Shown here: piece after piece, positions 1 through 64,000 of the stretch
How positions within the stretch are numbered: the first letter of the stretch is position 1
Layout: every line of letters begins with the position of its first letter
Assembly: GCF_038396765.1 (NCBI RefSeq)
Contig: NZ_CP150096.1
Coordinates: forward strand, 6,369,001 to 6,433,000
DNA: 64,000 nucleotides
From: Chitinophaga caseinilytica
Lineage (GTDB): Bacteria; Bacteroidota; Bacteroidia; Chitinophagales; Chitinophagaceae
Direction of reading: 5' to 3'
The notes under the pieces: model-generated
What the model saw: only the letters and a program-made list of their open reading frames with translations
The model's database searches: none
What the model was told of the DNA's origin: nothing
Translations under genes and position numbers: made by a program

Positions 1-11
1 AACTGAGCACG

Positions 12-3000
12 ATGAAGAAAACGTTATTCACCATATTCATTTGCATGACGATCGCGCTGGGCAGTTACGCCCAGTCGGGCCTGTCGGGCATCAATTACCA
101 GGCAGTTGCGCGCAACAGTAACGGCACTGTGCTGGCGAACCAGGCGGTAAGCGTCCGGTTTTCCGTACGCGGTGGCGGCCCTAACGGCGCCGTGCAATAC
201 CAGGAAACGCATAATACGGCCACCAATGCCATCGGCCTGTTTACGTTGCAGGTGGGGCGTGGTACGCCCGTGACCGGTACTTTCGCCGGTGTGCCCTGGG
301 GCAACGCCAACCAGTTCCTTCAGGTGGAAGTGAATACGGGCGGTGGGTTCCAGACATTAGGCACCAACCAGCTCATGAGCGTTCCCTTCGCACAATTCGC
401 TGCGAACGGTAATCCGGGCCCTGCCGGTCCGCAAGGGCCTGCCGGGCCTGTTGGACCGGTAGGCGCTATTGGGCCTGTGGGGCCTGCCGGCGCTACCGGG
501 CCCGCCGGAGCACAAGGGCCAGCGGGACCGGTTGGGCCGATCGGGCCAACCGGCGCTGACGGAGCGGTTGGGCCAGTAGGGCCTGCCGGGCCGGTGGGTG
601 CAGCCGGGCCCGTTGGACCTGTGGGGCCGATCGGGCCTGCGGGTGCTGTAGGGCCTGTTGGCCCCGTGGGTGCGGCCGGGCCAGTTGGGCCCGTTGGGCC
701 GGCGGGTGCTGATGGAGCCGTTGGGCCACAAGGGCCCGTTGGACCTGCAGGGCCTGTGGGTGCCGCTGGTGCTGACGGAGCCGTTGGACCACAAGGGCCT
801 GTTGGGCCTGCTGGTGCAGTAGGTGCCGCTGGCCCTCAAGGCCCTGTTGGGCCTGCTGGCGCTGCCGGTGCTGATGGAGCTGTTGGGCCGCAAGGGCCTG
901 CCGGCCCTGCCGGAGCGGTTGGCGCCGCCGGGCCACAAGGCCCCGTTGGGCCTGCTGGCGCTGCCGGTGCAGACGGAGCTGTTGGGCCACAAGGCCCCGT
1001 TGGGCCTGCTGGCGCTGCCGGTGCAGACGGAGCTGTTGGGCCTCAAGGACCTGCGGGACCAGTGGGGGCCGCCGGGCCGCAAGGCCCCGTTGGGCCTGCT
1101 GGCGCAGCCGGTGCAGACGGAGCCGTAGGGCCTCAAGGGCCTGCGGGACCTGTGGGAGCCGCCGGGCCACAAGGCCCCGTTGGGCCTGCTGGCGCTACCG
1201 GTGCTGACGGAGCCGTTGGGCCTCAAGGGCCTGCGGGACCAATTGGCCCCATCGGCCCCTCCGGACCTGCCGGGCCGCAAGGCCCTGCCGGAGACATTAA
1301 CGGCGTTGCTGCAGGCGGATCGCTCAGCGGAACTTATCCCAATCCCACCATCGCAAACGACGCAGTAGGTACTACGCAAGTGGCGGATGGTTCCATCACC
1401 CTTCCCAAACTCGCGGCAGGAGTGATCCCTACGAGCTTGCCTCCGAATGGCGCAGCAGGCGGCGATCTCGGTGGAACTTATCCCAATCCCATCGTCGCAA
1501 AGATCCAGGCCACACCGGTTTCCAATACGGCACCGGTAGCCGGTCAGGTATTGAAATACGATGGCGTAAACTGGATACCTTCGGCGGATAATGCCGGTGG
1601 TGGCGGGCTTACGCTCCCTTACTCGGCGGTCGAAAACAATGCGGCCACGCTGTTTTCCATCACGAACAATGGAGATGGCACCTCGCTGGAAGGTGTTAAC
1701 AATACAACTACATCCAATATTGCTACGGTGCGTGGGGTTGTTTCTCCGGAGTCGCCGGGTGGTTTCTCGTCCGGTGTTCGCGGTATCAATAATGGTACGG
1801 GTGGCCTGGGGATTGGTGTCTGGGGATCGCAGAATGGTTCCGGATGGGGTGTTTACGGCTCTACCCCTAATGGGTTGGGCGTTTATGGAAACGCTTCCGC
1901 AAACGGATATGGCGTATATGCCAATAGCAATACCGGGACAGGGCTCAATGCTACCAGCAACAATGGCATTCCCGCCAACTTCTCCATCTTTAATAATTCG
2001 AACAACAATAATGTAGTTGTCGCCAATACGGTGGGCAACGGTACGGTAGTCAACGTAACCACTTCCGGGAACGGCGCCGGGGTGCGTTCCTCCACCATCG
2101 CAGGATTCGGTGTGCATGGCATCACCAGTTCGCAGACCAGCGCAGGTGTGGTAGGTGATAACAACGGCGGCGGCGAAGCCGTAGTGGGCCGCACCACCAG
2201 CGATATCGCAGGTGCGGTAGTTGGCAGGAACGATGGCGGTGGATATGGCGTGCGTGGATTCATCGCTACAAATACATCCAATACAGGTGTAGGGGTGCTT
2301 GGACAAGTAGGCTTGAACAACAGTACCGGCCGTGCGGGACGATTCGAAAATTTCAATACCGCCAATACGGATGCCAATATCCTGGAAGTGGTGTCTAACA
2401 GCCTGGGCAACATTCCCGACAATACCCTCGGCAACGCCTCCTCCTTCCTGCTGGATAATAACAACAGTGTAGGCGCCGCCGTTAGAGCGGAAGTAAACAC
2501 CATCTTCGGGAACTTCGGTGCTGCCGGCGTATTCGGGATTTCTTCCGGGACCGGTGGCCGGGCAGGCCTGTTTTATGCCTCCAACCCTGCCGGTAACGGT
2601 GCATCCCTGATCGCCCTCACAGACGGCAACGGCAACGCCATCACCGCCAATGCAGGCAAAGACGGTAATGCGGTAGAAGCTAATATCGACGGTGCCGGTA
2701 CTGCCGTTTATGGCTGGGTGCCGACATTTTCGACAGGCCGCGCCGGAAGGTTTGAAATCTTCAATGAAAACAATGATAACGAAGTAATTAAAGTACAAAC
2801 CGTAGGTAATGGTATCGCAGGTAGTTTTATGGTAGACAGAACAACCGGTACCAAACCCGCAGTAAAAGGCGAAGTAAATTCGCAATTCGCCAACTTCGGA
2901 ACAGCCGGCATTTTCGGTGAATCTTCGGGAACGGGCGGCTATGCCGGCCTATTCTATTCATCCAACCCAGCAGGCAACGGGCCGGCCTTGTTAGCCCTCA

Positions 3001-3737
3001 CGGAAGGCACCGGCAACGGCATCACCGCCAATGCCGGAGGAAACGGCGACGGCGTGGAAGCTTCCTGCGACGGGGGCGGTAATGCCATTTCCGGCTTCAT
3101 TCCCAACTTCGGTACGGGCAAGGCCGCACGGTTCGCCAACTTCAATAATGCCAATAGTCAGCCTGTGGTCCACGTCACCACAACAGGAACAGGCAACACC
3201 ATGTTGATCAACCACCAGGGCGCTAGCGGCAGCATTGCCGTTTTCCAAAGTGCAAGCAGCAACGTGGCACGCATCAACAAAGCTGGCCGCGGGTTCTTCA
3301 ACGGTGGTACCCAAAACAGCGGGGCAGACATCGCCGAAGCATTCGATGTTCATGGCGACCTCAACGCCTATGAAACCGGAGACGTGCTCGTGATCTCCAA
3401 AAGCAAAGACCGGATGGTCGAAAAATCGGCGCAGCCCTACTCCACCCTCGTTGCCGGCGTTTACGCCACCAAACCCGGCGTGTTGCTGACCGAACAGGAA
3501 GGCACCGACGAAGTGGAAGGACAGGTACCCATGGGTGTGGTAGGCGTTATTCCCACCAAAGTCTGCGACGAAGGCGGCCCCATCTCCCGCGGCGATCTCC
3601 TCGTAACTTCCAGCAGGCCCGGCTACGCCATGAAAGCCGATCCCGACAAAGTGAAAACCGGCCAGGTGCTCGGCAAAGCCCTCCAGGAACTCGCTTCCGG
3701 GACCGGAAAAATAAAAGTGCTGGTGAATGTGAAATAA
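12..3737 (+). CDS. Exported collagen-like repeat protein (paralogue 1)
   Basis: A 1241-residue secreted protein. Residues 1-21 are a Sec signal peptide ending in AQ. Residues about 22-132 form the N-terminal domain ([13 protein letters not shown]) common in Bacteroidota surface proteins. Residues about 134-426 are roughly 97 collagen Gly-X-Y triplets, very rich in GPVGPAG and [10 protein letters not shown] and nearly free of charged residues. A Gly/Asn-rich region with repeated [20 protein letters not shown] motifs follows. The last about 140 residues are a conserved C-terminal domain (SGADIAEAF, then [11 protein letters not shown], then [16 protein letters not shown]). It is probably a fibrous surface or matrix protein. 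No typical T9SS sorting domain is seen, so the export route beyond Sec is uncertain. A close paralogue lies at 6149-9672. The start at 12 is supported by the signal peptide; its promoter lies outside the window. Confidence 0.85.
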
Positions 3738-3763
3738 CACAAACTTCGTTTAGCCACGCTACG

Positions 3764-3798
3764 ATGGCCGCTTCCAGTGGAAGCGGCCATTTTTATTT
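3764..3798 (+). terminator. Rho-independent terminator of the collagen-like gene
   Basis: A perfect 12-bp stem (3764-3775 with 3779-3790, arms ATGGCCGCTTCC and its complement) with a 3-nt loop, followed by TTTTATTT. It lies 26 bp after the stop codon. Confidence 0.9.
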
Positions 3799-4066
3799 CA
3801 TAACATTTCGTTTCGCAGGTCGCGATTCGCTTCGATTATTGTTTACATTTATATAACTTGCGCCAGACAGCAACCATGCTTCGTACCATTTCCCGATTTT
3901 AACCATCGTTTTGAAGACTAGCGGCAGCTACGCCGGATTATTTTGCCATACTTTACTTGAATGTATTGTTTATCCGCTGATGTGTCTTAACTGATATATC
4001 GGTACACCTTTTTTATGTTCCGGCGAAACGAAATTCGTTGCGCCGACCTCAAAGCATATCCTACTG
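3799..4066. other. Intergenic stretch, no gene recognised
   Basis: AT-rich relative to its flanks and without a convincing reading frame. A weak promoter candidate for the downstream gene is TTTG at 3942-3945 and TATTGTTT at 3964-3971, spaced 18 bp; the second element matches the Bacteroidota TAnnTTTG consensus poorly. Confidence 0.4.
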
Positions 4067-4576
4067 ATGATGAAGACGTATCCTTATAAATTCCTGATCA
4101 TTCCTTTACTGATCGCGGCTTTCAGCTTGCCGGCCCGCGCGCAGCTGGTGTTGGTAAGGCAGGTGTTCGCCGCTTCCGGCGGCTCCGGAATCGCCGGCGG
4201 CATTCTTTTCGACTACACGATCGGTGAACCTTCCATTACGCCATTCACAACCGGAAAACTTCTGCTGACACAGGGTTTCCAGCAGCCGGACGTATTGCCC
4301 TCGCTGGCTCCCGGCAAAAATCCGGTGGTCGATTTTTCGCTTTTCCCCAATCCGGCGCTCACCACTTTTAAAATCCAGTTCAACCTGCTGACCGATGCTA
4401 CGGTTTCGTTTATGTTGATGAATACCGCCGGGCAAGTGGTTTTCCAGGACGTACGGAATTTCGCGCCGGGGAAAGTGGTGATACCCACGTCCGTCGACAA
4501 ACTGGCCGCCGGTATTTACACGGTGGTCGTGAAAGTGAATGCTTTCGTACTGACGGAAAAACTGATCGTTCAATAG
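4067..4576 (+). CDS. Small T9SS cargo protein with C-terminal sorting domain
   Basis: A 169-residue protein with an N-terminal signal peptide ending in ARAQ (about residue 26), a short mature region (DYTIGEPSITPF, LTQGFQQPD) and a C-terminal type A sorting domain from about residue 92: FSLFPNPA, then a hydrophobic strand, then AAGIYTVVVKV and a final KLIVQ. This domain directs secretion through the type IX system and is then cleaved or anchored. Almost no mature domain remains, so the role of the protein is unclear. The gene sits 15 bp upstream of porV and is probably co-transcribed. Two ATG codons occur in tandem at 4067 and 4070; either could be used. Confidence 0.85.
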   Translation: MMKTYPYKFLIIPLLIAAFSLPARAQLVLVRQVFAASGGSGIAGGILFDYTIGEPSITPFTTGKLLLTQGFQQPDVLPSLAPGKNPVVDFSLFPNPALTTFKIQFNLLTDATVSFMLMNTAGQVVFQDVRNFAPGKVVIPTSVDKLAAGIYTVVVKVNAFVLTEKLIVQ

Positions 4577-4591
4577 TCTAACCCGGAAACC

Positions 4592-5749
4592 ATGAAGTTT
4601 TATCAATTCATACCCGCTTTGGCGGGATTGCTGGCCGCATGTCCGCTGATGGCACAGAAAACCGCGCAACGGCCCGTCAATGTGGGCGGCACTTTCCTCC
4701 TCGTGAACCCGGATGCCCGCAGCAGCGCGCTCGGCGGAACCATTACCGGGCTTGAGCCCGATGCCAACGCGATATTCGGCAACGCCGCCAAACTCCCCTT
4801 CGCCGGCGAATACGGCGCCAGCGTTTCCTACTCTCCCTGGATGTGGGACCTCTCCGACAAAAAGACCCACATGACTTACCTTTCCGGCTTCAAAACCTGG
4901 AACGGCCAGGAAACCCTCGGCGCCTCGGTCAAATATTTCAATTATGGAGACGCTACTTTCCGTGACGAAAACGGCAATCTCCTCCAGCAGTACAAACCCC
5001 GCGAATACGCCATAGACCTCGCTTACGCCCGGAAGCTCGGCAGCAGCCTGGCACTGGCGGTCACGGCAAGGTACATCCGCAGCGAACTGGGGAACGGCAC
5101 TTACAACGGGCAATTGCAAAAACCGGCTTCCGGCGTGGCGGGAGATGTGAGCCTGTACTCGCAAGGGTATGCCGATCATGTCGAAGGCAACAACCGCTAT
5201 GCCTGGGGCGTCAGCCTTACCAATATCGGCACCAAATTATCGTATACCGACGCGAGCGATTCCCGGGCCTTTTTGCCCATGAACATTCGTATCGGTGGCG
5301 GATATACGTTCGTTCGGACGGAAGATCATAAGTTCACCCTGGCCGCGGATATCAACAAACTCCTCGTTCCCACATCCCCCACTTACAAATCCGACGCAAA
5401 CGGCATCCCGACCGGTGAGATCGATAAAGGGAAAGATCCGGACAGAAGCGTGGTGGAATCCATCTTCACGTCATTCTCCGACGCTCCGGGCGGTTTCCGC
5501 GAAGAAATGCGCGAATGCTCGTTTTCAGGCGGCATCGAATACGCTTACCAGGATATTTTCTTTGCCAGGACCGGCTATTTCTACGAACATCCCGACAAAG
5601 GCAGTCGCCAGCAATTCTCGACCGGGTTTGGCGTTCGCGTGAGCGGCTTCCAGCTCGATTTCGCCTATCTCGTGCCCACCGGGCCGAGTATCCGGCAGCG
5701 CAAAAGCATGCATTTCACATTGCTGTACACACCTTTCCGCGATAAATAA
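4592..5749 (+). CDS. porV: Type IX secretion outer-membrane protein PorV (LptO)
   Basis: A 385-residue FadL-like beta-barrel. Family hallmarks visible are the signal peptide ending LMAQ, FLLVNPDARSSALGG, ANAIFGNAAKL, SYSPWMWDL, LTNIGTKLSYTD, AADINKLLVPTSP and SFSDAPGGFREEMRE, with a C-terminal strand region LDFAYLVPT. PorV shuttles T9SS cargo from the SprA translocon to the attachment complex and recognises sorting domains, which fits the cargo gene just upstream. Length is as expected for the family. It could be a specialised paralogue rather than the housekeeping copy, because it is embedded among collagen-like cargo genes; only a genome-wide count would tell. Confidence 0.92.
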   Translation: MKFYQFIPALAGLLAACPLMAQKTAQRPVNVGGTFLLVNPDARSSALGGTITGLEPDANAIFGNAAKLPFAGEYGASVSYSPWMWDLSDKKTHMTYLSGFKTWNGQETLGASVKYFNYGDATFRDENGNLLQQYKPREYAIDLAYARKLGSSLALAVTARYIRSELGNGTYNGQLQKPASGVAGDVSLYSQGYADHVEGNNRYAWGVSLTNIGTKLSYTDASDSRAFLPMNIRIGGGYTFVRTEDHKFTLAADINKLLVPTSPTYKSDANGIPTGEIDKGKDPDRSVVESIFTSFSDAPGGFREEMRECSFSGGIEYAYQDIFFARTGYFYEHPDKGSRQQFSTGFGVRVSGFQLDFAYLVPTGPSIRQRKSMHFTLLYTPFRDK

Positions 5750-5781
5750 TCCCGCATCCATATCCTCAATTTTAAAAAATT

Positions 5782-6144
5782 ATGTCAATGAATAAGATCC
5801 CAACACTAACTGTATCGATCCTGGTGATGGCTTGCTGTCACGCCCGGGCGCAGCAATCGAGCCCTCAGCAGGCGCGGCCTGTGGAAGCCAGCATCAATTC
5901 CCCTTCGGCGATGCTACAATTCCTGTTCCCCTCCTACAAACCGGGCCAGGCGATGCCCATGGCTGCAAGGAAAATGCAGGCGCCGCAAAATTCCGGCGAT
6001 GCAAAACTGGTTTCTGCCCAGTCTGCCACGGAAGCGGCGCAGAAAAACAATCCCAACCTGGCCGTGAAACCTTTGCCTACCACAGTTCCCAGCCAGGGTC
6101 AGCAACCTTCCACGACTTATATCCCCAGTGCTCCTAAAAAATGA
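5782..6144 (+). CDS. Small secreted hypothetical protein
   Basis: A 120-residue protein with a signal peptide (residues 1 to about 24, ending ARAQ) and a low-complexity mature part rich in Gln, Pro, Ala and Ser ([20 protein letters not shown]). There is one conserved-looking hydrophobic patch ([17 protein letters not shown]). No family is recognised. It lies 32 bp after porV and ends 4 bp before the next gene, so it is probably in the same operon. It may be a periplasmic or surface linker peptide; no function can be assigned. Confidence 0.7.
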
Positions 6145-6148
6145 TCTG

Positions 6149-7675
6149 ATGAAGAAATCGATACTAATCTTTTTACTCCTTATAACGGCCGCGCTGAGCG
6201 GATTTGCCCAACACGGATTATCGGGCATCAATTACCAGGCGGTGGCGCGGAACAGTAACGGTACCGTATTCGCCAATATGCCGCTGGGCGTACGTTTTTC
6301 GATCCGCGGCGGCGGGCCGAACGGCAATATTCAATACCAGGAAACGCATCGTACGACCACCAACGCCGTGGGGCTTTTCACATTGCTCGTTGGCCGGGGA
6401 ACGCCGGTGACGGGTACTTTCGCCGCCATTCCCTGGAAGGAAGCGAATCAGTTTCTGCAGGTGGAAGTCAATCTCGGCAGCGGATTCCTGACGCTGGGCA
6501 CGCAACAATTGATGAGTGTACCGTTTGCGCTGTATGCTGCGGACGGCAATCCTGGTCCGGCCGGGCCGCAGGGGCCGGCGGGTTTGCAGGGCTTGAAGGG
6601 TGATACCGGCGCCGATGGGCCTGCGGGAGCGCAGGGGCTGCAAGGTCCGAAAGGCGACGCGGGGCCGAAAGGAGAACCTGGAATTCAGGGTGTTCCCGGG
6701 CAGAAGGGTGATATTGGGGCGCAGGGTTTACAAGGCCCGAAAGGTGATCCGGGAATTCAGGGCGCAAAAGGTGCGGATGGGGCCGCTGGCCCGAAGGGTG
6801 AACCTGGGGCGCAGGGATTACAAGGCCCGAAGGGTGATCCGGGAATTCAGGGATTACAGGGCTTGAAGGGAGATCCTGGGGCGCAGGGTTTACAAGGTCT
6901 GAAGGGTGATCCCGGAATTCAAGGCGCAAAAGGTGCCGATGGGGCCGCTGGTCCGAAGGGTGATCCCGGGGCGCAGGGTTTACAAGGCCCGAAAGGTGAT
7001 CCTGGAATTCAGGGTGCAAAAGGTGCCGATGGAGCTGCTGGCCCGAAGGGTGATCCTGGGGCGCAGGGTTTACAAGGCCCGAAAGGTGATCCTGGAATTC
7101 AGGGATTACAGGGCTTGAAAGGAGATCCCGGGGCGCAGGGTTTACAAGGCCTGCAAGGCCCGAAAGGTGATCCCGGTGCGGCTGGTGCGAAAGGCGATCC
7201 AGGTACGCAGGGTTTACAAGGCCTGCAAGGCCCGAAAGGTGATCCCGGTGCGGCTGGTGCGAAAGGCGATCCAGGCATGCAGGGTTTACAAGGCCTGCAA
7301 GGCCTGAAAGGTGATCCCGGTGCGGCTGGTGCGAAAGGCGATCCAGGTACGCAGGGTTTACAAGGCCTGCAAGGCCCGAAAGGTGATCCCGGTGCGGCTG
7401 GTGCGAAAGGCGATCCAGGTACGCAGGGTTTACAAGGCCTGCAAGGCCCGAAAGGTGATCCCGGTGCGGCTGGCGCGAAGGGCGATCCGGGCGCGCAAGG
7501 CTTACAAGGTTTGCAAGGCCCGAAGGGTGATCCCGGAATTCAGGGCCCGCAAGGGTTGCAAGGGCTCCAAGGCATTCAAGGGCCTGCTGGCGCCGACGGC
7601 GTTGACGGTATTGCCGGCCCCCCGGGCCACAAGGGCCTACCGGCCCGGTTGGTCTGCAAGGTATACAAGGCGTGA
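6149..7675 (+). CDS. Collagen-like protein 2, N-terminal part (frameshifted)
   Basis: This part holds the signal peptide (ending FAQ), the same N-terminal domain as the protein at 12-3737, and collagen triplets from about residue 133 onward. The triplets here are Lys- and Gln-rich ([20 protein letters not shown]) instead of the Val/Pro/Ala type of paralogue 1. The frame breaks inside the collagen block at a C6 run (7618-7623); one extra C would continue [13 protein letters not shown] into the frame that begins at 7672. The last 15-20 residues before the stop ([15 protein letters not shown]) are therefore out of frame. The start is ATG at 6149, since the upstream in-frame codon at 6128 precedes the signal peptide and overlaps the previous gene. 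Confidence 0.8.
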
Positions 7676-9672
7676 AAGGTGATCCTGGAGATATCAATGG
7701 CATCGCAGCTGGCGGCGATCTTTCAGGAACCTACCCGAATCCCGTTGTTGCTGCGATCCAAGGGAAACCTGTCAGCAACACTACACCCATAGCCGGACAG
7801 GTATTGAAATTCGATGGCATCAACTGGAGCCCCGGGGCCCTAGGTGGCGGAGGCCTCACTCTTCCGTACATAACCAACGAAAACAATGCTTCCACACTTT
7901 TTTCGATTGCAAATAATGGCGACGGCACCACTATTGAAGGTATAAATAACACCACAACGTCCAGCATCAGCGCGATCCGCGGTGTCGTATCCTCCGCTTC
8001 CCCCGGCGGTTTCTCGTCTGCGGTCCGCGGAATTAACAATGGCACCGGCGGACTGGGGATCGGCGTCTGGGGCTCTCACAACGGCTCCGGATGGGGCGTA
8101 TACGGCACTACTCCCAATGGGCTTGGCGTTTACGGAAACGCTTCCGCAAACGGTTACGGCGTATATGCCAATAGTACTTCCGGGACAGGGCTCAATGCTA
8201 CGAGCACAAACGGTGTTCCTGCTAATTTCTCCATCGTCAACAATAGCAACCACAATGTTGTGATCTCCGCGAATACTGTCGGTAATGGCAGCGTGATCTC
8301 TGCAACAGCTACCGGTAACGGCCACGGTATCAACGTGAGTTCAAAAAGCGGCATTGCGGTAAGGGCTTTTACTTCCGAGTCTACCAGTGCTGGTATTTAT
8401 GGAAATAATACCGGTGGCGGTGAAGCCGTAGTCGGTATTACGTCCAGCAATATTGCCGGTGCAGTAGTGGGCAGAAACGATGGCGCAGGTTATGGCGTTC
8501 GCGGATTCGTGGCTACCGATCAATCCGGTAATGCGATCGGCGTATTCGGACAGGTGGGTTTAAGCAACGGAACGGGCCGCGCGGGAAGATTCGAAAATAA
8601 GAACGCAGTTAATACTTCGAATGCCTTTGAAGTTTTCACCAATTCAACCGGTATCGCAGGCAACACTAACCTGGGCAACGCCGCTTCCTTCGAGCTGGAT
8701 AACACCCTCGGGAACGGAGCTGCAGTGCGGGCGCGGATCAATTCCACGATTACCAATATCGGTGTTGCGGCCGTATACGGCGAATCGGCCGGTACGGGTG
8801 GTTACGGCGGATTGTTCCATGCATCGAACGCAACTGCTTACAGCAATGCGTTGATCGCATTGGCAGAAGGAAACGGGAATGCGATCGTGGCCACTGCCAT
8901 GAAGAATGGTCACGCAGTATATGCTGCCGCAGGCGGAACGGGAACTGCCGTGTATGGATGGGTACCGACCTATGCATCCGGACAGGCTGCCAGTTTCTAC
9001 AACATGAACCTATCCAATACCAATCCCGCGATGTCAGCCATTACGGAAGGATTAGCGCCGGCGGGCTCGTTCGTCAATCAAAACGCGGCGAACACGCAGG
9101 CAACCGTCCATATTGCGAATGCCGGGGCAGGCAGCGGCCTCCAGGTCAATAATACGGGCACCGGCAACCTGGCTGTGTTCCAGCGCAACGGCGGCAACGT
9201 GGCACGTATATCCTCCACTGGCAGAGGTTTCTTCAACGACGGCACCGTGAATTCGGGCGCCGATCTCGCGGAAGCGTTTGAAGTGGAAGGCAACCGCGAT
9301 GCCTACGAGCCAGGGGATGTAATGGTTATTTCGAAGCGGACAGACCGTATGATGGAAAAATCCACCCTACCGTATTCCACACTGGTAGCCGGCGTTTACG
9401 CGACCAAGCCAGGCGTGTTGCTGACGGAAGAGGAAAATCCGGAAGAAATTTCCGGTCAGGTGCCCGTTGGCGTTGTAGGCGTCATTCCCACGAAAGTCTG
9501 CGACGAAGGCGGCCCGATTTCCCGCGGCGATCTGCTCGTTACTTCCAGCAAAACCGGCTACGCCATGAAAGCCGATCCTGACAAGGTGAAAACCGGGCAG
9601 GTGCTTGGAAAAGCGCTGCAGGAACTGCATTCCGGAACAGGAAAAATCAAGGTACTCGTCAATGTAAAATAA
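7672..9672 (+). CDS. Collagen-like protein 2, C-terminal part (frameshifted)
   Basis: The continuation of the gene that starts at 6149: a last collagen triplet, then [19 protein letters not shown], the Gly/Asn-rich region ([16 protein letters not shown]) and the conserved C-terminal domain ending [13 protein letters not shown], all nearly identical to the paralogue at 12-3737. Read together with the upstream part the product would be about 1170 residues, close to the 1241 of paralogue 1. No signal peptide or plausible independent start is present, so this is not a separate gene. Confidence 0.8.
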
Positions 9673-9703
9673 TTCTTCTATCCCTTCCCTATTTTCAAAC
9701 AAG

Positions 9704-9740
9704 AAAGGCAGTCTTCCCCCGAGGCTGCCTTTATTTTTTT
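9704..9740 (+). terminator. Terminator after collagen-like gene 2
   Basis: Arms AAAGGCAG (9704-9711) and CTGCCTTT (9725-9732) followed by ATTTTTTT. It closes the cluster from 4067 to 9672. Confidence 0.85.
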
Positions 9741-9777
9741 GCCCCGGTTCCAAACAAGCAAGTCCGTCACAGCATTT

Positions 9778-9971
9778 CTATACACCTGGCGATACTTCTG
9801 TAAACCATTCTTTCGGCGGTAGGCCAACTCTTGTCAGGAATTCTTCCGCAACCTTTTTTTCTTTACGAAAAAAGGATCTTTACTCAAGTCAACTGGCGGT
9901 ATCCATTCACCCGCTGTATTTAAGTGCCTTTCTGCATCCAACTTGTCTTTTGGTAACATTACTTTGCTCAT
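9778..9971 (-). pseudogene. Frameshifted copy of the small gene at 10107-10301
   Basis: Minus-strand translation starts MSKVMLPKDKLDAERH and continues GEWIPPVDLSKDPFFVKKK, closely matching the intact neighbour (GEWEPPVDLSKDPFFVKKK). The frame breaks at an A7 run on the minus strand (T7 at 9854-9860). One more A would continue KVAEEFLTRVGLPPKEWF to the stop at 9778. Length is 194 nt, one short of a multiple of three. It is a degenerate tandem duplicate. Confidence 0.75.
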
Positions 9972-9984
9972 TTATTCCTGTTTT

Positions 9985-10106
9985 ATTTAAAACGATGATT
10001 TGACTGTTCGAAACAAAAAAGCTTCGTAATTACGCCCGATAACAAAACTTTCCCAGCTATCACCTTGGTAGCCCTGTTCCAAAAAAGCCAGTTCATCCCA
10101 GCATTT
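9985..10106 (-). pseudogene. C-terminal fragment of a DUF6934-type gene
   Basis: Minus-strand translation from 10106 gives CWDELAFLEQGYQGD then SWESFVIGRNYEAFF, aligning with the last about 35 residues of the intact gene at 10329-10790 (WEKLFQAF ... CWQRFIEGSNYEAFLF). The 5' part is missing; the fragment begins directly after the stop of the 72-codon frame at 10107. A further short remnant of the same sequence is visible at about 9747-9777. These are relics of a tandemly amplified two-gene cassette. Confidence 0.65.
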
Positions 10107-10301
10107 CTATACACTTGGCGATACATTTGTAAACCATTCTTTCGGCGGTAGGCCAACTCTTGCTAACGTTTCCTCCGCATCTTTCTTTTTCTTGACAAAA
10201 AAGGGATCTTTACTCAGATCAACGGGTGGCTCCCATTCCCCTACTACAACGAGTCGGGTATCTTTATCCCATGTGTCATTTGATAATTTTACAACCTTCA
10301 T
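10107..10301 (-). CDS. Small protein paired with DUF6934-type gene
   Basis: A 64-residue protein (MKVVKLSNDTWDKD to WFTNVSPSV). No known domain is recognised; it is charged, with a KKKKDAEE stretch and a conserved GLPPKEWF motif near the C-terminus. The start at 10301 is preferred over 10325 because it matches the start of the decayed copy at 9971. It follows the DUF6934-type gene by 27 bp on the same strand, and the two genes recur as a pair next door, suggesting a functional couple such as toxin-antitoxin or effector-immunity; that role is inference. Confidence 0.6.
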   Translation of the reverse strand: MKVVKLSNDTWDKDTRLVVVGEWEPPVDLSKDPFFVKKKKDAEETLARVGLPPKEWFTNVSPSV

Positions 10302-10328
10302 TTTATTCCGAATTAATTCAAACAAATG

Positions 10329-10790
10329 TTACTTACGTACAAATAAAAAAGCTTCGTAGTTACTTCCTTCAATGAATCTTTGCCAACAATCATTAAGTAG
10401 TCCAAAAGCCTGGAAGAGCTTTTCCCAAATAGCACGGTTTTTATTCAGCGCGATTTGATATAACCTTGTCCTGGCAGGAGTTGAGCCGGTTATGTAAATC
10501 ATTCTGGAATCATTTTGTTCCAGATATTGCAATGTTGTCATTGCTACCGTTGCCAAAATCTTTTGCGTATCCCTATTATCAGAAATACTTTGATCATTCA
10601 CATTGGCATTTTCTTCATTCCAATCGCCAAATGAAAGGTTAACAACTGTTTCTCCATTTATCGATTGGTCGAATGGTTGAAATTGAATTACCTTCTTGAT
10701 CTCACCATTCGGCCCGCAGCTTTCAAAGCTGAACGAAAGATCGTGAGAGGGTAAAACAATGGGTTTGCATTGATATGTGTCTAAAGCCAT
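10329..10790 (-). CDS. DUF6934 family protein
   Basis: A 153-residue soluble protein with the pattern of the Bacteroidota DUF6934 family: an N-terminal SFSFESCGPNGEIKKVIQF segment, NLSFGDWNEE, KILATVAMTTLQYLE, and YITGSTPARTRLYQIAL. The biochemical role is unknown. In many Bacteroidota such genes are followed by a short partner, as here. Lower GC than the neighbouring core genes suggests acquisition. The C-terminal part is duplicated downstream. Family recognition is from memory of the motif pattern and was not searched. Confidence 0.65.
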   Translation of the reverse strand: MALDTYQCKPIVLPSHDLSFSFESCGPNGEIKKVIQFQPFDQSINGETVVNLSFGDWNEENANVNDQSISDNRDTQKILATVAMTTLQYLEQNDSRMIYITGSTPARTRLYQIALNKNRAIWEKLFQAFGLLNDCWQRFIEGSNYEAFLFVRK

Positions 10791-10943
10791 GCATCGGTTT
10801 TTCTACAATACAAGATGAAAGGAGAAATTGAAAGGGGGAACAAATTTTTGATTTAATGACGAAAGGAATTCACATTCAATTGTGCTTGAATCGACGGCTG
10901 TGTAAACGGGGGAATTGGAGTTGGGATGTAAATGCAGCTGCAT

Positions 10944-11247
10944 CATAAAATCCCGAACAGCGAAACAAGTGCGAGGGGCTCAAAAGCATAAGGCAAACCC
11001 AGAAATCCATGCTTTCTCAAACAGTGGTGACAAACGCGAGAAGCTCACAAACTAAGTCTAACTTGAAAACCCATGAAATTTCAAACAGAGGAGATATGCG
11101 GGAGGAACTCAAAAGACATAAGGCTGACCCGGAATCCATAATATCTTAAACAGCGGTAACAAACAGGAAAAGCTCAAAAATTAAGTCCAATCCGGAAACC
11201 ATGATATCCCGAATGGAAGAGATAAACGAGCGCGGCCCAAAAACATA
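10944..11247. repeat. Imperfect tandem repeat array, period about 64-65 bp
   Basis: Units start at 10978, 11043, 11107, 11172 and 11235 (spacings 65, 64, 65, 63), with a partial unit before the first. Each carries GCTCAAAA, then a form of ATAAGGCTGACCCGG, then CCAT.AT.TC and AACAG.GG.A.AAA. Units 1, 3 and 5 resemble each other more than units 2 and 4. The GGCTGACCCGG segment is one arm of the rpsG terminator hairpin that ends the array. No spacers and no coding capacity are seen. Confidence 0.8.
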
Positions 11248-11275
11248 AGGCTGACCCGGAAAACCGGATCAGCCT
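11240..11275 (-). terminator. Terminator of rpsL-rpsG
   Basis: Arms AGGCTGACCCGG (11248-11259) and CCGGATCAGCCT (11264-11275) pair over 12 bp (one GU on the minus strand) with a 4-nt loop; a T-rich tail follows on the minus strand (A5 at 11240-11244). It ends the operon before any fusA gene. Confidence 0.85.
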
Positions 11276-11313
11276 GTAATATGTTTACAAACCGTCTTAA
11301 AAAAACGGAATGG

Positions 11314-11781
11314 TTATACCTTGAAGTGGGAGAATGCCTTGTTGGCTTCAGCCATACGGTGAGTATCTTCTTTCTTTTTGAAAGCGGCACCTTCACCTTT
11401 GCTGGCGGCTACGATTTCGTTCGCCAGTTTCTCAGCCATGCTCTTACCGTTTCTGTCACCTGCGTAACGAACCAGCCATTTGATGCTCAGAGACACCTTA
11501 CGGTCGGGACGAACTTCAGCGGGAATCTGGAAAGTAGCACCACCGATACGACGGCTACGTACTTCAACCGCAGGAGTTACATTGCTAAGCGCTTTTTTCC
11601 AAATTTCATAACCGTTTTCGTTGGTCATTTGGCTTACACGGTCAACCGCATCATAAAAAATACGGTAGGCAATGCTCTTTTTTCCTTGCTCCATGATGTT
11701 ATTCACGAAACGGGTTACCAGTTTGTCCTGGAACCTGGGATCGGGAGCCAGGGGTAATTTTTTCGCAGCTTGCTTTCTCAT
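11314..11781 (-). CDS. rpsG: 30S ribosomal protein S7
   Basis: 155 residues, normal length. Diagnostic segments are MRKQAAKKLPLAPDPRF, KLVTRFVNNIMEQGKKSIAYRIFYDA, NVTPAVEVRSRRIGGATFQIP, SIKWLVRYA and the C-terminal AEANKAFSHFKV. S7 nucleates assembly of the 30S head by binding 16S rRNA. It lies 32 bp downstream of rpsL on the same strand. The usual next gene of the str operon, fusA, is not here; a terminator and a repeat array follow instead. Confidence 0.97.
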   Translation of the reverse strand: MRKQAAKKLPLAPDPRFQDKLVTRFVNNIMEQGKKSIAYRIFYDAVDRVSQMTNENGYEIWKKALSNVTPAVEVRSRRIGGATFQIPAEVRPDRKVSLSIKWLVRYAGDRNGKSMAEKLANEIVAASKGEGAAFKKKEDTHRMAEANKAFSHFKV

Positions 11782-11813
11782 TTATTTGAAAAATTTCGAC
11801 TATTTATTACAAA

Positions 11814-12194
11814 TTATTTTTTAGCCTTTTCCTTTTTAGTACCATACTTGGAACGGCTTTGCTTCCTGTCTTTCACACCGGCAGTATCGAGGCTACCGCG
11901 AACGATGTGGTAACGAACACCCGGAAGGTCTTTCACCCTGCCACCACGGATCAGTACGATAGAGTGCTCCTGCAGGTTATGGCCTTCACCCGGAATGTAA
12001 GCGATCACTTCCACCTTGTTGGTAAGCTTCACTTTCGCAACCTTACGCAGTGCGGAGTTCGGTTTCTTCGGAGTGGTAGTGTACACACGGGTACATACGC
12101 CACGACGCTGCGGGCAAGCATCCAACGCTCTGGACTTGGATTTGGCCCGGATAATTTCTCTTCCTTTTCTTACTAATTGTTGTATAGTAGGCAT
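11814..12194 (-). CDS. rpsL: 30S ribosomal protein S12
   Basis: 126 residues, with [64 protein letters not shown] and SRSKYGTKK. The lysines of TPKKPN and of RVKDLPG, sites where streptomycin resistance arises, are wild type. S12 sits at the decoding centre. It is the first gene of a two-gene operon with rpsG, driven by the promoter at 12267-12297. Confidence 0.97.
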
Positions 12195-12266
12195 TCTTAC
12201 CTATTTTATATTTTACTACGTTTTACAATGAAACCCGATGTTCCCGATAAAGGGAATTTGGGAGGG

Positions 12267-12297
12267 CAAAGGTATCACTTCCCTATTACATTACAAA
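12267..12297 (-). promoter_or_regulatory. Promoter of rpsL-rpsG
   Basis: On the minus strand TTTG (complement of 12294-12297), 19 bp, then TACCTTTG (complement of 12267-12274): an exact Bacteroidota sigma-ABfr-type promoter. The predicted leader is about 70 nt. Confidence 0.8.
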
Positions 12298-12329
12298 ATT
12301 ACAAGGAAGTTTTTTCCGAAAAAGGCCAA

Positions 12330-12629
12330 TTAACGGGTATTTTCCATCAATAAAGCCCCCGAAAGATGATCCCACTCCTCCTCCAATGTACCCCGGAACA
12401 CAGGCTTCCCCGCCCGGGCATACCAATACGCCGCATTGCCCGCGTCTCCCTCCTTCCGGTGAAGGTACGCATGCACCCACGACCCCGCGCCCGAATGGTC
12501 CTCCTGCGCGATATCGTGGCTCCGGTCCCAATTCCCCCTGCCATCCCACCACATCGCCAGCAAAGCGGGCGTTAACCCCGCCGGCGGCACGTCGTGCTGC
12601 AAAGTCGTTTTGAATACCGAAAGCGTCAT
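12330..12629 (-). CDS. Conserved hypothetical protein, about 99 residues
   Basis: Starts MTLSVFKTTLQHDVPPAGL and carries the motifs WWDGRGNWDRSHDIAQ, GSWVHAYLHRKEGD and NAAYWYARAGKP, followed by an acidic C-terminus. This pattern occurs in an uncharacterised Bacteroidota and proteobacterial family; the conserved His, Asp, Trp and Tyr suggest a folded domain, but no function is known to me. ATG 12629 is preferred over upstream starts because the conserved region begins there. It runs convergent with nothing and stands between ilvE and rpsL. Confidence 0.7.
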   Translation of the reverse strand: MTLSVFKTTLQHDVPPAGLTPALLAMWWDGRGNWDRSHDIAQEDHSGAGSWVHAYLHRKEGDAGNAAYWYARAGKPVFRGTLEEEWDHLSGALLMENTR

Positions 12630-12708
12630 AAGGCCGCAAAGATACGACGATTCCCTGTGCCCTGCAAGCACCCCGCCCACTCCTTTATATACATGATATC
12701 CCCAAAAT

Positions 12709-12739
12709 AAAAAAACCGGGTTGCGCTTCCACAACCCGG
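12709..12739 (-). terminator. Terminator of ilvE
   Basis: Stem CCGGGTTG / CAACCCGG within 12716-12739, with seven Ts after it on the minus strand (12709-12715). Confidence 0.85.
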
Positions 12740-12765
12740 CTTCCTATATGAACATCTACTGATTA

Positions 12766-13875
12766 TCAGTCAATTATAAAATTCCAACCGCGCGTATCCG
12801 CCACTTTGCCCGTCCGGATCGCGTCCAAACGCTCAATAACTTCCGGCCCCACTTCATATTTAGTGGTATCCAGGCTGATCTTGTGGTCCTTATAATCCAG
12901 CTGCTCTACATACGCCACACTGGCCGCCGTGCCCGTACCGAACACTTCGCGCAGGGTACCGTTCTGGTGGGCCGCCACCACTTCCTCGATGGAAACAGGG
13001 CGCTCCTCCACTTCCAGCCCCATATCGGTCAGCACGTCCATCACACTGGTACGGGTCACCCCCGCCAGGATCGTCCCGTTCGTGAGATCGGGCGTAATGG
13101 CACGGTTGCCGATGATCACGAACACGTTCATGGTACCGCATTCCTGCAGCCACTTATGCTCCGCGCCATCTACCCACAAAATCTGGTCGTAACCGTCCTT
13201 CCGCGCCTGCATGGTCGGGTACATCGCACCGCCGTAGTTGCCCGCCGCCTTCGCGTAGCCCACGCCTCCGGGGAATGCGCGGATGTATTTGTCCTGCACC
13301 AGCAGGTGAATGGGCTTGTTGAAGTAAGGGCCCGAGGGACTGTTAATCACCGCAAACCGGTATGTATCCGAAGGACGAACGCCGATGAACTCGTCCATCG
13401 CGATCATAAACGGCCGCAGGTACAGGGAACAGCCTTCGTTGGAAGGCACCCAGCCACGGTCAAGGTCGATTAGCATGGCCATGCCGCCGATAAACAGCCA
13501 TTCCGGCACATCGGGCATGCCCATCCTTTCGGCGCTTTTGTTGAAACGTGCGTAGTTGTCGTACGGACGGAAGATCATGGGATTGCCCTGTTGATCGTTA
13601 TACGCCTTGATCCCTTCAAAAATCGCCTGCCCGTAATGCCAGGCGGCGTTGGAAGGGCTTACGGAGAAGGGCTGGAAGGGGACGATTTCCGCGTTTTTCC
13701 ATTCTTTTCCGTCGAAATCCGCCACCAGCATATGGTCTGCATATTTCTTCCCAAATACCAGGTGATCGAAATCTACCTCGGGGAGCCTGCTCTGCGAGGT
13801 TTTTGTCACCTTAATCCTCTGCTTCGCTTCTTCCATCACGGTAGATTTAGCGGTGGGATATTCTACTGCCATCAT
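12766..13875 (-). CDS. ilvE: Branched-chain amino acid aminotransferase
   Basis: 369 residues, PLP fold-type IV. Features are AAWHYGQAIFEGIKAY, IFRPYDNYARFNKSAERM, SLYLRPFMIA, the PLP-lysine segment GYAKAAGNYGG (about residues 200-210), CGTMNVFVI and GVTRTSVMDV near the C-terminal half. It catalyses the reversible transamination of valine, leucine and isoleucine with 2-oxoglutarate. Length and motifs match the long (group II) BCAT subfamily. It is a single-gene unit with its own terminator. Start ATG 13875 or the adjacent 13872. Confidence 0.93.
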   Translation of the reverse strand: MMAVEYPTAKSTVMEEAKQRIKVTKTSQSRLPEVDFDHLVFGKKYADHMLVADFDGKEWKNAEIVPFQPFSVSPSNAAWHYGQAIFEGIKAYNDQQGNPMIFRPYDNYARFNKSAERMGMPDVPEWLFIGGMAMLIDLDRGWVPSNEGCSLYLRPFMIAMDEFIGVRPSDTYRFAVINSPSGPYFNKPIHLLVQDKYIRAFPGGVGYAKAAGNYGGAMYPTMQARKDGYDQILWVDGAEHKWLQECGTMNVFVIIGNRAITPDLTNGTILAGVTRTSVMDVLTDMGLEVEERPVSIEEVVAAHQNGTLREVFGTGTAASVAYVEQLDYKDHKISLDTTKYEVGPEVIERLDAIRTGKVADTRGWNFIID

Positions 13876-14001
13876 GGTTAATCAATTTTATCTCAATATT
13901 TTTACACGCTCATTTGCATGATCCCGTTCCACCGAACGATCCGCAAATAAACGTTTTTTCCCACACATGGGATTATCACATTAAGTATTAATTCAATATT
14001 T

Positions 14002-14499
14002 ATGAGCCTTGAGCGATTACAGCTGGACCCTTTTCTGTTGGCGCAAATGTACCACCAGCCTATCATTCCGGAGGAAATCATTGTTGTTCCCGCCGAGGCG
14101 AAAGTGTTGCCTGAAATCAAATATTTAGGCGAAAATCAAAAAAACATCCTGCTGCTGATACAAAACGAAAGCGAAGCGTATTTAAGCGAAGAAACGTTTA
14201 ATCTCCTCGCCAATATATTAAATGCATGCAAACTGGGCATGCAGGATGTTGCATTGGTCAATGCAGCAAATTACTCCGGCCTCCGGTTGCAGGATTACCT
14301 CCAGCAGATCCCCGCGCGCCAGGTCATCTATTTCGCCATCGACCCCGCCAAACTGGGCCTTCCACCCGCACAACCCTACCAGACCGGCTCCTTCACCGGC
14401 ATCCCCGTCCTGTATTCGGACGATCTGCAACTCATTGCAACCGACAAGGCACTGAAAGGCCGCCTCTGGATGGGACTTAAACAATTATTCGGTATATAA
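14002..14499 (+). CDS. Conserved hypothetical, possibly DNA polymerase III psi-like
   Basis: 165 residues, no signal peptide. It begins LERLQLDPFLLAQMYHQPII and contains a Rossmann-like core: NILLLIQNE, LLANILNACKLGMQDVALVN, ARQVIYFAIDP. It ends with VLYSDDLQLIATDKALKGRLWMGL. The end motif (segment of small residues, then K..LW..L) and the layout resemble the HolD/psi subunit of the clamp loader, but similarity is weak and judged by eye. It is 8 bp upstream of rdgB and probably co-transcribed with it. Confidence 0.55.
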   Translation: MSLERLQLDPFLLAQMYHQPIIPEEIIVVPAEAKVLPEIKYLGENQKNILLLIQNESEAYLSEETFNLLANILNACKLGMQDVALVNAANYSGLRLQDYLQQIPARQVIYFAIDPAKLGLPPAQPYQTGSFTGIPVLYSDDLQLIATDKALKGRLWMGLKQLFGI

Positions 14500-14507
14500 A
14501 CAATCTT

Positions 14508-15095
14508 ATGGAACTGGTTTTTGCGACGAACAACGACAATAAGGTAAAAGAGATCCGCTCCATGCTGGGCGATCAGTTCTCCATCGTTACCCTCCGCGAA
14601 GCGGGGATCGACATCGATATCCCCGAGCCGCACCCGACGCTGGAAGAGAACGCCCGCGAGAAATCGCTCACCATTTATAATATGACCGGCAAGGATTCCT
14701 TTTCGGAAGACACCGGCCTCGAAATAGACGCCCTTAACGGCGAGCCCGGCGTACTTTCCGCCCGGTATGCCGGCGAAGCCAAGAGCGCAGACGATAATAT
14801 CGAAAAAGTACTCCGTCTCCTGGAAGGCAGCAACAGCCGTACCGCCCGGTTCCGCACCGTCATCAGCGTGTTCCTCGATGGCGTGGAGCACCAGTTCGAA
14901 GGCGTGGCCGAAGGCGAAATCCTCACCGAAAGGTCGGGCGGGAAAGGGTTCGGGTACGATCCCATCTTCAAGCCGGCCGGCGGCGACCGCTCTTTCGCCG
15001 AAATGGATATGAGCGAGAAAAACCAGTACAGTCACCGCGCGAAGGCCTTCAAAAAGCTGATCGCTTTTTTACAGGAACGCCATGGCAAGAGTTAA
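14508..15095 (+). CDS. rdgB: Non-canonical purine NTP pyrophosphatase (RdgB/HAM1)
   Basis: 195 residues. The N-terminal FATNNDNKVKEIRSML, ENAREKSL, SEDTGLEIDALNGEPGVLSARYAG and the C-terminal GKGFGYDPIFKP and SEKNQYSHRAKA are the family signatures. The enzyme hydrolyses ITP, dITP and XTP to monophosphates, cleaning the nucleotide pool. Its end overlaps the thioesterase gene by 14 bp. Confidence 0.95.
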   Translation: MELVFATNNDNKVKEIRSMLGDQFSIVTLREAGIDIDIPEPHPTLEENAREKSLTIYNMTGKDSFSEDTGLEIDALNGEPGVLSARYAGEAKSADDNIEKVLRLLEGSNSRTARFRTVISVFLDGVEHQFEGVAEGEILTERSGGKGFGYDPIFKPAGGDRSFAEMDMSEKNQYSHRAKAFKKLIAFLQERHGKS

Positions 15096-15522
15096 AATAG
15101 ACATGCCGGAAAGCTACCGGTTCATCACCCAGCTGCCAGTCCGCATCACAGACATCAACTATGGCGGGCATCTCGGCAATGACGCCATCGTGTCTATCCT
15201 CCAGGAAGCGCGCGTCCGCTACCTCGCTTCTTTCGGGGCAACGGAACTGAAAGCGCTCGGCACCGCGCTCATCATGGCCGACCTGGCCGTCGTATATAAA
15301 GGTGAGGGATTTTACGGCGATCAACTGACAGTAGAAGTGACGGCCGAAGCGTTCAGCTCCGTGGGCTTCGAACTGTATTACCGCATCAGCACCTTCCGCA
15401 GCGGACAACTCACCATTCTCGCCGAAGCCAAAACCGGGATGGTCTGCTTCGACTATACCGCCCGGAAAGTGGCGCGCCTTCCCGAAGAATTGAAAGCACA
15501 ACTCAGTAAAACCAACGCATGA
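15082..15522 (+). CDS. Acyl-CoA thioesterase, hotdog fold (YbgC-like)
   Basis: 146 residues with the 4HBT hotdog pattern: VRITDINYGGHLGNDAIVSILQEARVRYL (the D-YGGHLGN active-site loop), then MADLAVVYKGEGFYGDQLTVEV and GFELYYRI. It probably hydrolyses short or medium acyl-CoA or aromatic CoA thioesters. It overlaps rdgB by 14 bp and the nitroreductase by 4 bp, so the three genes are translationally coupled. Substrate unknown. Confidence 0.8.
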   Translation: MARVKIDMPESYRFITQLPVRITDINYGGHLGNDAIVSILQEARVRYLASFGATELKALGTALIMADLAVVYKGEGFYGDQLTVEVTAEAFSSVGFELYYRISTFRSGQLTILAEAKTGMVCFDYTARKVARLPEELKAQLSKTNA

Positions 15523-16094
15523 CGAATAATATACAGGACATCATCCTTTACCGCCGCACGGTGAAACCGACGGCCATGAACGGAAAGAAGATCGACGACG
15601 AAACCATCCGCGAACTGCTGCAACTGGCCGACTGGGCGCCCACCCATGGCCTCACCGAGCCCTGGTACTTTATGGTATACGGCGGTGAAAAGGTACAGCA
15701 GTTCTGTACCGACCACGCGGAGCTGTACAAACAGTTCACGCCTTCCGCACAATTCATCCTGGGGAATTACGAGAAACTGAAGGCCCAGGGCGACCTGGCC
15801 TCGCATGTGATTGCCGTGGTGATGCGCCGCGGCGCCAACCCCAAGATCCCCGAGATCGAGGAAGTGGCGGCAACGGCCTGCGCGGTCGAAAACCTCTGGC
15901 TCGCGGCCACTGCTAAGAACATTGCGGTGTACTGGGGCTCGGGCGGTATGACCTACTCCCCTGCCATGCAGGATTATCTCGGGCTGCGCGACGAAGACAA
16001 GGTGATGGGGTTCCTCTACCTCGGTTATACCGAAGAGGCTCCACGCACCGGGCGGCGCGTGAAGCCTCTTGAAGAAAAAGTTAAATGGATGTAA
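15519..16094 (+). CDS. Nitroreductase family FMN-dependent oxidoreductase
   Basis: 191 residues. IILYRRTVKPTAMNGKKID, LLQLADWAPTHGLTEPWYFMVY, then AAVENLWLAATAKNIAVYWGSGG-type helix and GLRDEDKVMGFLYLGYTEE match the YdjA-like short nitroreductase class. Such enzymes are FMN homodimers using NAD(P)H; the natural substrate is unknown. It is the last gene of the rdgB cluster and converges on glpD. Confidence 0.85.
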   Translation: MTNNIQDIILYRRTVKPTAMNGKKIDDETIRELLQLADWAPTHGLTEPWYFMVYGGEKVQQFCTDHAELYKQFTPSAQFILGNYEKLKAQGDLASHVIAVVMRRGANPKIPEIEEVAATACAVENLWLAATAKNIAVYWGSGGMTYSPAMQDYLGLRDEDKVMGFLYLGYTEEAPRTGRRVKPLEEKVKWM

Positions 16095-16104
16095 TCCTTT
16101 TACA

Positions 16105-17652
16105 TTAACTCAGCCGGTACGTTTTTGCCAGTTCCTGGAATTCGCGTACCTGCTGGGTTTCCCATTCCCCATTTTTGCCGGTTTCCGCAGCCATGATCCT
16201 GGCCACTTCCGGCGCGATGCGCACCGCTTCTTCAGCGTCGAGGAACAGGGCGCGGGTGCGGCGGGCGAGGATGTCTTCCACCGTCTGCGCCATTTCGGAA
16301 CGGATGCCCCAAATTACCTGGTTACTGTTGATCCCCAGCGATTCGCTGAGCAATTTTCCGCCACCATTGAGGCTTTTCACGGTTTGCGCGTCTGCACCGT
16401 AGAAATATAAAGGATCGCTTTCGTCGAGTTTGATGGAAGCGCCGTGGACGGCGAGGCTCCGGGTTACGGATTCCGTGGCGGCCCATCCCTTCACCTTTTC
16501 CAGCCGGTCTACCACGTCTTCCCCCATTTTCCGGTAGGTCGTCCATTTACCGCCCAGGATCGTTACGAGCCCGGAAGGCGTTACCATGATTTTATGATTG
16601 CGGGAGATTTCCTTCGTTTTCTCGCTCTTTTCGGGTTTGGCCAGCGGCCGGAGGCCCGCCCATACGCTTTTTACGTCTGACCGTTGCGGCGTTTTATCGA
16701 GGTACTGACCCGCAGTTTCCAGGATGAACTGGATTTCCTTTTCCATGGCCACGGGGTCGAGGCTGATTTCGTTGACGGGGTTGTCGGTAGTGCCGACTAC
16801 AATTTTATTATGCCAGGGAACGGCGAAAAGCACGCGTCCGTCGGAGGTTTTGGGGATCATGAGCGCATTGTCTCCCGGCAGGAACGAGCGGTCGAGCACG
16901 AGGTGAACACCCTGGCTGGCTACGATCTTGCGTTTGACGGTGGGGTCGTCCATTTCGAGGATATCGTCGACGAACACGCCGGTGCAATTAATGATACCTT
17001 TTGTGCGGAAAGTGAACTGACGGCCGGATTCGGTGTCGGTGGCCCTGACGGCGTTCAACTGGCCGGCGGCATCTTTATCCAACCCTATGACTTTCACATA
17101 GTTAAGTGCTACACCGCCTTTATCGTAGATCGTCTGCATGAGGTTTACGGCCAGGCGGGCATCGTCGAATTGACCGTCGTGATACAGGATACCGGCGGTG
17201 AGGTGGTCTTCCTTGAGGCCGGGCAATAAGTTGAGTGTTTTTTTCCGGGAGATGTGTTTGGAGCTGCCGAGGCTGAGGCGCCCGGCCATCCAATCGTACA
17301 TTTTCAGGCCGATGGTGTAAAAAATGCCTTCCCACCAGCTGTAGGCGGGGATGACGAACGACAGGTTCCGGGACAGGTGCTGGGCGTTTTTCAGGAGGAG
17401 CCCTCTTTCGATGCTGGCTTCGCGGACGAGGGCAACATCGCCCTGTGCGAGATAGCGGACGCCGCCGTGAAGGAGTTTCGTTGCTTTGCTGGACGTGGAT
17501 TTTGCAAAATCGGATTGTTCCAGGAGGAGGGTTTTGTAGCCGCGGGTCACGGATTCCACTGCGGCGCCCAGGCCGGTGGCGCCCCCGCCGATCACGATTA
17601 CATCCCATTCGCTGGTTTCCCCGAGTTGCTGCAGTTGTTCTAAACGGTTCAT
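16105..17652 (-). CDS. glpD: Glycerol-3-phosphate dehydrogenase (FAD)
   Basis: About 515 residues. The N-terminal dinucleotide fold DVIVIGGGATGLGAAVESVTRG, then LLEQSDFAKSTSSKATKLLHGGVRYL, VPWHNKIVVGTTDNP and LVTILGGKWTTYRKMGEDVVD are GlpD/GlpA hallmarks. It oxidises sn-glycerol-3-phosphate to dihydroxyacetone phosphate at the membrane, passing electrons to quinone. ATG 17652 is chosen because the alternative at 17685 lies inside the -7 promoter element. Its partner glpK lies upstream on the same strand, separated by a repeat array. Confidence 0.93.
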   Translation of the reverse strand: MNRLEQLQQLGETSEWDVIVIGGGATGLGAAVESVTRGYKTLLLEQSDFAKSTSSKATKLLHGGVRYLAQGDVALVREASIERGLLLKNAQHLSRNLSFVIPAYSWWEGIFYTIGLKMYDWMAGRLSLGSSKHISRKKTLNLLPGLKEDHLTAGILYHDGQFDDARLAVNLMQTIYDKGGVALNYVKVIGLDKDAAGQLNAVRATDTESGRQFTFRTKGIINCTGVFVDDILEMDDPTVKRKIVASQGVHLVLDRSFLPGDNALMIPKTSDGRVLFAVPWHNKIVVGTTDNPVNEISLDPVAMEKEIQFILETAGQYLDKTPQRSDVKSVWAGLRPLAKPEKSEKTKEISRNHKIMVTPSGLVTILGGKWTTYRKMGEDVVDRLEKVKGWAATESVTRSLAVHGASIKLDESDPLYFYGADAQTVKSLNGGGKLLSESLGINSNQVIWGIRSEMAQTVEDILARRTRALFLDAEEAVRIAPEVARIMAAETGKNGEWETQQVREFQELAKTYRLS

Positions 17653-17681
17653 TTTCGCTGTTGGATTCAAGGCATTATTAT

Positions 17682-17712
17682 ACAATATACATCGTATTCC
17701 GATACTGGCAAA
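17682..17712 (-). promoter_or_regulatory. Promoter of glpD
   Basis: On the minus strand TTTG (complement of 17709-17712), exactly 19 bp, then TATATTGT (complement of 17682-17689), one or two bases off TAnnTTTG. It fixes the start of glpD downstream of 17682. Confidence 0.65.
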
Positions 17713-17840
17713 ATTAATCGTTTTTGCCTGCTATTTCCGGGAAATCTGGAATACTGCCGGTAAATTTTGTCTTGTCATTGCATGTCAGGGGTTTATAATA
17801 TTAACGCGGACAGGGGGGATTTGTTCCCTTTATTATGTTA

Positions 17841-18073
17841 CCCCTGCATTGCTTTCCGGGCAATTGGGGTAAGAAATGACATTCCCCGGGAAATATGCCT
17901 GAGGTCTCCCCCGCATTATCTTCCGGGCAGTTGGGGTAAGAAATGACATTCCCCGGGAAATATGCCCGCGGTCTCCCCCGCATTGTCTTCCGGATAGCTG
18001 AGGCAACAAAAGGCATTCCGGGGATTGTGTGCCCAGGGTTCCCCCGCATTGTCTTTCGAACAGTTGGGGCTAC
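17841..18073. repeat. Tandem repeat array, period about 67 bp, behind glpK
   Basis: Units begin at 17841, 17909, 17976 and 18042 (spacings 68, 67, 66). Each has CCCCGCATTGTCTTCCGG, then CAGTTGGGG, then a form of GGCATTCCCCGGGAA. The first two units are nearly identical; the last runs into the glpK terminator, of which the GGCATTCCCGGG segment is one arm. The layout is the same as the array behind rpsG. The sequence before the array (17713-17840) holds nothing recognisable. Confidence 0.85.
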
Positions 18074-18114
18074 AAAAAGGCATTCCCGGGGAAGTTTACC
18101 CGGGAATGCCTCCT
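18074..18114 (-). terminator. Terminator of glpK
   Basis: Arms GGCATTCCCGGG (18079-18090) and CCCGGGAATGCC (18099-18110), 12 perfect pairs with an 8-nt loop, and five Ts after it on the minus strand (18074-18078). Confidence 0.88.
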
Positions 18115-18171
18115 TTTCGAATGTCGTGAAATGAATATTAAGATGGGTGCCGGGCACCGGTTACCTGAAAT

Positions 18172-19662
18172 CTAGAAGTCCCAGTTTTTGACGCGGGCCA
18201 CGGCTTTCTGCCAGCGTTCGCGCAGGGCGGGGCCAGGCTGTTCTTCAGGCCCGAAAACGCGCTGGATCGTATATCGCTCGCGGATTTCCTGCAAGGTCCA
18301 GAAGCCGGTGGCCAGACCTGCGAGATACGCGGCGCCGGTGGCGCTGGCCGGCATAACGGCCGGGCGCATAACGGGGCATTGCAGGATATCGGTCTGCATT
18401 TGCATGAAGAAATCGTAAGTGGCAGATGTACCGTCTACCCGCAGTTCGCGAATAGCGCGACCGCTGTCTTTCTCCATCGCGTCGAGCGCATCGGCGATGC
18501 CGAGGGCTACGCCTTCGAGTGCGGCGCGGGCGATGTGGCCGGAGGACGTGCCGCGCGTGATGCCGATGATCATGCCGCGGGCGTAAGGGTCCCAGTGCGG
18601 GGTACCCAATCCCGACAGGGCGGGAACGAACATCACCCCGCCATTGTCCGGCTCCGTTTGCGCCAGCGCCTCGATCTCCGCGGTGGATTCGATCAGCCCC
18701 AGTCCATCCCTGATCCAGCGGAAAACTGAGCTGCCGCCGAACACGCTGCCTTCGAGGGCGTAAGTCGTTTCGTCCCCGATTTTCCAGGCGATAGTGGTGA
18801 GCAGGTGGTTATCGGAGGTAACTGGTTTCGAGCCGGTGTTCATCAGTGCGAAACACCCGCTCCCGTAAGTATTTTTTACCATGCCGGGCTCCAGGCACAT
18901 TTGCCCGAAAAGGGCGGCCTGCTGATCGCCCGCCACGCCAGCGATGGGGATCGCGGCGTCGAGGAGGCCGGGTTGGGTATAGCCGATGATCTCGCTGTTG
19001 GAGCAGATCGCAGGTAATAATTGATGGGGGATATTGAACAGGCGCAACAGCTCTTCGTCCCATTCCAGTGTATGAATGTTGAAGAGCATCGTGCGCGACG
19101 CGTTCGTCAAATCCGTGACGTGCGCCTTTCCGCCGGTCAGTTTCCAGATCAGCCAGGCGTCGATCGTCCCGAAGGCGAGTTTCCCCTGTTCGGCCCGGAG
19201 CCGCGCGTCGGGGATGTGATCGATGATCCAGGAGATTTTACTGGCGGAGAAATAAGCATCGAGGATCAGTCCTGTTTTGCGCTGCACCAGCCCGGAAAAA
19301 CCCTGGTAACGGAATTCGTCTACCAGTTTGGACGTGCGCCGGTCTTGCCAGGCGATGGCGTTATACACAGGCTCCCCTTTCTCCCTATCCCAGATCACGG
19401 TGGTTTCCCGCTGGTTGGCGATGCCGATCCCGGCGATCTCGTCTGCACGGATGCCCGCCGAAGCGATCAGTTCTTCCATTACCGACAGCATCGTATACCA
19501 GATCTCGTTCGGGTCCACTTCGATCCAGCCCGGTTGCGGATAATATTTTTCGTATTCTTTCTGCAATTGCCTCACCACCTGTCCCTCGCGGGAAAAAAGC
19601 ACGGCGCCCGCAGCACTGGAGCCGAGATCGAGAGAGAGGATATATTTCTTGTCGCCGTTCAT
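18172..19662 (-). CDS. glpK: Glycerol kinase
   Basis: 496 residues of the FGGY family. Seen are ILSLDLGSSAAGAVLFSREGQ (phosphate 1), GIGIANQRETTVIWDR, NAIAWQDRRTS, IPIAGVAGDQQAALFGQMC (ATP site), NTYGSGCFALMNTG and FVPALSGLGTPHWDP. It phosphorylates glycerol to glycerol-3-phosphate, the substrate of GlpD encoded downstream. The usual Thr of the DxGT motif is Ser here (DLGSS). It follows the PadR gene by 15 bp, so the regulator is probably co-transcribed. No glpF facilitator gene is in the window. Confidence 0.95.
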   Translation of the reverse strand: MNGDKKYILSLDLGSSAAGAVLFSREGQVVRQLQKEYEKYYPQPGWIEVDPNEIWYTMLSVMEELIASAGIRADEIAGIGIANQRETTVIWDREKGEPVYNAIAWQDRRTSKLVDEFRYQGFSGLVQRKTGLILDAYFSASKISWIIDHIPDARLRAEQGKLAFGTIDAWLIWKLTGGKAHVTDLTNASRTMLFNIHTLEWDEELLRLFNIPHQLLPAICSNSEIIGYTQPGLLDAAIPIAGVAGDQQAALFGQMCLEPGMVKNTYGSGCFALMNTGSKPVTSDNHLLTTIAWKIGDETTYALEGSVFGGSSVFRWIRDGLGLIESTAEIEALAQTEPDNGGVMFVPALSGLGTPHWDPYARGMIIGITRGTSSGHIARAALEGVALGIADALDAMEKDSGRAIRELRVDGTSATYDFFMQMQTDILQCPVMRPAVMPASATGAAYLAGLATGFWTLQEIRERYTIQRVFGPEEQPGPALRERWQKAVARVKNWDF

Positions 19663-19677
19663 CTGCCGGGAATTAAT

Positions 19678-20034
19678 TTAAACATGCTTCAGGTCGGTAA
19701 TGGCCTGCATCAGTTCGCCGAGATACTGATACATCGTTTCCAGGTATTCGTTGCCGAGGTCGGTCAGCTGGTAATATTTTCGCGGAACGCCTTCGTCCAT
19801 TTCCACCCACCTCGATTCCACGAGTTTTTCTTTCTTGAGCCGGCTCAGCAGCGGATAGATGGTACCTTCGGCGATATCCATGTCTGCCAGCTTCTTGATT
19901 TCGCTGATCAGTTCATACCCGTACCGTTCCTTTTTCTGCAACAGCAGCATAATGATATATTCGAACAATCCCTTTTTGATCTGGGATTGCCATCGTGTAA
20001 TAAAATATGCGTTTCCTTCTGGCTTTCGCTCCAT
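19678..20034 (-). CDS. PadR family transcriptional regulator
   Basis: 118 residues. A winged helix of the PadR type: KKGLFEYIIMLLLQKKERYGYELISEIKKLA, then DIAEGTIYPLLSRLKKEKLVESRW and RKYYQLTDLG, ending in a dimerisation helix (YLETMYQYLGELMQAITDL). The short C-terminus places it in the PadR-s1 class. It lies directly upstream of glpK, so it may control glycerol use, but PadR genes are also often local autoregulators. Its ligand cannot be inferred. Confidence 0.88.
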   Translation of the reverse strand: MERKPEGNAYFITRWQSQIKKGLFEYIIMLLLQKKERYGYELISEIKKLADMDIAEGTIYPLLSRLKKEKLVESRWVEMDEGVPRKYYQLTDLGNEYLETMYQYLGELMQAITDLKHV

Positions 20035-20074
20035 AAACGGGGGTCGGGTGCGTGAATAATTAAATGTAAAGTAA

Positions 20075-21493
20075 TTATTGCAGTAAATGCGGCCGTTCGT
20101 TGAATACTTTCCAGATGAACTCGCCGAAGATCGTGTTGGCCCAAGCGAACCAGGAACGGGTGAACTGTGCGGGATCGTCTTTATGGAAAGATTCGTGCAT
20201 GAAACCTTTGCCGGCGTGGCAACTTTTGAGGATGCGCAGGCATTCGCGGATTTCCGTTTCGCTTTTGCTCGTGAGCCCCTGCATCACCAGGCTGATGGGC
20301 CAGATGCGGTCCATTCCCGTATGCGGGCTGCCGATCCCTTTCCCCGCCTTCCCTGAAAAATGGAAAGGGTTTTCGGAAGAAAGGATCATTTTACGCGTGT
20401 TCGCATAGATGGGATCGTTCGGGCTCACGGCGCCGAGGTACGGCAGCGACAGGAGGCTGGGCACGTTCGCATCGTCCATGAGGTTGAAGCTCCCGAAACC
20501 GTTCACCTCGAACGCATATACTTTTCCGAATTGCGGATGCGTGGTTACTGCGTATTTCTTCAGCGCGTTTTCCACTTCGGTGGCCAATGCGCGGCATTCC
20601 GCGGCCAGGGAAGCGTCGAGCTTTTGCGCCGTGAGGATTTCCGCCGCCTGGCGAAGGCTCACGACGGCGAAGAAGTTGGAAGGAATGAGGAACGGGAAGA
20701 TGGTGGCATCATCGCTCGGACGGAACGTGCTGCAGATGAGGCCTACAGGCTTCACCGGGTAGCCGTATCCGGCGAGGGGAACGCCATCCGTGGCCCAGGA
20801 GGTAGTTCGCTGGAAAGTGTAAGGGCCGGGGCCGTTTTTCCGTTGTTGCTCGCGGAATGTTTTCAGGGTGAGGGCGATGGATTCCTTCCAGGCGGTATCG
20901 AACGGCGAGGTGTCGCCGGTTTTCTTCCAGTAGAGGTAAGCGAGGCGGATGGGATAACAGAGCGAATCGATCTCCCATTTGCGCTCGTGGATACCGGGCT
21001 TCATGTCGGTGATGTCTGACGCCCATTCGCCGCGTTTGTTCTCGTCTTTATAGAACGCGTTGGCGTAGGGGTCTTTATGGATGCATTTCACCTGGTGATT
21101 GATCACCCCGGCGATGAGATGCTGGAGGTCCTTGTCCTTCGCTACCAGCTGGAGGTACGGCGAAACCTGCGCTGTACTGTCTCTCAGCCACATGGCGTCG
21201 ATATCTCCGGTGATCACGTAAGTATCGGGCCTTCCGTTTTCGGAGGTGTATTCGACGGTGGTGTCGAGCGTATTGGGGAAGCAGTTGTTGAACAGCCAGG
21301 CCATTTCAGGGTCTTTCACACCTTTCTGCACGGCGGCGATGGCATCTTCTACGGCTTTGCTGCGGAACTTACGCTGCGCTTCGGGCACGCGCACCACGGG
21401 AAACGGATCGGCCGAAGCCCAGGAGAGCGCCGGGCGGAGGAGCGCGGCGGAGGAAAGTATGGCGGTTTGACGGAGAAAATTTCTTCTGCTCAT
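20075..21493 (-). CDS. Glycoside hydrolase family 125, exo-alpha-1,6-mannosidase
   Basis: 472 residues. An N-terminal twin-arginine-like signal (SRRNFLRQTAILSSAALL) is followed by the GH125 domain: NTLDTTVEYT, TYVITGDIDAMWLRDSTAQVSPYLQL, WASDITDMKPGIHERKWEIDSLCYPIRLAY, GLICSTFRPSDDATIFPF and IWPISLVMQGLTS. The (alpha/alpha)6 fold removes alpha-1,6-linked mannose from N-glycan-type substrates. The WLRDS and DSLCYP motifs carry conserved acidic residues. It stands 40 bp upstream of the PadR gene on the same strand. Confidence 0.9.
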   Translation of the reverse strand: MSRRNFLRQTAILSSAALLRPALSWASADPFPVVRVPEAQRKFRSKAVEDAIAAVQKGVKDPEMAWLFNNCFPNTLDTTVEYTSENGRPDTYVITGDIDAMWLRDSTAQVSPYLQLVAKDKDLQHLIAGVINHQVKCIHKDPYANAFYKDENKRGEWASDITDMKPGIHERKWEIDSLCYPIRLAYLYWKKTGDTSPFDTAWKESIALTLKTFREQQRKNGPGPYTFQRTTSWATDGVPLAGYGYPVKPVGLICSTFRPSDDATIFPFLIPSNFFAVVSLRQAAEILTAQKLDASLAAECRALATEVENALKKYAVTTHPQFGKVYAFEVNGFGSFNLMDDANVPSLLSLPYLGAVSPNDPIYANTRKMILSSENPFHFSGKAGKGIGSPHTGMDRIWPISLVMQGLTSKSETEIRECLRILKSCHAGKGFMHESFHKDDPAQFTRSWFAWANTIFGEFIWKVFNERPHLLQ

Positions 21494-21574
21494 ATCAATT
21501 GATTAAACCTGAAAAATAGAAAATCCGGACAAGAAAATTGCATTCCCGTCCATGAAAAAATCCCGGGTAAATAT

Positions 21575-22069
21575 TTATGATCGGGTAAGTAAAGCGATGA
21601 GTTGTGCGTGTTGCGGGAATCTTGCGCCCAGCGTAGCGCGGGTGGCCAGTTCGAAGTCGGCGAAATCGAACCCCGGCGCCACGGTGCATCCGGCCAGGCA
21701 ATATCCACCCGATTCCTCGACGCTGGAAGCGAACCAGCTGCCTGCGGGAATCAATACCTGCAACTGTTCTCCCTTGCGGATGTTACGGCCCAGCAGGTGA
21801 ACTTTCAGCGTGCCGTCGGGCCGGATTTCGTAAATATGGAGCGGTGTGCCATCGTAAAAATGCCACATTTCGTCTGATGCGATGCGATGGAAAGCGGAGA
21901 AGTCGCCGTCTTCCAGCAGAAAATAGATAGCCGTGGAAACGTTCCTCGGTCCGGCGAACCCGTCTGGCTGAATGGCCATCGGTGCGCGGTAAGTTTCACG
22001 GAAAGAGCCGCCTTCGATATGTTGTGTCAGTTGGAGTGTTTCCCGCCAGTAGGCAGCAGATGTTTTCAT
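21575..22069 (-). CDS. Cupin domain protein, DUF985 family
   Basis: 164 residues: TLQLTQHIEGGSFRETYRAP, AIYFLLEDGDFSAFHRIASDEMWHFYDGTPLHIYEI, QVLIPAGSWFAS and CTVAPGFDFADFELA. These are the markers of the DUF985 (cupin_5) family, a small beta-barrel of unproven function sometimes linked to sugar or nucleotide metabolism. It is followed by a gap of 81 bp to the GH125 gene and could be co-transcribed with it. Confidence 0.88.
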   Translation of the reverse strand: MKTSAAYWRETLQLTQHIEGGSFRETYRAPMAIQPDGFAGPRNVSTAIYFLLEDGDFSAFHRIASDEMWHFYDGTPLHIYEIRPDGTLKVHLLGRNIRKGEQLQVLIPAGSWFASSVEESGGYCLAGCTVAPGFDFADFELATRATLGARFPQHAQLIALLTRS

Positions 22070-22111
22070 TCGCTAAACTTACTGCTTTTATCGGCACCAG
22101 CGCGCAGGAAT

Positions 22112-23305
22112 TTAAGATAATACGGGTTGCGGCTGAACGGGCGCCCGCCTCGGTTCGGCTTTCTTTGCCTTCTTCGCTTTCTTTTTCCGGCCGAGCCAAA
22201 CGCAGAGCCCGGTGATGGGAAGGCTGGCGCAGATAAGGCTGGCGAAGAACATCAGCAGTTTGCCCGGCAGGCCCCAAACGGCGCCCACGTGCAGATCGTA
22301 GTTCATGCGGCGGAATTTATCGCCCATGGCCGCTTCTGCATATTTGCCGGCGTAAGGGCCCGTGGCTTTGAGGGGTTGCAGCGTGTATTGGTCGAAGAGA
22401 TAGTTGTCTGTTTTGTAATAAGTTCCGGGACGGTGGTTGATGGTTGCGCTGATGGCGGCTTTCGGATCTTTGTCTGCCCCGAAGTACATCGACATGCCCG
22501 ATTCCGCGGGCTTGGATTTCCATACCCTTGCCCAAACGATATCGGTATTCTGCGCCACGGAATGGCCGGGCGTAAGGCGGGTAGTGTCTGAAATGGGGAT
22601 CACTGCCTGGGAGAGCGATTTGCCGCCGGTGGTCACGTAATACAGTCCGTTGCTCCACCACTTGAATCCCCACACCAGCCCGGTGATCACGAGGATGAGG
22701 GCGATGCTCATCACATAAAATCCCAGCACGTTATGCAGATCGTAGTTCTTGCGTTTCCACTTCGCGTCCCACTTCACGGAGAAGCGCTGCTTGCGGGCGG
22801 CTTTGTTGCGCGGCCACCAGAGCACGAGCCCCGACACCAGGAGCACGAAGAAAACGAGCGTGGCATACGCGACGATGGGTTGGCCGATCTTGCGGGGCAG
22901 CCACAGGCTGAAGTGCCCTTCCAGCACCACGCGGAAAAAATCCGATTTCGCATCCCACACCTTCAACACCTTTCCATTGTACGGATTAACGAAAACCTGC
23001 TTGTAGTAAGCATTTTCTCCCCGGCCGTAGAACTGCATCACGGAAGAATAATTTTTGCCGCCATAGATAACGCCCTGCGCCGTTTTGCCCAGTTCTTTTT
23101 CAGCGATGGCACGGAGGGCAGACGGGGGAAGCGGGGCCGCCTGCGCAGTTTTGGCGCCCGGCTCCAGGTGGAACCATTGTTTGCCGAACAGGCTGCGCAA
23201 CTCCCACTCAAAAGCCAGCAGGCAGCCGGTGATGCTGATAATGAACACTATCAACCCAGACGCCAGACCCAGCCAAAGATGAACTTTCCCTACTAACTTT
23301 CTCAT
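22112..23305 (-). CDS. PepSY-associated transmembrane protein
   Basis: About 397 residues. MRKLVGKVHLWLGLASGLIVFIISITGCLLAFEWEL is the first PepSY-TM helix; two more membrane segments lie mid-protein (AYATLVFFVLLVSGLVLWWP, and NVLGFYVMSIALILVITGLVWGF) and one near the end (LLMFFASLICASLPITGLCVWLG), before a Lys/Arg-rich tail. Such proteins accompany TonB-dependent siderophore receptors and can act as inner-membrane ferric reductases; no receptor gene adjoins here. ATG 23305 is chosen over 23335 because conserved sequence starts there. Confidence 0.85.
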   Translation of the reverse strand: MRKLVGKVHLWLGLASGLIVFIISITGCLLAFEWELRSLFGKQWFHLEPGAKTAQAAPLPPSALRAIAEKELGKTAQGVIYGGKNYSSVMQFYGRGENAYYKQVFVNPYNGKVLKVWDAKSDFFRVVLEGHFSLWLPRKIGQPIVAYATLVFFVLLVSGLVLWWPRNKAARKQRFSVKWDAKWKRKNYDLHNVLGFYVMSIALILVITGLVWGFKWWSNGLYYVTTGGKSLSQAVIPISDTTRLTPGHSVAQNTDIVWARVWKSKPAESGMSMYFGADKDPKAAISATINHRPGTYYKTDNYLFDQYTLQPLKATGPYAGKYAEAAMGDKFRRMNYDLHVGAVWGLPGKLLMFFASLICASLPITGLCVWLGRKKKAKKAKKAEPRRAPVQPQPVLS

Positions 23306-23360
23306 ATGGAGCAAAAATGTTCTGCAAAAATGCAACAGCGCAAGCGGCTGGGGTGATCGT

Positions 23361-23412
23361 ATCGGGAAATTGAGTTGCGCGATCGGGAAAAACGTATTTT
23401 CATATTCCCGAT
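23361..23412. promoter_or_regulatory. Spaced ATCGGGAAA repeats upstream of the PepSY gene
   Basis: Two direct copies of ATCGGGAAA at 23361-23369 and 23382-23390, exactly 21 bp (two helical turns) apart, and an inverted half-copy TTCCCGAT at 23405-23412. They sit between the divergent PepSY gene and the small gene at 23436. The spacing suits an AraC-type activator; no such regulator is in the window. Confidence 0.45.
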
Positions 23413-23435
23413 TTTTTTACTATATTTAGGTTGCT

Positions 23436-23783
23436 TTGCGTTCCTTTCTGGCCATATGTCTTCTGGCGCTCACCAGCGTTCACTTCGGGACCCGGATTAC
23501 CGGGTACATGCAGTGTATGGTGAAAGCCTACGTGATCGACCACCGCGCTTTCGCGGAGGATTGCGGTTGCGCGAAGATCATGGCCGCCGCTTTCGGGAAC
23601 GCCTTGCCGGAAGAGCGGCAGATGCTTTCTGCCCCCGTTACGCTGAAGTTCGCAGACGTTGCGCTGCAGACCGAAAGCTCCCGCCCCGCCGTTTCCGGCG
23701 CAGTGGCGAAACCCTTTACGGGATGGGTGGACGAACGCTATCCCTCTCCCGCCGCAGGCGCCATCTTCCGCCCGCCCTGCTGA
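23436..23783 (+). CDS. Small exported hypothetical protein (TTG start)
   Basis: 115 residues: a hydrophobic N-terminus (RSFLAICLLALTSVHFG), then a Cys-containing segment (YMQCMVKAYVIDHRAF, EDCGCAKIMAAAFGN) and a Pro/Ala-rich tail. There is no ATG upstream in frame before a stop at 23427, so TTG 23436 is the likely start; a near-consensus TATATTTA lies at 23421-23428. It is transcribed divergently from the PepSY gene. The three closely spaced cysteines might bind metal or form disulfides; no family is recognised. Confidence 0.55.
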   Translation: MRSFLAICLLALTSVHFGTRITGYMQCMVKAYVIDHRAFAEDCGCAKIMAAAFGNALPEERQMLSAPVTLKFADVALQTESSRPAVSGAVAKPFTGWVDERYPSPAAGAIFRPPC

Positions 23784-23918
23784 CCTTTCTTCACACAATT
23801 TTTAATTTCCATTCATTTTTAATTCCTCACCAAGGCGGTTGGGTAAACGTGTACGTCTACCAGTTTCCAAGACCCTGACGAACGGCAACCGGGCCGCCGG
23901 AGGAACGAAGATATGCAG

Positions 23919-24163
23919 GCATGCGAACGTCCGCATGCGTACTCAAACTTTCCAGGCAAGCCGCCTGGCGCGCGAACCAGGCGGCCGAGCGGCCGGATGC
24001 CCCACCGGCGTCCGGCCCACATTCCGCACCCGGGCCGACCGGACTGCAGCCGGCGATCTGGCTGCGGAATGTCTACCGAAAAAATATTGACGCGCTGCCT
24101 GACGGCCGAAAGCCGGAAGGAACGCCAAAGCATGGGGCCGCCTTTTCAGGGTGGCCCTTTTTT
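23919..24163 (+). ncRNA. Candidate structured RNA or palindrome cluster
   Basis: A GC-rich gene-free stretch with successive strong inverted repeats: GCATGCG/CGCATGC (23919-23938), GCCGCCTGG/CCAGGCGGC (23960-23985), GGCCGGATGCC/GGCGTCCGGCC (23991-24017), ACATTCCGCA/TGCGGAATGT (24019-24072, enclosing about 34 nt), a small CGGC/GCCG hairpin near 24105, and finally a terminator (24135-24163) with six Ts. The layout suggests a plus-strand transcript about 250 nt long. No known RNA family is recognised and no clear promoter is visible; a REP-like palindrome cluster is the alternative. Confidence 0.4.
24135..24163 (+). terminator. Terminator closing the structured element
   Basis: GGGCCGCC (24135-24142) pairs with GGTGGCCC (24150-24157), one GU pair, followed by TTTTTT. 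Confidence 0.75.
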
Positions 24164-24241
24164 CATTCCATACCATTGAAAATCAATCCACCCATCCCGC
24201 CCAACCCGCATTTCAACCCATCCAGCAAAAAAATATTTTAA

Positions 24242-24268
24242 AAGTAAGCGAACGCTCACTTATCTTTG
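24242..24268 (+). promoter_or_regulatory. TetR-type operator overlapping promoter
   Basis: Near-perfect inverted repeat AAGTAAGCG-AA-CGCTCACTT (24242-24261, one mismatch) runs directly into a consensus -7 element TATCTTTG (24261-24268) just ahead of the tetR start. This is the arrangement of an autoregulated TetR promoter. Confidence 0.75.
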
Positions 24269-24275
24269 TGGCATC

Positions 24276-24869
24276 ATGCGACCCAGGGACGAAAACAAAA
24301 TATGCGAGATCCACAAGCAGGCGATCGAGATGATCGTCAGGGAAGGGCTGGACGGGTTTGGGGTGAACAAGCTCGCCCGTGCGGCCGGTGTATCGCCCGC
24401 CACGATCTACATTTATTTCAAGGACCGGGAAGACCTCATCCTGCAGGTCACCTACCGCGTGGCGGACACCATGCTGGCGGAAAGCCTCCAGGATTTCGAT
24501 CCCGACATGCATTTCGAAGAAGGGCTGCGCAAGCAGTGGCAGAACCGCGCCAACCACTTCATGAAGCACCAGCTGGATGTGGAATTCCTGGAAAAGATGC
24601 GGTATTCGCACCTGTACAACAAGGTTTCGGGAAAGATTTACACGTCGTTCAAGGATGTGATGGGAAGGTTCGTGCACAACGCGATAGACCGGAAAGAGTT
24701 GATAGAACTGCCTTTCGAAGTGTATTGGTCGGTAGCGTTCGCGCCGCTGTACCAGCTGATCAAGTTCCATACGCAGGAGAAAACGTTCGGTCACAAACCG
24801 TTCGAGCTCACGCCGGAAGCCATGGAACAAACGCTCCAGTTAGTACTGAAAGCCCTGAAGCCCGCATGA
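24276..24869 (+). CDS. TetR/AcrR family transcriptional regulator
   Basis: 197 residues. The N-terminal helix-turn-helix is IHKQAIEMIVREGLDGFGVNKLARAAGVSPATIYIYFKDREDLI; the C-terminal half is a ligand-binding helical domain (FMKHQLDVEFLEKMRYSHLYNKVS). It heads an operon with an 81-residue protein and an MFS exporter, and has its own palindromic operator. The likely role is local repression of the efflux gene, relieved by the exported compound. Confidence 0.9.
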   Translation: MRPRDENKICEIHKQAIEMIVREGLDGFGVNKLARAAGVSPATIYIYFKDREDLILQVTYRVADTMLAESLQDFDPDMHFEEGLRKQWQNRANHFMKHQLDVEFLEKMRYSHLYNKVSGKIYTSFKDVMGRFVHNAIDRKELIELPFEVYWSVAFAPLYQLIKFHTQEKTFGHKPFELTPEAMEQTLQLVLKALKPA

Positions 24870-24905
24870 TCCGTAACCTATCCAATCACCATTAAACCTG
24901 ACGCC

Positions 24906-25151
24906 ATGAACCCAGCTTATGCAACGGCATCCGGAATGGAAGTGCTCGTATTCCGGACCAACCTGCGATTCAAAAAAGACCTCCGGCTGGTGGCCCCCGT
25001 CCTCGACGAGGCGCCCGGCCTTCACAAATGGACCGTTGACCGGGAAGACACCGACAAAGTTCTCCGCATCGAGACCCGCAACCCCGACCCCACGCCCATT
25101 ATCCGGCTGGTGGAAGCCTGCGGCTATTTATGCGAGGAGCTGCCCGATTAA
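24906..25151 (+). CDS. Small HMA-like ferredoxin-fold protein
   Basis: 81 residues (possibly 71 from the internal ATG). The pattern VLVFRTNLRFKKDLRLVAPVLD, GLHKWTVDREDTDKVLRIETRN and IIRLVEACGYLCEELPD fits the beta-alpha-beta-beta-alpha-beta layout of heavy-metal-associated domains, but the metal-binding CxxC is absent. It sits between the TetR and MFS genes. It may be an accessory sensor or chaperone of the operon; this is inference. Confidence 0.6.
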   Translation: MNPAYATASGMEVLVFRTNLRFKKDLRLVAPVLDEAPGLHKWTVDREDTDKVLRIETRNPDPTPIIRLVEACGYLCEELPD

Positions 25152-25193
25152 CCATTCGCAACAACAGACACACACTACGATTCAAAACCTCCA

Positions 25194-26453
25194 ATGACAA
25201 CAAACGCTCCCAAAGAACGCGTGTTTACACGCTACCAGGTGCTCATGATCGTGCTATTATCGCTCATGCAGTTTACCGTGGTGCTCGATTTCATGGTCAT
25301 GAACCCCCTGGGCGAAATCCTCCTGCACGATTTCTCCGCCAAACAGTTCGGCATGGTTGTGGCCGCATATCCTTTCAGCGCCTGTATTTCCGCCATCGCG
25401 ACGGCAGGCTTCGCCGACAAGTTCGACCGTAAGAAGATCCTCATGATATTTTACACCGGTTTTATCATCGGTACTTACTTTTGCGCCCTTGCCAACGATT
25501 ATCCTTCGCTGCTCGTGGCCCGCATCGTGACGGGGCTTTTCGGCGGGGTGATCAGCTCCATCGGGCTGGCCATCATCGTAGACCTCTTCCGCCCCGAAAC
25601 GCGTGGCCGGGTGATGGGCTACACCCAGATGGCATTTGCCCTCAGCCAGATCCTCGGCATCCCCATCGGCTGGGAACTGGCCATCCGCTTCAACTGGCAT
25701 TTCCCTTTCTGGATGATCGCCGTATTCGGCACCCTGCTCGGCCTGATGCTGGGTTATTTCATGAAGCCGATCACCGGGCACCTCGGCAAAGGCACTGAAA
25801 AAAACGCATTCAAACATCTCGCCCATACGGTGCAGAACCCGCGCTACCGGCTGGCTTTCTTCACCACCGTGCTCATCGCAACGGGCGGGTACATGCTCAT
25901 GCCCTTCGGCAACGCGTTCTCCCAACACAACATGGGCATTTCCAAACACGATATCACGCTGCTGTTCATGGCTTCCGGACTGGCGAACCTGCTGGTATCG
26001 CCCATCATCGGGAAACTGTCCGACAAAGTGGGCCGTGCCAACATCTTCTACGCCGCCAGTTCGCTGACGCTCGTGATGGTGCTGATTTACACGAACCGCG
26101 GGCTGACGCCGTTCTACCTCGCGTTGATCATCAACGTGTTGATGATGGTAGCCGTTTTCGCGCGGATCATTCCCATGCAGGCCACCATGACATCGCTGCC
26201 CACGCTGCAGGACCGCGGCTCGTTCATGAGCGTGAACGCGGCCATCCAGCAGCTTTCCGGCGGTATTGCCGCAGTGGCGGCCAGCCGCATCGTGCACTCC
26301 ACGGAAACGGGGTACCTGGAACATTATCCTGTATTGGGGTACGTGATTTCCGTGGCGCTCCTGATCACGATGGTGATGATGTACTTCCTCAACCGCCAGG
26401 TAACCACCGAAGCCGCTATGAAACAGGCCGCTCCCGTTGCCGCGGCATCCTGA
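25194..26453 (+). CDS. MFS transporter, probable drug exporter
   Basis: 419 residues, about 12 membrane segments. The first helix carries MIVLLSLMQFTVVLDFMVMNPLG; the A-motif loop is GFADKFDRKKILM; then RIVTGLFGGVISSIGLAIIVDLF, GKLSDKVGRANIFY in the second half, and a basic central loop (KGTEKNAFKHLAHTVQNPRYRL). It resembles AraJ/YdhP-type proton-coupled exporters. The upstream TetR gene suggests substrate-inducible efflux; substrate unknown. Confidence 0.9.
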   Translation: MTTNAPKERVFTRYQVLMIVLLSLMQFTVVLDFMVMNPLGEILLHDFSAKQFGMVVAAYPFSACISAIATAGFADKFDRKKILMIFYTGFIIGTYFCALANDYPSLLVARIVTGLFGGVISSIGLAIIVDLFRPETRGRVMGYTQMAFALSQILGIPIGWELAIRFNWHFPFWMIAVFGTLLGLMLGYFMKPITGHLGKGTEKNAFKHLAHTVQNPRYRLAFFTTVLIATGGYMLMPFGNAFSQHNMGISKHDITLLFMASGLANLLVSPIIGKLSDKVGRANIFYAASSLTLVMVLIYTNRGLTPFYLALIINVLMMVAVFARIIPMQATMTSLPTLQDRGSFMSVNAAIQQLSGGIAAVAASRIVHSTETGYLEHYPVLGYVISVALLITMVMMYFLNRQVTTEAAMKQAAPVAAAS

Positions 26454-26470
26454 CCCCTATCGCATTCCAT

Positions 26471-26502
26471 AAAAAAGGGCGCCGTACAAGCGCCCTTTTT
26501 TT
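26471..26502. terminator. Bidirectional terminator
   Basis: AAAAAAGGGCG and CGCCCTTTTTT form a stem serving both the plus-strand MFS operon and the convergent VOC gene, whose stop codon lies inside it. Confidence 0.88.
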
Positions 26503-26881
26503 ATGCTTTCACCTGGAACAACGGATTGTAAATCAACCCGATGATATTGCCCCACGGATCGGTTACCGTGGCAACTTCGATGGGGCCGCCCACGTTCTGC
26601 GGTGCGGTATGCGAAGTGGCGCCGAGCGAAAGGAGGAAATCATACGCTTCGCGGACGTTTTCCACACCCCAATAGGTTTCCACGCCGCCGGTGCCGGGAT
26701 GCGCCTCCCCGGGCGCCAGCGGATGAACGCCCAGTTCGTAGCCGCCGATCTCGAAGCCCACGTAAAAGGGCTCGTCGAAATAGGGATCGGTCTGAAATGC
26801 TTTCCGGTACCATTCCTTGCCCGCGGCAACATCGGGTACGCGGTAAATGACGGTCCGCAGACCAGCGAATCTTTTTTGCAT
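26501..26881 (-). CDS. VOC family (glyoxalase-fold) protein
   Basis: 126 residues with two beta-alpha-beta-beta-beta modules: LRTVIYRVPDVAAGKEWYRKAF, VGFEIGGYELGVHP, TYWGVENVREAYDFLLSLGA and EVATVTDPWGNIIGLIYNP. Such proteins bind a divalent metal and act as dioxygenases, isomerases or resistance proteins. Which one cannot be told. It is monocistronic and convergent with the MFS operon. Confidence 0.88.
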   Translation of the reverse strand: MQKRFAGLRTVIYRVPDVAAGKEWYRKAFQTDPYFDEPFYVGFEIGGYELGVHPLAPGEAHPGTGGVETYWGVENVREAYDFLLSLGATSHTAPQNVGGPIEVATVTDPWGNIIGLIYNPLFQVKA

Positions 26882-27008
26882 GTATTCCGGTTTGTTCCAA
26901 TATTACAATTCTTTCCCGTCCCGGCCTTTTGGAAAAAATTAACAATTCACGTCAAACCCTCACCCCGCTTCATTTCCCTCCACATTCCGAAAATTTTTTC
27001 CACATGGT

Positions 27009-27041
27009 TTGATGGGCGTATCGATTGGTGCCGTAATTTTG
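27009..27041 (+). promoter_or_regulatory. Promoter of the TetR-UbiB operon
   Basis: TTG at 27009-27011 and a consensus TAATTTTG at 27034-27041, 22 bp apart, followed by a leader of about 50 nt. Confidence 0.55.
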
Positions 27042-27094
27042 CTTCATAACCCGTTCCTCCCCCTTCGATTCATTTTCTTAAACCGAAAAAGATT

Positions 27095-27721
27095 ATGGAA
27101 AAACAATCCATTCGCGATGCGTACAAGCGTTACTGGCTTGAAAATGGCCAGGCGCCTGTTTCCGTGTTCGCACTCTGCAAAATCCTCGATGTGCCGGAGG
27201 CGGAATTCTACCAGTTTTACAGCAATTTCGAAGCCCTGGAGGCAGATGTCTGGCTGGATTATTTCCAGCGCACGCTCGACCAGCTGAAGGGCGATGAAAC
27301 CTACCAGCAGTATTCTTCCCGGGAAAAGCTCCTCGCTTTCTACTTCCTCTGGGTGCAACGCCTGAAAGACGACAGGAGCTACATTCTCCAGCAATACCGC
27401 CGTTCGCAGCTGCCGCTCAGCCAGCTGGGGCAGTTGTCGGATTTCAAAAAGGCGTTTTACGAATACGCTTCCGGCCTCGTGAAAGAAGGCTATCTCACCG
27501 CCGAGATCAAGGAAAGAAAGTACATTTCCGACCAGTACGTGCACGGATTCTGGGTGCAGGCCCTGTTCGTCCTCAAATACTGGATCGGCGACAGGAGCGA
27601 GCAATTCGAACTGACGGACGCGGCCATCGAAAAGGCCGTAAACCTGAGCTTCGAGCTCATCCATAGCAATACGATCGACAGCCTGATCGATTTCGGTAAA
27701 TTCATGTTCACCCGGAAATAG
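27095..27721 (+). CDS. TetR-like regulator paired with UbiB kinase
   Basis: 208 residues. The N-terminal region IRDAYKRYWLENGQAPVSVFALCKILDVPEAEFYQFYSNFEALEAD is a TetR-type helix-turn-helix; the rest is helical (LKYWIGDRSEQFELTDAAIEKAVNLSFELI), as in TetR C-terminal domains of Bacteroidota. It precedes the UbiB-like kinase gene by 8 bp, so the pair is coupled. It may sense a membrane lipid or quinone-related ligand; this is inference from the partner only. Confidence 0.82.
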   Translation: MEKQSIRDAYKRYWLENGQAPVSVFALCKILDVPEAEFYQFYSNFEALEADVWLDYFQRTLDQLKGDETYQQYSSREKLLAFYFLWVQRLKDDRSYILQQYRRSQLPLSQLGQLSDFKKAFYEYASGLVKEGYLTAEIKERKYISDQYVHGFWVQALFVLKYWIGDRSEQFELTDAAIEKAVNLSFELIHSNTIDSLIDFGKFMFTRK

Positions 27722-27729
27722 CGACCGCC

Positions 27730-29070
27730 ATGAAAGAACAACAACACCTCCCCACCGGCAAAGTGGAGCGGGCCGGCCGCTTCGTGACCACCGGGCTGAA
27801 AGTGGGCACCAATTATATCAAACATTACACCCGCAAGCTCATGGACCCCTCGGTTTCCAAAGAGCAGCTCCATCACGACAATGCGGAAGATATCTACGAT
27901 ACGCTCAGCCACCTGAAAGGCAGTGCCCTGAAAGTGGCGCAGATGCTCAGTATGGACCGTGGCATGCTGCCAAAGGCTTATTCCGACAAGTTTGCCATGA
28001 GCCAATACAGCGCGCCGCCACTGTCGGGGCCGCTCGTGGTAAACACGTTCATCAAAACCCTCGGCCAGCCGCCCTCCCAGCTTTTCGACAAATTCGAACT
28101 GAAAGCGTCCAACGCCGCTTCCATCGGGCAAGTCCACAAAGCGGAGAAAAACGGGAAGCCCCTCGCCGTGAAAATTCAATATCCCGGCGTAGCCAGCAGC
28201 GTGAAATCCGACCTCCGCATCGTAAAACCCTTCGCCGTAAGGATCGTGGGCATGAACGAAGTGGATATGGACAAGTATTTCGAAGAGATCGAATCCAAAC
28301 TCCTCGAAGAAACCGATTACCAGCTGGAACTCCGCCGCTCGCGGGAGCTCAGCGCCCGGTGCGCCCACATTCCCAACCTCGTGTTCCCGGAATATTACCC
28401 GGAATGGTCGTCTGACAGGATCATCACCATGGACTGGCTCCACGGCAAACACCTGAAAGAATTCCTCGCCACCGATCCCTCACAGGAAGTCCGCAACAAA
28501 ATCGGACAGGCGCTGTGGGACTTCTACCAGTTCCAGGTGCATCACCTCCGCACCGTTCACGCCGATCCCCACCCCGGCAACTTTTTGCTGCGTGAAGACG
28601 GCACCGTCGGCATTTTCGATTTCGGCTGTGTGAAGGAAATCCCCGAAGACTTTTACGTCAACTATTTCCACCTCACGGATAAAGACATCCTGGCCGACGA
28701 AGCCCGCCGCCGCGAGATTTACGCGCAGCTCGAAATGATCCATCCCAGCGATACGGAAAAAGACATCGTTTTCTTCTCCGGCCTGTTCCAGGAAATGATC
28801 CGCATGCTCACGCTTCCCTTTACCGTAGCGCATTTCGACTTCGGAGACGAAGCTTATTTCAACGAAATCTACGCCTACATGGATTATCTCTATAACCTGA
28901 AGGAAGTCCGTGAATCGAAAGTAGCGCGCGGCAGCCGCCATTCGCTGTACATCAACCGTACCTACTTCGGTTTATATTCCCTCCTCAGCGATCTCAAAGC
29001 GCAGGTCAACACCAGCCGCGAAAGGATCGACGAGCTCGGGAAACAGGAATGGGATTCCGATCTCCGGTAA
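27730..29070 (+). CDS. ABC1/UbiB family atypical kinase
   Basis: 446 residues. Visible are the N-terminal KGSALKVAQMLS (in place of KxGQ), NAASIGQVHKAE (Ala-rich loop), PLAVKIQYPGV (ATP lysine), EETDYQLE (ExD), VHADPHPGNFLL (catalytic loop) and GIFDFGCVK (metal site). The family supports isoprenoid quinone synthesis and lipid trafficking through ATPase activity. The KVAQ in place of KxGQ is a variation. A TetR-like gene lies just upstream. A menaquinone role is plausible for Bacteroidota but unproven. Confidence 0.9.
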   Translation: MKEQQHLPTGKVERAGRFVTTGLKVGTNYIKHYTRKLMDPSVSKEQLHHDNAEDIYDTLSHLKGSALKVAQMLSMDRGMLPKAYSDKFAMSQYSAPPLSGPLVVNTFIKTLGQPPSQLFDKFELKASNAASIGQVHKAEKNGKPLAVKIQYPGVASSVKSDLRIVKPFAVRIVGMNEVDMDKYFEEIESKLLEETDYQLELRRSRELSARCAHIPNLVFPEYYPEWSSDRIITMDWLHGKHLKEFLATDPSQEVRNKIGQALWDFYQFQVHHLRTVHADPHPGNFLLREDGTVGIFDFGCVKEIPEDFYVNYFHLTDKDILADEARRREIYAQLEMIHPSDTEKDIVFFSGLFQEMIRMLTLPFTVAHFDFGDEAYFNEIYAYMDYLYNLKEVRESKVARGSRHSLYINRTYFGLYSLLSDLKAQVNTSRERIDELGKQEWDSDLR

Positions 29071-29090
29071 CGATAACGCATTGTGAAACA

Positions 29091-29121
29091 AAAATCCCCC
29101 TCGCGCGAGGGGGATTTTTTT
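29091..29121. terminator. Bidirectional terminator
   Basis: AAAATCCCCCTCG (29091-29103) pairs with CGAGGGGGATTTT (29106-29118), followed by further Ts. It serves the UbiB gene and the convergent isoprenoid operon. Confidence 0.9.
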
Positions 29122-30261
29122 ATGAACGTAACGCCTGCCTGACAAGGTGATGCTGCAATAGCAACACTTTGTTATACGCAGGACAACGGTAGTAATAACT
29201 GATAAGATGGTACCCGGAAAACGCCTTCTTCCCGAAATCGGGCAGCAGCGAATTAAACCCCGCCACAAAAAACACGAAATCCCCGTCCGTATCCACTTTC
29301 GACAGGTTGATCTCCGCTGGCCGCTCTCCCAGCCACAAGAGCGATGTGGACAGGATGACGCGGTCCATATCGTCGTCAGTAGCGGCGAGAAGCGCCTTTG
29401 CGTCGGCGGCGAGTTGCGAACGGTGCTGCGCCAGCTCTGGTACAGGATACCGGCCGATGAGCCGCGCAAAATGGTAGATCAGCACCGGGGAACGCGCATA
29501 ATGCGGGGAAATGTAGGCCGGGTGGGTCATATACTCACGGTTGCGGATGAACGAATCCAGGAGTTGAACGGTAGCGCTGTCGTACCGCGAGCCCGCCATC
29601 CCGTAATGATGCATGAAGTACAGCGTGTTCGCCAGTACACAGGCGTCAAAATCGATCGGCATGCTTTTGCCGAACCAGGTGGAATATGCCGGGATATGCC
29701 GGTATTTTTTGAAGGTATTGCGGATGCCGTAGCTGACCGTGTTGGCATGTTGCTCCATCAACGCCTTCGCGGCACGGGCGGTGGCAGAATCCGCTTCCAT
29801 GGCCATTAACAGGATCGATGTATCGTCGATATCGTCTGGCAGGGAATGCCATTTTTTGAACAGGTTCAGGAATCCGGAATTCGGGAAAACCATGCTGGGA
29901 TTGGTCCGCCAGAAATTGTAAGTACTGCGGCCCGACTTGTTGCGGAATTTCGGGAATGATGCGCAGGCGCTCGTCCGGATTTCGTGGCAGGTGGCGCTGT
30001 CGGGGCCGGAAAAATTCCCCTGCAATTCCCCCAACGTCATGGCGATGAGGCCGGAGAAAAACACGTTATTGTCGTGCTTCATTTTGCCGTCCGGCGCGCC
30101 ATAGTAGCGGTGGCTGGGAAACATGCCGGCATAGTAGAAACTGTCGCGGTCAAATTGCTCCGCGGCGATCTCGTGCAGCATGCGCGTGGCAAAAGTATCC
30201 CGCTGGGCTTGTGCGCTAACCGTTATTGTCAGGAAAAAAGTATCAATAAGCGAAACGTCAT
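29120..30261 (-). CDS. Exported protein with DxDDT motif (frameshift in signal peptide)
   Basis: The last gene of the UbiA/class I isoprenoid operon. ATG 30261 overlaps the preceding stop (ATGA) and begins MTFRLLILF, but the frame breaks at a T6 run on the minus strand (A6 at 30234-30239). One more T gives an uninterrupted signal peptide MTFRLLILFFLTITVSAQAQ followed by about 360 residues. The mature part is helical, with DNNVFFSGLIAMTLGEL, TYNFWRTNPSMVFPNSGFL and LPDDIDDTSILLMAME. The DIDDTS (29816-29833) matches the DxDDT(A/S) acid motif of class II terpene cyclases. The true activity is unknown; an alpha/alpha-barrel relative without cyclase activity is possible. Confidence 0.6.
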
Positions 30262-31286
30262 GCGGGGATGGGTTTGGTGGATGAAAACAGGCGCTGTCCA
30301 TCGCGGCACTGCTGGAAAGTGTAGCGCATGCAATGCCAGATGTTGGCGGGTTTCTCCATATCCACGATCAATGCTTTGCGCGGGAGAGTTTTGAGGTCTG
30401 GCAGTTGCGGCGCGGCGCCCTGGATGCGGCGAAGCCGCGCAACGGCCATGTCGCTGAAGGAACAGATCGCCATCATGTTGAGGAGGAACGCGCGCTTGCG
30501 GGATTTCGGCACCGGAAGCGTACCGATGATTTCCATCATTTCCCGCACCTCGGCCGACAGGAATGCATGGAACGCTTGCGCGTCGGTCATTTTGTTGGGC
30601 AGGGTTTGCACGCCGGCCTGAATGTCTTTCCAGATATCGAACAGATCGTTGGTGAGCTGGATGATGCCGCCGATGCGGTACCAACAGCTGCGTTCGGCTT
30701 CGGAGGCGTCGTGGTCGAGGTAGAAGTGGCAGAGGAGCACGGCATATCCGCCTTTTTCCAGCGTGATGCGGAGCAGTTCTTCTGCGGACATGCGCTCGGG
30801 GCGCGACTGCTTCCCGGAATCCACCTGGGCGCGGAAGAGGCCGCGGGCGGCCTGGTCGTAGGCGGCGCGGTGGCGGACGAAGTTGCGCAGCGCCAGGTGG
30901 CAATGCAGGAACATTTTTTCCTCGATGCGGCGCGGCTGGAAATTTTCGGGGACGAAGGAAATGGTGTCGAGGTCTTCGGGAGAAAGCTCGTTGCGGTCCA
31001 CGAAATCGTCGAACGCGCCACTGCAGATGAAATATTGGATGAGTCGTTCCTTTTCCTCCAGCGTGGCTTTGCGGCCGCGGAGGGCGGTGAACGCGTCGAT
31101 GATCATGGGTTGGTAGATGCTGTAGCTGACGATCACTTTGCGGCGGGCTTCTTCGGGCATGCGTCCTCCGAATCGGGCTTCCAGCTTTTTAAGGAGCGCT
31201 TCGGCGCGGGGGGCTTCCTTCCTCCTTTCCGACATGATTTCCCACACCCTCGCCCCTACGCTTCCGCCAAACTGGAATATGTTCAT
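30258..31286 (-). CDS. Class I isoprenoid synthase-like enzyme
   Basis: 342 residues from ATG 31286, which overlaps the UbiA stop by 4 bp. All-helical. It has an aspartate-rich motif DDFVD (residues 93-97, in FICSGAFDDFVDRNEL) and a second metal motif NDLFDIWKD (213-221), the pair expected to bind three magnesium ions and a diphosphate. This matches the Bacteroidota 'class 1 isoprenoid biosynthesis enzyme' group rather than polyprenyl synthases. It could be a terpene synthase or a head-to-head condensing enzyme. Upstream in-frame codons to 31895 lie inside UbiA and are not used. Confidence 0.78.
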   Translation of the reverse strand: MNIFQFGGSVGARVWEIMSERRKEAPRAEALLKKLEARFGGRMPEEARRKVIVSYSIYQPMIIDAFTALRGRKATLEEKERLIQYFICSGAFDDFVDRNELSPEDLDTISFVPENFQPRRIEEKMFLHCHLALRNFVRHRAAYDQAARGLFRAQVDSGKQSRPERMSAEELLRITLEKGGYAVLLCHFYLDHDASEAERSCWYRIGGIIQLTNDLFDIWKDIQAGVQTLPNKMTDAQAFHAFLSAEVREMMEIIGTLPVPKSRKRAFLLNMMAICSFSDMAVARLRRIQGAAPQLPDLKTLPRKALIVDMEKPANIWHCMRYTFQQCRDGQRLFSSTKPIPA

Positions 31287-32221
31287 AAGATCATAAACTG
31301 GATGAACAACATCGACAAAATGCCCGTCAGCATCACCAGCTTGATCCAGGTGCTGAGCCGGTGGTAATCCTGTACCGCCCGGGCGCCGAAAACTTTCAGC
31401 AAAATCCAGCCCAGGGGCAGGATGATGAGGCAGATGGAATAGAGCGACAGCATGGAAGTGGTACTTCCCTGCGCCCAGAGAACAGGTTGCAGGGCGGCCA
31501 GCACGCCGATGAGGCTGAACAGGGCCACCGCCACGATCCAGTGGGCGGTGCGCGCTCCCAAAACGATGGGCATCGTTCTGCCGCCGTACCGGCGATCGCC
31601 TTCGACGTCTTCCAGGTCTTTCACCAGCTCGCGGGCAAAGGAAAGGATGAACGCGAAACCGGTATAAAGGATCGTGTAGATCGTCATATAGCGGAGGGTT
31701 TCCGGGAAAATGCCGCCGGCACCGCCCTCCATGAGCGCGAGCACGGGAACGGCGGAAGCGGAAATCCCCGCCACGAGGATGTTCCCGATGAGAAAACGTT
31801 TCTTGAAGAAAGCGGAATAAAAATACAGCAATACGATACAGGCGAAAATGCAATACAGCGGCGCCCATCCGCCCAATTGCCAGCTCACCGCGCAACCAAG
31901 CCCCGCCGCCATCACGTTCATCAACACATAAGCCGCCAGCGCCCCGCCCCTGCTGATGCCGCGGGTTATGAAAACTTTATCGGGCTTGTTGACCGTGTCT
32001 ATCCCCAAATCGAAATAATCATTGATCACATACCCCGCCGCCGCTACCAGCATGTACGCCGCCGTGATCATAAAAAAAGCGGTCGCCCCCACTTTGGGCG
32101 CCAGGCCTGCCGCCTTCAACAGCGGCACGATCACGCAATACTGGAACAACCACTGGGTAAGAAAGATAATTACGAGGTTCGGCCATCGTATCAACTTGAA
32201 AAACAATACACAACACTTCAT
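31283..32221 (-). CDS. UbiA family prenyltransferase
   Basis: 312 residues, about nine membrane helices. The two Asp motifs are present: NDYFDLGIDTVNKP (about residues 67-80) and DLEDVEGDRRYG (near residue 200). UbiA enzymes move a prenyl chain onto an aromatic or glycerophosphate acceptor, and some cyclise prenyl diphosphates. It resembles the geranylgeranylglycerol-phosphate and chlorophyll-synthase-like branch. It is first in the operon, divergent from the NAD operon, and overlaps the next gene by 4 bp. Confidence 0.87.
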   Translation of the reverse strand: MKCCVLFFKLIRWPNLVIIFLTQWLFQYCVIVPLLKAAGLAPKVGATAFFMITAAYMLVAAAGYVINDYFDLGIDTVNKPDKVFITRGISRGGALAAYVLMNVMAAGLGCAVSWQLGGWAPLYCIFACIVLLYFYSAFFKKRFLIGNILVAGISASAVPVLALMEGGAGGIFPETLRYMTIYTILYTGFAFILSFARELVKDLEDVEGDRRYGGRTMPIVLGARTAHWIVAVALFSLIGVLAALQPVLWAQGSTTSMLSLYSICLIILPLGWILLKVFGARAVQDYHRLSTWIKLVMLTGILSMLFIQFMIL

Positions 32222-32413
32222 GTTTCAGGTGATAAGGTTATAGGTCCATTCTACTGATGCTCAAAGGATATGCGCTGTCCGTTTTTTGTTGCAGGCGATT
32301 ACATTCACATCCGGCCCGAAAATTACTCAATCCCAATCATCTATACAACAACCCGGCCGGCGGCCAGGTTTCGCCGAAAGAAAATATTTGGCCGTCTGGA
32401 ATTTATTGCCGTT

Positions 32414-32436
32414 GTTTGTGTCAAATTAACACAAAC
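32414..32436 (+). promoter_or_regulatory. Palindromic operator of the NAD-salvage operon
   Basis: Perfect 8-bp arms GTTTGTGT (32414-32421) and ACACAAAC (32429-32436) around a 7-bp AT-rich centre, ending 5 bp before the ATG of the NrtR-like gene. Its place over the translation start region fits autorepression by that regulator. Confidence 0.7.
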
Positions 32437-32441
32437 GAAAA

Positions 32442-33119
32442 ATGTCCGACTTCCACTCATATCAAAACCCGGCATTAACGACCGACCTCGTGGTTTTCGG
32501 CTACCAGGGCAAAACGTTGTCGGTTTTATTGTTGAACCGGAAATCGGAACCGTTTAAAAACGGCTGGACGTTGCCCGGCGCGTTCGTAGGCCTGCAGGAA
32601 ACCTTTTCAGAAGCGTGCCGCCGCATTCTGGCCAGCAAGCTCGGTCTGCCGTCCATTTACCTCGAGCAATTATATACGTTCGACGGGCCGCAACGCGATC
32701 CCCGGGGCCGCGTAGTGTCTGTCGCCTATTTCGCGCTCGTAAGCCAGGGCAAACTGAATGCCGTGGCCGGCCAGATGGCCAACGACGTGCGCTGGTTCCC
32801 CGTCAACGAAATCCCTGAACTGGGGTTCGACCATCGCTTGATATTCGACACCGCGCTGGAGCGCCTACGCGCCAAGATCCGCTATCAGCCGGTAGGCTTC
32901 GAACTGCTCGACGAAAAGTTTACCATGCCCGAACTGCAGGACCTTTACGAAAGCATCCTCGGCTTCCCCATCGACCGCCGCAACTTCCGCCGCAAGCTAC
33001 TCGACGTGGGCTTCGTGCAACCGACGGGCGATAAAACCGAAGGCTTGCAGCATCGGCCGGCCGATTATTATACATTTAACAAACAGCTGCACCCACAGCA
33101 TTTTCATTTAAATCTGTAA
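32442..33119 (+). CDS. NrtR-like Nudix regulator of NAD metabolism
   Basis: 225 residues. The N-terminal Nudix domain has a degenerate box: GAFVGLQETFSEACRRILASKLGL keeps the helix but lacks the REUxEE catalytic glutamates, as in the non-hydrolytic NrtR/AraR regulators. The C-terminal part is a winged helix (LYESILGFPIDRRNFRRKLLDVGFV). NrtR proteins bind ADP-ribose-type ligands and repress NAD synthesis genes. The next gene is nadV, 2 bp on, and a palindrome precedes the gene. A sugar-responsive AraR-type role is the alternative. Confidence 0.85.
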   Translation: MSDFHSYQNPALTTDLVVFGYQGKTLSVLLLNRKSEPFKNGWTLPGAFVGLQETFSEACRRILASKLGLPSIYLEQLYTFDGPQRDPRGRVVSVAYFALVSQGKLNAVAGQMANDVRWFPVNEIPELGFDHRLIFDTALERLRAKIRYQPVGFELLDEKFTMPELQDLYESILGFPIDRRNFRRKLLDVGFVQPTGDKTEGLQHRPADYYTFNKQLHPQHFHLNL

Positions 33120-33121
33120 TT

Positions 33122-34636
33122 ATGAACATCGCTCCCATCCTCCTCAAAGATGGTTACAAAGTTGGCCACAAGTTCCAGTATCCCGAAGGCACGACCCTTG
33201 TTTACTCCAACCTCACGCCCCGCAAATCCCGCGATGCCGATATCCAGGAAGTCGTTTTCTTCGGCATGCAATATTTTATGGAGGAATATCTCATCCGCCA
33301 GTTCAACGAACACTTCTTCCGGCTGCCGAAAGCGCAGGTGTTGGAGATGTACGCGCGGCGGATGGACAATTATCTCGGTAAAGACAGCATTCCCTACCAG
33401 CACATCGCCGACCTGCACGACCTCGGATATCTGCCGTTGGAAATCAAAGCTTTGCCGGAAGGGACGCTCGTACCGATGCGCGTTCCTTTCTTTACCATCC
33501 GCAATACGAAACCGGAATTTTTCTGGCTCACCAATATGCTGGAAACGCTCCTGAGCGCCATTCTATGGAAGCCTTCCACATCGGCCACCACGGCGTTCCG
33601 CTACCTCAAAACCTTCACCCGCTTCGCCCGGGAAACGGTGGGGGAAGACATGGGATTCGTTCCCTGGCAGGGCCACGATTTCTCTTTCCGCGGCATGAGC
33701 GGTGTGGAAGATGCCCTGCTCAGCGGCGCCGGCCACCTGTTGAGCTTCGCCGGAACGGATACCATCCCCGCGATCGATTTCCTGGAGCAATACTACGGTG
33801 CCGATAGTACGAAAGAATTGGTGGGCGGCTCCGTTCCCGCTACGGAACACAGTGTGATGTGCATGGGAACGGAGGACGCGGAGATCGAAACCTTCGAAAG
33901 GCTCATCACGACAGTATACCCTGCCGGCATCGTTTCCATCGTGAGCGATACCTGGGATTTCTGGCAGGTGATCACCGACTTCCTCCCCAGGCTGAAAGAT
34001 AAAATCCTGGCGCGCGACGGCAAAGTGGTGATCCGCCCCGACAGCGGCGATCCGGTAAAAATCATCGCCGGCGACCCGGACGCTCCTGCCGGCACGCCCG
34101 AGCACAAAGGCGCGATCGAATGCATGTGGGAGATTTTCGGTGGAACGATCACGCCGCAGGGCTACAAACTCCTCGACGGGCATATCGGCCTCATTTACGG
34201 CGACAGTATTACCACCGAACGCCAGGAAGCCATCCTCGGTCAGCTGAAAGCCAAAGGGTTCGCCAGCTACAACGTGGTGCTGGGTATCGGCAGCTTCACT
34301 TACGAATACGTTACGCGGGACACGTTCGGCTTCGCGATGAAAGCCACTTACGGCGAAATCAACGGCGTTGGCCGCAGCATTTTCAAAGCCCCGAAAACCG
34401 ACGACGGCACCAAAAATTCCGCCAAAGGCCTGCTGCAGGTGTTCACCGACCCCGCTACCGGGAAACTCGCCCTGAAAGACGAGTGCACCTGGGACGAGGA
34501 GGCGCAGGGTGAACTGCAGACAGTGTTCCGCGACGGTAAAATCACCCAATCCCATACCCTCGCCGACATCCGCGCCCGCATCCAGGCCAGCCTGGAAAAA
34601 GAACTCGCGGCCAGCGACGCGGCCGTGCTGGCTTAA
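33122..34636 (+). CDS. nadV: Nicotinamide phosphoribosyltransferase
   Basis: 504 residues of the NAMPT family: LKDGYKVGHKFQYPEGTTLVYSN, GMQYFMEEYLI, HDFSFRGMSGVEDA, ATEHSVMCMG, SDTWDFWQVI, KVVIRPDSGDPVKIIAGD and LIYGDSITTER. It condenses nicotinamide with PRPP to NMN, the salvage route to NAD. Motif IRPDSGDP binds the ribose phosphate. It is in an operon with its presumed regulator upstream and prs, which makes the PRPP co-substrate, downstream. Confidence 0.95.
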   Translation: MNIAPILLKDGYKVGHKFQYPEGTTLVYSNLTPRKSRDADIQEVVFFGMQYFMEEYLIRQFNEHFFRLPKAQVLEMYARRMDNYLGKDSIPYQHIADLHDLGYLPLEIKALPEGTLVPMRVPFFTIRNTKPEFFWLTNMLETLLSAILWKPSTSATTAFRYLKTFTRFARETVGEDMGFVPWQGHDFSFRGMSGVEDALLSGAGHLLSFAGTDTIPAIDFLEQYYGADSTKELVGGSVPATEHSVMCMGTEDAEIETFERLITTVYPAGIVSIVSDTWDFWQVITDFLPRLKDKILARDGKVVIRPDSGDPVKIIAGDPDAPAGTPEHKGAIECMWEIFGGTITPQGYKLLDGHIGLIYGDSITTERQEAILGQLKAKGFASYNVVLGIGSFTYEYVTRDTFGFAMKATYGEINGVGRSIFKAPKTDDGTKNSAKGLLQVFTDPATGKLALKDECTWDEEAQGELQTVFRDGKITQSHTLADIRARIQASLEKELAASDAAVLA

Positions 34637-34647
34637 CCCGACACAAC

Positions 34648-35208
34648 ATGCAACACGATCCTTACAAACATATCAGTAAATTTCTCAGTCTCGTTCTCCG
34701 TCACCAACCCGAAAAAATCGGCCTCCGGCTCGATGTGCAGGGTTGGGCGGAGATCGGGGAACTGATCGAAAAATCCGCCGCTTCGGGCATGCGCTTCACC
34801 CGGGAAGAGCTCCTGGAAACCGTGCGCACCAACGACAAGCAGCGGTTTGCCCTTAACCCTGGCCAGACGGCCATCCGCGCTTCGCAAGGGCATTCGGTAG
34901 CGGTGGAACTGGCGCTTCCGGTCATGACGCCGCCCGAAACGCTTTATCACGGCACCGTGGAGAAGTTTCTCGAAAGCATCCGCAGTGGTGGATTGCAGAA
35001 GATGAAACGGCAACACGTGCACCTCAGCGCAAACCTCCAGACCGCCGGCCAGGTGGGCGCCCGCAGGGGGAAACCCGTGATCCTGAAGGTCCGCAGCGGC
35101 GATATGCACCGCCGGGGCCATATTTTCCACATCAGCGAAAACGGCGTCTGGCTCACCGATGCCGTTCCGCCCGAATTCCTCGAACCTTTTAACGACGCCA
35201 CATGCTGA
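34648..35208 (+). CDS. kptA: RNA 2'-phosphotransferase, Tpt1/KptA family
   Basis: 186 residues. ISKFLSLVLRHQPEKIGLRLDVQGWAEI is the N-terminal signature; then LYHGTVEKFLESIRSGGLQ, QHVHLSANLQTA and GHIFHISENGVWLTDAVPPEFL form the ADP-ribosyl-type fold. The enzyme moves an internal 2'-phosphate from RNA to NAD, giving ADP-ribose 1'',2''-cyclic phosphate and nicotinamide. Bacteria lack the matching tRNA ligase, so its role is uncertain; here it lies between nadV and prs, and the released nicotinamide is the NadV substrate. It overlaps prs by 7 bp. Confidence 0.92.
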   Translation: MQHDPYKHISKFLSLVLRHQPEKIGLRLDVQGWAEIGELIEKSAASGMRFTREELLETVRTNDKQRFALNPGQTAIRASQGHSVAVELALPVMTPPETLYHGTVEKFLESIRSGGLQKMKRQHVHLSANLQTAGQVGARRGKPVILKVRSGDMHRRGHIFHISENGVWLTDAVPPEFLEPFNDATC

Positions 35209-36044
35209 CGCTTCACCTCATCCATCCCGAAAAATCGGACATCCCGGTAGAAACGCTGCGCTTCCCCGACGGGCAGCCGCATCTGAAGATCGACACTTCC
35301 GCCATCGCCCTCATCGAGCGGCAAACACCGGTCCGCATCCTGACGAGGCTCAACGACGGGAACGATCTGCTCATGCTCCTCTTCGCGCAGCAAGCCCTTT
35401 CCCACCTCGAGTTCCGCGACGTCCGGGCAGATATCACTTACCTTACCGCTGCACGGATGGACCGTGTCATGCGCCCGGGGGAACCGTTTTCCCTGAAGGT
35501 GATCGCCGCGGTACTGAATGCCGCGCAGTTCCGGAAGGTGCGCATTTTCGACCCGCATTCCGAAGTGACCACCGCGCTCATCGACCGGGCTTATGCCGTG
35601 GAAAACCACCGGTTCATGCGCGATGTGCTGGAAGATTACAATACGCGCCGGCCCGGGGAACACATCGTGCTGGTGTCGCCGGACGGCGGTGCGCTGAAGA
35701 AAATCTATTCGCTCGCCAAGTTCATCGGCACTACCGACGTGGTGGAATGCATGAAAACCCGCGACGTGAAAACCGGTGCGTTGTCTGGCTTCAAAACCAG
35801 TGCGGAAGACCTTTCCGGAAAAACCTGCATCATCGCCGATGATATTTGCGACGGCGGCGGCACATTTGCCGGAACGGCGAAAGTATTGAAAGATAAAGGC
35901 GCCGCGCGCGTGGTGCTGGCCGTGAGCCACGGTATTTTCAGCAAGGGAACTTCCATCGAATACGTAGACGAAATCTATACGACGGATTCTTTCCGCGAAG
36001 TGCCGGACGTTCATTGCTTTGCCGCGGAGCGATATTTCCATTAA
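35202..36044 (+). CDS. prs: Ribose-phosphate pyrophosphokinase (PRPP synthetase) paralogue
   Basis: 280 residues, shorter than the usual 310-315. It has RILTRLNDGNDLLMLLFAQQAL, the YLTAARMDRVM loop, VRIFDPHSEVTTALID, and the PRPP-binding CIIADDICDGGGTF. It makes PRPP from ribose 5-phosphate and ATP. Its position after nadV and kptA indicates a dedicated supply of PRPP for NAD salvage, like the nadV-prs pairs of some bacteria and phages; the housekeeping prs should be elsewhere. Confidence 0.88.
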   Translation: MLTLHLIHPEKSDIPVETLRFPDGQPHLKIDTSAIALIERQTPVRILTRLNDGNDLLMLLFAQQALSHLEFRDVRADITYLTAARMDRVMRPGEPFSLKVIAAVLNAAQFRKVRIFDPHSEVTTALIDRAYAVENHRFMRDVLEDYNTRRPGEHIVLVSPDGGALKKIYSLAKFIGTTDVVECMKTRDVKTGALSGFKTSAEDLSGKTCIIADDICDGGGTFAGTAKVLKDKGAARVVLAVSHGIFSKGTSIEYVDEIYTTDSFREVPDVHCFAAERYFH

Positions 36045-36046
36045 CG

Positions 36047-36054
36047 TATCTTTG
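36047..36054 (+). promoter_or_regulatory. -7 element, predicted leaderless GNAT transcript
   Basis: TATCTTTG matches TAnnTTTG exactly and lies 4 nt before ATG 36059, so the predicted transcription start coincides with the start codon. Confidence 0.6.
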
Positions 36055-36058
36055 CCGG

Positions 36059-36748
36059 ATGCAAAACCCAATCAAACTGCACATGCTCGATAACCCGGCG
36101 TGGCATGCGCTGAATGGCCCGCAGCTCCACCTGGCGAAGGTTTCCGGCGGCGGCGCGCGGTATTTCCCGGAAGTGGTGCCGTTTGCCGCGGTGGCCAGGC
36201 CGGATGAAAGTTGTGCGAAAGAACTGAACGGGCTCCTGGTGCCGGGGGAAACCTTTTTTCTCATCGGGGAACTGCCGCCCCTGCAGCCCGGGTGGCAGAT
36301 CAAACATCAGCTGCCCTGCCTCCAAATGATCAGCGAACGCCCGCTGGAAGCACCCGCTCCTTCCACTCCCGTTTCCGACCTTTCGCCGGCGGAGGCGACG
36401 GAACTGTACGACCTCGTACAACTGGTGCAACCCGGCTACTTCATGCCCGAAACCTGGCGCATGGGCCGCTACACCGGCATCCGCGAAAACGGGCAACTGG
36501 TGGCTGTTGCCGGGGAACGCATGCGGCTGGACGGGCTCTCCGAACTCAGCGCCATCTGCACCCACCCGGACTTTACCGGCCGGGGGTACGCCGGCCAGCT
36601 GATCGCCGGGCTGGTGGCCCGCCAGCGCGCGGAAGGCATCACCCCCTTCCTGCATGTGGCCAGCCACAACGAACGGGCCATACGCCTGTACGAAAAGCTC
36701 GGCTTCGTCACCCGGCGCGAAATCACCTTCCACCTCCTATCGTGTTAA
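36059..36748 (+). CDS. GNAT family N-acetyltransferase
   Basis: 229 residues. The C-terminal half is a GNAT domain: YTGIRENGQLVAVAGERMRLDGLSELSAICTHPDFTGRGYAGQLIAGLVA (acetyl-CoA loop GRGYAG) and then LHVASHNERAIRLYEKLGFVTRREI. The N-terminal about 110 residues are less defined. It resembles FR47-like/amino-acid acetyltransferases; substrate unknown. ATG 36059 is chosen because of the -7 element just before it and because the upstream frame overlaps prs. Confidence 0.85.
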   Translation: MQNPIKLHMLDNPAWHALNGPQLHLAKVSGGGARYFPEVVPFAAVARPDESCAKELNGLLVPGETFFLIGELPPLQPGWQIKHQLPCLQMISERPLEAPAPSTPVSDLSPAEATELYDLVQLVQPGYFMPETWRMGRYTGIRENGQLVAVAGERMRLDGLSELSAICTHPDFTGRGYAGQLIAGLVARQRAEGITPFLHVASHNERAIRLYEKLGFVTRREITFHLLSC

Positions 36749-36863
36749 TTGTTAAGAAATAATGAAGCTGTAACCTTTCCCCGACAACCGCCGTTTTACC
36801 CTCATAACGGTGCCGTTGCCTAGTGAGGATGCCTCTTCATCATTCTTTAACAAAACACGTTTT

Positions 36864-37031
36864 ATGAAATTGCCAAAAGTCCTGATCGGCGCCATCATCG
36901 CCGGCATCGCCATCCACACCCTGCCTTCCTGCTCCAAAGACAATGACGTAACGCCCAAAGACAAAAAGGAAGCGGAAAAGAAGAAACAGGAAAACAACAA
37001 CTTCCCCTGTCCTGCCTGCGGCATGGGCTGA
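36864..37031 (+). CDS. Small lipoprotein-like MNIO substrate peptide ending CPACGMG
   Basis: 55 residues. An N-terminal signal (MKLPKVLIGAIIAGIAIHTLPSC) with a lipobox-like LPSC at Cys23, a highly charged linker (KDNDVTPKDKKEAEKKKQ) and a C-terminal FPCPACGMG with two cysteines (49 and 52). It lies 24 bp upstream of the DUF692/MNIO oxidase gene. Short exported precursors with Cys motifs next to MNIO genes are typical RiPP substrates (methanobactin, chryseobasin and bufferin types); this looks most like the chryseobasin-related group. Modification of the two Cys is inference. Confidence 0.78.
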   Translation: MKLPKVLIGAIIAGIAIHTLPSCSKDNDVTPKDKKEAEKKKQENNNFPCPACGMG

Positions 37032-37055
37032 TCCTGACCATCCAAACCGAATTAC

Positions 37056-38183
37056 TTGCCCCGTTTACTATCTACCGTTGCCTGCAACCTGGACCCCCAA
37101 TTGCTGGGAGCCTGCCTGCCGCTGTTCGAGTCTGGCGAAGCCGACGCCATCGAGTGGAGCTTCGACGCGCTATACCGCCTCAACGAATTGCCCGAATGGT
37201 TTCATGGCTTGATCGGCGCTTTCAGTGAAGGCGACCGCCTCATCGGCCACGGCATTTTCTTTTCGTTGTTTTCCGGGAAATGGCACCCGGAGCAGCAAGC
37301 CTGGCTAAAGGAGCTCGCTTCCATCTGCGACCGCTACCGGTTCGATCACATTACCGAGCATTTCGGGTTCATGACCGGCCAGGATTTCCATCACGGCGCG
37401 CCGCTCAATATTCCGTATACCGCGGCAACGTTACGCATCGGGCAAGACCGGTTGCAACGGATCGCGGAGGCTTGCGGGCGGCCGGTGGGCCTCGAAAATC
37501 TCGCGTTCTCGTATTCGGCCGATGAAGTGCGCCGGCACGGGGATTTCCTCGACAAACTGCTGGCCCCGGTCAATGGATTTCTCATCCTCGACCTGCACAA
37601 CGTGTACTGCCAGGTAGAAAATTTCGATATCGATTTCGATACCCTCGCCGCCATGTACCCTTTGCACCGCGTCCGGGAAATCCATATTTCCGGCGGCAGC
37701 TGGGAACCTTCGGCAGACGGCTCCCATAACATCCGCCGCGATACCCACGACGACGCCGTTCCCGAAAAAGTTTTCCAGTACCTCGAACGCATCATCCCCC
37801 AATGCCCGCATCTCCGGTATGTAGTGATGGAACAACTCGGCGCCGGATTGCAGACGGAAGCCTGTAAATCCGCCTTCCGCGCAGATTTCAGGCGGATGGC
37901 AGACATCGCCGGGACGTGGAACAATCCTGCGGCCGACGAATCCATCCACCCCTTCACCCCGCCCGCTTCCCGCCTGCAAAGCGTTCCTGCCGAAGACCTG
38001 GCCCTTCACCGGCAGCAAACCGAACTGTCTTCTATTCTCGAAAACGCCGCTTCGCTGGAAGATGCGCTCCGTTCGCTGAAAGCCTCGTCGCTCGCGCAAA
38101 CCGACTGGCAGGTAGAGCAATGGTCGCCGTACATGGTGGAAACCGCGATGCGCATCGCCCGGAAGTGGATGAAAAAAGATTAG
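37056..38183 (+). CDS. DUF692/MNIO family multinuclear iron oxidase
   Basis: 375 residues starting at TTG 37056; no in-frame ATG exists after the stop at 37035, and family N-termini read PRLLSTxACNLD. TIM-barrel metal ligands expected for MNIO enzymes are present: GHGIFFS (His65), ITEHFGF (Glu101-His102), GLENLAF (Glu147-Asn148), LDLHNVY (Asp179, Asn182), REIHISGG (His210) and RDTHDD (Asp229, His231). These enzymes use mixed-valent iron and oxygen to remodel Cys in peptides. The likely substrate is the CPACGMG peptide upstream. The C-terminal about 85 residues extend beyond the usual about 290-residue core, and no separate partner gene is present. Confidence 0.88.
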   Translation: MPRLLSTVACNLDPQLLGACLPLFESGEADAIEWSFDALYRLNELPEWFHGLIGAFSEGDRLIGHGIFFSLFSGKWHPEQQAWLKELASICDRYRFDHITEHFGFMTGQDFHHGAPLNIPYTAATLRIGQDRLQRIAEACGRPVGLENLAFSYSADEVRRHGDFLDKLLAPVNGFLILDLHNVYCQVENFDIDFDTLAAMYPLHRVREIHISGGSWEPSADGSHNIRRDTHDDAVPEKVFQYLERIIPQCPHLRYVVMEQLGAGLQTEACKSAFRADFRRMADIAGTWNNPAADESIHPFTPPASRLQSVPAEDLALHRQQTELSSILENAASLEDALRSLKASSLAQTDWQVEQWSPYMVETAMRIARKWMKKD

Positions 38184-38214
38184 ACAATTTCCCGGTCCGT
38201 AACATTCGAACAGG

Positions 38215-38246
38215 AAAAAGCCTCCCGGCAGTGCGGGAGGCTTTTT
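38215..38246. terminator. Bidirectional terminator
   Basis: AAAAAGCCTCCCG (38215-38227) pairs with CGGGAGGCTTTTT (38234-38246). It serves the MNIO operon and the convergent TIG-domain gene. Confidence 0.9.
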
Positions 38247-38265
38247 CATATCCGGTCAGCCGAAA

Positions 38266-39741
38266 CTAGTTGCGGAAGCGGAATTCAAAGAAACGGCCCC
38301 TGCCCGTCCAGCCATACACTTTCCCGTCGATCACCCCAACATGCTGGATGGTAGACGTAATGTTTTCCTGGAGCACCATGCGCCAGGGGCTTGCCACGGC
38401 AGGATCGTATTCCCACACCCGTTTATTGATGACGAAATAAGCTTTGCCGTTCAGCGAGAAGGAAGGTGTTTTGAATCCGGACGACTGTCCTGCGTCAGGA
38501 ATGACCGGCAATTCCGTCAACGTGCCACCAGCGCCGTTCGCCGTGAATTTATAGATGGATTCTTGCTTGCTGGAGGTTAGGGTTTTCAGTGCCCTTCCGA
38601 TGATGACGTCGTTGTTCAGCACCACGGCAGCGCCGGCGGCGATCTGCGCGTAAGGCACATCCACGGCTTTGGTCCAGGTATTGGTGGCGGGGTCGTAATT
38701 GTAAATGTGTTTTTCGCCCAATCCGCCCGCGGCATAGCATTTATTACCGACGGTAAATGCGAATCCCATCATTGCATTGTCTTTCGGATACGTTGCGATC
38801 GGCTGAATGGCGTCATTGGACGGGTCGAACGACCACCATTTCCCGTGTTCGCTATCCGGACTGCCGTTGCCCATGTATACCATATTTCCCAAAACGGCTA
38901 CAGAAAGGAAACTAATAGGCGCAGGCAATTTGCCGGTGATCTCGCGCACCTGCCAGCCTTTGTCAGCAGCGGCCGGGTCATAGAAATAATAATACACCCG
39001 CTTGTCGGTACCGCCGATATTGGTGAAGCCCCAATACAGTTTTTTGTTGTAGGTGAAAGACGCCCCGTTCGTGAAAATATTGGCGGGGGCGGTGTTGAGC
39101 GGCTCCGGCAGCAGGTGCCAATCCGCATATTTACCGGTTGCGGTGACGGTGAAATCCTGGGCGGACGTAAAGGTTTTGCCGTCGCGTTCCACCACGATCC
39201 TGTGTTTGGTAAGCCCGGTATGGTACGGTATCTTGAACTTGATCTGGCTGGCGCTGGAAGAAATGACCATTCCCTCGATCCCGTTGATCGAGACGATCGG
39301 GGAAAGCGGGAAGTTGGCGCCATTGATGGTGACTTCCGTACCGAAAGGCCCTTCCAGCGGTGTAAACTCCGCGATGCCGTCGGGCAGCGGATCTACGGTA
39401 AAGCTATTGGCGGAAGTAGCGGATTTGTTGCCATTTTCCACCTTGATCTTCCCGGAAACCGCGAGGTAAGGCACTTTGAATTTAAGCGTTGTGGCCGTAG
39501 CCTGCGTTACCACCATCTGATCGGGCCCGAGGAACAGTTTGTTGTCGGGGATGTTGGTGGAAAAATTCTTCCCGGTAATGGTCACTTCCGTGCCGGGAAT
39601 CCCGTGGCCGGGCGTGAAGCCCGTGATCTCGGGCTGCTTGCTGTTGTTGAGGTCGATATCGACTTTGTCCTTCTTTTTGCAGGACATGATGGTGGTCAAC
39701 AATACAGTAAACATCAAAAGCAGATGGTTTCGCTTCATCAT
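38266..39741 (-). CDS. IPT/TIG and Kelch-like repeat lipoprotein
   Basis: 491 residues. The signal peptide ends in a lipobox (TTIMSC, about Cys21). Two IPT/TIG immunoglobulin-like domains follow (ITGFTPGHGIPGTEVTITGKNF and FTPLEGPFGTEVTINGANFP), then a C-terminal beta-propeller with Kelch-type repeats (WWSFDPSNDA, KHIYNYDPATNTWTKA, VWEYDPAVASPWRM). It is probably anchored on the cell surface. Such proteins often bind glycans in Bacteroidota, but no SusC/D genes adjoin this copy. Confidence 0.87.
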   Translation of the reverse strand: MMKRNHLLLMFTVLLTTIMSCKKKDKVDIDLNNSKQPEITGFTPGHGIPGTEVTITGKNFSTNIPDNKLFLGPDQMVVTQATATTLKFKVPYLAVSGKIKVENGNKSATSANSFTVDPLPDGIAEFTPLEGPFGTEVTINGANFPLSPIVSINGIEGMVISSSASQIKFKIPYHTGLTKHRIVVERDGKTFTSAQDFTVTATGKYADWHLLPEPLNTAPANIFTNGASFTYNKKLYWGFTNIGGTDKRVYYYFYDPAAADKGWQVREITGKLPAPISFLSVAVLGNMVYMGNGSPDSEHGKWWSFDPSNDAIQPIATYPKDNAMMGFAFTVGNKCYAAGGLGEKHIYNYDPATNTWTKAVDVPYAQIAAGAAVVLNNDVIIGRALKTLTSSKQESIYKFTANGAGGTLTELPVIPDAGQSSGFKTPSFSLNGKAYFVINKRVWEYDPAVASPWRMVLQENITSTIQHVGVIDGKVYGWTGRGRFFEFRFRN

Positions 39742-39790
39742 TTGAGGTTGTTTTTGGGTTTGGGGCGCTCTTCAGTTTTGTCAGCATCCG

Positions 39791-39826
39791 AAAAAAATAG
39801 CAGTCCCCGGACTCAGGAACTGCTAT
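39791..39826 (-). terminator. Terminator of the APH-like gene
   Basis: ATAGCAGT (39797-39804) pairs with ACTGCTAT (39819-39826); seven Ts follow on the minus strand (39791-39797). Confidence 0.75.
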
Positions 39827-39918
39827 GCTGCTGTGCAAAATTACATCTTAAAACGGCATTCCGTAGAAAATATTACAACTGGTTATCTGAACTGACGAAT
39901 GTGCTTCCCCAAGCTGCA

Positions 39919-40734
39919 TTACCGGTTCAATTCGGCCATCGCCAATGTACCGACGGCGAGGTCTGTAGCGGCATCGGCCTCCAAATTATCTTCGATGAAC
40001 CACACGGCCGAAAGCGCCGCCCAGGCCACGATCCATTCCAGCAAACGCCGCCGTTCGATACCGGTTTCGCTGCAAACGGTTTGCAGCCGCTGCTGGAATG
40101 CTGCGGGCGCTGAAGCGATGGACAGGTCTGGGTTGCAGAAGATGTTAGCGAAATCGAAGGCACGGTCGCCATGGAGTTTTTTGGGATCGATGGCGAGCCA
40201 GCCTTTTCCTTCGAAATCCAGCACGTTTTCGTGATGCAGGTCCCCATGCAGGACGCATTTTTCGACCTCCTCCGTCACCAGGCGGCGCGCGAGCTCCAGG
40301 CCGTGGGCAATACTACCTCCATATTTATGCCCATGCGCAAACAAATCCGCGAACCAACGGTCCATCGTGATCATCCCTTCCGGCGGCGGTTTGGGAACGG
40401 CATGCAACTGAAGCGCCGTGGCACAGAGGATTTTGGTGGCGGCATCGTCTGCCCCGTTCATAGCCATGGTTTTCAGGTTTCGCGGGCCGGTGGCACGCTC
40501 CATCAGCAAAGCTTCTCCGTTATGCGCCAGCACTTTTGCGGCGCCATGCCCGTTCCACCATACCATAATTTCGTTCCCGAGCTTCTCGTCCTTTTCCACC
40601 GCCACCTTCAACATGGCGGGAAGGCCTTCGTGCAATACCGGCAGCAATCGGCTGCTGTGCGTGATGACCGGTTGCCCGTCTTGCTGCAGTTGCCATTGGT
40701 CCTGATAATATTGAAAATCCATATCGCGATTCAT
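39919..40734 (-). CDS. Aminoglycoside/hydroxyurea phosphotransferase-like kinase, APH(6) family
   Basis: 271 residues with the kinase-like fold: AMLKVAVEKDEKLGNEIMVWWNG (nucleotide lysine), EALLMERATGPRNLKTMA, the Brenner motif CVLHGDLHHENVL and the metal site WLAIDPKKLHGDRAFDFAN. This matches the streptomycin 6-phosphotransferase/hydroxyurea kinase family. Chromosomal members may not confer clinical resistance. It is monocistronic, with a terminator after it, and divergent from the DUF4265 gene. Confidence 0.88.
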   Translation of the reverse strand: MNRDMDFQYYQDQWQLQQDGQPVITHSSRLLPVLHEGLPAMLKVAVEKDEKLGNEIMVWWNGHGAAKVLAHNGEALLMERATGPRNLKTMAMNGADDAATKILCATALQLHAVPKPPPEGMITMDRWFADLFAHGHKYGGSIAHGLELARRLVTEEVEKCVLHGDLHHENVLDFEGKGWLAIDPKKLHGDRAFDFANIFCNPDLSIASAPAAFQQRLQTVCSETGIERRRLLEWIVAWAALSAVWFIEDNLEADAATDLAVGTLAMAELNR

Positions 40735-40769
40735 TTATGTGTATAAAAACGTAATTTCCCGTTTTTTTG

Positions 40770-41246
40770 ATGGAGTCGACACATTCTACGCACATGCCTC
40801 ACGTTTCGCTGCAGCTGTATTATCACAGCGATGTTACCGGCGATGAAACCGCCGAAACCGTACTGGCTTTGCCGGTAGACGCCACGAAAGGATTTTACCG
40901 GATAGACGGGATCCCTTTCTACGCGCCGGGCCTCGCCTGCGGCGATGTGGTGCAGGCCACGCCCGACAAACCCGGCGCCCCGCTGGTGTTCCGCCGTTTG
41001 CTGTCCGCTTCGGGCCATTCCACCATCCAGGTGTTCGTGATGGACGATGTGAACGATGCGGCCATTCTCCGCGAACTGTTCCAGGACCTCGGCTGCGCAA
41101 CGGCCAGCACCGGTTCGGGGTATTTCGTGATGGATGTGCCGGTGCATGTGGATTACGTGCCCGTCAAAAAGCAGCTCGACGACTACATGTTCGGCGGCAT
41201 CCTCGATTACGCGGAGCCCTGCATTTCCAACCGTCACCAGTACTGA
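40770..41246 (+). CDS. DUF4265 domain protein
   Basis: 158 residues. ETVLALPVDATKGFYRIDGIPFYAPGLACGDVVQA and STIQVFVMDDVNDAAILRELFQDLGC with YFVMDVPVHVDY match DUF4265, a soluble domain of unknown function often near immunity or toxin genes. ATG 40770 is used; the in-frame TTG just before it is unnecessary. Single-gene unit whose stop abuts the convergent gene at 41247. Confidence 0.82.
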   Translation: MESTHSTHMPHVSLQLYYHSDVTGDETAETVLALPVDATKGFYRIDGIPFYAPGLACGDVVQATPDKPGAPLVFRRLLSASGHSTIQVFVMDDVNDAAILRELFQDLGCATASTGSGYFVMDVPVHVDYVPVKKQLDDYMFGGILDYAEPCISNRHQY

Positions 41247-42467
41247 TCATTCCCATCCATCTTTCACCCAGTACCTGACATGGCTGACCATCCCTGAGCC
41301 GATGTTCCAGGTGAAAACCGTGGCCGACATTTCCTGGACGACCATCACTTCCCATTCCAGATCATTGATTTTCCTGGCATACTGATGTGCGGGAAAATAA
41401 CCGTTCCGTACCACCACTTTCAACAGGTTCCTGTTCATTTCGAAAAAAGGGAACGCCGCCGCATCGATGGCTGGCGCCCATTGCGCGGGGAATACGTTGA
41501 TGGCGGAATGTAACACGGAGTCGGAATATTGCAGGAGCGCATCGCCCGGCTTCGTTCTTTCGCGGAAGGCGGCAGGCATGGCGGGCGGAGCTTCCAGCCG
41601 GGCCAGCTGTTGCTGAATAGCGGCGCGGTAGCTTTGCGTGTTTGCCTTGCGGAAGTTCCGCAGCATCGTTTGTTTCTTTTCCAGATCTGCCCGGCTTTCG
41701 ATGGAAGCGCCCGGGCGGTAACTGTTCCAGATTTCGGTAAACGCATCCGCCAGCAAATGGTCTGCACTTTCACTGAAATGGGCGGGCGTGGGCGTCCAGG
41801 TAATTTTTGCGTATGCGGGATCGCTGAGGCGCGTGCGCGCGATGGGCTGCACCATGCCGGTAGCGAGATCGAATTGGAAAGTGAAGGCCATCATCCGGTC
41901 GGCCGCCCAAACCTGCCATACCGCCGGGGTCATCCGCTTCGTGTAAATGCGCATACCATACCAGGCCCGTGCGGCGAGATGTGATTTGCGGCCGGAAGGG
42001 TTTTCGTCGTAGGCAGACATCGTCATGAACCCGAAAACGATTTGTGCCAGCGCATGCGGGTCGAACACGCGGAAGAACGCGGGTGTGAGCAGATCGAAAT
42101 TCCCTTCCATCTCCGCGATATCTTTCCTGACACCGGCCGAATCCCACTTGATGCGCAGGAGCCCCTGCGGCGGGGGCGCGTACATGGCAAAGCGGACGTA
42201 CCGCAATTGCGTGTATTCTTCAGCATGGTCTCCGAAAAACTTCCGCAACGCGATCACGAACGCATCGTTGCGATACTGTTGGAAGCGGACGGAATCTGGC
42301 GCTGCAGCTACTTTCTCCAGCATGTTTTCGTATGCGTTATAATTTTCCCGCTGTGATTCGATGAACCGGTCGATGGTAGCGATCCCGGATTTTTCCTGGA
42401 AAGCGGGCACGTTCTGCGCGAAAGCCATGCAAGGCAGCAGCATGACCGCCCAAAGCAATCTTTTCAT
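41247..42467 (-). CDS. Secreted hypothetical protein
   Basis: About 406 residues with a signal peptide (MKRLLWAVMLLPCMAFAQ). The rest is soluble and largely helical: IDRFIESQRENYNAYENMLEKV, QIVFGFMTMSAYDENPSGRKSH, WQVWAADRMMAFTFQFDLATG and a C-terminal beta segment with WEVMVVQEMSATVFTW. No family is recognised. The stop codon lies directly next to the convergent DUF4265 gene with no room for a terminator. Confidence 0.7.
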   Translation of the reverse strand: MKRLLWAVMLLPCMAFAQNVPAFQEKSGIATIDRFIESQRENYNAYENMLEKVAAAPDSVRFQQYRNDAFVIALRKFFGDHAEEYTQLRYVRFAMYAPPPQGLLRIKWDSAGVRKDIAEMEGNFDLLTPAFFRVFDPHALAQIVFGFMTMSAYDENPSGRKSHLAARAWYGMRIYTKRMTPAVWQVWAADRMMAFTFQFDLATGMVQPIARTRLSDPAYAKITWTPTPAHFSESADHLLADAFTEIWNSYRPGASIESRADLEKKQTMLRNFRKANTQSYRAAIQQQLARLEAPPAMPAAFRERTKPGDALLQYSDSVLHSAINVFPAQWAPAIDAAAFPFFEMNRNLLKVVVRNGYFPAHQYARKINDLEWEVMVVQEMSATVFTWNIGSGMVSHVRYWVKDGWE

Positions 42468-42554
42468 GTAAGCATGGTTAACAGGATGCAAAATAAGGGA
42501 TTTGGCGGAAGGGAGGTTTGTTTTCCGCGGCAGCTGCTGCGTGGATGAATGTAC

Positions 42555-42899
42555 TTAGTGTTTGGACAACAGTTCCTGCAGCACGATGGCCTGGTTGTGC
42601 TGCTCGTCGCGCGCACCGTAGAGCAGGGTTACGGTTTTGTGTTTACGGATTTCTGGGAGGAGCGATTCCACGGCGCCGGAAGCTTTCAGTTCCGCGCGGT
42701 AGCGTTTCTCGAATTCGGTCCAGTTACCGGCATCATGATGGAACCATTTCCGCAGGTCGTTGGACGGGGCTACGTCTTTGGCCCACAGATCGATGTGCGC
42801 GTTTTCCTTTTTGATGCCGCGGGGCCAGAGGCGGTCTACCAGGATGCGGAAGCCATCGGTTGCCGCCGGGGGCTCGTAGATGCGTTTGGTTTTGATCAT
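42555..42899 (-). CDS. DUF488 family protein
   Basis: 114 residues. IYEPPAATDGFRILVDRLWPRGIKKENAHIDLWAKDVAPSNDLRKWFHHDAGNWTEFEKRYRAEL and VTLLYGARDEQHNQAIVLQ are the family pattern (YeaO-like). Function is unknown, with suggestions of heme or nucleic-acid interaction. ATG 42899 is the only start that keeps the conserved N-terminus. Confidence 0.88.
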   Translation of the reverse strand: MIKTKRIYEPPAATDGFRILVDRLWPRGIKKENAHIDLWAKDVAPSNDLRKWFHHDAGNWTEFEKRYRAELKASGAVESLLPEIRKHKTVTLLYGARDEQHNQAIVLQELLSKH

Positions 42900-42962
42900 A
42901 TCTGTAAAACGTTGTGCGATGTCAAAAGTTTCATGAAAGCCACTGGTTGTGCGAAAGCGTGT

Positions 42963-42970
42963 TACCTTTG
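42963..42970 (+). promoter_or_regulatory. -7 element, predicted leaderless yqgE transcript
   Basis: TACCTTTG, an exact TAnnTTTG match, 4 nt before ATG 42975. Confidence 0.6.
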
Positions 42971-42974
42971 CCAT

Positions 42975-43415
42975 ATGCAAGCGGGTCAATTCATCAGCAG
43001 TACGCCGGCGCTGGAAGGCACTGTTTTCGAAAATACGGTGATTTTCATTGCCGAATATAACGATAAGGGCGCACTCGGCTTCGTGACGAACCAGCCGTTT
43101 TCGCGGGGGCTCAACGAGCTGGAAGAATTCAGGCATGGGAAAGCGTTCCCGTTGTACCTGGGCGGGCCGGTGGACCAGGAGCACCTGTATTTCGTGCATC
43201 GCCGGGCAGATCTCATTGCCGGGGGCGCGGAAGTGGATGGAAAGGTCTTCTTTGGCGGGGATTTCAAAACGACGGTGGCGCTCATCAACCAAAACCTCCT
43301 CACTGAGCGCGACGTCCGCATTTTCATCGGGTATTGCGGCTGGGATAAAGGGGAACTGGATGCCGAGATCGCCGAAGGCAGCTGGAACCTGCTCGAAGCG
43401 GCCACGCTTTTCTAA
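42975..43415 (+). CDS. YqgE/AlgH family protein
   Basis: 146 residues: AGQFISSTPALEGTVFENTVIFIAEYNDKGALGFVTNQP, FPLYLGGPVDQEHLYFVHR and IFIGYCGWDKGELDAEIAEGSWNL match the UPF0301 (DUF179) family, whose members are about 185 residues; this is a compact version. The molecular role is unsettled. It is preceded by a -7 element that places transcription start at the ATG. The next gene overlaps by 4 bp on the opposite strand. Confidence 0.9.
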   Translation: MQAGQFISSTPALEGTVFENTVIFIAEYNDKGALGFVTNQPFSRGLNELEEFRHGKAFPLYLGGPVDQEHLYFVHRRADLIAGGAEVDGKVFFGGDFKTTVALINQNLLTERDVRIFIGYCGWDKGELDAEIAEGSWNLLEAATLF

Positions 43416-43696
43416 ACCCGGAATTCCCATTTCCCATCATGCCTGTCTACCAGGCGGAATGCAGCGACAACGCCATTTTCCACGGCGGTTACCGTCAACA
43501 GGAAAGTTTCCTCCCGCGCAAAATTATACGTGATTTCCAGTATTTCCTTTTCACCCTGCAATGCGCATTTCCACGTTCCTACCTTCTCCCATCCTTCCCC
43601 TATCCAAACCATGCCGCTGCCCCGCGATTCCGGCGAGAACCGGAGGCGCTGGCCGGAAAGGGCATCCTTGTATTCCGCAGTTGAAAATGGCAACAT
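43412..43696 (-). CDS. Hypothetical protein, about 94 residues
   Basis: Begins MLPFSTAEYKDALSGQRLRF and continues with alternating beta-strand segments (TWKCALQGEKEILEITYNFA, ETFLLTVTAVENGVVAAFRLV). It may be a small calycin-like or beta-sandwich domain. No family is recognised. Convergent with yqgE, sharing 4 bp. Confidence 0.55.
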   Translation of the reverse strand: MLPFSTAEYKDALSGQRLRFSPESRGSGMVWIGEGWEKVGTWKCALQGEKEILEITYNFAREETFLLTVTAVENGVVAAFRLVDRHDGKWEFRV

Positions 43697-43853
43697 GATT
43701 AGGGTCATTTCTTAATGCATGATAAATTACAAAAATATTTGAATATCAATGCGTAAGGAACTTTTCTTTTACGGAAACCGGACAATAGCGGCGGCCCGTC
43801 TGGCGTTAGATTTGCGATAGTAACCATATCCGCTCCACATCAAAACCTCCATC

Positions 43854-44210
43854 ATGCCGAGCAGCATTTCCATCCTCATTTTGTCTGCCATTGTGCTATG
43901 CAGTTGCAACGGCGGCATGCGGTCAGCTTTCCAGCGGAAAGAACGGGTGTACCAACCGCCCCGGCTTGGCGCGGAATACCGGTTCGAAGACGGGCTCCGG
44001 CGGCAGAAGCACCCGCAAAACCTCTGGAGCAAAAAGGAACGGAAGGAAATGGAAAAGATGGGCCGTTACACCCCTAAAACTACCGATGCGCCCAGCACCC
44101 GCATTTCGCCCCTGCAGGCAGACAGCCTCCTCACCGGTAAAACCCGCGATACCACGCAAAACACTACCACCGCGCCCGCCGATACCGCGCAACGGAAACA
44201 GGAGCCCTGA
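43854..44210 (+). CDS. Putative lipoprotein
   Basis: 118 residues with a signal peptide and lipobox (LSAIVLCSC, Cys about 18), followed by a charged, Thr/Pro-rich region (KKERKEMEKMGRY, TTQNTTTAPADTAQRKQ) that looks disordered. A consensus -7 element TAGATTTG lies at 43807-43814. No family is recognised. Confidence 0.65.
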   Translation: MPSSISILILSAIVLCSCNGGMRSAFQRKERVYQPPRLGAEYRFEDGLRRQKHPQNLWSKKERKEMEKMGRYTPKTTDAPSTRISPLQADSLLTGKTRDTTQNTTTAPADTAQRKQEP

Positions 44211-44214
44211 TCCC

Positions 44215-44245
44215 TTTGCCAATCCCCTCTTTTATCGTATCATTG
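44215..44245 (+). promoter_or_regulatory. Promoter of the gene at 44269
   Basis: TTTG (44215-44218), exactly 19 bp, then TATCATTG (44238-44245), one base off TAnnTTTG. Confidence 0.65.
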
Positions 44246-44268
44246 AATAAATCCCTATCTCCCGGCTT

Positions 44269-44880
44269 ATGACGATCATCCTCATCATCCTCGCCATCCT
44301 GGCTGTCATCGCCGGTTTGCTAGGTTTTATATACTTCAGGCGCCTCCGGCAACGCCGGCAATTTGTCTATAAAAAAATGCAACGCATCGCCAAACTGGTG
44401 GAACAGCTGGAAAACGGCCGGGAGCTCGATTCCCACGACGTGCTGCCTTTCGCCGCCAATCCCGCCACGCGGGTGATGACCTTTGCGCTGCTGCATAATT
44501 TCGACCTGAAATATCTCTTCCCGCAAAACCTTTATACACAGGCGAAAGCCGCCGAAAGCCACCTCGCCAACTGGCTGGAATTCCCCACGGAGCTCGATGC
44601 CTTCCCCGATGAAATGGAACATCTGCAAACCCAATCCATCGACGTTGACGGGCATGGGCAACAGTTCGTGCAATATGAAGTTTTCAGGTTCCGTATGCGG
44701 CCGCCACATTGGGCCGCCGATAAAGACTGGATGCTGGGTGTGGCGGGACCGTACTTCCCCGGCGGCGAGCCCTACGATCATCCGCCCGCTACTTTCAGCC
44801 GGCTTACGCAGCAGGAAGACGGGGTTTCTCCCGAAGAAGAAGTGCGCTGGGTGCATGCGCATATTTACGCCAGATCGTAG
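44269..44880 (+). CDS. Membrane-anchored hypothetical protein
   Basis: 203 residues. One N-terminal membrane helix (TIILIILAILAVIAGLLGFIYF), then a basic segment (RRLRQRRQFVYKKMQRI), and a soluble domain with NPATRVMTFALLHNFDLKYLFP, HLANWLEFPTELDAFP and YEVFRFRMRPPHWAADKDWMLGVAGPYF. The soluble part seems compact, but I recognise no family. It has its own promoter and ends before a strong hairpin. Confidence 0.68.
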   Translation: MTIILIILAILAVIAGLLGFIYFRRLRQRRQFVYKKMQRIAKLVEQLENGRELDSHDVLPFAANPATRVMTFALLHNFDLKYLFPQNLYTQAKAAESHLANWLEFPTELDAFPDEMEHLQTQSIDVDGHGQQFVQYEVFRFRMRPPHWAADKDWMLGVAGPYFPGGEPYDHPPATFSRLTQQEDGVSPEEEVRWVHAHIYARS

Positions 44881-44912
44881 GTCAGGATACTGCAAAAGAC
44901 AGGCCGTAGACG

Positions 44913-44944
44913 ACAGCAGCCCGCTTTGAGGAGCGGGCTGCTGT
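44913..44944. terminator. Hairpin between convergent genes
   Basis: ACAGCAGCCCGCT (44913-44925) pairs with AGCGGGCTGCTGT (44932-44944), 13 perfect pairs, 6-nt loop. The T tract is poor, so termination may rely on the stem. Confidence 0.7.
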
Positions 44945-44963
44945 TGATATATCGTATATGGAT

Positions 44964-46418
44964 TTATGGCTGCACGATTATCTGCTTGCTTTTCCAGTCT
45001 TTCCCGCTGCGTAACTGGATCACATAAACATCAGGCTTCAGATGGCCGATGTTGATGCTGGCCTGTTTCTGGCCCGTACCAAATTTGCGCTGCATGACGT
45101 TGTTGCCCAATTTGTCGGTGATACGTACTTCTTCGATCTGCCGGGAGACAGTTACACCGTTTTTGCTTTTGGCCGCAGGCTCGGTCAATTGCAGCATGAT
45201 GTTGCTTTTCGCAGGATTGGGGCTTACCGTGAAATCCAATGCTGCAAAGCAATCCAGTATCTCTACTGGCATGGAGACGCCCCTGGGGGTACAACCGGCT
45301 TTACCGACACGGCAAAGTACAGAGGTGGGGCCGGACCCTGATCCCCACAACACCCTGATCTTGTAAGTGCCTTGTCCGGATTGTATGGTCCCTCCGCCGA
45401 CGGTCCAATTGTAGGTGATACCAGCAATATTGCCGACCGGATCTACCCAGTAAAAGCTAGTGCCATCCGGACAAACTTCCTCGTCCCCTGACACTGTAAA
45501 ACCTGCAAATCCCACGGATATATTGAACGTTTTAGCGACAGTTCTACCGCAATCATTTACCGCATATACGGAAACTACGGCATCGGTATAGGAATTGGTG
45601 GGTTCCTGCAGTGTAACGCTGGTGGAAGTTGTTTCTACGATGCCCGTTTGTCCGTTGATCTTCATCGTGGGCTCACTGCAGCTCCAGACGTATTTGATCG
45701 CATTCGGGTAAGGTTGCAGTTCTACTGTGCCGGCCTGGTTTACGCAGAGGTGACCGATGCCCGTTACAACCGTCGGTGCGGGCTGGCTATCGTCGGGCGA
45801 TCGGGTGATGTTCCATGTGTAGGAAGAAGCAGGTACGAGCGCGCACACGCTCTGGTAGCTTACCTTTACATAGCCACCATTATTATTGGTAATATCATAG
45901 TTGGCATTCATGTAATAGCCAGCTCCGAGAGGCATTTCCGTTAAATAAGCATTCAGTATTGGCCAACCGGTATTGGTCGTCCACTGGACGGTGCTGAACT
46001 TTACATTACGCCCTCCGGATACTTTAAAAACCTGAGACCCTCTTTTCGTGCAGATGATGGATTCGTTTGTTGATGTCGGCCCTTCCATCGTTTTCACTTC
46101 TATTGATTCTAGTTTCTTAGGCCCGGAGGAACCGCCGGGACAATTAACATTTGCAACAATTGTGTACCATGTGCTCGGGCTCGTATTGGGAAATTTAACA
46201 TCGACGTATCCGGTGTTGATTCCGCCACGGATAATCTCCACAGTTCCAGGTCCTAAAGTTCCCCAAACGACGCTCGTTGTGCAGGTGGAGCCGTTCAACT
46301 TATACCGATAGATTTCTCCGGGACAGGGATTCTGCTCCCCCGAAACTGTTTGTGCTTTTAGCAAGGATTGGGAATAAATCAGCAGGATTCCGCAAAGGGT
46401 TAATAGAATTGTTTTCAT
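44964..46418 (-). CDS. T9SS-sorted protein with PKD-like domains
   Basis: 484 residues. Signal peptide MKTILLTLCGILLIYSQSLLKAQ, then several Ig/PKD-like modules with paired cysteines (GEQNPCPGEIYRYKLNG, HLCVNQAGTVELQPYP, GDEEVCPDGTSFYWVDP, TYNWTVGGGTIQSGQG) and a C-terminal type A sorting domain (FTVSPNPAKSNIMLQL, HLKPDVYVIQLRSGKDWKSKQIIVQ). It is exported through the type IX system, like the cargo near porV. It may be an adhesin; function otherwise unknown. Confidence 0.85.
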   Translation of the reverse strand: MKTILLTLCGILLIYSQSLLKAQTVSGEQNPCPGEIYRYKLNGSTCTTSVVWGTLGPGTVEIIRGGINTGYVDVKFPNTSPSTWYTIVANVNCPGGSSGPKKLESIEVKTMEGPTSTNESIICTKRGSQVFKVSGGRNVKFSTVQWTTNTGWPILNAYLTEMPLGAGYYMNANYDITNNNGGYVKVSYQSVCALVPASSYTWNITRSPDDSQPAPTVVTGIGHLCVNQAGTVELQPYPNAIKYVWSCSEPTMKINGQTGIVETTSTSVTLQEPTNSYTDAVVSVYAVNDCGRTVAKTFNISVGFAGFTVSGDEEVCPDGTSFYWVDPVGNIAGITYNWTVGGGTIQSGQGTYKIRVLWGSGSGPTSVLCRVGKAGCTPRGVSMPVEILDCFAALDFTVSPNPAKSNIMLQLTEPAAKSKNGVTVSRQIEEVRITDKLGNNVMQRKFGTGQKQASINIGHLKPDVYVIQLRSGKDWKSKQIIVQP

Positions 46419-46505
46419 AGTTAATATAAATTTGGTTCAAAAATAATTTCCTGGATCAATGGGTTTCTATAATTGGCATTCAAGTGATTGGGTTTTCAAA
46501 TAAAC

Positions 46506-46769
46506 TCAGGCATTCCTGGTGCGCCTCCGCGCCAGCAGCACCCTGAAAATGCGTACCGCCAGCGCCAGCAAAGTGATACCGGAAATGAGGGTAAGGCCGC
46601 CTATCCAGACGTAGATGAACGGGCCGACATCATGGTAACCAGGAAAAAGCCATTTTACGAGCGGTTCTGAAAGCAATGTGTAGCCGATGGACAATAACAG
46701 CCAAACGATCACATAGATCAATACACTTTTACGGATGGAATGGGATTCGAGGGATTCAGGTGCAGACAT
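46506..46769 (-). CDS. Small membrane protein, two helices
   Basis: 87 residues from ATG 46769: a charged N-terminus (MSAPESLESHSIRKS), helix VLIYVIVWLLLSIGYTLLS, a short loop, and helix VWIGGLTLISGITLLALAVRIF with a basic tail (RVLLARRRTRNA). It looks like a small inner-membrane protein. No family is recognised. A near-consensus TATCTTTA lies upstream on the minus strand. Confidence 0.6.
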   Translation of the reverse strand: MSAPESLESHSIRKSVLIYVIVWLLLSIGYTLLSEPLVKWLFPGYHDVGPFIYVWIGGLTLISGITLLALAVRIFRVLLARRRTRNA

Positions 46770-46929
46770 AGGATGCAGGGTTACGATTTTAAAGATACGA
46801 AAAAAACACGCTTCACAAAACACCTCTTCGTGTAGGTTCCCGGATCGGTTTCCATTTCCCGTCCGGTACAGGTTTCCCTCAAAAAAGTAGTTACGCGGTT
46901 TACACATTTGGAAATCTCCGGCCATTCAC

Positions 46930-46956
46930 TAACTTTGTATCTCAAAGTACTTTTTA
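46930..46956 (+). promoter_or_regulatory. Shared operator, copy 1, with -7 element
   Basis: ACTTTG (46932-46937), 5 bp, CAAAGT (46943-46948), then ACTTTTTA: a palindrome identical in 23 of 25 positions to that at 48865-48889. TAACTTTG (46930-46937) matches TAnnTTTG and overlaps it. It precedes the DUF2809 gene. Confidence 0.65.
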
Positions 46957-46959
46957 AAT

Positions 46960-47355
46960 ATGAAATTCCGTTTTAACGCCGGTTATTTTTGGTTGACGCT
47001 GTTGCTTTTCGTGACGGAGGTGCTCATTGCGCTGTATGTTCACGACGATTTCGTAAGGCCTTATGTGGGCGATTTCCTCGTAGTGATACTCATCTACTGT
47101 TTCGTCCGCAGTTGCGTGGAGGCGCCGGTGTTTCCGGTGGCGCTGGGGGTGCTGGTATTTTCGTACATCGTGGAGGTGATGCAATACTTCCAGGTGGTGA
47201 AGCTCCTGGGCTTGGGACATTCACGGTTGGCGAACGTGGTGATCGGGAATCATTTCAGCTGGTCGGACATGGCGGCCTATACCCTCGGGATCGCCGGAGT
47301 GATATTGCTGGAATGGGGATGGAAGCGCCCCGGCGCCGCGGAGCCCACGCGATAA
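46960..47355 (+). CDS. DUF2809 family membrane protein
   Basis: 131 residues, four membrane segments. FNAGYFWLTLLLFVTEVLIALYVHDDFVRPYVGDFLVVILIYCFVRSCVEAP and YIVEVMQYFQVVKLLGLGHSRLANVVIGNHFSWSDMAAYTLGI are the family pattern. DUF2809 proteins are integral membrane proteins of unknown function. The operator just upstream is shared with the gene at 48921, so the two are probably co-regulated. Confidence 0.88.
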   Translation: MKFRFNAGYFWLTLLLFVTEVLIALYVHDDFVRPYVGDFLVVILIYCFVRSCVEAPVFPVALGVLVFSYIVEVMQYFQVVKLLGLGHSRLANVVIGNHFSWSDMAAYTLGIAGVILLEWGWKRPGAAEPTR

Positions 47356-47407
47356 ACTGCGCGCAGCCCGGAAGCAAGACCTCCATCCCACCCCATTTCA
47401 AACCTCC

Positions 47408-48814
47408 CTACACCGCAGGCCTGATGGCGCGGCCCCTGGCCTGGACCACTTCCCGGCGCTGCATTTCCAACTGTTCTGCCAGTTGGTTGAGGTCGGTCCG
47501 TTTGCTCATGTCTATCGGGGAATTCTTCCTCACCCGTTTGTATGCATAAAAACCGTTCATGAACATCGACATCAGGAATGCGCCCCATCGCAACGTCAAC
47601 GCCCCGCGAACGATCCTCCTGCATGCGTACCACGGTGAAAATGACTTTTTCCACAGGGCGCGGTGCGCGTTCAGCAGTTGCGCTTCCGATATCTTTTTCG
47701 GGATGAACGCTACGTTGTAGCCGTTGTAGAAATTCCAGTTCCTGTTTTCCAGGATGCGGCCTTCCTGTTGCAACGTGGAGTAGATGGGCGTTCCGCGAAA
47801 CGGGGTCATGATACTGAGGAACGGTACGTCGATACCGATTTCCATGAGCTGGTCGGCCATTTGCACGATGCTTTTTTCGTCGTCGTGATCGAACCCTGCG
47901 ATGAAACCTGCCATCACGGCGATCCCCCGCTTCCGGATAGCCTTCACTGCCACGCTGTACTGTTCGATCCGGTTTTGCCGTTTGTTCGCATCCGCCAGGC
48001 TTTCCACTCCGAAAGATTCGATCCCCAGGAATACCCCGATACAGCCGGAGGCCTTCATGAGGTCGAGCAGTTCGGGATCTTTGGCGATGTCCATGCTGGC
48101 CTGTGTGAGCCACCATTTTTTCAGCGGTATCATTTCACGGAGCAGTTCGCGGATGAATGGCCGGCGGATGGTAAGGTTATCATCCCAAAACCAGACGATT
48201 TTCCGCTGCCACCACCAGGGAAAGTGGTCGTAGGCCGCATCGCGCACCACGTCTGCCACCGGCCTGAGCCGGAAGCCGGGGTTCAGCGAGGGAACGGTGC
48301 AGAAGGAGCATGAAAAGGGACAGCCCCTCGTGGCCTGGATCACTTTTTTGATGAAGAAACGATTGGGCAGGAGGTCGTACCGCGGCGTGGGCAGCGATTG
48401 CATATCGCAGGGCGTGCCTTTGTAGATGGTTTTCATTTCTCCTTTTTCCAGGTCGGCGAGCATCGCGGGCCAGGCGCTTTCGGCTTCGCCGGTGACCACG
48501 GCGTCGAAATACCCGAGGGCTTCGTCGGCGCAATAGGTGACGTGCGGACCGCCGGCTACGACGACCTTCCCTCTTTTCCGGAATTCAGTGGCGAGTTGAT
48601 AGGCGGGGATGGCGAAGCCGCTGAAAAACGAGATGGCGATGAGGTCGGCATCGGAGTCTGGCGGGATGGGATCTACCTGTTGGTGAAATACGCGCACCGT
48701 ATGATGGGCGGGCGTAATGGCGGCGAGATGGATCCCTGTGATGGGCGGTACGAAATCGCGTTCGTGCCCGAATTCATAACGCTGGAGATAGGCGATGATG
48801 ATGTCTATTTTCAT
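47408..48814 (-). CDS. B12-binding-domain radical SAM protein
   Basis: 468 residues. The N-terminal about 130 residues form a cobalamin-type Rossmann domain (IDIIIAYLQRYEFGHERDF, DLIAISFFSGFAIPAYQLATEF, VVAGGPHVTYCADEAL). The radical SAM core has the cluster motif ATRGCPFSCSFCTVPS (CxxxCxxC), IVWFWDDNLTIRRPF and VMAGFIAGFDHDDEKSI. It resembles HpnP/BchE-like methylases or cyclases, but the product is unknown. A minus-strand -7 element lies at 48852-48859. Confidence 0.9.
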   Translation of the reverse strand: MKIDIIIAYLQRYEFGHERDFVPPITGIHLAAITPAHHTVRVFHQQVDPIPPDSDADLIAISFFSGFAIPAYQLATEFRKRGKVVVAGGPHVTYCADEALGYFDAVVTGEAESAWPAMLADLEKGEMKTIYKGTPCDMQSLPTPRYDLLPNRFFIKKVIQATRGCPFSCSFCTVPSLNPGFRLRPVADVVRDAAYDHFPWWWQRKIVWFWDDNLTIRRPFIRELLREMIPLKKWWLTQASMDIAKDPELLDLMKASGCIGVFLGIESFGVESLADANKRQNRIEQYSVAVKAIRKRGIAVMAGFIAGFDHDDEKSIVQMADQLMEIGIDVPFLSIMTPFRGTPIYSTLQQEGRILENRNWNFYNGYNVAFIPKKISEAQLLNAHRALWKKSFSPWYACRRIVRGALTLRWGAFLMSMFMNGFYAYKRVRKNSPIDMSKRTDLNQLAEQLEMQRREVVQARGRAIRPAV

Positions 48815-48851
48815 AAACCACCGGCTTTGAGGGTGAGGTAACTTGAACGGT

Positions 48852-48916
48852 ACAAAGATAATTCACTTTGTAATTCAAAGTACTTTTTATTTCGGAAATA
48901 TTTCCTCTACATTTGG
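48852..48916. promoter_or_regulatory. Divergent promoters with shared operator, copy 2
   Basis: Minus strand: TATCTTTG (complement of 48852-48859) for the radical SAM gene. Plus strand: TACATTTG (48909-48916), 4 nt before ATG 48921. Between them lies the palindrome ACTTTG-N5-CAAAGT followed by ACTTTTTA (48865-48889), nearly identical to the one at 46932-46956. Confidence 0.68.
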
Positions 48917-48920
48917 CGTC

Positions 48921-49487
48921 ATGTACATAAAACCTTACCAGGTCGGCTTTGCCGCGTTCCTGGGTTTGCTGGCCATTGTGGTGGGATCGAGCCCGGTCAA
49001 GACCGATGCCCTGTTTTTCGGATGGATGTGGCATTTCCCGTTCGTAATGCTCCTGATCGCCACGGGATTGTATCTCGTTTTCAACGTGCACCGGCTCTGG
49101 AAGCACCGCAGGGTGGAAGTGCTTTTTCCGTTCATGATCTGCATGATCTGCGTGCTGGTGGTGTTATGGCTGGCGCGGGTGCGTGCATCGCAGGACGCCT
49201 CCCCCACGCGCTTCACGATGCATACCGATTTACTGGGGAACGATGGCGGTACTCATTTCGACTTCAAGGAAAACGGCCATCTTACCGCCACGCGCGGCGA
49301 TCATTGGGTGTTTACATCTTATTGGGGGAAATACCGCCAGCAGCACGACACCATTTCCATTGACCTGCCCGTCGAATTACCGTTCGGCGACAAGGCCGTA
49401 TTGACCGACAGCACCCTGCGATTCATCGGCAGCGGCGTATCCCTTCCCATTTTCCCGAGCTTGAATTCAGTATATTTGATGAAATGA
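48921..49487 (+). CDS. Membrane protein with a C-terminal soluble domain
   Basis: 188 residues from ATG 48921. Three N-terminal membrane segments (VGFAAFLGLLAIVVGSS, GWMWHFPFVMLLIATGLYLVF, VLFPFMICMICVLVVLWLA) are followed by a beta-rich domain (FDFKENGHLTATRGDHWVFTSYWGKYRQQ, DKAVLTDSTLRFIGSGV). I recognise no family. It shares its operator with the DUF2809 gene. Its last codons overlap the start of the next gene, so they are coupled. Confidence 0.7.
   Translation: MYIKPYQVGFAAFLGLLAIVVGSSPVKTDALFFGWMWHFPFVMLLIATGLYLVFNVHRLWKHRRVEVLFPFMICMICVLVVLWLARVRASQDASPTRFTMHTDLLGNDGGTHFDFKENGHLTATRGDHWVFTSYWGKYRQQHDTISIDLPVELPFGDKAVLTDSTLRFIGSGVSLPIFPSLNSVYLMK
49471..49478 (+). promoter_or_regulatory. 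-7 element ahead of the crystallin-J1-like gene
   Basis: TATATTTG, an exact TAnnTTTG match, 5 nt before ATG 49484, inside the end of the upstream gene. Confidence 0.55.
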
Positions 49488-49900
49488 ACACCGTTACCTT
49501 ATACCGCCCTACAGGACTGAAAGAATTCCTGCTGATCGCCGCGTCGGGTTTCAAGCGTTTTCCGCCCCGGCTTACCTGGCAACCTATTTTCTATCCCGTT
49601 TTGAACCAGCCATATGCCGAGCAGATTGCGCTGGACTGGAACACGAAAGACGAGGGCTCCGGTTTTTGCGGGATCGTTACGCGGTTCGATATTACTGAAA
49701 CATTGTTCCGGCAATACGAAGTGCAGAACGTGGGCGGAGAGATACATAATGAATTGTGGGTGCCGGCGGAGGAGCTGGAGGCGTTCAACGGAGATATCCG
49801 CGGAGGGATCGGGATCGTGAAAGTGTTCCTGGGCGAAGGGTACGTTCCGCCCGCCGATACGGAACTGGCGAAAATGCTGGAAGAACTGGCCGTAAGGTAA
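49484..49900 (+). CDS. ADP-ribosylation/crystallin J1-related protein
   Basis: 138 residues. TLYRPTGLKEFLLIAASGFKRFPPRLTWQPIFYPVLNQPYAEQIALDWN, GFCGIVTRFDITETLFRQYEVQNVGG and NELWVPAEELEAFNGDIRGGIGIVKV are the pattern of a small family often annotated this way; actual ADP-ribose chemistry is unproven. It overlaps the upstream membrane-protein gene by 4 bp, yet has its own -7 element. Confidence 0.78.
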   Translation: MNTVTLYRPTGLKEFLLIAASGFKRFPPRLTWQPIFYPVLNQPYAEQIALDWNTKDEGSGFCGIVTRFDITETLFRQYEVQNVGGEIHNELWVPAEELEAFNGDIRGGIGIVKVFLGEGYVPPADTELAKMLEELAVR

Positions 49901-49910
49901 ATTCATCAGG

Positions 49911-50591
49911 ATGAAACAGCTGTCGGAAAAAGAATTGATATGGTCGCCCGTGGTGGCCAACAACCGCATGAACCGGAAACGGAATGCCAGCGGGATCAAT
50001 AGTTATGAACAGGAGCTTCCCTTCAACCCGGAAACTTTCCTAGACGAGCAACTGGCGCAGCGCGGGCATGCCCGGTGGCTCGACCTTTGCTGCGGCGAAG
50101 GAAACGCGCTCCTGCAATACGCGCGGCGGCAAGCGGCGTCAGGGCAACAGGAACGGATGTTGCTTCACGGCGTTGATCTCGTGGATGCATTTCAACCCAT
50201 TCCGGAAAGAATTACCTGTTTGCAGCTGGAGACCGGTTCGCTGGTAAGCCGGCCTTTCACGGAACAATACGACCTGGTGACCTGTATCCATGGCCTGCAT
50301 TACATCGGCGACAAGCTACAGGTACTGTTTTCAGCATTGAAAGCCATCGCTCCGCATGGCCGTTTTTTAGCCAACCTGGATTTGAAAAATATCGTGATGG
50401 AAGGTGATCCGGAAAACCGGCAACTGAAACAGCTTTTCCGCGCGAACCGGATCGAATATAATGCCCGGAAGCACATCATCGTTTGCAACGGCCCACGTGA
50501 GGTAACGCACCCATTCTCATACCTTGGTGCCAACGATGCGGCGGGCGCTAATTATACGGGGCAGGAGGTTGTGGATTCGTATTATGATTGA
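49911..50591 (+). CDS. Class I SAM-dependent methyltransferase
   Basis: 226 residues. Motif I is RWLDLCCGEGNALLQYA (SAM glycine loop), then LLHGVDLVDAF (acidic motif II), YDLVTCIHGLHYIGDKLQVLFSALKAIAPHGRFLANLDL (motifs IV-V). The N-terminus (ELIWSPVVANNRMNRKRNASGINSYEQEL) recurs in a Bacteroidota group of small-molecule methyltransferases. Substrate unknown. It lies 10 bp after the preceding gene. Confidence 0.82.
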   Translation: MKQLSEKELIWSPVVANNRMNRKRNASGINSYEQELPFNPETFLDEQLAQRGHARWLDLCCGEGNALLQYARRQAASGQQERMLLHGVDLVDAFQPIPERITCLQLETGSLVSRPFTEQYDLVTCIHGLHYIGDKLQVLFSALKAIAPHGRFLANLDLKNIVMEGDPENRQLKQLFRANRIEYNARKHIIVCNGPREVTHPFSYLGANDAAGANYTGQEVVDSYYD

Positions 50592-50592
50592 T

Positions 50593-50925
50593 TTATTCCC
50601 ATTCCCGCAACTCGATACTTCTCGCACAGGCCCTGAAAACCACATTTAATTCCGATGCATCGCTGAACAAGAAAACCTCCTGGAAATCCGCGATCTCGGG
50701 GCGTTTCAGCTGGTGGGAAAGATCAAACGGGTAAGATCCACCGCCATCCTGAATCCGGATGGAATACAATTCATCATTCATTAATCCATCTTTGAACCCA
50801 ACGATATCGGTTAATTCAAGTACCCATCGATAGCTGATATCTATTTGATGCTGAAAGGTAATGACCAGCCGGTTGCCGAGGAATACTTTCGAAAGGATGA
50901 AAAAGTCATCGAGTTTTGTTTTCAT
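50593..50925 (-). CDS. Hypothetical protein, 110 residues
   Basis: A soluble, beta-rich protein (FFILSKVFLGNRLVITFQHQIDISYRWVLEL, LYSIRIQDGGGSYPFDLS, FQEVFLFSDASELNVVF). No family is recognised. It is convergent with the methyltransferase gene, with stop codons only 1 bp apart. Confidence 0.6.
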   Translation of the reverse strand: MKTKLDDFFILSKVFLGNRLVITFQHQIDISYRWVLELTDIVGFKDGLMNDELYSIRIQDGGGSYPFDLSHQLKRPEIADFQEVFLFSDASELNVVFRACARSIELREWE

Positions 50926-51027
50926 GGTTAGTCAGTTGGGCTGAAATGATCGCTGGTCAGATATTTTATGGCATCGGCGGTGACTTATCCTTCTTTGGGT
51001 TCTTTCATTGTGATGCAAAATCATCTC

Positions 51028-51591
51028 TTATCTGCTACTGAACTTCAGCGATTTCGCAATTTTATCGAATGTGGGTTTATGCCTGTCAAAATCTTGGGGC
51101 TGTGTACCGGCGGTGAGGATGTAAGCGACGCCTTCTTTGGGAAAAATATAACTGATCAGCTTAGCTTTAACGCCCTGGGGTTCCATCGTATAGATATACC
51201 ATCTGCCTTCGATACCATGAGCGGTAACATCTCCTTCATCAAGAATTTCCGCACTGGGAATGGCCTGTCTTAACGAAACCATCGCACCGGTAAAGAATTT
51301 ATCCAAATCCATACCCCGCATATTTTCCGAAATGACGTTGACGTTGGTGTTGGGATCGTCCGGTGTTTTTGGGGCAGTCACAAAGTAATACTCGACTCCC
51401 TGGTAAGTTTGACGACTGGTAATCCAGCCATCAGGTATGAAAACGGTGTAGTGGTGCTTTCCGGCATTCATATTTTCGGTAGATGGTACCTTGTCGAAAA
51501 TCTCTTCTGCGGCTTTTAGGTTCCTGCTTTTGTTGTTGTTGCACGCGGATGCGGTTGCAATGAGAATTATTATGGATAACAGTTTTTTCAT
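51028..51591 (-). CDS. Lipoprotein, PsbP/DUF1795-like
   Basis: 187 residues from ATG 51591. Signal peptide with lipobox (LIATASAC, Cys17), then a single domain: HYTVFIPDGWITSRQTYQGVEYYFVTAPKTPDDPNTNVNVISENM, SAEILDEGDVTAHGIEGRWYIYTMEPQG and KEGVAYILTAGTQPQDFDRHKPTFDKIAKSLKF. The layout is that of PsbP-like/DUF1795 stress proteins. Its role is unknown. It marks the last core-like gene before the AT-rich island. Confidence 0.75.
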   Translation of the reverse strand: MKKLLSIIILIATASACNNNKSRNLKAAEEIFDKVPSTENMNAGKHHYTVFIPDGWITSRQTYQGVEYYFVTAPKTPDDPNTNVNVISENMRGMDLDKFFTGAMVSLRQAIPSAEILDEGDVTAHGIEGRWYIYTMEPQGVKAKLISYIFPKEGVAYILTAGTQPQDFDRHKPTFDKIAKSLKFSSR

Positions 51592-51892
51592 GGTATGAAG
51601 GGATCGTTTTTGTATTGATTGGGGAAATTTACGGAAAAACATGGGGGATTTGGTAATAAGGTTTTCCGGTAGGGAGCCTATTGTAACTATCCAATGCATC
51701 TTGTTTTCTCCAAACAGATTGCATAAGGAAAAAATTGGGACGAAAACGAATTACAAATGCTATAGCGAAGGTTGATGCAGGAGCAAAATAAATAGCTGCC
51801 GTTCCTGCGAGACGAAGCGATTGTTTAAACACTTCGAGGAATTGGCGGACATTATTCTTACCATCATTTAAGAATTGTTATCTTACCTAAAT
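51592..51892. other. Gene-poor left edge of the AT-rich island
   Basis: No supported gene. A minus-strand frame (51629-51832) encodes a peptide with GTAAIYFAPASTFAIAF and FFLMQSVWRKQDALDSY, which has the look of a repeated sequence found at island borders rather than a functional gene. GC content drops here. Confidence 0.4.
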
Positions 51893-52261
51893 ATGAATCT
51901 CTCAGAATTTCTCTTGCATTACAAAAATGGGCAACGCAATTTCATTGGTTTGGATCTAGATGATCATGATTTTCATGCCCTGGATTTGTCAGACGCAGTT
52001 TTTGAGGAATGTTATTTCCATAGTACCTCTTGGGTTGGAAGTAATCTTCAAAATACCCGATTCAAAAATTGTAGTTTGAAGTGTGCCGACTTTAGAAATA
52101 CAAACTTAACAAATGCAGCTATACAAGATTGTTTAGTTGATAGCATTGCATTTAATGGTGCAATTACTAAAGACTTTGTTTTCAGTGGAAACGACTTTTA
52201 TGGAGCCACTGTTGACCAGAAAGATTTTGAAGAAACTTTCAAAGATGAGGATAGGAAATAA
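51893..52261 (+). CDS. Pentapeptide-repeat protein
   Basis: 122 residues from ATG 51893. After MNLSEFLLHYKNGQRNFIGLDLDDHDFHALDL the sequence runs in A(D/N)LXX-type repeats: DLSDAVFEECYFHSTSW, GSNLQNTRFKNCSLKCADFRNTNLTNAAIQD, AFNGAITKDF. These fold as a square beta-helix. Some protect gyrase, others are structural; this one is short. It is AT-rich and the first gene of the accessory island. Confidence 0.78.
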   Translation: MNLSEFLLHYKNGQRNFIGLDLDDHDFHALDLSDAVFEECYFHSTSWVGSNLQNTRFKNCSLKCADFRNTNLTNAAIQDCLVDSIAFNGAITKDFVFSGNDFYGATVDQKDFEETFKDEDRK

Positions 52262-52405
52262 AAAAACCCGACAACAAATTGATTATCAATTGCTATCTGG
52301 CTGCGTAGCGAGATTGGGTGGATTATCTAACGAAATATTACAAGATTTACATTTTTTGGTATGCTTAGTTTGATCATCTAGATTAAACAACCTACTGATT
52401 TTAGC

Positions 52406-53204
52406 CTATCGTTTGAATACTTTTGATTTTCTCCAATAATTGCATTGTTCGACGTGCAAAAAGCTTCCCAGGATTCGATCCTTAAGCTGATCTTCAATTC
52501 TTTTCTCAAATTGTTTGATAAAATCCTCCTTCAAAATCTGTTTTATTCTTAGCTCATCAGGAGCCATGTATTCAAAAATGCTACCATTTAAAAGAGCCTT
52601 ATCACCATACAACTCAAAATATTCATTTTTCCTTACTCCTAAATAAAGTTCCTGATGCTGCTCAGGTGCTTCTAACAAACTATCATAAGTTATGATCTTA
52701 AAATCCTCTGTTTCTTGTCCTTTTACCAGTTTACGTCTCATTGTACTTTGAATTTCCTCCCTTCTTCCAAATACAAGTACAAATTTGGGAAATACTGGAT
52801 TATCAGACAATGGCTTCTTAATACCTTTAATAGTAGACTCCGAAAACTGCTGTAGATTGCTTGGTTCAAGCTTAAGCCATGCCCTCCATTTGTTTATTTG
52901 CTGGAGTGCTTGGACAAAATCAGGATGAAAATCATTACCTGTTTCTTTAAAAAAACGGCTATGCGGTTTTTCAATCTCAATAAAAACAGCGTTCCAATCG
53001 ATAGAACTTTTTGAAAGGAAAAAAATCAGACGTATAGTCCCTTGCTAAAGAAATCTTGCGAATAACAAGACTAAAATGAATACCATGATTTTGAACAAAT
53101 TCATTTGGTATGAACTGAGTATTCTTTTCTAGAAACTCTTGATATGTTTGTTCGGGATGCTTTCCATCCAACAATTCTCGAAATTTCTCCTTTATTTTTT
53201 CCAT
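52406..53204 (-). pseudogene. Shedu-like (DUF4263) anti-phage nuclease, frameshifted
   Basis: Minus strand, starting MEKIKEKFRELLDGKHPEQTY. The frame breaks at an A7 run (53019-53025); A6 restores a protein of about 266 residues. The restored sequence has the Shedu nuclease core: VFIEIEKPHSRFF (acidic plus lysine residues), FVQALQQINKWRAWL, FPKFVLVFGRREEI, STMRRKL and ITYDSLLEAPEQ. Known Shedu (SduA) proteins are single-gene phage-defence nucleases of the PD-(D/E)XK type. The downstream piece runs 52406-52810 or beyond without a start. It may be intact in the organism if the run is miscalled. Confidence 0.7.
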
Positions 53205-53238
53205 ACCATTATTTGTATTTTAGGTATAAAACAAACAA

Positions 53239-53272
53239 AAAACCTGTAAGATACTAAGTTCTTACAGGTTTT
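53239..53272. terminator. Terminator between divergent genes
   Basis: AAAACCTGTAAG (53239-53250) pairs with CTTACAGGTTTT (53261-53272). It lies upstream of both flanking divergent genes, where no terminator is needed, and may be a relic of a tRNA 3' region. Confidence 0.75.
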
Positions 53273-53283
53273 CTGTACTTAAA

Positions 53284-53315
53284 GTTGTAGCGTGGAAGGG
53301 AGAATTGTTGAACCA
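53284..53315 (-). other. tRNA-3'-end-like sequence, possible attachment-site relic
   Basis: On the minus strand this reads GGTTCAA, later CTCCCTTCC and CGCTACA, like the T-arm and acceptor end of the tRNA-Met 1.1 kb away (GGTTCAA, CTCCCTCTCTCGCTACA), and is followed by a terminator hairpin just as the tRNA is. Pairing of the T stem is disrupted, so it is not a working tRNA. Confidence 0.35.
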
Positions 53316-53450
53316 ATTTTTGAAAGATTGTAAATGCTTCAACGCACTCTCAAATTACATTAAATACACACCTACTATCATAGTGCTTGATTATCAATAA
53401 ATTGTATAATTTCTTTTTAAAAGTCAAACTTTAACCCGCTCAATATCATT

Positions 53451-53475
53451 TGTACGGAAATTATCCGTACATTTG
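53451..53475 (+). promoter_or_regulatory. Operator and -7 element of the toxin-antitoxin pair
   Basis: Perfect 8-bp arms TGTACGGA (53451-53458) and TCCGTACA (53464-53471) around 5 bp, overlapping a consensus -7 element TACATTTG (53468-53475). It fits autorepression by the ribbon-helix-helix antitoxin 40 bp downstream. Confidence 0.75.
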
Positions 53476-53514
53476 TGGAAATATTTAACTTTAAAATCTT
53501 TAAAACTACATTTT

Positions 53515-53820
53515 ATGAAAGCAGCAGCCATAACTAGATTTGATGCTAGGTTGTCAGCTGAAATGAAAGATCTTTTTGAACAAGCGGCTGAATTAGGGGG
53601 ATACAAAACTCTATCGGAATTTGTCATTTACTCTGCTAAGCTTCAGGCTGAGAAAATTATCGATAAGCATAACGAAATTCTAGCTTCAAAAAAGGATCAA
53701 GAAATTTTCTTTAATGCAATAATGGATTCAAGCGAGCCTAATAGTAAGCTTAAGAAGGCTGCTAATCGTTACAAAAAATTAACAAGGAGTAATGAACTAT
53801 CAGACAGTAGCGTTAGATAA
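53515..53820 (+). CDS. DUF1778 ribbon-helix-helix antitoxin (TacA-like)
   Basis: 101 residues from ATG 53515. The N-terminus ITRFDARLSAEMKDLFEQAAELGGYKTLSEFVIYSAKLQAEKII is a ribbon-helix-helix DNA-binding domain of the DUF1778 family; the C-terminal tail (FFNAIMDSSEPNSKLKKAANRYKKL) is the part that neutralises GNAT toxins. It overlaps the toxin gene by 29 bp and has a palindromic operator at its promoter. Confidence 0.88.
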   Translation: MKAAAITRFDARLSAEMKDLFEQAAELGGYKTLSEFVIYSAKLQAEKIIDKHNEILASKKDQEIFFNAIMDSSEPNSKLKKAANRYKKLTRSNELSDSSVR

Positions 53821-54294
53821 CAATCACAAGAAAGAGGATTTCAATTGTGACAAAAAGCAATTAAATAGGTATCTACATGAACAGGCCACACAAGATGTGA
53901 AGAGAAGTTTGTCAGCCTGCTTTATTTTAGAAGGTAATAATAAAGCGGTAAAAGGATACTATACCCTATCGGGAGCATCAATAAAAAGAGATCTGGTACC
54001 CGACAATGTTAGAAAAAAATGCCTCCTTCTTATTCAGATTTGCCTGTAACTCTATTAGGAAGATTAGCAGTAGATAAAACCTGTCAAGGTCAAAGAATTG
54101 GTGAACTTCTTTTGATAGATGCTCTTTTTCGTAGTTATGAAAATTCGAAAATTATTGGCTCAATAGCAGTCGTCGTTGACCCATTGGATGAAGATGCTGT
54201 TGGTTTCTACAAAAAATATGGTTTTGTTACTTTACCTGACAGCGGAAAAATGTTTATGCCTATGAAAATGATAGAACAATTAGTCGAAGCTTAA
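53792..54294 (+). pseudogene. GNAT toxin (TacT-like), frameshifted
   Basis: Starts at ATG 53792 after AAGGAGT. The first 70 residues (FNCDKKQLNRYLHEQATQD, GYYTLSGASIKRDLVPDNVRKK) run out of frame at an A7 run (54013-54019). One more A continues MPPSYSDLPVTLLGRLAVDKTCQGQRIGELLLIDAL, AVVVDPLDEDAVGFYKKYGFV, giving about 166 residues. TacT toxins acetylate the amino group of charged tRNAs. The acetyl-CoA loop reads QGQRIG rather than QGxGxG. Either inactivated in nature or a base-calling error. Confidence 0.78.
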
Positions 54295-54361
54295 AAATGC
54301 AATTCGATTATCGTTAATCGCACAGGCCGATTTTTCTATACAAAAATATTCCTCACAAAAC

Positions 54362-54396
54362 AAAAAGGCTTCCAAGCAACTGCCGGAAAGCCTTTT
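54362..54396 (-). terminator. Terminator of tRNA-Met
   Basis: AAAAAGGCTTCC and GGAAAGCCTTTT pair with one bulge; a T tract follows on the minus strand. Confidence 0.75.
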
Positions 54397-54405
54397 CTGA
54401 AGATG

Positions 54406-54479
54406 TAGCGAGAGAGGGAGTTGAACCCTCGACCTCAGGGTTATGAATCCTGCGCTCTAACCGCCTGAGCTATCTCGCC
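54406..54479 (-). tRNA. tRNA-Met (anticodon CAT)
   Basis: 74 nt without encoded CCA. Acceptor GGCGAGA/TCTCGCT (first pair GU), D-arm GCTC/GAGC, anticodon arm CAGGA-TTCATAA-CCCTG (one AC mismatch next to the loop), five-base variable region AGGTC, T-arm GAGGG-TTCAACT-CCCTC. The anticodon lies at 54443-54445. It is elongator Met or lysidine-modified Ile by type. Its 3' end faces the AT-rich island. Confidence 0.93.
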
Positions 54480-54603
54480 GGTTCGATCCTGATCCGTTAC
54501 CGGTTGTTCAAAATCGGAGTGCAAAGATAACGGCTATCCTTTAAAAGTCAAAAAAAATAATTGAAAAGTTTTACGCGCCCGAAAAGTCACGCCCCGCAAG
54601 GGT

Positions 54604-55749
54604 TTAACGCATCCGCCGCAGCATCGCGCCCCCCAGCACCAACATCAACATCCATCCCGAAAGCGCCACCGTTGTCAGGAATTGAACCCCCAGCTCCCTA
54701 ACCACCCAGTCCATCCAGACATCCACCAGCAACCGGCCCGTCACCGCGACAGACAACACCACTCCGAACGCCATCCCCGACCGACCAGGATAACGCTCCC
54801 CCACCCATCCCAACATGATCGGAAACCCTCCCCCCAGGCCCCCTCCCATCAATATCATCCCCATCCCCACCGGCCAAAAACCTCCGCCCACCTTCAACAA
54901 CAAAATTCCCGCCGGCAACAGCAACATACTCACCGCCAGCAACTGTCGCGCCGGAACGCTCCGGAATACACTCCCCGCCAGCATCCGCATCACCGTAAAC
55001 CCCGCAGCGTACAACGTAAGCCCATACAGCGCGTCGCGCTCCTCCATCCCGCGGCCGGCCGTTACATACACCATCGACCAGTTATACAAAACCGTCTCGA
55101 AACCGGCCTGCAAAAACAAAAAACCTCCCGTGAGCCATAACGCCGGATCCCGCAGCCAGCGGGCTTCTCCGGGTGGCCGGCGCGCCGGGAAACGGATCCA
55201 CACAAACAGCCATGCGAGCCCGAGCGCCAGCCAGCCCATCCACCGCAACACGCCCCTCCACATCAACAACGGCTTCAAACCCGCCACCACCTGCGGCATC
55301 GCCAGCATCCCCAACCCGAAAAACACCCCCATCAAACTTAACCGCACGCCCTTTTCCCGCACAGATATGTCGGCCACCACGGCGTTCGCGGCGCCGTTCA
55401 TCATACCGCCGGAAACGCCGATGCAAAACAGCCAACACGCCAGTGCAGCGGCACTTTCCGCAGCCGCCATCCCGCGAAACCCCGCGAAAAAACCCGTCGC
55501 CGCAAGCCCCAGCAACCAGCGGTATCCCCATCGCTCACTGGCCGGCCCCATCAGCAGCGTGCCACCGAGAATTCCCAGCAGCAACCACCGGAAAAGGGCC
55601 CGCAGCTCCGCCTCGCCCAGCGCAAACGCCAGCCGCAGGTCCAATGCCATGGCGCGCGGCATCGCCAGCGCCGCTCCCAACAGCAGCAGCCCGGCACAGC
55701 CCGCCCAGAAGATGAAATGCTTGTCGTAATTGTGTCCTTTCCTTAGCAT
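54604..55749 (-). CDS. MFS transporter
   Basis: 381 residues from ATG 55749, about 12 helices. KHFIFWAGCAGLLLLGAALAMP, GPASERWGYRWLLGL (A-like motif), FCIGVSGGMMNGAANAVVADIS, and a second half with GFLFLQAGFETVLYNWSMVYVTAG and MGMILMGGGLGGGFPIMLGWVGERYPGRSG. The pattern resembles the FucP-like sugar branch. Very GC-rich codon use. Substrate unknown. The longer upstream frame has no support. Confidence 0.83.
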   Translation of the reverse strand: MLRKGHNYDKHFIFWAGCAGLLLLGAALAMPRAMALDLRLAFALGEAELRALFRWLLLGILGGTLLMGPASERWGYRWLLGLAATGFFAGFRGMAAAESAAALACWLFCIGVSGGMMNGAANAVVADISVREKGVRLSLMGVFFGLGMLAMPQVVAGLKPLLMWRGVLRWMGWLALGLAWLFVWIRFPARRPPGEARWLRDPALWLTGGFLFLQAGFETVLYNWSMVYVTAGRGMEERDALYGLTLYAAGFTVMRMLAGSVFRSVPARQLLAVSMLLLPAGILLLKVGGGFWPVGMGMILMGGGLGGGFPIMLGWVGERYPGRSGMAFGVVLSVAVTGRLLVDVWMDWVVRELGVQFLTTVALSGWMLMLVLGGAMLRRMR

Positions 55750-55822
55750 CGGTCGAGTTCTCTGTATGTGACAGTCTCCCCGATATACGCCGTTACGCGC
55801 CGGCCGTTTTTCCGGCGGCAAT

Positions 55823-55848
55823 AAAAAAGCCCCCGTTCCCGGGAGGCT
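55823..55848 (-). terminator. Terminator of the NIPSNAP gene
   Basis: GCCCCCG pairs with CGGGAGGC (one mismatch), followed on the minus strand by six Ts (55823-55828). Confidence 0.7.
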
Positions 55849-55869
55849 TCGCAAAGCAGCTTGCGCTAC

Positions 55870-56631
55870 TTAAATATCGGAATATTCCAACGGTCGCAGG
55901 AAAAACTTCTCGTTGCGGGACACGTTGTTCTTGTATTGCTCGTCGGCCTGGAGCTTTTTCCAGTTCTCGTCCGCTGAAAATGCTTTCCAGTGTGCATCGC
56001 GGTCTTCCTGGTCCATGAAAGTGGTCATGTACATGAGGTTCGGCATGCGGGAACCGGCCAACACTTCGCCATAAAACACGGCGTTGAATTTCAGTTTTTT
56101 GAAGATACCGATCTCGTCTCCGGCGTTGAACATCTTCACTTTGTTGCGGTAATATTTTTCCGTCGGACTTTCATAACTCCGCAATTCATACACACGCTTG
56201 CTTTTCGGGCCGGTCAATTGCGGCTCCTGCATGGCGGGCATGCCGGAAAACGCCTTCAGCAGGATGGTTTCCAACCGGGTGTAGGGAACCTGGTCGTGGG
56301 GCGCGTCGATGTAATCCTTTCCGGCTGAAAGCCACTGCTGGTCGCGGTCGAGGCGCGATTGCAGGGAGCTGAACTGTTCGAGGGATTTGAAAGGGACGAA
56401 CACATAGATCCGCAGATCGGCCGTGTCTTGCACGATCGGCTGGAAAACGCCGACGGACGCGATGCCGTTGCGATGCAGCGCGGGCAGGTGCGCGGTGCGC
56501 AGGTAATCGCTGACCTTTTGCAGCTGGGCCATCGTTTTGAAATGATAAATGCGGATCTCGTAAATCTCGGGCGATGCGGCACGCGCCAGCATGGAGCAAA
56601 ACAGCGCGGCTGCGAACAGGAAATGTTTCAT
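55870..56631 (-). CDS. Exported NIPSNAP family protein
   Basis: 253 residues with a signal peptide (MKHFLFAAALFCSMLARA). Two ferredoxin-like NIPSNAP modules: SPEIYEIRIYHFKTMAQLQKVSDYLRTAHLPALHRNGIASVGVF and RVYELRSYESPTEKYYRNKVKMFNAGDEIGIFKKLKFNAVFYGEVLAGSRMPNLMYMTTF. The role of secreted NIPSNAP proteins in Bacteroidota is unknown. Monocistronic. Confidence 0.9.
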   Translation of the reverse strand: MKHFLFAAALFCSMLARAASPEIYEIRIYHFKTMAQLQKVSDYLRTAHLPALHRNGIASVGVFQPIVQDTADLRIYVFVPFKSLEQFSSLQSRLDRDQQWLSAGKDYIDAPHDQVPYTRLETILLKAFSGMPAMQEPQLTGPKSKRVYELRSYESPTEKYYRNKVKMFNAGDEIGIFKKLKFNAVFYGEVLAGSRMPNLMYMTTFMDQEDRDAHWKAFSADENWKKLQADEQYKNNVSRNEKFFLRPLEYSDI

Positions 56632-56730
56632 ATGGAATTTTTAAAATGCACCGTCAAATTACGGCCCGGCGGGGAAAGTTGCAAGCCCGGCATTTTTATG
56701 TAGTTTCGGCCCGTAAACCTGTCCGACCTT

Positions 56731-56994
56731 ATGAAAATCGCTCCAGACAAATGGAAACACTTCTTCGTAGGCATTCCCATGGGTGCCGTGCTCCTGGGAT
56801 TTTGCGCTTACATCCTCCCTTCAGCTCCCATCAAAGCCGCTGCGCTGGCCCTTGTGCCGGTTGTCGGCATCAGTTATGGATTTGAGTTGTTCTCAAAAAT
56901 AACTGGCAAAGGGCATTACGATGTAATGGACGCCTTTGCCAGCATTCTTGGCGGGATGGTCGGCATCGGGGCCGTTCTCCCGTTCCTTCTGTAA
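56731..56994 (+). CDS. Small integral membrane protein
   Basis: 87 residues with the motif DKWKHFFVGIPMGAVLLGF at the start, two further hydrophobic segments (AALALVPVVGISYGFELF, SILGGMVGIGAVLPFLL) and KGHYDVMDAFASILGG between them. The DKWKHF start and the D-DAFA motif recall YfiM/DUF2279-like small membrane proteins. Function unknown. Confidence 0.68.
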   Translation: MKIAPDKWKHFFVGIPMGAVLLGFCAYILPSAPIKAAALALVPVVGISYGFELFSKITGKGHYDVMDAFASILGGMVGIGAVLPFLL

Positions 56995-57033
56995 AAATTT
57001 ATTGCACCGCGCCGATGCTCGTTTTTCCGTTCA

Positions 57034-58533
57034 CTACGCGCGGTTGACCGTAGAAATCGACCGTTCCGGCCTTATCGTCCGCCACCACGAAACCTGCGTT
57101 CTTCGCGGGGGAGTTGGCGGGAATGCGGAAGTCGCCCGGTAAAAGGGGTCTTTGCCGTGGATGCTCGCCGCATCCACGCCGGAAGTCGTTTTCCAGGTAG
57201 CGAAATCGGTGATGGCAGGACCGTTGATCGAATTCCATATCCAGCCCGCGGGTGCCGTTGGCGCAAAGTAGAGGTTGTTGTCCACTACATTTCCGCTGCC
57301 GGTGTTGGTGTATTTGTGGAAGAAAAGATCGTCGGCGCCGGCTACCACGAGGTTGTTCCGGAAAACATTGTCGAAGCAGTGCTCCGTCATCCGCAGTTCC
57401 CCTTCTATCTCGCCATAGGCGCCTCTTTCACGGTTATTGCCTACTAGCGTGTTGTTGAGCACGTAGCATCTGCGGGAACCGCCGCCGGTGTAATTCAGGT
57501 ATCCTCCCATGTAAATCCCTACGCGATGGCTGCCCGTTACGATGTTGTTGCGAACGATGCAATCGCTGGTCGGGAATGCGTCGGTTTCGCTGACCACACC
57601 GATGCCGCGGTCGCAATCGCGGACGCGGTTGCGCTCCACGATGATGTTGCGCGCGCCGTCTACATAGATGCCGATAGCGCCATGGCCGTGCGTGCCTCCG
57701 ATGGGGCCGGTGGTCATGTCGATGTTCCAGAGCTCGTTTTCGGAGATAACGCCGTTGCGGGCGTAGTTGCGCTCTGGCACGGGGTTTCCGGCGTATCCGC
57801 CGGCCGCGTCGATCCCGATGTTTTCGGCGTTGTAAATTTTGTTGCGGCGAATGACGAACCCGTCCACAAAACCATTGATGGTAAGGTTTTCGCTGTAACC
57901 GGTATTGCAGTCGTGGATCTCGTTATCTTCCACCAGCACGTTTTTCATCGCTACGGCCGTGTTGCCGATGATCTCGATGGCGTGGCCGCTGCGCCCGTCT
58001 GTGGGCGCGGCGTTATGCTCGATATGATGGATTTTGTTCCGGCGGATGATGATGTTGCCGGAGCCTTCGTCTGCCAACACCCCATTTGGATTTACCCAGG
58101 GCGCGCTGCTGATGAGGTTACAGATCTCGAAACCTTCGAGCACCACGTAACTGGCGTTGCGGATGAATACCATGGCGTCTTTCCCGGAAACGCCCAGCCC
58201 GGTGCCATCAAGCACGGGTTGTTCGCCGGGATATGCTTTGAGGGTGATCAGCTTTCCTTCGCGGCCGCTTCGCGGGAAGCGTACCTTTTCGAAATACTTC
58301 CCTCCCCTGACCATCACGGTATCACCGGCCACGGCTTTCGCAAGGGCGTCGTTGATTTTCGCGTAGGGCGCATCCTTCGTTCCGGGCGCATTGTCGTTCC
58401 CGGAGGTTGACACATACAGCGTGCGGGGCCCGTTTTGTGGTTTCGGGCTTTCTCCACCGTTCCCTCCCTTGCTGCAAGCGGTAGCCGCGAGCAGCGCCAG
58501 GAGCGCAAATCCTTGTATAATCATCCGTTTCAT
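57034..58533 (-). CDS. Right-handed parallel beta-helix protein of the Sus locus
   Basis: 499 residues. The signal peptide ends in a lipobox (LLAATACSK, Cys20). DUF1565-type start (TLYVSTSGNDNAPGTKDAPYAKINDALAKAVAGDTVMVRGGKYF) and a long series of beta-helix turns (GNIIIRRNKIHHIEHNA, GFVIRRNKIYNAENIGID, NIIVERNRVRDCDRGIGV). The last about 30 residues look out of frame: a single-base shift near 57135-57144 would replace them with GDFRIPANSPAKNAGFV ... TSIGAVQ ending at 56999, the usual end of such proteins. It may be a polysaccharide lyase or glycan-binding protein of the SusC/D locus. Confidence 0.8.
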   Translation of the reverse strand: MKRMIIQGFALLALLAATACSKGGNGGESPKPQNGPRTLYVSTSGNDNAPGTKDAPYAKINDALAKAVAGDTVMVRGGKYFEKVRFPRSGREGKLITLKAYPGEQPVLDGTGLGVSGKDAMVFIRNASYVVLEGFEICNLISSAPWVNPNGVLADEGSGNIIIRRNKIHHIEHNAAPTDGRSGHAIEIIGNTAVAMKNVLVEDNEIHDCNTGYSENLTINGFVDGFVIRRNKIYNAENIGIDAAGGYAGNPVPERNYARNGVISENELWNIDMTTGPIGGTHGHGAIGIYVDGARNIIVERNRVRDCDRGIGVVSETDAFPTSDCIVRNNIVTGSHRVGIYMGGYLNYTGGGSRRCYVLNNTLVGNNRERGAYGEIEGELRMTEHCFDNVFRNNLVVAGADDLFFHKYTNTGSGNVVDNNLYFAPTAPAGWIWNSINGPAITDFATWKTTSGVDAASIHGKDPFYRATSAFPPTPPRRTQVSWWRTIRPERSISTVNRA

Positions 58534-58540
58534 ACTTTAA

Positions 58541-59863
58541 TTATTCAGATACGATTTTCCTGACCCTGTTATTGTTTTTATCGAGCACGTAAGAAATCCC
58601 GTTATTGTCGGTAGTGATGCCCTGTGCGCCGGCAAATTTGGCGGCTTCGCCGAGTGCGTTGGCATATCCGTAGGCGTTGCTGCCGGCGTAGGTGCTCACG
58701 CGGCCGGTGCGGCCGTCGATATAGCGGATGCTTTGGTCGGCGTTGCCCGAACCTCCGTTCCAGCTGCCGTTCCCGGCTACGTAGATATTGCCTTCATCGT
58801 CTACGCAGAGCGCCCAGGGCAGGGAGAACTGCGCTTCTTCCGCCGTTCCGTTCCGGTAACCTGCGGGAGCCGCGGAACCGTCGGCCGCGAGTTTCCCGGC
58901 TACGACGGTGCGCGCCCAGGTGTCTTTGGCATATTTGAAGATCGCGTTATGACCACTGCCCGACATGTAGAGGTTGCCTGCTTTGTCGAACCCGATCCCT
59001 GCGGCCCACAGCATATCGCTGACAACAGTTTCTTCGCCGCCGCCCGGCTTGATGCGGTAAACGCCGCCTGCACCGGTGGAGCTGTAGAATACTTCATTCG
59101 TGGCTTTATTCACCGTAACGTGCCAGGGCTCATGCGAGGCGCCGTGGTAGTCGGTCACCACGCCCTGGGGCGATATTTTCTTGATCTTCCAGGTGCTGGG
59201 ATCGGCGGTGTAAAGGTTGCCGTCTTTATCGATAGCGAGGCCGTAAGGCAGGAGGAAGCGGGCTTCCGTGCCGGTGCCGTTCGCGTCGCCGGGGGAGTTG
59301 GTGCCGGCGAAAGTGCTTACACGGCCGGAGGGGTCGATCTTACGGATGCAGGTATTTCCCACATCGGTCACGTAAACATTACCGTCTTTATCGGTCACGA
59401 TGCCGGAGCCGCGCTGCCAGTCGGTCCCACCGAAATTGAACATGGCGTCTTCGCCTTTGGCGTTCAGGTATCCTGCTACGCCGCTACCGGCGAAAGTAGT
59501 AACGGTGCGGGTGAAGATGTAATCGAATTCGCCGGAGCTGGCTACTTCCTTCCCCCCGATTTTCACGGAAACCGCGCCGGAGCCGCATCTTTTGGGGACA
59601 ATAGCCATGATCTGGCGGGTATTGCAACCAACGATAGCGAGTTTCTTGCCATTGATGGTCACTTCCACCTCGTTGGAATCGTTACTGAAATTGGAACCGG
59701 AAATAAGGATGGACGTGCCATGCCCGCCCGTTTGCGGGATGAACCCGGAGATGGTCATGGGCACCCCGGCCTCATGCTGCTCCTTGTCCTTCGAGCAGGC
59801 CGTCAGCAATACGGCGGCGGCCAGCAGGTATCGTGAGAATGTTTTTAACATGTTTGCTTTCAT
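58541..59863 (-). CDS. IPT/TIG and NHL-repeat surface lipoprotein
   Basis: About 440 residues. Signal peptide with lipobox (LTAC about residue 18-20), an IPT/TIG domain (ISGFIPQTGGHGTSILISGSNFSNDSNEVEVTINGK) and an NHL six-bladed propeller (NVYVTDVGNTCIRKIDPSGRVSTFAGTNSPG, YGLAIDKDGNLYTADPSTWKIKKISPQG, ITTDNNGISYVLDKNNNRVRKI). It sits in the SusE position after susD and probably binds the locus substrate at the surface. Starts at 59863, just after the susD stop. Confidence 0.88.
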   Translation of the reverse strand: MKANMLKTFSRYLLAAAVLLTACSKDKEQHEAGVPMTISGFIPQTGGHGTSILISGSNFSNDSNEVEVTINGKKLAIVGCNTRQIMAIVPKRCGSGAVSVKIGGKEVASSGEFDYIFTRTVTTFAGSGVAGYLNAKGEDAMFNFGGTDWQRGSGIVTDKDGNVYVTDVGNTCIRKIDPSGRVSTFAGTNSPGDANGTGTEARFLLPYGLAIDKDGNLYTADPSTWKIKKISPQGVVTDYHGASHEPWHVTVNKATNEVFYSSTGAGGVYRIKPGGGEETVVSDMLWAAGIGFDKAGNLYMSGSGHNAIFKYAKDTWARTVVAGKLAADGSAAPAGYRNGTAEEAQFSLPWALCVDDEGNIYVAGNGSWNGGSGNADQSIRYIDGRTGRVSTYAGSNAYGYANALGEAAKFAGAQGITTDNNGISYVLDKNNNRVRKIVSE

Positions 59864-59880
59864 TGAAATGAGGAATGAAA

Positions 59881-61704
59881 TTACCAACCGGGATTTTGTA
59901 CCAGCGCGCGGTCGCGCTCCATATCGCCCTGACCGATGGGGAAGAGATACATCTTATCTTTCCAGTAGCGTTGCTGCAACAGTTTACGGGTATATAAACC
60001 GGTGAAGGAAAAGCCCTGCCCGTTGTCCGGCGCATTCACGTCGAGCGCATACACGGCGGTGTATTCTGCTTTCCCCAGCAGGAGGCGGCGGGTCAGCGTC
60101 CAGTAGCGGTCGCCTTCGAAGCAAAGCTCCACCATTCTTTCGCGGAGGATATGCTTGCGCATTTCGTCTTTATTGCCCACAGCGCCGCCATACACGGTTT
60201 CAATACCGGGCAGGCCTGCACGGGTGCGCACTTCGTTGAGGTATTTCACGATGTCGGGGTTGGAAGGATCGTATTCGTTGAGCGCTTCCACATAGTCGAG
60301 CAATATTTCCGCATAACGGAAAAGAATAAACGGCGCTTTATGCGGCACTAGCTCCGTATAAATGTTGCTGGTGCTGCTGATTCGCTTGAGGGGCATGTAC
60401 CCTGTGATGCTGTTGCTCCCGTTCTCGCGCTGGCCCGACTTTCCGGAGTAATAAAACTCAATACGCCCCGTTCCGTCTGTGTTTCCGCCGGAAGAGTAAC
60501 GGTTGCGCTCATCGGGTGTGGTGGCGGGAACGATGGTTTTTCCGTTGTATTGAATGAAAGCGTAGAAGCGCGGCTCACGGTTGGCGTACATGTTCCACTG
60601 GCCTTTTTTATGGCCCCAGCTTTCGGCCTGGTTGTTGTCCGCGAAACCGGTTTCCTGGTAAGTGGATGCGGGATCGCTGATGATGCGCCCGTTTTTCATG
60701 GAAAACGCGTCTACCAGGTTCTGGGTGGCGCAATACATGCCGTAGCCGCCGGGCTGCGGGGAGGCGCATTTGGTGAAGCCCCAGCGCCACCAGGTGATCA
60801 CGCCCAGGATGATCTCATCGTTCCAGGCGGTGGTATGCACGTCCCGAACGGATTCGTAGGGATTGAAGGAGCTGCCGCCGTTATCGGTGTTCACGAACAG
60901 TTTGTAGGCGTTCAGGTCGATCACGGCTTTGGCGGCCGCCGCTGCATCGCGCCAGCGATCGGGATTTTTGGAGGCCGGCGCCAGGGGCTTACCGTCCTGG
61001 TTCTTAAAGCTGGCGAAATTGGGATTGCCGTTCCACAGTTCGCTCGCCGCAAGCTGGGCCACTTTCGCCTTGATGGTCAGACAGGCCCCTTTCGTAGGCC
61101 GGCCGTTGTTGCTGATAGATTCCCAGGCAACCGGGAGCCCCGCAGCGGCAGCGTCCATCATTTCATTGATGTACGCCGCACATTCGTCGAACGATGCGCG
61201 GGGATATTTGTTGTAATCGTCGTTCCGGCTCATGATGTCTTTCACGAGCACGAACGGACCGAACTGGCGGAGGAGGAAGAAATAGTAATACCCGCGGAGG
61301 AAGCGGACTTCAGCTTTGTATTGCGCTTTCAGTTCGTCGCTCAGCTGGTTGGAGGGCACTTTATCGATGTTCTGTTCGAACACGAAAGTTTTCCGGATGC
61401 CGGCGTACATGCTGCCCCAGTTGTTGAAGTATCCGGACGCGGGGCTCCAGTTCCCGGCCACCATCTGGCGCGAAGCCGTGGTGCCGATAGACACGTGCGA
61501 TTCGTCGGAAGCGCCCATGGTGGCGAAGTCGCCGCCATCGGTCAGGTACATGTGGCTGTAGGTGTTGTACAGGTAGCCTTCTGCGTTGGCTTTGGTCTGC
61601 CAAACCATTTCCTCGGTCAGCAGGTTATCCGGCTGTTTGTCGAGATATTTCGTACAAGATGCGAAGCAAATGGCCAGCAGCGGAAAAATTATCTTCTTGA
61701 TCAT
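59881..61704 (-). CDS. SusD/RagB family nutrient-binding lipoprotein
   Basis: 607 residues. Lipobox LLAICFASCTKYLDKQPDN (Cys16), then the SusD TPR-like fold: LYNTYSHMYL, LKAQYKAEVRFLRGYYYFFLLRQFGPFVLVKD, IKAKVAQLAASELWNGNPNF, and a C-terminal FILFRYAEILLDYVEALNEYDPSN, LNEVRTRAGLP, LRERMVELCFEGDRYWTLTR. It caps the SusC channel and captures glycans. It follows susC by 18 bp. Confidence 0.95.
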   Translation of the reverse strand: MIKKIIFPLLAICFASCTKYLDKQPDNLLTEEMVWQTKANAEGYLYNTYSHMYLTDGGDFATMGASDESHVSIGTTASRQMVAGNWSPASGYFNNWGSMYAGIRKTFVFEQNIDKVPSNQLSDELKAQYKAEVRFLRGYYYFFLLRQFGPFVLVKDIMSRNDDYNKYPRASFDECAAYINEMMDAAAAGLPVAWESISNNGRPTKGACLTIKAKVAQLAASELWNGNPNFASFKNQDGKPLAPASKNPDRWRDAAAAAKAVIDLNAYKLFVNTDNGGSSFNPYESVRDVHTTAWNDEIILGVITWWRWGFTKCASPQPGGYGMYCATQNLVDAFSMKNGRIISDPASTYQETGFADNNQAESWGHKKGQWNMYANREPRFYAFIQYNGKTIVPATTPDERNRYSSGGNTDGTGRIEFYYSGKSGQRENGSNSITGYMPLKRISSTSNIYTELVPHKAPFILFRYAEILLDYVEALNEYDPSNPDIVKYLNEVRTRAGLPGIETVYGGAVGNKDEMRKHILRERMVELCFEGDRYWTLTRRLLLGKAEYTAVYALDVNAPDNGQGFSFTGLYTRKLLQQRYWKDKMYLFPIGQGDMERDRALVQNPGW

Positions 61705-61722
61705 ATCGGATCTTTGTAACGG

Positions 61723-64000
61723 TTAGAATTGCGCCCTCAGCCCGAGGGTGATGGTCCTGGAATACGGGTACCTCGCGCCGTAGGAGCCCAGTTCGGGGTC
61801 CCACAGTTTGAATTTGGAGAACGTCAGCAGGTTGGTGCCGTTGGCGTATACCTGCAGGTTGCTGATACCCTTGATATGATTGGCGGAGGTGATGATGTTG
61901 TAGGAGATGGAAGCCTGCTTGAGGCGCATGAAGCTTCCGTCTTTCAGCCACCAGTCGCTATCTACGTAGTTATTGTCGGACGTATTGGCGACGGTTAGGC
62001 GGGGGTACCACGCGTCCTGTCGGGGATTTTCCTTCGTCCAGCGGTCATCCATTTTACTGAGGACGCTGGCGGTATACAGGCCGATACCCGCAAAAGGTAC
62101 CACGCCCACGCCGGCCGACGCGCCGGTCCCCGGATCGATCACGGAACCATTGGCCATAATACCAACGTCCGCCACACCGGCGAACAGTGCGGAGATCTCC
62201 CACCTGCGGTAACCGAGGTTCAGGCCGTAACCGTACGACCAAACCGGGAAGCTGGATTTGCCGAGGTAGTCCCTGTCGTTGGCATCCACCACGCCATCGC
62301 CGTTGAGGTCGGTGAACTTGATATCGCCGGGATGCATGGGGCGCATCTGTTCGGGGCTGCGGGCCACGTCATCGTCGTCGGTGAACAGGCCCAGGTTCCT
62401 GTATCCCCTGAACTCGCCGAACATGGTGCCTTCGAATTGCTGGTAGGGGAATAAGGCGACCGGATTGTCTGCATTGATGATCCTGTTGCGAGCGTAAGTA
62501 ACGTTACCGAATAAACGAAGCGTGAAATCCTTGCCCAGTTTCGTGTTATATTCGATACTGCCGTCGAAGCCCTTGTTCTCCATTTCACCGAGGTTGGCAT
62601 AGATGGCGCTGCCGTCATAACCGCCGATGGAGGAGATGGATTGGCGGCCGATGAGGATCTGGCGGCGGCGGTCTTTGAACAAGTCCAGCGTCAGGTTCAC
62701 CTTTTCCCACAATCCCACATCCAGGCCCACGTTCGTTTTGAGGGATGTTTCCCAGGTGAGGCCTTCGGTACCGAAAACGGATACTGCGATACCGCCGAAG
62801 TCAGTAGGGTTCGTTCCGAATCCAATGCCGGATTTACCGGATTCCAGGTAGGTCAGGTAACCGAAGCGGTTACCGTCGAGCACATCGTTACCGGTTTTAC
62901 CTACGGAGAGGCGCAGCTTCAGTAACGAAAACGCCTTTTGCTGTTCCATGAAAGCTTCCTTAGAGATCACCCAACCTGCGGAAACGGCGGGGAACAGGCC
63001 CCAACGCTCCCCTTTCTGGAAATTCTCGGAGCCGGTGGCGCCGAAGTTGCCTTCCAGGAGGTACTTATCCATAAAAGCGTATGTGACGCGGGCCGCGGCG
63101 TTCTGGCTGCGGAACGGGATGGAAGTTTTCAGGTCGCCGGCGCTGCCGATCACGCGGTTGCGGATCGCGCCTACGACCATGGCGCCGATCGAATGCGCAC
63201 CAATAGTACGGTCGTAGTTCACGGTCCCTTCCAGGTACATCATCCTTTCCCCCGAAGAAGAAGAACCATATCCCAGGAACCGGTCGCCGAAGCGCGTTTG
63301 CGAAAGCACGAGGTTGCCGTTCGCATCGCGCCGGTTGGCATACCACAGATCGTTCAGGCCACGGCGCTGGTTGGAGAATTCGCCATAGGAGTCAAACGAG
63401 AACCGCCCGGTAGCCGAAAGCCCGTGCAGTATCCCATCCAAGTTTTGCGTGAGGGAAAGCACCGATTGCACGGAAGGTTTGAATTCCGTAGCGTATCCCT
63501 GGTTCTGCACGAGGTTGAAGGGGTTCACACCAGCGGTATTCGGCGGGCCGGCCGCAAAACCGCCAGGGTATTCGATCGGGTAGGCGATGGGATTGGTGGC
63601 GTAAGCCGAGTACCAGATGCTACCAGCCGAAGCGCCCGGGTAGCGGCTGTTGACCAGCATCGCCGCGAGGTTCAGGGATAAAGTGGTGGTTTTGGTCACG
63701 TTGAGGTCCACATTGCTGCGGAAGTCGTACCGTTTGAAATTCAGGTTGGGATTGTACCCGTTCTTTTTCGTCACGTTGTACTGGCCGTCCTGGTTATAGA
63801 ACGACATGGAAACATAATACCGCATGGCCTCTCCACCGCCAGATACGTTCACGTTCGAGTTGGTCATCGGCGTCCAGGGTTTGTAGATCTCACCGATCCA
63901 GTCCACGTTCGGATAAATATAGGGATCCAGGCCACTGGCGGTTTTAGCGATGGTCTCTTCGGAATATTGCGGCTGTTCGCCCATGTTGGTGCGCGCTTCG
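61723..64000 (-). CDS. SusC/RagA TonB-dependent receptor (partial)
   Basis: The C-terminal about 759 residues of a SusC-type receptor; the 5' part (signal, carboxypeptidase-like domain, TonB box and most of the plug) lies beyond the window. Visible are WIGEIYKPWTPMTNSNVNVSGGGEAMRYYVSMSF, the barrel strands, GERWGLFPAVSAGWVISKE, VNLTLDLFKDRRRQILIGRQ, PGDIKFTDLNGDGVVDANDRDYLG and the C-terminal SRTITLGLRAQF. With SusD it forms the outer-membrane glycan importer of this locus. Confidence 0.95.
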   Translation of the reverse strand, partial: EARTNMGEQPQYSEETIAKTASGLDPYIYPNVDWIGEIYKPWTPMTNSNVNVSGGGEAMRYYVSMSFYNQDGQYNVTKKNGYNPNLNFKRYDFRSNVDLNVTKTTTLSLNLAAMLVNSRYPGASAGSIWYSAYATNPIAYPIEYPGGFAAGPPNTAGVNPFNLVQNQGYATEFKPSVQSVLSLTQNLDGILHGLSATGRFSFDSYGEFSNQRRGLNDLWYANRRDANGNLVLSQTRFGDRFLGYGSSSSGERMMYLEGTVNYDRTIGAHSIGAMVVGAIRNRVIGSAGDLKTSIPFRSQNAAARVTYAFMDKYLLEGNFGATGSENFQKGERWGLFPAVSAGWVISKEAFMEQQKAFSLLKLRLSVGKTGNDVLDGNRFGYLTYLESGKSGIGFGTNPTDFGGIAVSVFGTEGLTWETSLKTNVGLDVGLWEKVNLTLDLFKDRRRQILIGRQSISSIGGYDGSAIYANLGEMENKGFDGSIEYNTKLGKDFTLRLFGNVTYARNRIINADNPVALFPYQQFEGTMFGEFRGYRNLGLFTDDDDVARSPEQMRPMHPGDIKFTDLNGDGVVDANDRDYLGKSSFPVWSYGYGLNLGYRRWEISALFAGVADVGIMANGSVIDPGTGASAGVGVVPFAGIGLYTASVLSKMDDRWTKENPRQDAWYPRLTVANTSDNNYVDSDWWLKDGSFMRLKQASISYNIITSANHIKGISNLQVYANGTNLLTFSKFKLWDPELGSYGARYPYSRTITLGLRAQF

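Follow-up and report, generated by a model that had tools for sequence, protein, structure and literature searches.

A Chitinophaga gene pair that very probably encodes a lipid-anchored MNIO product carries an unusually conserved signal peptide

Lipid-anchored products of MNIO enzymes, named DAG-RiPPs, were described in a bioRxiv preprint of November 2025 (PMC12636315; like the other sources below, available in excerpts and cited on that basis). According to these excerpts, DybH of Dyadobacter crusticola turns the CPACGMG motif of DybA into a –4 Da product, for which NMR supports a macrocycle and a hydantoin and which keeps one free thiol, no partner protein being involved; ChsA/ChsH of Chitinophaga sancti and HymA/HymH gave –4 Da products too, and the myxobacterial homologue ArlAH yielded both –4 Da and +10 Da products. 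When made in E. coli, DybA was found to carry a triacylated lipobox cysteine, the DybA product had no absorbance feature, and the authors state that the function of DAG-RiPPs is unknown (PMC12636315). Among the papers searched, CPACGMG peptides and DAG-RiPPs come up in this preprint, in PMC10214503 and the earlier preprint version of it (PMC9934569), and in a review (PMC11002830). A lipid-anchored MNIO product, which the original prediction had regarded as a new variation, is thus already on record, and NCBIfam holds a curated model of the peptide; raw sequence alone was enough to recover the class of this late-2025 preprint.

The gene pair analysed here shares with DybA/DybH and ChsA/ChsH a C-terminal CPACGMG, a lipobox cysteine and a partner-free MNIO of the ChrH subfamily with a C-terminal helical domain, and ChsA/ChsH come from the same genus, Chitinophaga; it belongs to another species and differs in sequence. 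The chryseobasin pair ChrA/ChrH of Chryseobacterium also combines a CPACGMG core with an enzyme of the ChrH subfamily, but ChrA is longer, has a signal of the signal peptidase I type and undergoes S-methylation (+10 Da), and its cluster contains ChrI, ChrE and ChrP (PMC10214503, excerpts), whose families (DUF1772, ribulose phosphate epimerase and M42 peptidase, respectively) were absent among the 23 ORFs flanking our pair. Bufferins and oxazolins (BufABC, HvfABC; PMC12452194, excerpts) are likewise MNIO-modified, have a signal peptide and are in some cases predicted to be lipidated, but they involve DUF2063-type or related partners, other cysteine motifs, another chemistry and a link to copper. 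Neither an EGKCG or DUF2282-type precursor nor a DUF2063-type partner occurs at our locus (precursor and 23 flanking ORFs), and no other MNIO-partner Pfam family was found among the flanking ORFs. What is new here is the conservation of the signal peptide; the pair is otherwise an intact, ordinary member of a recently described class.

Within the window, i.e. the whole stretch of 64,000 nucleotides analysed, the pair and its parts map as follows:

36864..37031, + strand: precursor ORF, stop codon included, ChrA-related/DybA-type, 55 aa (NCBIfam NF050125 and orthologues upstream of ChrH)
36864..36929, + strand: signal peptide, residues 1–22, MKLPKVLIGAIIAGIAIHTLPS, unusually conserved (sequence, orthologue comparison)
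36921..36932, + strand: lipobox LPSC, residues 20–23, with Cys23 as predicted lipidation site (sequence and orthologues)
36933..37007, + strand: charged linker beginning S-K-D-N-D, resembling the Bacteroidota lipoprotein export signal (comparison with PMC5080379, excerpts)
37008..37028, + strand: core motif CPACGMG, predicted MNIO reaction site (motif surveys; modified site in DybA, PMC12636315, excerpts)
37056..38183, + strand: ChrH/DybH-type MNIO (DUF692), 375 aa, TTG start (PF05114, NF050165, AlphaFold2 model)
37992..38180, + strand: C-terminal helical domain of the MNIO, helices 315–330, 334–343 and 358–372, the extra domain of the ChrH subfamily (AlphaFold2 model)
38220..38246, + strand: terminator-like hairpin and T run, preceded by an A run, between the operon and a converging gene (read from sequence)

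The precursor ORF translates to MKLPKVLIGAIIAGIAIHTLPSCSKDNDVTPKDKKEAEKKKQENNNFPCPACGMG (55 aa) and runs from an n-region and hydrophobic core through the LPSC lipobox and a charged linker to the terminal CPACGMG, bearing out the predicted 55-residue peptide with a lipobox-like signal, charged linker and CPACGMG end. It matched NF050125 ('chryseobasin-related MNIO class RiPP peptide') with 87.2 bits over the full profile (1–56 of 56; cut-off 40), and the chryseobasin ChrA model NF050124 weakly, with 15.4 bits under a cut-off of 50. The closest of six homologues found, from Chitinophaga rhizosphaerae, is 93% identical and is annotated at NCBI as a 'chryseobasin-related MNIO class RiPP peptide'. 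The residue preceding the lipobox cysteine was serine in 41 and alanine in one of the 42 precursors of our genus set (79 genomes of the window's GTDB genus; the named relatives are Chitinophaga). For the LysC fragment QENNNFPCPACGMG, the computed [M+H]+ is 1481.56, or 1477.53 after a shift of –4.03 Da.

The MNIO ORF begins 24 bases past the precursor stop, and an identical database protein (P0001) also has 375 aa. The enzyme scored 104.3 bits against Pfam PF05114 (MbnB_TglH_ChrH; cut-off 25) and 377.9 bits against NF050165 (MNIO_ChrH), i.e. under the 600-bit equivalog cut-off, as did three other non-Chryseobacterium enzymes (370.8, 387.3 and 373.6 bits); with the BufB and HvfB models it reached 89.4 bits (cut-off 310) and 72.4 bits (cut-off 360), respectively. 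These NCBIfam scores therefore place it within the ChrH subfamily, outside the ChrH equivalogs. Across 60 aligned homologues, picked from the best 120 of 2332 database matches, H65, H102, E147, D179, H181, H210, D229, H231 and E259 were invariant, among many other residues. We presume these nine to be the metal ligands, guided by partial alignments to TglH (8hci; from residue 119 onward) and to 3bww (residues 62–254, where Asn replaces H181), and on this reading the enzyme would retain all expected ligands, as had been proposed. The AlphaFold2 model (pLDDT 86.7, pTM 0.88) has alternating strands and helices up to residue 287, followed by three C-terminal helices (315–372); such a helical domain is described in excerpts of the preprint as a mark of the ChrH subfamily (PMC12636315). 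The enzyme is 96% identical to the C. rhizosphaerae protein; within the genus, identity was 78–96% in four genomes, 73–86% in the larger pieces of a fifth, and 59–66% for the main matches in the remaining genomes.

Given the full-length NF050125 match, the lipobox, the ChrH-subfamily MNIO with its C-terminal domain, and a strict gene linkage (see below), this pair from a Chitinophaga species is very probably a minimal two-gene operon for a DybA/DybH-type DAG-RiPP, a RiPP-lipoprotein hybrid. The idea that the MNIO modifies cysteines of a future lipoprotein gains support from these family matches and from homology to the tested relatives (PMC12636315, excerpts), on which others observed the chemistry and lipidation that we infer by analogy for the window pair. 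S-methylation to a +10 Da chryseobasin-like product, instead of the –4 Da product, would suit an enzyme of the same MNIO subfamily, and ArlAH made both (PMC12636315, excerpts); we consider it very unlikely here, as the enzyme lies under the ChrH equivalog cut-off, the precursor, like those of the unmethylated group, has a third cysteine in its lipobox, and both ChsA/ChsH, from C. sancti, and HymA/HymH gave –4 Da.

Linkage and distribution were surveyed in the genus set, where 61 of 79 genomes had an enzyme match at E ≤ 0.001. In 39 of the 79 the match was strong and ChrH-type (best E below 1e-90); the other 22 had weak matches (best E ~1e-13 to 1e-6, ~20–29% identity). A precursor lay upstream of the enzyme start in all 39 genomes with a strong match, so the small gene is conserved beside the enzyme, and the second refutation test named in the original prediction did not go against it. 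The 39 loci held 42 precursors, three loci having two each, and the nearest one was 8–47 bases from the enzyme start in 36 loci. In the remaining three (L083, L093 and L094), an unusually long gap of 202–356 bases separated the precursor stop from the aligned enzyme start.

The 42 precursors ended in CPACGMG (34), CPGCGMG (4), CIACGMG (2), CPACSMG (1) or CPFCGMG (1). A motif search starting from the exact pattern CPxCGMG-stop returned 39 sites in 36 of the 79 genomes, all at most 357 bases from a ChrH gene; CPACSMG or CIACGMG takes its place in the three ChrH carriers that lack it. Among 395 Bacteroidota genomes drawn evenly, five had CPxCGMG-stop, each with a ChrH match within ~60 bases, and the reversed-pattern control had no tabulated match in this sample. 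The pairing is not chance, and the proposed survey of C-terminal CPxCGMG peptides beside DUF692 genes thus found a ChrH match adjoining 39 of 39 genus sites and in five of five phylum-sample genomes. A sixth genome of the phylum sample (G145) had a ChrH-like match with no CPxCGMG nearby; this match lies near a contig end and covers part of the profile. Since excerpts of the preprint report CPACGMG alone to be enough for modification (PMC12636315), we also searched for orphan genes ending in CPxCGMG, and found none with this exact C-terminal motif in the 79 genus and 395 phylum genomes. The looser CPxCGxG pattern gave 22 other matches in the genus, which lack the MG, six of them ending in TGG rather than a stop, against 15 matches, counted by eye, for its reversed control. 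In a sample of 59 genomes of relatives, NF050125 exceeded its cut-off in 14, every one of them from the genus, and fell short of it in two more.

Natural variation thereby recorded includes tandem precursors and the cores CPACSMG, CIACGMG and CPFCGMG, and within this single genus the system is present in 39 of the 79 genomes. The core of C. rhizosphaerae is CPACSMG, a serine replacing the glycine after the second cysteine; this variant (L097 and L117, C. rhizosphaerae) and CIACGMG (L081 and L092) stand beside ChrH-type enzymes. Three loci (L080, L084, L090) have tandem precursors, the second type being 61–65 aa long and beginning M[NH]L[SP]KSLLGA, with a similar signal peptide, a different linker and no K-(D/E) export-like motif; at L078, L082 and L085 this second type occurs alone. 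Among 21 loci from other genera, 20 had at least one such precursor (25 in total), the exception being L138, where the enzyme match starts at residue 139; the cores of Niastella caeni and of a Planctomyces MAG were CPACGQG and CPPCGQG, respectively.

At four ChrH loci of the genus (L094, L093, L083 and L095, in genomes G014, G086, G081 and G092), the enzyme match is split or in pieces although a precursor remains; the G092 assembly is of poor quality (65% complete). Interrupted enzymes of this kind at related loci, i.e. the pieces in G092, a separate C-terminal piece with a stop in G014, G086 and G081, and one stop flagged in the matches of G075, G095 and G030, together with the TTG start of the window enzyme, could mean that the locus is degenerate or silent and its peptide a small lipoprotein of the ordinary, unmodified kind. 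That reading is extremely improbable for the window, where the enzyme is intact at 375 aa with its invariant residues and the core motif is kept.

The signal peptide proved to be the unusual part of the DAG-RiPP precursor. As controls served the lipoproteins GldB and GldD, found in all 79 genus genomes, whose signal peptides were compared in the same genome pairs and binned by mature-protein identity. At 70–85% mature identity, signal-peptide identity was 88.9% for the precursor vs. 39.0% for GldB (precursor higher in 30 of 30 pairs), and 70.1% vs. 36.3% for GldD (precursor ahead in 54 of 58 pairs and level in the other 4). Below 70%, it was 70.1% vs. 31.5% for GldB (18 of 18 pairs) and 50.8% vs. 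31.5% for GldD (24 of 24). Above 85%, the contrast was lost with GldB (92.6% vs. 89.2%; precursor ahead in 7 of 18 pairs, level in 3 and behind in 8) and became smaller with GldD (91.1% vs. 66.8%; ahead in 27 of 38, level in 5 and behind in 6). These values cover 12 of the 39 carriers for GldB and 16 for GldD (best 30 loci per search, with 3 of 30 GldB loci left out), the genome pairs are non-independent, and two control proteins are few. Close relatives aside, the signal peptide of the precursor is far more conserved at comparable divergence than those of GldB and GldD.

A nucleotide-level cause was ruled out, as codon identity at residue-identical sites was the same in the signal peptide (1362/2941, 46.3%) and the enzyme (6068/13267, 45.7%); the constraint therefore acts on the protein. 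Nor did hydrophobicity differ, with a mean peak of 2.48 in the precursors and 2.48 in 14 of 18 control signal peptides (2.93 in the window peptide). The signature MK[IL]SKxxLxA recurs in other genera. In the form MK[ILV][SP]xx[LIV] it was present in 36 of 42 genus precursors, or in all 42 with residue 2 left free. Outside the genus it was present in 20 of 25 precursors; of the five misses, two are truncated N-terminally, one has no lipobox and two belong to a single Prosthecobacter MAG; the pattern was found in none of 14 control signal peptides, and a similar one in none of 26 neighbouring lipoprotein-like ORFs. K2, S4, K5, L8, A10 and G14 were each common to 12–15 of 15 representatives across genera. 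Mean identity over 16 residues was 51% among these representatives, hand-picked with misses and near-duplicates omitted, a choice that favours the motif, vs. 16% among 16 control signal peptides; this contrast partly reflects common descent, the controls being unrelated proteins, and the comparison with GldB and GldD is the fair test.

Such strong constraint sits badly with the 'relaxed purifying selection' that the excerpts of the preprint argue for on the N-terminus (PMC12636315), yet both can be true if the signal peptide has a purpose apart from catalysis, e.g. if it keeps the precursor cytosolic until modification is complete, directs it to a targeting route of its own, or acts as a peptide after its release. 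The preprint's own sequence logos may show the same conservation. The constraint suggests a second, leader-like role: a proposed element recognised by the MNIO, a targeting factor or a regulator, with export delayed or ordered so that the core is modified first. We advance only tentatively that the signal peptide has such a second job, either as a recognition element ordering export or as a bioactive peptide after release by LspA; if true, leader peptide and lipoprotein signal peptide would be combined in one. In E. coli, most, but not all, lipidated DybA was modified (PMC12636315, excerpts), which leaves room for a cytosol-holding device. How a cytosolic RiPP enzyme stays ahead of export thus becomes a testable question.

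By analogy with the tested relatives, the cytosolic MNIO would use an iron cluster and O2 for a four-electron oxidation of the C-terminal CPACGMG (–4 Da), presumably joining the two former cysteines in a macrocycle, forming a hydantoin and leaving a single free thiol, with neither S-methylation nor a partner protein. Going by the lipobox and by DybA, the modified peptide would then be exported by Sec, receive diacylglycerol on Cys23 through Lgt, lose its signal peptide to LspA and be acylated on the Cys23 amine by Lnt. The resulting 33-aa lipopeptide would reach the outer membrane, possibly its outer face, given the likeness of C-S-K-D-N-D to the Bacteroidota export signal. The surface-export signal that works best in Capnocytophaga reads C-x-K-(D/E)2-x (PMC5080379, excerpts). 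An x-K-(D/E) follows the lipobox cysteine in 35 of 42 precursors vs. 2 of 18 neighbouring lipoprotein-like families, the latter picked with a crude N-terminal filter; the strict C-x-K-(D/E)2 is found in 15 of 42, and the window sequence is an imperfect match to a signal defined in Capnocytophaga. Going by the export-like motif, it is plausible that the lipopeptide is displayed on the outer face, and we offer surface display as a conjecture.

As to the final role, the MNIO could instead make a copper-chelating group, the lipid-anchored peptide buffering copper at the membrane. Bufferins, oxazolins and methanobactin are copper-binding MNIO products (PMC12452194, PMC12636315, excerpts), and the product class retains one free thiol (PMC12636315). 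Even so, copper handling, suggested in the original prediction, seems unlikely and found no backing at the locus: no copper-related Pfam family occurs among the 23 flanking ORFs, no bufferin or oxazolin model was matched over its cut-off (BufB and HvfB falling far short, as given above), the precursor has a single core motif rather than EGKCG repeats, and, per the excerpts, the DybA product showed no absorbance feature and has a function stated as unknown (PMC12636315). We conjecture a surface-displayed or vesicle-borne effector or signalling ligand in preference to a copper buffer.

With the terminator-like hairpin behind it, the pair looks like a self-contained unit. All-against-all clustering of neighbouring ORFs (≥70 aa, crude ORF caller) in the 39 ChrH regions (~20 kb, some shorter at contig ends) gave no recurrent third gene, no other ORF family occurring in more than 8 of 39 regions, which matches the minimal, partner-free cluster described in excerpts of the preprint (PMC12636315). 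Upstream of the precursor, a similar block is present in close relatives (five-row alignment, with the G035 row unusable), and no firm promoter was assigned. A SusCD link was considered and rejected: families that we take, from their sequences, to be SusD-like and TonB-receptor-like lie downstream in 6 of 39 regions, and the window has a member of neither.

The 23 flanking ORFs, some of which overlap one another, span 27.1–48.8 kb of the window. Seven gave no Pfam match; the others matched KptA, PRPP-synthetase-like, GNAT, TIG/kelch lipoprotein, aminoglycoside/hydroxyurea kinase family, DUF4265, TetR-type regulator, ABC1 kinase, NrtR, NAMPT, UbiA, AlgH-like, DUF488, T9SS-sorted PKD protein, DUF2809 and radical SAM families. 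Positions 32442–36041 hold a probable NAD-salvage cluster, with an NrtR-type regulator, a nicotinamide phosphoribosyltransferase, a KptA/Tpt1 RNA 2′-phosphotransferase and a PRPP-synthetase-like protein in a row. Downstream of the MNIO, both on the minus strand, follow an aminoglycoside/hydroxyurea kinase family protein at ~1.7 kb (39919–40734; PF04655, 248.7 bits) and, at ~9 kb, a radical SAM protein with a sub-threshold B12-binding match (47408–48814).
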